20,488 bases of DNA from a virus. Below, one piece after another: positions 1-20,488 of this stretch; the first letter of the stretch is position 1; the number at the start of each line of letters is the position of its first letter. The notes under the pieces were generated by a model that was given only the letters and a program-made list of their open reading frames with translations, was not told the origin of the DNA and did no database searches. The DNA lies in the IMG/VR virus record IMGVR_UViG_3300025141_009240, positions 1-20,488 of that record; one strand, written 5' to 3'. Both the position numbers and the translations under genes were made by a program.

Positions 1-199
1 GGGATTCAATCTCATCTGCTATAAGTCCAGCGATGATTCGAAACTCCTCAAGCTGCTCTAACATTCCAACCAACTCATCCATCTCCTCATCAGATAGAGG
101 AGACCCGTTGAGCCATTGAATTATAACTTCATTGGGTACTTCATTTTCTACTGCGTCGCATATTTCTTCGACGATTTCTTGAAGGTTTAAATTTTCCAT
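1..199 (-). CDS. Small acidic protein, 3' part cut by window edge
   Basis: On the - strand an ATG at 199 opens a frame of 66 codons with no stop before the window ends. GGAGG lies six bases before the ATG, a good ribosome binding site. The visible protein starts MENLNLQEIVEEICDAVENE and is rich in Glu, Asp and Leu, with a helical, acidic look and no Cys cluster or membrane segment. I do not recognise a family. Its start overlaps the end of the upstream gene (605 to 141) by 59 bases, which suggests one leftward transcript. The length is a minimum because the 3' end is missing. The main support is the open frame together with the well-placed binding site. Confidence 0.7.
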   Translation of the reverse strand, partial: MENLNLQEIVEEICDAVENEVPNEVIIQWLNGSPLSDEEMDELVGMLEQLEEFRIIAGLIADEIES

Positions 200-605
200 G
201 CTGTTCCTCCCATCTTTGTATGTCTGAGGGTATATTATTATTTTGATTCTTAACAGTGATAATTCGAACTGATGTTCTCATTCTTCGTTCTTCCCATCTA
301 ATTACAGTACGAAGAACTATAGACCATCCAGAAAAATTACTAGACGACCTTCGTTCTATTATTGCTCCAGCTATAACTTCTTTAAGACACCAATCCTCAT
401 TTACTGTATCTGTATCATAATCCTTTGAAAATGATTCTCTCTTTTCTTTGGGTATATAATTGGGATCCATCCAAAACGGTCTTCGTGGTGCAGACGGATT
501 CATATCTATCTCATCCACAAAATCATTTGAGGGTGTCATTGGTATATTTGATAATTGTCTACTATCTACTTGTTGTACTGCATTCCATTTTCCTGTGCGG
601 CTCAT
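141..605 (-). CDS. Hypothetical protein with basic tail
   Basis: This leftward frame encodes 154 residues starting MSRTGKWNAVQQ. AAGGAAC and a second AAGG lie just upstream of the ATG. The N-terminal half is polar, with a run of Pro and Trp around residues 40-50. The C-terminal 20 residues are strongly basic (KPSRNRRRNMRRSRK), which suggests nucleic-acid binding, but no domain is recognised. The last 59 bases overlap the start of the next leftward gene. It lies 97 bases after the membrane-protein gene, and a GC-rich hairpin sits in that gap. The long overlap and lack of known relatives make this less certain than the kinase and zinc-finger genes. Confidence 0.6.
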   Translation of the reverse strand: MSRTGKWNAVQQVDSRQLSNIPMTPSNDFVDEIDMNPSAPRRPFWMDPNYIPKEKRESFSKDYDTDTVNEDWCLKEVIAGAIIERRSSSNFSGWSIVLRTVIRWEERRMRTSVRIITVKNQNNNIPSDIQRWEEQHGKFKPSRNRRRNMRRSRK

Positions 606-685
606 CCTTGAGTTCCTTATTCTTAATATTTCGGTTAACTAGAACTTTACAAATCCTTCTCTTCTCCATAACTAATAGTCACTCT

Positions 686-733
686 CCCGGAGGAGGGGCG
701 TGCTACGCAGTTTCCGCACGCCCCGGAGGAGGG
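686..733. repeat. GC-rich hairpin flanked by 12-bp direct repeats
   Basis: A perfect 9-bp inverted repeat (GGGGCGTGC at 695-703, GCACGCCCC at 716-724) has a 12-base loop. The loop contains the TAG stop of the leftward membrane-protein gene. The 12-mer CCCGGAGGAGGG occurs on either side, at 686-697 and 722-733. The surroundings are AT-rich, so the block stands out. On the - strand no T-run follows, so it is not a standard intrinsic terminator. It may still slow polymerase or protect an mRNA 3' end. The rest of the gap, 606-685, holds no convincing gene; a 35-codon leftward frame from 669 lacks a binding site. Confidence 0.75.
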
Positions 734-1077
734 AGGCTATCTATCTCTTTTTCTTCTTTACGATGTCTGAACATGAGCCATATCCATACTAAATAAGCAG
801 GAATAAGTGGAAGTTGAGTACCAACCGTGATACCAACTGTAGAATCAATCATGGTAGAGTCGCATAAACAACCAAGTAGATCACTTAATGTATTACCTAT
901 ACCACCACCAATAATAGCACCCAACATGATGCAAAGTTTTTGGGATGTCCTACCATTGCATGACCTTTCAATCATACTTTCAAGACAAGTCAATCCCCAA
1001 ATAACACCCGCAACCAATACGAGGTTGTCGATGATACCGAAGATGAGTCCATTTGTTAATAGTTCATACCAATTCAT
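703..1077 (-). CDS. Small three-helix membrane protein (possible holin)
   Basis: The start is ATG 1077, with GGAGGTGA just upstream. It overlaps the kinase gene's stop in an ATGA arrangement, so the two are probably translationally coupled. An upstream in-frame ATG at 1095 lies before that binding site and is disfavoured. The 124-residue product has three hydrophobic stretches at about residues 8-31, 48-70 and 80-103, and a charged tail (RHRKEEKE). The second helix contains a glycine-rich patch, GAIIGGGIGNTLSDLLG. Small size, three helices and a charged C-terminus fit a class I holin, but that is inference. No lysis enzyme is visible in the window, so another inner-membrane role is equally possible. 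The stop codon lies in the loop of a GC-rich hairpin. Confidence 0.75.
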   Translation of the reverse strand: MNWYELLTNGLIFGIIDNLVLVAGVIWGLTCLESMIERSCNGRTSQKLCIMLGAIIGGGIGNTLSDLLGCLCDSTMIDSTVGITVGTQLPLIPAYLVWIWLMFRHRKEEKEIDSLPPPGRAETA

Positions 1078-1502
1078 GGCTTCACCTCCTCCCATCGGTC
1101 TCTCATTGCTTGGATAGCCTCTTCAGGTATATTATGAATACTTCCAAAACTATTTTGGCACTCTATAATAGAAATATGATAATTATTATTATTAGCGAGT
1201 ACTAAATAAGGATCAACTTCCCATTGTTGTGAAAATGTATTACTTACGACTATGAAGTCTACATCATCTTCCATACTCTGGTGGGTCATATCTTGGCACC
1301 ACTTGTGTGCTTCCCCAATAAGTTCAGGTTTATACAGATAGACACCTTGTTTACTCATGAAGTACTGGTCTGCTTCATAATGAGCAAACTCAAGGTCACA
1401 TATTGGAATATCATCACCTTGTTTCTTCCCTTGCCCTATATAACTGGCTAGTGTTGACTTACCTGAACCAGGCAGTCCTCTTATTATTATAAGCATCTGC
1501 AT
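1074..1502 (-). CDS. P-loop ATP-binding kinase, N4BP2-like (AAA_33 type)
   Basis: The product is 142 residues, starting MQMLIIIRGLPGSGKST. The Walker A motif GLPGSGKST spans residues 9-17. Further marks of the N4BP2-like/AAA_33 kinase group follow: an acidic YEADQYF at about 42-48, a helix with HKWCQ at 66-70, a strand with VVSNTFSQQWEVDPY, and a C-terminal HNIPEEAIQAMRDRWE. Relatives are polynucleotide-kinase-like P-loop phosphotransferases, so phosphorylation of a nucleic acid or nucleotide is likely; the substrate is not known. I chose ATG 1502 because AGGAGG lies seven bases upstream. A GTG at 1505 is possible but too close to it. The stop of the zinc-finger gene overlaps this start (TGATG), so the two are coupled, and the membrane gene follows in the same way. 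Confidence 0.9.
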   Translation of the reverse strand: MQMLIIIRGLPGSGKSTLASYIGQGKKQGDDIPICDLEFAHYEADQYFMSKQGVYLYKPELIGEAHKWCQDMTHQSMEDDVDFIVVSNTFSQQWEVDPYLVLANNNNYHISIIECQNSFGSIHNIPEEAIQAMRDRWEEVKP

Positions 1503-1981
1503 CACTTCACCTCCTGTATAGTTACTAGGAGGTCACCTATTCTTTGTTGATGTACTTTAATGTTTACATCATCAGGAAATGTATAATGAGTAGTACAATC
1601 ACCAGGTCTTGAGTACTCCCAAGAACCATAAGAACGAACAATAAGATATTCAACAAGGCCATCATACTTAGGAACTAAAATCATTGTCTCCTCTAGACAA
1701 TCTTTATGAATAACATCTTTACCGTTATAACATGTACATTCAACGAGTCCACAATTAGGACAACACTTGTCATCGTTCTCCCATCCTTGGTGATGAAGTG
1801 GTAACTTCCCTCCACCACCACATGTTTCACACAGTTCATCAACTGTGTCATTAGGACAACCATCAGAACCACTTCCATTACATGCAGGACATGTTTGTGG
1901 TTTACCATGATGGGGACGAGACGAGAACAGGTCAGGGTCTTTAGCAGTATCAACAATAGCCTTAATAAATCTTTTAAACAT
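1502..1981 (-). CDS. DnaJ-type zinc-finger protein
   Basis: With the start at ATG 1981 the protein is 159 residues. It has Cys pairs CPACNGSG at about 31-38 and CETCGGGG at 51-58, the CxxCxGxG pattern of the DnaJ central zinc-binding region. A further group, CPNCGLVECTC, lies at 74-84. No J domain is present, so it is not a full DnaJ. The C-terminal half (from about 95) has mixed beta-like character and no recognised fold. I prefer ATG 1981 because GGAG lies nine bases before it. ATG 1996 and TTG 2011 in the same frame have no binding site. The role is unknown; zinc fingers of this type bind unfolded protein or nucleic acid. It is the first gene of the coupled leftward set. Confidence 0.75.
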   Translation of the reverse strand: MFKRFIKAIVDTAKDPDLFSSRPHHGKPQTCPACNGSGSDGCPNDTVDELCETCGGGGKLPLHHQGWENDDKCCPNCGLVECTCYNGKDVIHKDCLEETMILVPKYDGLVEYLIVRSYGSWEYSRPGDCTTHYTFPDDVNIKVHQQRIGDLLVTIQEVK

Positions 1982-2048
1982 AACTGATTTCTCCATGTTT
2001 AAGGTTGACAATAGGTTGCGTTAATTACATTAATTAACATCAACAACC

Positions 2049-2088
2049 AAATGTATACTCTCCATTTCGAGATAGAAAGTATACATTT
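2049..2088. repeat. Perfect 11-bp inverted repeat
   Basis: AAATGTATACT at 2049-2059 is matched by its exact reverse complement at 2078-2088, with an 18-base spacer. The short word ATTTCGAGA appears twice, at 2064-2072 and 2085-2093. It lies between the strong leftward terminator and the start of the zinc-finger gene, where a promoter or operator for the coupled leftward genes would be expected. It could be an operator, or a second weak terminator hairpin; there is no long T-run on the - strand after it. The remaining gap, about 1982-2048, is AT-rich with no clear promoter hexamers. Confidence 0.6.
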
Positions 2089-2111
2089 CGAGATTGGTGT
2101 CGGACACCGGG

Positions 2112-2153
2112 AAAAAAAGAGAGATACGATGCCCTGTTGGGCACCGCACTCTC
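2112..2153 (-). terminator. Strong intrinsic terminator for the leftward 2161-2568 gene
   Basis: Read on the - strand, a stem from 2153 to 2119 pairs GAGAG..TGCCC with GGGCA..CTCTC through a tetraloop AACA. It has about 15 base pairs, including two G-T wobbles and one bulged base. Seven T follow at 2118-2112. This is a textbook rho-independent terminator. It lies directly after the stop codon at 2161 and separates this gene from the coupled leftward cluster further left, which must then have its own promoter or depend on read-through. A short palindrome, GGTGTC-G-GACACC at 2096-2108, follows it. Confidence 0.88.
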
Positions 2154-2155
2154 AT

Positions 2156-2171
2156 CCCAGTTACATCTGGG
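2156..2171. repeat. Short hairpin enclosing a stop codon
   Basis: CCCAG (2156-2160) and CTGGG (2167-2171) form a perfect 5-bp stem with a six-base loop, ATGTAA on the - strand. The loop holds the TAA stop of the leftward gene (2163-2161). It lies immediately before the main terminator stem, giving two tandem hairpins at the 3' end of this transcript. Confidence 0.6.
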
Positions 2172-2568
2172 AACCACCACCACCATCACAATCGTCATCG
2201 GGGATGAATCGTTCAATACAGCGGACAATGTCCCACTCCTCGTTGGTGTCATCAACGAGGTTAATCTTCACGCCACTGTACTTACCTTTGGATGAACGGA
2301 AGATTTTAGGTACAAGTGATACGACAGTGGCTTCACCACTACCTTTAGCGTTATCCCACTTGATACGCTTCTCGGTACGTTCGCAGATTGTGTGCTCTAC
2401 CAAGACGTTGAACGGCACGCCATCGTCATCTACACAGGTGTGAACTCTCATACCCAAGGGTTGAGGAGTTCCACCCGCAATGCTGATTGTGTCGTCCGTT
2501 ACGACAGTTGCTGCTCCCATACTATCGACACTCCCCAAAGTAACTTTCTTTACGGCTTCATTTGCCAT
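2161..2568 (-). CDS. Hypothetical protein with GGGGS tail, source of the inverted duplication
   Basis: The leftward frame encodes 135 residues from ATG 2568, with TTAGGTG four bases before the start. The protein opens MANEAVKKVTLGSVDSMGAA and has alternating hydrophobic and polar residues suggesting mainly beta structure (for example DTISIAGG and GVKINLVDD). It ends in an acidic, glycine-rich tail, DDDCDGGGGSQM. No signal peptide or membrane helix is seen, and I do not recognise a family. It is transcribed alone: its own terminator follows the stop. Its 5' leader and first 25-30 codons are repeated as a degraded inverted copy on the other side of the structured element at 2645-2734. The strong terminator suggests high expression. 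Confidence 0.8.
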   Translation of the reverse strand: MANEAVKKVTLGSVDSMGAATVVTDDTISIAGGTPQPLGMRVHTCVDDDGVPFNVLVEHTICERTEKRIKWDNAKGSGEATVVSLVPKIFRSSKGKYSGVKINLVDDTNEEWDIVRCIERFIPDDDCDGGGGSQM

Positions 2569-2644
2569 AAGACACCTAACTTTCCCACTCTACTTGAGTG
2601 AATATGATAGCCCGCACCATCGCGAACTACGGTAGGGGGATCAC

Positions 2645-2734
2645 GTGGAACGAGCACGGTTGAAAGATTCCCGTCTTTCAACCGTAAAGATAAGCCGGGC
2701 GACGCTCTGCTCGCCCGTCCTTATCTCGTTCCAC
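2645..2734. other. Three-way-junction-like structured core
   Basis: Reading the + strand: closing stem GTGGAACG (2645-2652) pairs with CGTTCCAC (2727-2734). Inside it a perfect 12-bp hairpin, ACGGTTGAAAGA (2656-2667) with TCTTTCAACCGT (2674-2685), has loop TTCCCG. A second arm has AGATAAG (2688-2694) pairing with CTTATCT (2720-2726), capped by CGGGCGA (2696-2702) and TCGCCCG (2711-2717) with an eight-base loop. The outer inverted-repeat arms extend the closing stem by more than 60 further imperfect pairs. The same pairing is available to either strand. It may be a noncoding RNA, a leader structure of the leftward gene, or a DNA element such as an origin. No known RNA family is recognised. Confidence 0.7.
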
Positions 2735-2777
2735 CCCTACCGTTCGCGCTGGTGTGGCTATCTGACTCAAGTAGTGG

Positions 2778-2872
2778 GGAAGTTAGTCGACATGGCAACG
2801 AAGCCGTATCCAAAGTCACGGGGGGTGTCGATAGGATGCGCAACTAGTAACGGACACACAATCATCGCCTAA
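2778..2872 (+). pseudogene. Degraded inverted copy of the 5' end of the 2161-2568 gene
   Basis: From ATG 2792 the + strand reads like the start of the leftward gene, but one base is missing after ATGGCAA. The reading frame therefore shifts, giving MATKPYPKSRG instead of MANEAVKKVTL. The ribosome site TTAGGTG of the original is reduced to TTAG here. Nucleotide similarity continues through GTGTCGATAG, GTAACGGAC and ACACAATCA, then the frame ends at a TAATAG pair (2871-2876). I see this as a nonfunctional gene fragment. A new short peptide cannot be fully excluded. Confidence 0.55.
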
Positions 2873-2922
2873 TAGGTGGTGGTGGCTCAAGGTCAACTGG
2901 TGATAGACACCCCGAAGGCCCC

Positions 2923-2942
2923 TGGCTTCGGAGGTGATTTAG
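2923..2942. repeat. Small hairpin
   Basis: CCGAAG and CTTCGG form a perfect 6-bp stem with an eight-base loop. It lies just right of the inverted duplication. No T-run follows on the + strand, so terminator function is not supported. It may mark the edge of the duplicated segment. Confidence 0.45.
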
Positions 2943-2987
2943 TAAGGAAAGGGCAATCCTGTCTAGGAATTCTCTCTTTTAAACTTT

Positions 2988-3169
2988 TGTACCACATGCG
3001 ATCCGGGTATGTACCACATGAACGGGTTCAAAATACCCCCCTTACACCCTCAATAACCCCCCTTTTTGTCTTTGTACCGGGTGATCCAGGTATTTTTAAA
3101 AGCTAAAACATAAGAGTAATATATATATAAGAGTGAAAATAGTCCGGTACATGTGGTTCATGCGGTACA
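2988..3169. promoter_or_regulatory. Cluster of five TGTACC/GGTACA boxes before the glycosyltransferase
   Basis: TGTACC occurs at 2988-2993, 3010-3015 and 3073-3078, and its reverse complement GGTACA at 3146-3151 and 3164-3169. Three of them extend to GTACC(A/G)CATG (2989-2998, 3011-3020, and reversed at 3159-3168). Two sites also share a longer frame, TTTGTACC then GATCC(G/A)GGTAT, at 2986-3010 and 3071-3092. Between them are C-rich runs and an AT-rich stretch (3094-3130) with a repeated TAAGAGT. This looks like an operator or activator array for the rightward gene, with the promoter in the AT-rich part. No bound protein can be named. Confidence 0.5.
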
Positions 3170-3177
3170 CTACCCCT

Positions 3178-3897
3178 ATGATCGTCTCAATACTCATGCC
3201 AGCGTACAATACAGCCCCTTTTATCAGGGAAGCGGTGCAATCATGCCTGGATCAGACCTACCCACTCTTCGAATTAATCATATCCAACGACGGATCCACC
3301 GATCATACCCTAGATATCTTGGCTCAGTTCAACGATCCACGGATAATGATCCTCAATAACCCCCATTCTGGGTACTCGGGAGCATTTAATCGGGCTTTGG
3401 AGAGCTCATGTGGCGATATCATAGCTCGAATGGACTCAGACGACCTTCAAGATCCCACCAGAATCGAGAAGTCGGTGGATATGCTGCTTGATTACCCCGA
3501 TATACCCATAACTACCTGTAGAATGGTGGGCTTACTAGAGAATGGGAACACATTTAATTATGTGAATGGGAAAATGGATTCATATCTCTATGCCACCACT
3601 ACAGATAGGGGATTTCCTGTTAATGCCTCCATAGTTGCCTATAAAGAAGTCTATGACAAGATAGGAGGCTTCGATGAATCTCTCGTAACAGCGGGAGACG
3701 GGGATTGGAACTTCCGTACCTTACATCATTACACGGAATGGAGCCTAGTGGACGAATACCTTTACATTTATAGAAGACACCCTGACCAATTAACACAGAG
3801 AGTACCCGGTAAAGGCAGGGAAATACACAATCGGTCCAAAGAAAAATTCCTTCGAGACTCTAAAAGTGGGGGGTTTACCCCCCCAACTCTGGCTTAG
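3178..3897 (+). CDS. Family 2 glycosyltransferase
   Basis: From ATG 3178 the protein has 239 residues and opens MIVSILMPAYN, the usual first strand of GT-A family 2 enzymes. NDGSTD at about 37-42 and the metal-binding DSDD at 86-89 follow, then a FDESL/GDGDWNF region near 165-180 typical of the acceptor side. It should transfer a sugar from a nucleotide sugar; donor and acceptor are unknown. In phages such enzymes modify DNA, virion proteins or host surface glycans. No membrane segment is visible. In-frame upstream starts exist at GTG 3133, ATG 3151 and ATG 3160, but the 3133-3177 stretch contains two TGTACC-type boxes, so I place the start at 3178. No start has a good binding site. It is a lone rightward gene, convergent with and overlapping the next leftward gene by 23 bases. 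Confidence 0.85.
   Translation: MIVSILMPAYNTAPFIREAVQSCLDQTYPLFELIISNDGSTDHTLDILAQFNDPRIMILNNPHSGYSGAFNRALESSCGDIIARMDSDDLQDPTRIEKSVDMLLDYPDIPITTCRMVGLLENGNTFNYVNGKMDSYLYATTTDRGFPVNASIVAYKEVYDKIGGFDESLVTAGDGDWNFRTLHHYTEWSLVDEYLYIYRRHPDQLTQRVPGKGREIHNRSKEKFLRDSKSGGFTPPTLA
3862..3888 (-). terminator. G/C hairpin at the convergent gene ends
   Basis: GGGGGG (3868-3873), loop TTTA, CCCCCC (3878-3883) form a perfect stem, extended by AGT/ACT across two unpaired bases. On the - strand it is followed by ACTTTTAG, so it can end the leftward helicase transcript. It lies inside the overlapping 3' ends of two convergent genes, and its loop holds the TAA stop of the leftward one. On the + strand no T-run follows. 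Confidence 0.6.
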
Positions 3898-4174
3898 GTA
3901 CTTCCACAACCTCTTTGGTTTCAGAGCAATAGAGAGCATACCCTTCGCCCTTCCTCCACACATCCCATATCATACTCTCGGAGTCTACCATCTCATCTCC
4001 ATCCTTGTACTTAGTGCGTAGTAAAGCCCAGAGTATTTTTGGATCTGCGTCTTTCGGGCTTTGATAATTCTTGTCCATAAGCATTGTAAAAAAGTAGTAC
4101 GATCCCTCGCAAACTATATCTGGATGTAGAGGTTCACCTCCGCATTTGGATTGGTATAAGTCATATTCATACAT
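3875..4174 (-). CDS. Hypothetical protein downstream of helicase
   Basis: The product is 99 residues starting MYEYDLYQSKCGGE. It lies 24 bases after the helicase stop and is probably cotranscribed. GGAAGGA is present upstream but 12 bases from the ATG, a loose fit. The protein is mixed polar with several Trp and Tyr (YYFFTMLMD, MIWDVWRKGEGYAL) and looks like a small globular domain; no family is recognised. The last codons run into the G/C hairpin, and the TAA sits in its loop. Its 3' end overlaps the glycosyltransferase gene on the other strand by 23 bases. Confidence 0.7.
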   Translation of the reverse strand: MYEYDLYQSKCGGEPLHPDIVCEGSYYFFTMLMDKNYQSPKDADPKILWALLRTKYKDGDEMVDSESMIWDVWRKGEGYALYCSETKEVVEVPKPELGG

Positions 4175-4198
4175 ATCTATTATCAGTCCTTCCTGTGA

Positions 4199-5647
4199 CT
4201 AGCACAAGTCTTCAAAACTTTTTCTGAGGCTCAAACCTTTTAAGCCTCTCTTGCCACCATGAGGTCGATGTCGATTTACGGACCAACTACTTTGTGTTTC
4301 TATTTTTATCGTCAATTGATTCCTTGCAATATGAAGATTCTTTATCGAGTTCTTTTTCAACCAATCGTTCCATTGTAACCACAACAAATCGGTGGCTACA
4401 AACCCCCCTCCAATCTTAATAAACCTTTCCTCTAAGAAGTAGTCAAACGGATTATTCTGCAAGTGATACATTTGCATCGTATCTTTTGCTCTCTCAGACA
4501 AGGGGAACATCTCTTTAGAATTTTCAAGTTTTATTGCCCCTTCAACAGCCCACGCTGCGATTCCTTGTAACTCAGAAATAAGTGTATCAATCAGATAGAT
4601 ATCCTCCTTACCCTCGAAACTAACATCAAAAGGCAACACAATCATTTTACTACTAAGCCCCCTACCTTTATTAGGTAATTGGGGAATCTCATTTGCTTGC
4701 ACTATGGGTGCTGCATTTACAATAACATTTCTCATCTGTCTTTTAAATTTTACATTCACAGTGACGGGGTCTTGACCTATGATGTTCTTTAGGACTCTCG
4801 TTGCTCTCTCACCTTCCTTACCTGTTAGTTCGCTAACCTCACTAATACAAAGCACTCTAGAATGCTCCAGACCATCGAGCCCAAAATCGTTACTGAGGTC
4901 ATCGAGACTGCTGTTCATGAAAGCATCTCTACCCAACAATCGTTGCAAGACCTTACTGATAGTCCCCTTCCCACTTCTTACCTTTCCATACATGAGCAAC
5001 CATCGTGCGTGTCTCCTATGATTCATCAAGCAATAACCCATCCACCTCTGCAACAACTCTATCCATTCTGGATCGTTTTTGCTCCACTCATCTAGGCATT
5101 GCATCCATCGAGGGCACGGAGAACCATCTACAAAACTCACAGGGAGAACTACCGGGTCAAACCAATCTTCGTTCCTGTCATGCACCTCCCCACTCTTCGC
5201 ATCAAACAATACATCTTGAAAGGAAATAACACTTCCGGGATCTTTACTTGGTTCGTTCAGCCACACAGGTATTTTTGAGTGGGGCATTCTAACTCTCGCT
5301 GATAACCCTCTAACAATGTTGTCGATCTTTTGCTTGTTCGGTGCGAGTCTTCTCATACGAGGCATGCCGTCAGCACCTATCTCTTGATAATATGCATCTT
5401 GGAGTTCGTTCCAACAGAGATCTTCTATCCATTCCGAATCTCTTCTTGTCCATGTGTCACCGTACCACTGATAAAAATCACCACGGAAAGACCACAATCC
5501 ACTCTTACCAGAAGGTGTTCTAAAAACACTCCTAAGTAATGCGTCAGCGACTTTCATAGGTTCTGAAGAAGTTAGTGGTTGGTCTTGAGTTCCAACGGTC
5601 ATTCGTGTATCCTTATATTTATGTGCATTAGAAAGAAACCCACTCAT
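4199..5647 (-). CDS. Superfamily 3 replicative helicase, D5/P4 primase C-terminal type
   Basis: The 482-residue protein has an N-terminal region with a D5_N-like pattern (about 35-215, with FQDVLFDAKSGEV and WIELLQRWMGYCL). An SF3 ATPase core follows: Walker A GKVRSGKGT at 221-229, Walker B-like VLCISEVSE at 265-273, and the sensor/motif C region NAAPIVQANEIP at 311-322. A winged-helix-like C-terminal part follows from about 395. It should act as the ring helicase that unwinds the fork. In P4-type proteins a primase domain usually precedes this part. It is absent here, so primase must come from another gene or the host. It is transcribed leftward from a region shared with the divergent late operon. 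ATG 5647 has no clear binding site. Confidence 0.9.
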   Translation of the reverse strand: MSGFLSNAHKYKDTRMTVGTQDQPLTSSEPMKVADALLRSVFRTPSGKSGLWSFRGDFYQWYGDTWTRRDSEWIEDLCWNELQDAYYQEIGADGMPRMRRLAPNKQKIDNIVRGLSARVRMPHSKIPVWLNEPSKDPGSVISFQDVLFDAKSGEVHDRNEDWFDPVVLPVSFVDGSPCPRWMQCLDEWSKNDPEWIELLQRWMGYCLMNHRRHARWLLMYGKVRSGKGTISKVLQRLLGRDAFMNSSLDDLSNDFGLDGLEHSRVLCISEVSELTGKEGERATRVLKNIIGQDPVTVNVKFKRQMRNVIVNAAPIVQANEIPQLPNKGRGLSSKMIVLPFDVSFEGKEDIYLIDTLISELQGIAAWAVEGAIKLENSKEMFPLSERAKDTMQMYHLQNNPFDYFLEERFIKIGGGFVATDLLWLQWNDWLKKNSIKNLHIARNQLTIKIETQSSWSVNRHRPHGGKRGLKGLSLRKSFEDLC

Positions 5648-5698
5648 AGTTTCAAGTACGGTTCGATTCAGGATACGATTTCGAATAGCCCCTTAAGG

Positions 5699-5707
5699 AG
5701 TATAGCA
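5699..5707 (-). promoter_or_regulatory. Extended -10 promoter candidate for the helicase gene
   Basis: The - strand reads TGCTATACT, an extended -10 element with a near-consensus hexamer, about 50 bases before the helicase ATG. No matching -35 hexamer is visible at 17 bases. It falls in the 64-base divergent gap 5648-5711, and the same bases lie between the AAGGAG binding site (5695-5700) and the ATG of the rightward gene. A rightward promoter is not obvious. Confidence 0.4.
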
Positions 5708-5711
5708 TAAA

Positions 5712-8024
5712 ATGTCAGTAAGATACGCACCAGACGGTCGAAAAATTCATTACAAGGACAGCGATCCCTGGGCGGGTGGAGTTTATGAATCCCACGCCTC
5801 TCACTCCAAACGGGTAAGAACCAAGAAGGCAGAAAGAGCAGGTGTTTCATATGAAGCATATCCTGAATGGGCTAGAGCTGAAAAAGCTTCAGCGGCTGCT
5901 GCATCAAAGAGAGCACAACTTAATGCTAAACTAGCTAGACTACAAAGAGCAAAGGATCTTGATGCTTATAAGAGAGCGATGAATGAACTAGCAGCAAAAT
6001 CCGGAAAAAATCTTAGGTACCCTAGACACGCAAGAGATGGTGGTTACGGTTTAGATGATTATGTTTCCCCCGCAACAAAAAGAACACGGGGGAGATACTT
6101 CAAAAGAACAGGACAATGGAATGAACGTTGGGGAGAAAATCCCAACATAGCCCCTCCAACAATGCAAGAACCTGCTCCTATTGCTCAAACAAGTCCAGCC
6201 CTCACGAATTATCATAGAGACAATCTGTGGAGTGGGGACATATCACAAGGCTCCTTCGGTCCGATAGGCGGCTATCAACCTTATTCTGTAAAACCAACTG
6301 CGACCCCAGACTCAGAATCTATTCCCCCAGATCTCCAGCAACCAGAAGAAGGACAAGCAGCACAAGCTGGTCAGGCTCTAGATAATCTAACCGCTCCTGG
6401 AGGAGGTAGCCAATTAACCCCAGAAGATCTCAGTGTTGATCAAGGCTGGGATATACCTTGGTGGATGAAAGTGGGAGGGTTGGCAGCAGGTGGTGAATAT
6501 GCACGACGAAAAATGAAGGGGTTCCAACCTTCTCCTGCAGCGAGATCAAAGGTAAATTGGGGAGAAGGAAATGTTCGAGCACCTAAGGCGGTTGAAGGTT
6601 TAGTACATGCTGGTAAAGGGGTATGGGGTGACACTCAAGCACAAGTGCAAGCAGCCAGAGATCGATTTTCAAAGTATGGTCAAGGGATTAAGGATGCGGC
6701 TGGAGCTGTAAAGGACAACTTCTTCGCAAATAGAAATGCAGGGGTGGCTGATGGTCAAAAGCTACTACCTCCTGGACAAGAACGAAAGCTATTACCTCCT
6801 CCTCAAGGAAAACTACCTCCAGGACAACCTGGTGATTTTGCTCCAAAAGCTATCACAGGTTATGGTTATTTACCGGGAGACTTTCCGGTTACAAAAGCCG
6901 AATGGGACGCAGTCCAACAACGGGGACAATATCCGAAAGACTATCCGGGTAAACGGTTACCATGGGACGCGGTCCCAGGCGAACAATTAAAAACACGAAG
7001 CTATAAAGATTTGGGGCTGTCAAAGACGGTTGAAGATTTACCATGGAAAAAACCTCCTGGAAAACTCTCAGGTTTTGATCCCGTTGTAGAAGCAGAGGCA
7101 GTCAAAAAATACAATGCCGGAACATCGAATAGGGCTCAGTTTGAAAGCGTTTATCCAGGAGAAGGAAAGTACTGGGACGCGGTCCGGGAAGTAGAATTAA
7201 AGCGTGGTAGACAAAGTTTCAAGAAGTGGGCTCAAGCTGGATCCCCACTGGGACCCGAAGGACCGACGACTCACCCACAGCGTTCATGGGCAGGGGACGC
7301 ACCCCCACCACAACAAAGAAAAGGTGCTAATCGTGCAATAGCAGCTGAAGTTAAAAAAAGACTGACGGGTCAGGTTGTAGAAGCACAAAAGCATGCAAAA
7401 AAACTTGCAACCAAAAACAATACAACCGCTGCTAAGGCTAAAGTAACTATAAATAAAACACTTACCAAACTAAATAACTTTGAAAAGATACCAACTGGTG
7501 TTAATCCAAGTTCGGTTCCTGCAATAAGTGGTGCAGCGTTAGCGATGGGTATTTCAGTAGCAGAGTTAATAAATACTTATGGAACTAAAGAGGGTGGTAG
7601 TTGGACATTTAGAGATCCTAGGAGTAAAGTACTCACCACCGAAGGTTGGGGGATACCAAATAAAGAAACAGGTCAGGGTTATGCGTGGGGTGCTGTAGGA
7701 GAAACAGCCCGAGCTTTAATCGGTGCAGGTCAAGGCGGCTACGAAGCATTGGCAAACATGGGACCATATCCAGAATTTGGGATGATGGGGAAACATGATG
7801 ATTTAGGTACTCAATTTGATACTATGATGAATCTTCCCGGTGAGATCGGGCAAGGTGCGGTAGATATGTACCACGGTATAACAGGTAGCGTTGGTGGGGC
7901 GGGGCGTAAAATCGCAGATGCTTGGGTTGGTGATCCCGGTAGTCTTCCTGCACCTACTCCAGAGGAAAGAGAAAGGGCAAAGGCTGAGTATTTAGATCGA
8001 GTCTTAGCAGCACAAAATAGATAA
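5712..8024 (+). CDS. Large basic repeat-containing protein, possibly virion-internal
   Basis: The product is 770 residues. AAGGAG lies 11 bases before ATG 5712. The N-terminal 145 residues are very basic, with a helical Ala/Lys/Arg segment at about 50-97. A low-complexity Pro/Gln region follows to about 240, then a short hydrophobic patch at 248-262. Three copies of a KLLPPGQ-like unit lie at 350-374, and three WDAV motifs at 398-401, 418-421 and 488-491. The C-terminal 200 residues are Gly/Ala-rich and could form amphipathic or membrane-associating helices. I do not recognise a family. As first gene of the late block, large, basic and low in motifs, it could be an internal or ejected virion protein; this is inference only. 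Confidence 0.8.
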   Translation: MSVRYAPDGRKIHYKDSDPWAGGVYESHASHSKRVRTKKAERAGVSYEAYPEWARAEKASAAAASKRAQLNAKLARLQRAKDLDAYKRAMNELAAKSGKNLRYPRHARDGGYGLDDYVSPATKRTRGRYFKRTGQWNERWGENPNIAPPTMQEPAPIAQTSPALTNYHRDNLWSGDISQGSFGPIGGYQPYSVKPTATPDSESIPPDLQQPEEGQAAQAGQALDNLTAPGGGSQLTPEDLSVDQGWDIPWWMKVGGLAAGGEYARRKMKGFQPSPAARSKVNWGEGNVRAPKAVEGLVHAGKGVWGDTQAQVQAARDRFSKYGQGIKDAAGAVKDNFFANRNAGVADGQKLLPPGQERKLLPPPQGKLPPGQPGDFAPKAITGYGYLPGDFPVTKAEWDAVQQRGQYPKDYPGKRLPWDAVPGEQLKTRSYKDLGLSKTVEDLPWKKPPGKLSGFDPVVEAEAVKKYNAGTSNRAQFESVYPGEGKYWDAVREVELKRGRQSFKKWAQAGSPLGPEGPTTHPQRSWAGDAPPPQQRKGANRAIAAEVKKRLTGQVVEAQKHAKKLATKNNTTAAKAKVTINKTLTKLNNFEKIPTGVNPSSVPAISGAALAMGISVAELINTYGTKEGGSWTFRDPRSKVLTTEGWGIPNKETGQGYAWGAVGETARALIGAGQGGYEALANMGPYPEFGMMGKHDDLGTQFDTMMNLPGEIGQGAVDMYHGITGSVGGAGRKIADAWVGDPGSLPAPTPEERERAKAEYLDRVLAAQNR
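6903..7185 (+). repeat. Three TGGGACGC(A/G)GTCC words encoding WDAV
   Basis: TGGGACGC(A/G)GTCC occurs at 6903-6915, 6963-6975 and 7173-7185. The copy at 6964-6976 extends to GGGAC-GCG-GTCCC, a perfect 5-bp stem. All three are in frame and encode WDAV. The codon choice is the same in the last two, which points to duplication of a short coding unit more than to chance. The spacing is uneven (60 and 210 bases). Confidence 0.6.
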
Positions 8025-8025
8025 T

Positions 8026-8598
8026 ATGAGTGAACAATTCTACATAGGATTAGGTTCAGGTATTAAACTTCTCTCGGAAGATTGGTACATAAAAGAGTTT
8101 GGGAATATATCAAAGAAGGCATTCCGTTCTTTCTGTAGAGCCCTTAAGGTTCCTATCGTAGAAATTGGTAAGGTCTCCTATGTCGAGATGAACTCATTCC
8201 AAATAGCAATGAAAGCTATTACTAGAGTGGGAGAAAAAGACTTCTTTGTGTCTGGATGTTTGTCGGTTTCCAATGGGAAGAAAAGACCTTCAGAGTTAGA
8301 TTCTGATAAAGTAGCAAAAAATCTAGAACCTATCCTTTGTGAACTATTGGCGTGTAAAGCATTGGGGGGGTTATCTATGACAGCAGAAGCTAAGACCGCT
8401 GCAAGAAATGCTGCTGATAGAATGGCTAGGGCGGGAATCGCTGCAATGGCACAAAAGGAACAAGATAAATTCACCAAGAAATCTATAAGGGTATATGGTG
8501 ACCTAAACTCTCTTCCAAGAAGTATACTAGATGAATATGAACAAGAAAGATTTGATGAAGAACCCGACGCAGGGGATGATCCAGAAAGCCACGGCTGA
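8026..8598 (+). CDS. Hypothetical protein with HTH-like N-terminus
   Basis: The 190-residue protein starts one base after the TAA of the preceding gene (TAATATG), so re-initiation is likely. The first 60 residues (WYIKEFGNISKKAFRSFCRA, then VPIVEIGKVSYVEMNSF) read like a small helix-turn-helix with a wing, as in excisionase-like or phage DNA-binding proteins. The middle (about 115-150) is an Ala-rich helix. The tail is acidic (DEEPDAGDDPESHG). Its place ahead of the terminase genes would suit a DNA-recognition role in packaging, but no family is certain. The last 68 bases overlap the next frame. Confidence 0.75.
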   Translation: MSEQFYIGLGSGIKLLSEDWYIKEFGNISKKAFRSFCRALKVPIVEIGKVSYVEMNSFQIAMKAITRVGEKDFFVSGCLSVSNGKKRPSELDSDKVAKNLEPILCELLACKALGGLSMTAEAKTAARNAADRMARAGIAAMAQKEQDKFTKKSIRVYGDLNSLPRSILDEYEQERFDEEPDAGDDPESHG

Positions 8599-9055
8599 AG
8601 AAGTTATAACTTCTTTTTACGGTTTGAGCGGGGCCGCTGCTGCCATTAGAGCATCAGACTTTGATGTTATGGAAGAGATAACTACCGTTATCCAATTAAC
8701 ACGGGATCCCGATCCTAAGGTAGCATTACCCGCATTAAGACATTTTAGAATCTTAATGAAGGAACTAGTCGCAGCAAATGGTATGATAGGAACCGTTACA
8801 CAAACGGAGACATCCCCCAATACTAATGTAAGTAGATCGATGTCGTCGTCGGCACTATTAACCAACCTAAGGAGTCAAAATGACAAAATCCAAGACGAAA
8901 GTCACAAAGAAAAAAACCACCAAATCCTTGAAGCCCAGGGCAGTAATAAAAAAGGTGGAACTACCAAAACTGGACGAGGAATCAAAAAGAGCAGTAAAGT
9001 TGCTAACCCACCTGACAACGATGGAGATGCTTCAATACGCAGGTCCAGCGATTAG
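8531..9055 (+). CDS. Hypothetical protein, possible small terminase, with long overlaps
   Basis: The frame is 174 codons from ATG 8531. Later in-frame starts at 8555 (AGAAAGA five bases upstream) and 8576 are possible, so the true start is uncertain. Residues 16-90 look like a compact helical domain (ITSFYGLSGAAAAIRASDFD, ITTVIQLTRDPDPKVALPAL). The rest is Ser/Asn/Lys-rich and probably disordered. It overlaps the previous gene by up to 68 bases and the next one by 176 bases. Position and small helical build would fit a small terminase subunit, which usually sits just before the large one, but the next gene is an equal candidate. The disordered part coincides with the overlap, as if secondarily extended. 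Confidence 0.6.
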   Translation: MNMNKKDLMKNPTQGMIQKATAEEVITSFYGLSGAAAAIRASDFDVMEEITTVIQLTRDPDPKVALPALRHFRILMKELVAANGMIGTVTQTETSPNTNVSRSMSSSALLTNLRSQNDKIQDESHKEKNHQILEAQGSNKKGGTTKTGRGIKKSSKVANPPDNDGDASIRRSSD

Positions 9056-9299
9056 AGATTTAGGAATCTACAACATAGATGAGTGGGGTGGTGGATTTAA
9101 CAATGTTTATAAAGAGATCTTCTCTGCTCTTTTTAATGAAGAGAGAGAACTACACGATTATCTAATTCCTATAGTATTAGAATTAAAAAAGTTTTCAATC
9201 TGTGGTCCCGATAAAAAGATGTTGGCTGCGACTATTGCTAGAGTAGGAGCGATGTATGCATTTGCTAACATATCCACCGAGAGGAACCTACCTAAATAA
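8880..9299 (+). CDS. Hypothetical protein just before terminase (possible TerS)
   Basis: The product is 139 residues. AAGGAG lies five bases before ATG 8880, the best binding site in this part. The first 25 residues are Lys/Thr-rich and strongly basic. From about 30 on there is a helical domain (RAVKLLTHLTTMEMLQYAGP, YKEIFSALFNEERELHDYLI, MLAATIARVGAMYAF). The basic tail plus helices and the direct junction with TerL (TAATG, one base shared) suggest a packaging role such as small terminase. No signature motif is seen, so this is inferred from position. The first 176 bases also encode the end of the previous gene in another frame. Confidence 0.8.
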   Translation: MTKSKTKVTKKKTTKSLKPRAVIKKVELPKLDEESKRAVKLLTHLTTMEMLQYAGPAIRDLGIYNIDEWGGGFNNVYKEIFSALFNEERELHDYLIPIVLELKKFSICGPDKKMLAATIARVGAMYAFANISTERNLPK

Positions 9300-11236
9300 T
9301 GTTATGGGTTCCTAAAGAGAATAATCCTTTTTACCCTCTTCCTAAGGACTATCCGGAATTAAACGAAGAAGGACAACGACAAGCAAGAGTAAACGCTTGT
9401 CGTTTATGGACTGCAAAGGATAAATCCGCAGAGGAAATAGCGGAGGCGTTTGCTGCTTCTATGCGTTTCTTTGATCTTTATTATCTACACGCAGACCACT
9501 CAACAGACTTTGATCCTCTTTTCTATGACGACAAACCTTTAGAAACTCCAACCTTCCACTACGACATATTGAAACAGTGGGCATCCTCCCCCCGTAACAT
9601 TTGTATTGCACCACGGGGTTCTGCCAAATCTTATCTGGTTCGTAAGGCTTGCCTTCTTCGTATGATTTCTCGTCCTATGTTCACAATATTGTATGCGACC
9701 TCCACAAACGATAACGCACGAGGTACAGGTCAAGCGTTGAAGGATCAATTCCAACATAACCAAAAATTGCAGGATGATTGGAATCCGGAGTTTCCCGATG
9801 GAAGACTAGTACCTAAAAGAGGTGAAGCCCCATTCGGAACTGAGATGATGCAATTAAGAAATGGTAGCTGGCTTCGAGCTATCTCCGCTGAATCAAGACA
9901 ACGAGGTGGTCGCCCTCGTCGTTATGTATTGGATGACCCAGAATATGACCCAAAAGCATCAACATCAATGTCACTCATCCGACAGTATATGGATGATCTT
10001 CTTTTCAAAGTGGTTCTACCTATGGTTATGCGCGCAGGTTGTGGTGTGGATTGGCTGGCTACTTTCGTATCTCGTCGTCACTATGCTTGGCATGCTCTAC
10101 AAACTGAACAGAATCTTGCGGGAGAACAAGTAGCATCAGACCCACGATTCAACTTATGGTCACGAATGATTGTTCGTGCTGCATACGAGGGAGATAAAGG
10201 AGAGTTAATATCCTGTTGGCCCGACATGTGGCCTCCTACAGTAGAAGCCAAAGAAGCAAATCCTCAATGGAAAGATCGAGTCTCCTTAGAAGAAATACGA
10301 GAGATCATCGGAACACCTAACTTCCTAGCGGAGTATATGGCTAGACCCGGTGAGGGGGAAGGTGCATACTTCCCCCCACTCTCCAAGGAGAGACACGGTT
10401 GGTGGCTTGAGAATGTAGATACCTTAACGGACGAAGACCCCTACAAAAGCAATACCCTTGTGTGTTGGTATTCGGGAGACGAGTTAATAAAGAAAAGAAT
10501 GTGTGAATTTTTAAGGTTGACTAGGCTCTTTATGACGGTGGATACTTCCTTTACTGCAACAGCAGATTCAGACTTTAAAGTAGCCTGTGTGATGGGTATT
10601 AACTCAGATAATGATCTATTCATATTGGATGTGTGGAGTGCCCAATCCAGAGAAGACGAGTTAATTAAACAATGTATGAACTTGGCTGATAAATGGAAAA
10701 CGCCCACTATCCACGTAGAAGCAATCAAACACGGGTTAGGCATTTATAACACCCTAGATTCCCTAGTAAAAACCAGAGCTAAGGAAATGATGGGCATCTC
10801 CCACCTTCCGGGAATCAAGAAGTTAAATCCGGGAATGATAGAGAAAACGACGAAGATAGCATCTCTATCCTTAAGATTTGAACATAACAAGATTAAACTT
10901 CCTCTCTGGAAAAATAATACTCCCTTCCGTAGGCTTAAAGATCAAATAGAGCAATTTAATCCCGATGCTAGAGACGGTGGGTTACAACACGATGACGAAT
11001 TAGACTGTGTTTGTATGTCCCAATTCGTCATCAAAGGGCGATTGAGAAGGGTAAACAAGGTAGATTTACCTGATAAAACTCCCTTGGAAAGACTTAAAGA
11101 CGGGGAAGTATACGATGAAGAAAGTGGGACTTACATAGCACATGCTATGGATTTTAATAAAATATCTGTTGGGGATATTCAAACTATTTTAGACAGGAGC
11201 TTAGAAAATGATTCCGACAAATCCACAAGAATATGA
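9299..11236 (+). CDS. terL: Terminase large subunit
   Basis: The 645-residue protein is the packaging motor ATPase and nuclease. The ATPase domain shows Walker A APRGSAKS at 104-111, Walker B YVLDDPE at 209-215 and a motif III-like WLATFVS at 252-258. The RNase H-type nuclease domain shows TVDTSF with Asp415, then FILDVW near 441-446, Glu474 in VEAIKHG, and HDDELD with acidic residues at 565-569. These fit the usual acidic nuclease residues, so the enzyme appears intact. It cuts concatemeric DNA and pumps it through the portal into the procapsid. The start ATG shares one base with the preceding stop. The C-terminal 70 residues are polar and may contact the portal. The next gene begins 29 bases before its end. 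Confidence 0.95.
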   Translation: MLWVPKENNPFYPLPKDYPELNEEGQRQARVNACRLWTAKDKSAEEIAEAFAASMRFFDLYYLHADHSTDFDPLFYDDKPLETPTFHYDILKQWASSPRNICIAPRGSAKSYLVRKACLLRMISRPMFTILYATSTNDNARGTGQALKDQFQHNQKLQDDWNPEFPDGRLVPKRGEAPFGTEMMQLRNGSWLRAISAESRQRGGRPRRYVLDDPEYDPKASTSMSLIRQYMDDLLFKVVLPMVMRAGCGVDWLATFVSRRHYAWHALQTEQNLAGEQVASDPRFNLWSRMIVRAAYEGDKGELISCWPDMWPPTVEAKEANPQWKDRVSLEEIREIIGTPNFLAEYMARPGEGEGAYFPPLSKERHGWWLENVDTLTDEDPYKSNTLVCWYSGDELIKKRMCEFLRLTRLFMTVDTSFTATADSDFKVACVMGINSDNDLFILDVWSAQSREDELIKQCMNLADKWKTPTIHVEAIKHGLGIYNTLDSLVKTRAKEMMGISHLPGIKKLNPGMIEKTTKIASLSLRFEHNKIKLPLWKNNTPFRRLKDQIEQFNPDARDGGLQHDDELDCVCMSQFVIKGRLRRVNKVDLPDKTPLERLKDGEVYDEESGTYIAHAMDFNKISVGDIQTILDRSLENDSDKSTRI

Positions 11237-11507
11237 ACCTAAAAACTCCGTAGTTGTTCCTTTAGCGTTTTTCGATAAACTAATGAGATGTTACTACGGA
11301 ACGGGACCTCGTGACGGGGACCCCCAATATCAAGTCGTACCTGAAAGTGCGGCTACAGAAGTCATTACAGAGATGTCTAACTTAAAAGATACTACAATAG
11401 AAATGATGACACCTAAAGGTTATCAGGCTAAGGGCGTTGCAGAGAAAAAATTAAAGGCGAAACAAAGTGGCATTAGACACGATAAAACTACCCAAGAACA
11501 AGCATGA
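11208..11507 (+). CDS. Small hypothetical protein between terminase and portal
   Basis: The product is 99 residues from ATG 11208, with AGGAG eight bases upstream inside the end of terL. It opens MIPTNPQEYEPKNSVVVPLA and has a short motif CYYGTGPRDGDPQY near the middle. The C-terminal third is Lys-rich. No family is recognised. It overlaps terL by 29 and the portal gene by 41 bases, so the three are probably translated as a coupled set. A small structural or assembly role is likely from position. Confidence 0.75.
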   Translation: MIPTNPQEYEPKNSVVVPLAFFDKLMRCYYGTGPRDGDPQYQVVPESAATEVITEMSNLKDTTIEMMTPKGYQAKGVAEKKLKAKQSGIRHDKTTQEQA

Positions 11508-13476
11508 CCTAGCAAGAGTAATTGATGAGCATGCGGATAGAGAAGAATCTAGGTTGTCTTATCGTAGAGTTATGTGGCTTCTTGCATGGCACTACCTGTG
11601 CGGAGCTAGACGGTTTGATGTATTTGATCCTCATACAGGAGCATTATCCCCCCACTACTTAGATGAGGAGGGGAACATGGAGTTTCAATCTCAAGAGATG
11701 TTGTCATCTATTGACCGTGTCTCTGCGAGATTAGCATCTCTAGACCTAAGACCTAAAGTTATTCGTAAAGGTATATCCTTAAACAGTATCCGTGAACGAG
11801 CAATTGGTCAGATTGTTATGGATCATGTTATTGCGAATGACCAATTAGAAACAGTTAAAACTCAATTTGCTCATATATTTACAGCACTAGGTTCTTGTGG
11901 TATCGCGGGACACATTACAGATGCTGCAACAATTGGACTAACAGCAGACTTAGAAGTTATCCACCCACGAGAATTATACCCCTTCCCATCTTTAGGAGCA
12001 GACTATACAAAGGCTCGTGGAATAATGAGACAACGAACTGTACCTCTAGATTTCCTAGAAGACATGTTCGGTAAGAAGCTTAAGAAGAGTCTTAAAAAGA
12101 TGGAGTGGTGGGAAGCAAGCATAGGCGAACAAGATGAAGCAAGCGGTGGGGGTGGTGGAGTCAGTGAAAGTGGAAGTGATCTCACCTACCACAGTGATAC
12201 TAGTCAGTCTGGAGGAACCCCCTCTAAACAACATACTTCCTTAGTTAAGATCCGTGAACTATGGACATATGGAGTGGGGGATACGGTGACAAGGTATGTA
12301 GTTACAAGTGGAGAACATGTACTACATGATGAAGAATTTGAAGATCAGGAAGTCTACTGCCCAATCGGTTTTGCAAGGTTTATGGAGAACGGTACATTCC
12401 ATGGAGCAGGACTTTTTGATTTACTGTTTAGTTTGAATAGAGAAATGGAACGATTGTTAAAGTCTTTATTTAATAACATTAGAGATACAGATAGGTATGG
12501 AGTTCTTGTTATGCCTCAGGGTCAATTCAACGACCGTGCTATGCTAAGGGATGTAGGAGGCGGTCTTCGAGTTCTTCCGTTTGAACCAGACCCAGTAGTA
12601 GAAACCTTTAGACCTTTTAACATTACACCATATAACGCAGGAGATATTCCCGGTAAGACGGCTGCGTTTGCAAAGGATCTTCTTGACAGGATGAATCCTG
12701 TACAAGACCTTATTCGTGAGAAGGGTCGTGTAGATTCTGCGGTAGGGTTATCGTTCCTTGATGAACAAATCAATAAGGCGATGACCAATCCTAGTCGTGG
12801 TATAGAGCAAGCGTTCGGAGGTTGTTTCCGTTCAGTTCTTGCTGGCTCTATTAGAACGCTCATTGATAATCCAATAGCCATCCCCGTTTCAGATCTTAAT
12901 CTTGAGATGGCAGGAGCCATCATTGATGCAGATAAGAGTGAGATTCAGTTCCAAGGAACAAATCCTCTACCTTCCTTAAAGAATGTATCTATCACTATTA
13001 AGGAAACCAGCCCTCGTTCGATGGTTGCTCGTAAGACTGAAGCGATGGAGATGTTGAAGGCAGGAATTGCGGATCCAGACACATTCAAACTTCTTGTTCT
13101 TAAAGAAGGATTAGACTTTGCTGTTTGGTTGGACGAAGAAAAGTCTGCCTATGATATGGTAGTTCGCAACTGTCTGGTGTTATATGGAGATGGTCAAGAT
13201 CCGGGTCAAATCATTTTGACCCCCCACACATCTAGACCAGAATTTCAATTAAGAGTTATTATCGCATTTATGTCAGGACCACTAATGGCAGTAGCAAGCA
13301 CAGAAGTACAAAACGAATTTATAAAACTTAAAGAGTTTATGATGCAGTCAACTGGAGCAATGATGCCAGAAGGTGTACCATCTCCAATGGAAGCTGCTAT
13401 GATGCAAAACCCACAAGGGGAAATGGAAATGGGCCAAGGTGGTCCAATGCCATTCCCACAACAAGGAGCCATGTAA
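11467..13476 (+). CDS. Portal protein
   Basis: The 669-residue protein lies between terL and the scaffold gene, the standard portal position, and has portal-like size and texture. A helical N-terminal segment leads into a mixed domain. A Gly/Ser-rich linker lies at about 224-252, then a wing-like region, a long helical stretch near FDLLFSLNREMERLLKSLF and a Met/Gln-rich tail. Portals form the dodecameric ring at one capsid vertex through which DNA enters and leaves. The start is GTG 11467 with AAAGG eight bases upstream. It overlaps the preceding gene by 41 bases and is followed at once by the scaffold ATG. The AAGGAG at its very end serves the scaffold gene. Confidence 0.88.
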   Translation: MALDTIKLPKNKHDLARVIDEHADREESRLSYRRVMWLLAWHYLCGARRFDVFDPHTGALSPHYLDEEGNMEFQSQEMLSSIDRVSARLASLDLRPKVIRKGISLNSIRERAIGQIVMDHVIANDQLETVKTQFAHIFTALGSCGIAGHITDAATIGLTADLEVIHPRELYPFPSLGADYTKARGIMRQRTVPLDFLEDMFGKKLKKSLKKMEWWEASIGEQDEASGGGGGVSESGSDLTYHSDTSQSGGTPSKQHTSLVKIRELWTYGVGDTVTRYVVTSGEHVLHDEEFEDQEVYCPIGFARFMENGTFHGAGLFDLLFSLNREMERLLKSLFNNIRDTDRYGVLVMPQGQFNDRAMLRDVGGGLRVLPFEPDPVVETFRPFNITPYNAGDIPGKTAAFAKDLLDRMNPVQDLIREKGRVDSAVGLSFLDEQINKAMTNPSRGIEQAFGGCFRSVLAGSIRTLIDNPIAIPVSDLNLEMAGAIIDADKSEIQFQGTNPLPSLKNVSITIKETSPRSMVARKTEAMEMLKAGIADPDTFKLLVLKEGLDFAVWLDEEKSAYDMVVRNCLVLYGDGQDPGQIILTPHTSRPEFQLRVIIAFMSGPLMAVASTEVQNEFIKLKEFMMQSTGAMMPEGVPSPMEAAMMQNPQGEMEMGQGGPMPFPQQGAM

Positions 13477-14394
13477 ATGTCTGAAGAAAATACCCCGCAA
13501 GAAATACCCCAACCAGAAGTAACTGAAGCACCAACACAACCATCGATGGATCTCGATTCAACTATAAAGGTTGATGGGCAAGAGGTTTCGGTTAGGGAAT
13601 TAATTAATTCTCGCGATGAAGCAACTAAACTTAAAGAGTATAATGAACAAGCTCGTAAACTTATCGCCCCTAATCAAGGGGGAACTGAAGATAGAGAACA
13701 AGCGATTAGATTCCTCATGACACAGGAGGGGTATAGCCCCGAGGATATTAATGAGTATGTTAATTGGTCTTCTGAAATGGAAGAACAACCTCAAGAATTT
13801 GAAACCCCTTACGAACCTCAATATGAGGGAGAAATTACAGATGAAGAAATACACCAACAATATTATCAGGAGCAAATGATGCGAGAACAAGAACAACAAC
13901 GAATGGGTGAGATTGAAGAACGCCAATCTCGTCTAGGTACGGAAATGATGAAGAAAGAAATGTCTACTGCCATAGACAACATTATGGGTTCAAGTAAAGA
14001 CATCTCCAAGTTGATGGGGGTCTCTGCGGATGAAGAAAATAATCGAGGTGATATCCTTCGTCATGAAGTAGAAAATGCCATGATGGATAGTCTTCGTAGG
14101 CGTAGAGCATCAGGGGAAGCATTCAATAATAATTGGTTCACTGAAGAGGCTGGTAATGCAGCCAAAACAGTGTATGATAAATTTCGTTCGGTAATCGGTG
14201 ATCCAGATAAAATCCAGCGTTCACCGGAAACAGCAACAGAAGATAGTTTGTTTAATAAACCTCCAGTAGATCCTCCTAAGTTTGAGAAGGGTGACGATAT
14301 GGGTGACATTAATGTCAAATCCCGTGATTGGACACTCGACACTTTACTAAGAGGTGCACAAGAAGGTGCTGCTGGAGGAGAATCGAAAGCTTAA
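13477..14394 (+). CDS. Capsid scaffolding protein
   Basis: The 305-residue protein is strongly acidic and Gln/Glu-rich. Near the N-terminus it has the pattern STIKVDGQEVSVRELINS (28-45), common in phage scaffolds. A predicted coiled-coil helix with Gln/Glu/Met runs from about 118 to 165. Scaffolds line the inside of the procapsid, guide capsid assembly and leave or are cleaved before packaging. A helical, mixed-charge C-terminal region would contact the capsid protein. The ATG follows directly on the portal stop, with AAGGAG eight bases before it inside the portal gene. Portal, scaffold, capsid order supports the call. Confidence 0.88.
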   Translation: MSEENTPQEIPQPEVTEAPTQPSMDLDSTIKVDGQEVSVRELINSRDEATKLKEYNEQARKLIAPNQGGTEDREQAIRFLMTQEGYSPEDINEYVNWSSEMEEQPQEFETPYEPQYEGEITDEEIHQQYYQEQMMREQEQQRMGEIEERQSRLGTEMMKKEMSTAIDNIMGSSKDISKLMGVSADEENNRGDILRHEVENAMMDSLRRRRASGEAFNNNWFTEEAGNAAKTVYDKFRSVIGDPDKIQRSPETATEDSLFNKPPVDPPKFEKGDDMGDINVKSRDWTLDTLLRGAQEGAAGGESKA

Positions 14395-14416
14395 AATTAA
14401 TTAAGGAAAAATCAAG

Positions 14417-16012
14417 ATGACAGCAGTAGCTAATTCGCTCTTCAATATACATGAAGACCGTATCGAAGAAGTCATCAATAAGAATGTTGAGGTTTTCCTT
14501 CCCGGTTTAGATCCTATTTGGCGAGATATTATCTCGACAAGTCAAGGGGTCGGTCCTGTAGATGCACTCGGTCGTGACTTAAAAATACTTAAAGTATTTA
14601 TGGGTTCAATGGCAGGTGTTCTCGAACAGGGTAAACCACGGAATGATCTCACTCTTTATGGTGACGATACCGATCAACATGGTATCCGATTGTATACACA
14701 AAATCTCGATCAAACTTGGCCTTCACCACTAGATGGTCCTAACGCCATGCCTTACCGTCTCGGTATTGGTATGCGTTCCATGATGTCCAACATCATGTTC
14801 ACTCTTGGTGAATTACAAGCAGAAGCGACTCCCGCCTTTATCGGTGAGATCATTGCTCCTAAACTCGAAGGTTTTGCTCGTAATATTTCTCACACACTCT
14901 GTAACTATTGGTATCTAAATCAAGCTGATAACTACCAATTAAGTACAATCACAAGTAAAGTAGCAGTAGTAGACCTTACAGCTACTGTTGGTGGTTATGA
15001 AGTCACATTCACTCCCGGAAACGGTGCAGTAGACCGATACTATGTCGGTCAACGAGTTGATGTTTATGACTCCTCATTCACAGTTCGTAAGAATGATAGT
15101 GCCGCTGAAGCTTCACAAACTTTAGCTACACGACGATCAACTTATATTTCTCGTGTAGATGAAATGCTAGGTACAGTTACATTAAACTCTACTCACAACC
15201 CAGAAACTGACAGTTCAAGTCACTGGGAAGGTGGGGCAATTGCTGACGGTGACCTCGTCGTATATGCAAGTAGTGATCACGCTCTTGGTGGCACAAACGC
15301 ATCACACGGTTTCGCTGGTGTCAACAGTTGGCTAAAATCTGGTCAAGCGGGTGATGTCAATAATACTCACTTACTTGGTGATGACCGTGATACCGCTAAC
15401 ACAATTAGTGTTAACGACCACCCAGAGTTTAAATCATTTACTAAAGCGAGTGTTGGTGTTCTAACTGAACACAAACTTCGCCAATATTTGCGTCGATTCC
15501 ACGCAGCCAAAAACAAGTACGGTCAATATATTGACTGCTTGATTGCCAGTGATGGTGTTTGGTTGAACTACGAATCAACGAAAATTGGTCGTGAAATTTT
15601 AGATCGTACTGGTCGCCTTTCAAGCGTGACTAGCGAAGGTTCAAATGAAGGCTTCAAATTCACCTTTGATGGTCGTTCATATACTGGTTACACCTCAACT
15701 TATGTTGAAGACAACACCGTATATGGAATCCGAAAAGGTGGAAATAACTGGAAACGATATGTTCCACCTTCAATAGCGGGTACAAGCAAGTTTGGTCAAG
15801 CAGACGCTGGTGCTCCATTTGAATTCATTGCTGGTGCTCTTACAGGTACTGGTTCGAATAAACTCCCCATTTACAATTCCTCCGGTTCTACCACTCTGGT
15901 AACTGAAGGCGTTCAAATGCCTGGTCAAATGCGCATGCAATTGGTTCCTGACCAACCTGCTGGCATGAAGCTAAGCGGGGTTACCCAAGACAAACTTTAT
16001 AGTGATTATTAA
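14417..16012 (+). CDS. Major capsid protein
   Basis: The 531-residue protein directly follows the scaffold gene, with AAGGA nine bases before ATG 14417. It opens with a helical segment (RIEEVINKNVEVFLPGLDPI) and GRDLKILKVFMG, as in several HK97-fold capsid proteins. A beta-rich stretch at about 190-290 (YYVGQRVDVYDSS, YISRVDEMLGTVTL) looks like an insertion domain of the kind found in larger capsid proteins, then the main fold resumes (HKLRQYLRRFHAAKNKYG). Many copies form the shell. A strong intrinsic terminator follows, fitting a gene made in large amounts. The assignment rests on position, size and texture; no catalytic motif exists to confirm it. Confidence 0.85.
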   Translation: MTAVANSLFNIHEDRIEEVINKNVEVFLPGLDPIWRDIISTSQGVGPVDALGRDLKILKVFMGSMAGVLEQGKPRNDLTLYGDDTDQHGIRLYTQNLDQTWPSPLDGPNAMPYRLGIGMRSMMSNIMFTLGELQAEATPAFIGEIIAPKLEGFARNISHTLCNYWYLNQADNYQLSTITSKVAVVDLTATVGGYEVTFTPGNGAVDRYYVGQRVDVYDSSFTVRKNDSAAEASQTLATRRSTYISRVDEMLGTVTLNSTHNPETDSSSHWEGGAIADGDLVVYASSDHALGGTNASHGFAGVNSWLKSGQAGDVNNTHLLGDDRDTANTISVNDHPEFKSFTKASVGVLTEHKLRQYLRRFHAAKNKYGQYIDCLIASDGVWLNYESTKIGREILDRTGRLSSVTSEGSNEGFKFTFDGRSYTGYTSTYVEDNTVYGIRKGGNNWKRYVPPSIAGTSKFGQADAGAPFEFIAGALTGTGSNKLPIYNSSGSTTLVTEGVQMPGQMRMQLVPDQPAGMKLSGVTQDKLYSDY

Positions 16013-16054
16013 TCTCTAAAAGTTTAAGTTAAACATATCCTCCTGTGTTGGGAA

Positions 16055-16090
16055 GAGGGTCTGCCGAGTATGGTGGGCCCTCTTTCTTTT
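16055..16090 (+). terminator. Strong intrinsic terminator after the capsid gene
   Basis: GAGGGTCTGCC (16055-16065) pairs with GGTGGGCCCTC (16072-16082), 11 pairs including three G-T wobbles, around the loop GAGTAT. TTTCTTTT follows. It lies 43 bases after the capsid stop. Because it falls inside the extended frame that begins at GTG 16045, it argues that the next gene starts later, at ATG 16105. Confidence 0.85.
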
Positions 16091-16104
16091 GGTATACTGA
16101 TGAA

Positions 16105-16653
16105 ATGGATATAAAAATCACATATGATCCTTACGAGGAAGCAGTAAACACAGGACTTGTGATGGGAGCCCACCACAAGATTCTCCCCGAGAGTGAGTGG
16201 CTCAAACACATAAAGAGGGAAACAGGTAGGAAAGACCTATTCATGTACTATCATGAATACACGGAACAATATGTACTTGCTCACTGGATCTACCCTCCTT
16301 GGGAGGTTACTAAACCCGTGTGTTTAGAATTAGAATCTATGCCTAAGGCTCCAGACCGTGGCGGGTGGATTCCTACCTATGCGATAAAACTTAGGTGTAA
16401 ACCTGTAGATATGGAAGAGCAAATGCTCCAGCGTAGATTAAGGTCTCAAGCGGATGCCCGTAATATTGATAGGAAGAAGCGAGAAGACATTGAAAGAAAG
16501 TACGAATCTGTTGCATACTTGAAAGGAAAGGGCATGGAATCAGAGGCCCTGTCTTTACAAAATTCTAAGGTTCACTATAGTGAAGAGGGAACTAGTGAGT
16601 TAGCCGAAGATCTCAATAATGCAGCCAAAGGACGAATAATTACCAATGCATAG
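16105..16653 (+). CDS. Hypothetical structural-block protein
   Basis: From ATG 16105 the product is 182 residues starting MDIKITYDPYEEAVNTGLVM. The N-terminal 110 residues are mixed with many aromatics (MYYHEYTEQYVLAHWIYPPW), suggesting a compact domain. From about 117 to 160 it is a charged helix (MLQRRLRSQADARNIDRKKR), possibly coiled coil. I do not recognise a family. Being just downstream of the major capsid gene it may be a head completion or minor capsid protein. No good binding site precedes the ATG. The frame is open back to GTG 16045, but the terminator stem lies there. It overlaps the next gene by eight bases. Confidence 0.72.
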   Translation: MDIKITYDPYEEAVNTGLVMGAHHKILPESEWLKHIKRETGRKDLFMYYHEYTEQYVLAHWIYPPWEVTKPVCLELESMPKAPDRGGWIPTYAIKLRCKPVDMEEQMLQRRLRSQADARNIDRKKREDIERKYESVAYLKGKGMESEALSLQNSKVHYSEEGTSELAEDLNNAAKGRIITNA

Positions 16654-19310
16654 TACTGGATCTATATTAATGACAACCCTTGAGAGGATTCGTACCTTTT
16701 TAGACGACCCCTCTCTTGATGCTAAATACGACAACGACTTTCTGGTAAGGCAGATTATTGAGCCGGAGATGGTTAATGTTATCACGGCTATTAATCAAAA
16801 TAGAGACGAGCCTATACTTTGTAAATTTTCATTGGATGCACTTGGCCTCAATGATACTCATATAGAACTCCCTCCTAATATAGGAATTATTCATAGGATT
16901 ACCTCGTTAAATGCTGCGGGGGAGGTATTAGATGATATAGCAAAACGAGATGAAACGGATCCTCGTGGACCCGGTTGGCATCTTGACGGTAGAGATTTAT
17001 ATCTTCGCCCCGATTGGACTCCCGATACTGCGGGATACGAGGTTTGGTATACGCCCTCTGGCGACTTTAACCCCCACTACGCCTCTAGTGACGGGACCCT
17101 TGCAGCTGATGCGGGTACTCCATTAGTAGTGGATCAGTTAACATTTGCCGCCACCCCAACAGTGGGGGGAATAGACATGCGAGAAAGTGCGTATGTCGGT
17201 GGGGTTCTTCGTGTATGGTCCGGTAATAAAACTGTAGTCCAAGAAAGAGTTATCACTTCTTATAACGCAAATACAAAGGTGGTAGTAGTCCGTACTGGTT
17301 TTACTACTCCAGTTGTTGCCGGTGAAGTTCAATATGAAATTGTACCTGAGTTTATGGGACAAATTTGGCAAGCAGTTGCACTCGCATCTTCTATGAATCT
17401 AGGTGTTGCTCGTAATATTAACGAGAAACACATGGCGTATCTTAAGGAGCAATTTTCCCTTGCCCTTCAAACCGCAGCGAGATTGACATCTGCTAAAGTA
17501 GATGAAAAGGGTGTTGCCCCAGAGAACTCTGTTCTTTACACGATGCTCCAAAGAATTCGATGGGGACTTCCAGACCAGATAGAAAAGGAAATGTCAAACG
17601 ATTACATCATGCGTTCTGTAGTTAATCCTAAACTTGGAGAAGTGATGTCTATGATGGGGGGTCGTAGTGATTCTCAAATAGTTTTACGACATGCTTTAAC
17701 ATTAGCAGTAGATACAGAATATTACATACTTCCTCCTTGTATAGGTAAAGCCCTTAGAATTGCACAACTTACTAATACTGCTAGGAAGGGACTAGTTACT
17801 AAAGAGATTCGTCAAAGAGACGAGAACGACCCTCAAGGTAGTGGTTGGGCTATAGAAGGTAATAGACTTTCGATTCGTCCTTATTCTACAGGTACTAGTA
17901 GTGATTATTCCATTTGGTATCACCCCAATGGTGACTTCATGCCTCACTACGCTAAAGACGGGGTCCTGTCTGGTTCGAGTAAAACTTTAACTTTAACTAA
18001 GAACACTCTATTTTCTAGATTACTAGGCTCGGTTGATAAAAGAGTAAACTCTTACCTTGGTGCAACACTACGGGTATTCGAATCCGATGGTTCAATCTCT
18101 GAAAGGGTCATTGTGGGACATAGTGCAGGTAACTCAGATGGATCGGGAACTACAACTGGAACGGTTACAGTTTCTGAAGCGTTTACGACTACAGGTGGAC
18201 CAGTTACGGTTGCATACGAGATAGTAGCTCCTTGGATGCATACTACAATGTCTGCAGTTGTTGCGAGATCCATATTGGAACTTGTTGCTCTTAAGGGACA
18301 AATAAGTGAAGCAGACCTTGCGATTCTTTCTGAGTCTGCTAAATCTGCGATGACCTCTGCAATGATTTCCGTGAGAGAAAGAAACGCCCAAGATATTGTT
18401 CCAAACAAAGATTCCTCTCTTCATATGATTCTTGAGAAAACCAAGACCATCCTCGGTGATATTGCAAAGGAACTTGATTACTCTGATGATTATATTTTTA
18501 GGCACGGTATCGTACCTGAGTATAGCAGGGTCATATCTAGGATTCAAAATACATCAACGGATTATGTTCAAGAAAAAACTACAATCACATTGGTTAAGGA
18601 TCAACAGTACTATGAAGTACCTGCGTGTGTTGGAGAGATACTCAGAATTGTAACTACATTTGATGATGGGAGACTTAAAACAGAAATGATGCCTAGAGGA
18701 CAATATAATCCTAAAGGTCCAAATTGGAGTATGGAAGGTAATATGCTTTCCATTAGACCTTTCCCGCAAGCAGCAGAAAACATGGAGATATGGTTTATTC
18801 CTTCTACAGATGTTAAACCCCACTATGCTGAGGATGGAGTTATAGACGCAGGTACAGAATTTACTTTATCTGCTGGGGGTTGGGATTCTCAAATACTGGG
18901 AGATCTTGATCGTAGAGAAAGTTCCTATGTAGGATGTACCCTTAGACTTATAGGTAGAGAACATGGTAGGGTTCAAGAAAGAATTATTACCACACATACT
19001 GCACTGTCCAATCCCCCCGAGGTTACCTTTAGATCACCATTTACAGATCTAGAGATTATAAATGGTACGGTTTCTTATGAGATAGTGCCTATCCACTTTA
19101 ATGCAGTATCTGAAGCAGTTGCTCAAGGTGCAGCAATGAATCTACTTGTATCTGCAAGAAGAGTTACTAAAGCACAACATCTAATGTTAATGACAAACTT
19201 CAAGTCTGCGATGAAGACTGCAATGGATAACTTTACATTTAAGCAGAATCGAATGCCTAAGAAGTATGAACGAGATACCGTAGACAATAAAAATCGTTAC
19301 GGTGGACTCT

Positions 19311-19324
<14 letters not shown>
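16646..19324 (+). CDS. Triplicated adaptor-like virion protein
   Basis: The 892-residue protein consists of three copies of a module of about 290 residues (roughly 9-295, 296-590, 591-892). Each has a helical start with a (D/N)DFL- or DDYI-like motif and a strand ending in LPP or VPA. Then come [12 protein letters not shown]-type, WY(T/H)P(S/N)GDFxPHYA and YEIVP motifs, and closing helices. The YxLP, then W..G..L.LRP, then Y.VWY.P pattern resembles head-tail adaptor and connector proteins, normally a single short copy. It could be a fused connector or a tail/head decoration protein; this is inference. ATG 16646 has AAAGGA 13 bases upstream; ATG 16670 in frame is an alternative. It overlaps the genes on both sides. 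Confidence 0.8.
16670..19321 (+). repeat. Three protein-level repeats of about 290 residues
   Basis: Matching motifs recur with a period of 290-292 residues. [13 protein letters not shown] at 134-146, [13 protein letters not shown] at 424-436 and [13 protein letters not shown] at 716-728 correspond, as do YEIVPEF at 230, YEIVAPW at 524 and YEIVPIH at 811. [22 protein letters not shown] and [10 protein letters not shown] also correspond. The DNA is much less alike than the protein, so the duplication is old. Confidence 0.85.

Positions 19325-20488
<1,164 letters not shown>

Follow-up and report, generated by a model that had tools for sequence, protein, structure and literature searches.

Giant inverted duplications of a leader and gene start at one variable slot in a group of related phages

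The stretch of DNA analysed here (the window, a viral record of 20.5 kb in which early genes run leftward and structural genes rightward) carries, behind an origin-like region, a giant inverted duplication of the leader and 5' end of an early gene. Duplications of the same kind, made of unrelated sequence, occupy the same slot in two other lineages of the group. Whereas the paired arms and their recurrence are read from the sequences, the burial of the ribosome site is predicted from folds; the symmetry axis, placed from the arm bounds, lies at a similar distance from the start codon in all three. A recurring inverted duplication of this type may serve as an off-switch. The reading which we tentatively prefer, although it falls a little short of probable, combines birth by template switching, decay of the upstream arm, and a translational off-switch acting on read-through mRNA.

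The inverted duplication in the window

Alignment of the reverse complement of 2480-2654 with 2726-2872 gave a local score of 106, as compared to a mean of 16.1 (sd 2.3, maximum 29) in 500 dinucleotide-preserving shuffles, confirming the inverted duplication that the earlier note had proposed. Relaxing the gap costs lengthened the arms to 2471-2654 and 2725-2882; over this length there are 135 matches, 18 mismatches and 14 indel events. Folded as RNA, the segment 2440-2900 (461 nt) reached -244.8 kcal/mol on the plus strand (z -15.7) and -241.8 kcal/mol on the minus strand (z -15.6), equalled by none of the shuffles in either case, and is by far the strongest fold in the whole window. The features of the region are as follows.

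2161-2568, minus strand: orphan gene of 135 amino acids with its start inside the stem; no Pfam or PHROGs match
2471-2654, minus strand: gene arm, downstream in the mRNA, from the alignment; high-stringency bounds 2484-2654
2655-2724, no strand assigned: core of two small hairpins, which give the long stem a three-way junction at its end, from the folds
2725-2882, minus strand: upstream arm, an inverted, decayed copy of the gene arm, from the alignment; high-stringency bounds 2725-2864
2909-2967, minus strand: conserved element CCTAGACAGGAT ... GGGGCCTTCGGGGT, immediately ahead of the variable leader; present in all eight phages compared
2938-3180, no strand assigned: origin-like noncoding region with repeats and an AT-rich tract, 80% identical to L003
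4199-5647, minus strand: primase/helicase with a D5/P4-like C-terminal half, the query for finding relatives

The gene arm contains the leader and ribosome site of the leftward gene 2161-2568 together with the first ~98 nt of the gene itself, start codon included, largely as described earlier, and the upstream arm is indeed a frameshifted copy with a damaged ribosome site: its copy of the start codon lies at 2792 (plus strand), and the AGG is gone. The structured core between the arms was likewise found. It carries a perfect 12-bp hairpin (2656-2667/2674-2685) and a second one at about 2688-2694/2720-2726, which encloses GGGCGA/TCGCCC, so that the long, bulged stem ends in a three-way junction. 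What did not hold was the claim that the differences between the arms are mostly indels outside the gene, since both kinds of difference, mismatches and indels, are distributed evenly over the stem, in its coding as well as its noncoding part.

Searches for counterparts of these elements were negative. The orphan gene has no homologue among 13 related records, and a single-sequence structure prediction of its product (pLDDT 39) was uninformative. Rfam yielded no match above the gathering score in the window, a DNA similarity search against named phages found no match for it, and the exact core hairpin did not occur in the viral contigs searched. The reverse transcriptase expected of a retron or diversity-generating retroelement was not found in the relatives: a scan that covered 13 related records (mostly fragments) and control genomes detected PF00078 in the controls only.

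Some further elements were observed along the window. Repeated ATCTCGAAAT boxes, operator- or promoter-like, lie upstream of the next early gene (window 2049-2100; L043 about 1255-1290), and a GC-rich hairpin precedes the same MS(R/K)xGKW gene in three phages (window 690-740, minus strand; L043 2195-2252; L004 10413-10460). At the far end, 19302-20487, two consecutive reading frames contain collagen-like GPTGPTG repeats and possibly encode tail fibres.

Recurrence at the same slot in related phages

Relatives were gathered by matches to the primase-helicase, plus one more by DNA pattern; they are mostly fragments, and the comparison set comprises eight phages, the window included. Against named phages, the best matches of the primase showed less than 30% identity, and the terminase gave no match. 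The arrangement noticed in the window was sought in these relatives, and a giant inverted duplication of leader and gene start is present at the same slot in three of the eight phages, namely the window, G001 (at its narrower bounds, L043 503-777) and the L006 clade (likewise, 10149-10392). G001 is the contig of L003, the window's closest relative (86% primase identity); its arms (L043 498-599, pairing with 662-780) form a stem which covers the ribosome site and the first ~29 nt of a gene different from that of the window. The arms of L006 (10141-10238, pairing with 10293-10402) form a stem which stops just beyond the start codon of a third, different gene. Among the inverted repeats in about 180 kb scanned (with some overlap), only these three scored at least 85, all of them in the same slot of about 400 bp.

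A comparable long stem is absent from the other five phages (L004, L007, L008, L010 and L012), indicating that it is dispensable in the group. The three carriers do not form a clade in the primase tree, which forces at least two changes, gains or losses.

The surroundings of the slot have a fixed order. In the sense of the mRNA, the origin-like region lies upstream of the hairpin and is followed by the conserved motif and then by the variable leader. The start-to-start spacing of the motif CCTAGACA...GGGGGC is exactly 45 nt in all eight phages; its blocks, CCTAGACA(GGAT..TTTCGT) and GGGGGCnnnGGGGG(TACC), are conserved, with little sequence conservation between them. Outside the window the two-block element is located as follows.

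Relatives: L043 277-335; L006 10007; L004 9394; L007 10695
Further relatives: L008 10090; L010 1479; L012 10014

Behind the motif, the leader measures about 315-430 nt in seven phages and is longer in L008. The leaders of different phages have hardly any 11-base words in common, and the window, G001 and L006 have none; the gene behind the leader is strongly or completely different from phage to phage. The hairpin sequence itself had no above-chance match in 12 related records and none in phage records, and a pattern search for a GTTGTT..GGGTG leader motif, seen in some relatives, found only two places. On the sequences, the presence of hairpins of unrelated sequence in one slot suggests a recurring mutation. 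A miniature inverted-repeat element was rejected, since the leaders of the three carriers are unrelated and no repeat copies were found in those records. The possibility that the slot gene encodes an SSB, considered for the acidic C-terminal tails in L007 and L010, was also discarded, the model being modest (pLDDT 60) and without a significant fold match.

The region 2938-3180 contains repeated iteron-like units of the GGTACATGTGG / GATCCGGGT type around its AT-rich tract and is conserved across relatives; its anatomy marks it as a candidate replication origin. Beside it, a GtrB-like glycosyltransferase gene (3133-3897, plus strand) runs opposite to its neighbours, and L007 shows DNA similarity to part of this gene.

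Geometry, divergence of the arms and possible functions

The symmetry axis, calculated from the arm bounds, is situated 121.5, 121.5 and 129.5 nt upstream of the start codon in the three carriers, while its distance to the conserved motif varies among them. A spread this small has a P of 0.003-0.018 under uniform placement, in a post hoc test. According to the predicted folds, opening the stretch from -18 to +5 would cost 28.3, 27.4 and 20.4 kcal/mol in the carriers, as compared to 3.1-8.3 kcal/mol in the five relatives without the stem; with the upstream arm removed, the predicted cost in the carriers is 15.0, 11.5 and 7.0 kcal/mol.

In the preferred reading, template switching (snap-back copying) in the course of replication would have given the first gene beyond the origin-like repeats an inverted copy of its own leader and 5' end, placed between the repeats and the gene. 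Template switching is most likely the source of the duplication, being a natural and economical account of it. Transcripts coming from the origin side would carry both arms, and the upstream arm, transcribed first, would capture the ribosome site and start codon by pairing as soon as these appear, which should keep long transcripts from being translated. The protein would then be made from shorter transcripts which start inside the hairpin, past the upstream arm, or after processing. The template-switch origin, the long transcripts, and the internal start or processing site that frees the gene are what we infer in this reading. A scan of 2400-3200 on both strands, limited to sigma-70-like promoters, found none, which leaves the required internal start hypothetical; a TATAAT was seen by eye in the gene arm of L006.

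The two arms diverge asymmetrically. In 29 of the 33 indel events the extra bases belong to the gene arm (binomial P about 1e-5), and in 4 to the other arm; the upstream arm thus has the behaviour of a copy in decay. Indels and substitutions occur in a ratio of 33:42, as compared to 10:46 in homologous noncoding DNA of the window and G001 (P 0.0024). One-sided indels are absent from the palindromes of L006 (12083-12201), L007 and L012 and are thus not general to palindromes in these phages. The longest unbroken matches in the three stems, 10, 11 and 11 bp, are shorter than under random placement (joint P 0.0028; like the axis test, chosen after the data had been seen, in a set of eight phages), and interruptions are spread along the arms more evenly than by chance, with no concentration at the ribosome site. 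These sequences thus give some sign that long perfect duplexes are avoided, as though such duplexes were selected against and the pairing retained. A test for selection at the mRNA level showed no bias of the mismatches toward G-U on the mRNA strand (4 G-U versus 9 A-C), which counts against the lock, as does the dispensability of the stem, and no diverged hairpin variants suitable for covariation were found, the close variants L005, L006 and L030 being identical. An apparent excess of transversions was dropped as an oddity because the ratio is the same in the group's noncoding DNA (17:29 versus 13:29). L006 has further imperfect palindromes between genes, at 12083-12201 (119 bp) and 13016-13055, and three SNPs which distinguish it from L030 (12143-12146) lie in or beside the loop of the former.

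The earlier note had left open whether template switching produced the duplication or whether the pairing is kept because it is useful. The inverted duplication itself and the damaged state of the upstream arm stand, and template switching, for which there is precedent (PMC8794818), is the probable origin. Usefulness of the pairing has gained indirect support from the threefold use of one slot, the buried ribosome site, the similar axis and the evenly spaced interruptions. A bolder form of the lock, in which a regulator with recurring structure but no shared sequence is repeatedly rebuilt from scratch with whichever gene fills the slot, seems doubtful to us; it would be defined by its geometry, an axis about 122-130 nt upstream and arm helices of at most about 11 bp.

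A non-functional by-product of mutation is a strong rival to the lock, and a plausible one, even if we consider it on the unlikely side. The slot would be an origin-adjacent hot spot where inverted duplications arise frequently by template switching and then erode; the pairing would be useless, and a promoter within the gene arm would drive the gene. That the leaders are unrelated between phages, that five of the eight retain no trace of a stem, and that L006 has its 119-bp imperfect palindrome in a nearby intergenic gap all agree with this, as does the raised proportion of indels. The deletion-rich, one-sided divergence, as if only the copy were free to lose bases, is also expected of a useless decaying copy and counts against the lock. 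However, accidents would more often land in other places, and a stem of this size ought to be costly where it covers a start that is needed; yet all three stems include the ribosome site, at a similar axis distance and with evenly spaced interruptions.

It is unlikely that the stem acts at the DNA level, extruded or folded on single-stranded DNA beside the origin as a priming or assembly site in the manner of single-strand initiation sites or the stem-loop origin of plasmid pRN1, although both strands fold equally well, the stem adjoins the conserved iteron-like, AT-rich region, a D5/P4-like primase-helicase is encoded nearby, and a 100-bp stem-loop of pRN1 is needed for replication (PMC3869888). 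Five relatives possess the origin-like region but no long stem, so that the hairpin is not retained wherever that region is, and the stem overlaps a coding region.

A 10-N scaffold gap upstream of the G001 palindrome and the end of the L005 contig soon past the hairpin indicate that assembly is difficult here. In chimeras produced by amplification the arms are near-identical, whereas those of the window differ by about 12% plus 14 indels, one arm running on into an open reading frame that has a ribosome site; as relatives from other metagenomes have the same kind of structure, and the hairpin of L006 shows no difference among three contigs from different metagenomes (L005, L006 and L030), a chimera of inverted reads is very improbable.

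If the pairing is a lock, a gene-specific regulator can arise by one mutation, with no need for new sequence, and is easily replaced when the gene is swapped. If it is not, the slot would preserve a natural record of the pace at which template-switch palindromes arise and wear away beside a replication origin, and sequences from more relatives could be used to measure both this pace and how strongly long perfect duplexes are selected against.

Comparison with known systems

Plasmid pRN1 is a mobile replicon with a long stem-loop close to its primase-helicase gene; this 100-bp element, downstream of that gene, contains the proposed initiation site (PMC3869888). Most of the phage relatives, in contrast, are stem-less. 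The hairpin-enriched mitochondrial DNA of hairworms (PMC10380579) resembles the phages in having long inverted repeats embedded in coding regions, but these hairpins belong to animal mitochondria, and the phage ones to a single slot. Template switching can create an RNA stem in one event by making a reverse-complement copy of nearby sequence (PMC8794818). The cases described there are rRNA and microRNA genes, whereas the present ones are in phages, measure about 100-185 nt per arm, and lie over a gene start.

Leader structures which impede translation occur in transposases: that of ISPpu9 hides the ribosome site and lowers translation, and an inhibitory 5' leader structure is likewise attributed to IS200 in work cited by the same paper (PMC8450116). 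The window phage differs in lacking a transposase or element ends, and its stem is far longer.

Long read-through transcripts of T4 e, soc, 49 and I-TevI and of Aeh1 mobE have their ribosome site sequestered; for genes such as e, soc and I-TevI these transcripts are silent, and transcripts that start inside the hairpin are active (PMC2988022, PMC3014915). As in T4 and Aeh1, a phage gene would be embedded downstream of other transcription, and its ribosome site and/or start codon would be buried by pairing that needs upstream sequence; the predicted folds show this pairing with the upstream leader in all three carriers, as in T4-type leaders. The T4-type stems are short and local, with a mapped late promoter inside, whereas those of the window type have 100-185 nt per arm, consist of an inverted copy of the gene's own start, and would need an internal promoter that is hypothetical. 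T4 is the closest working precedent for a lock, and the first half of its logic is predicted in three phages.
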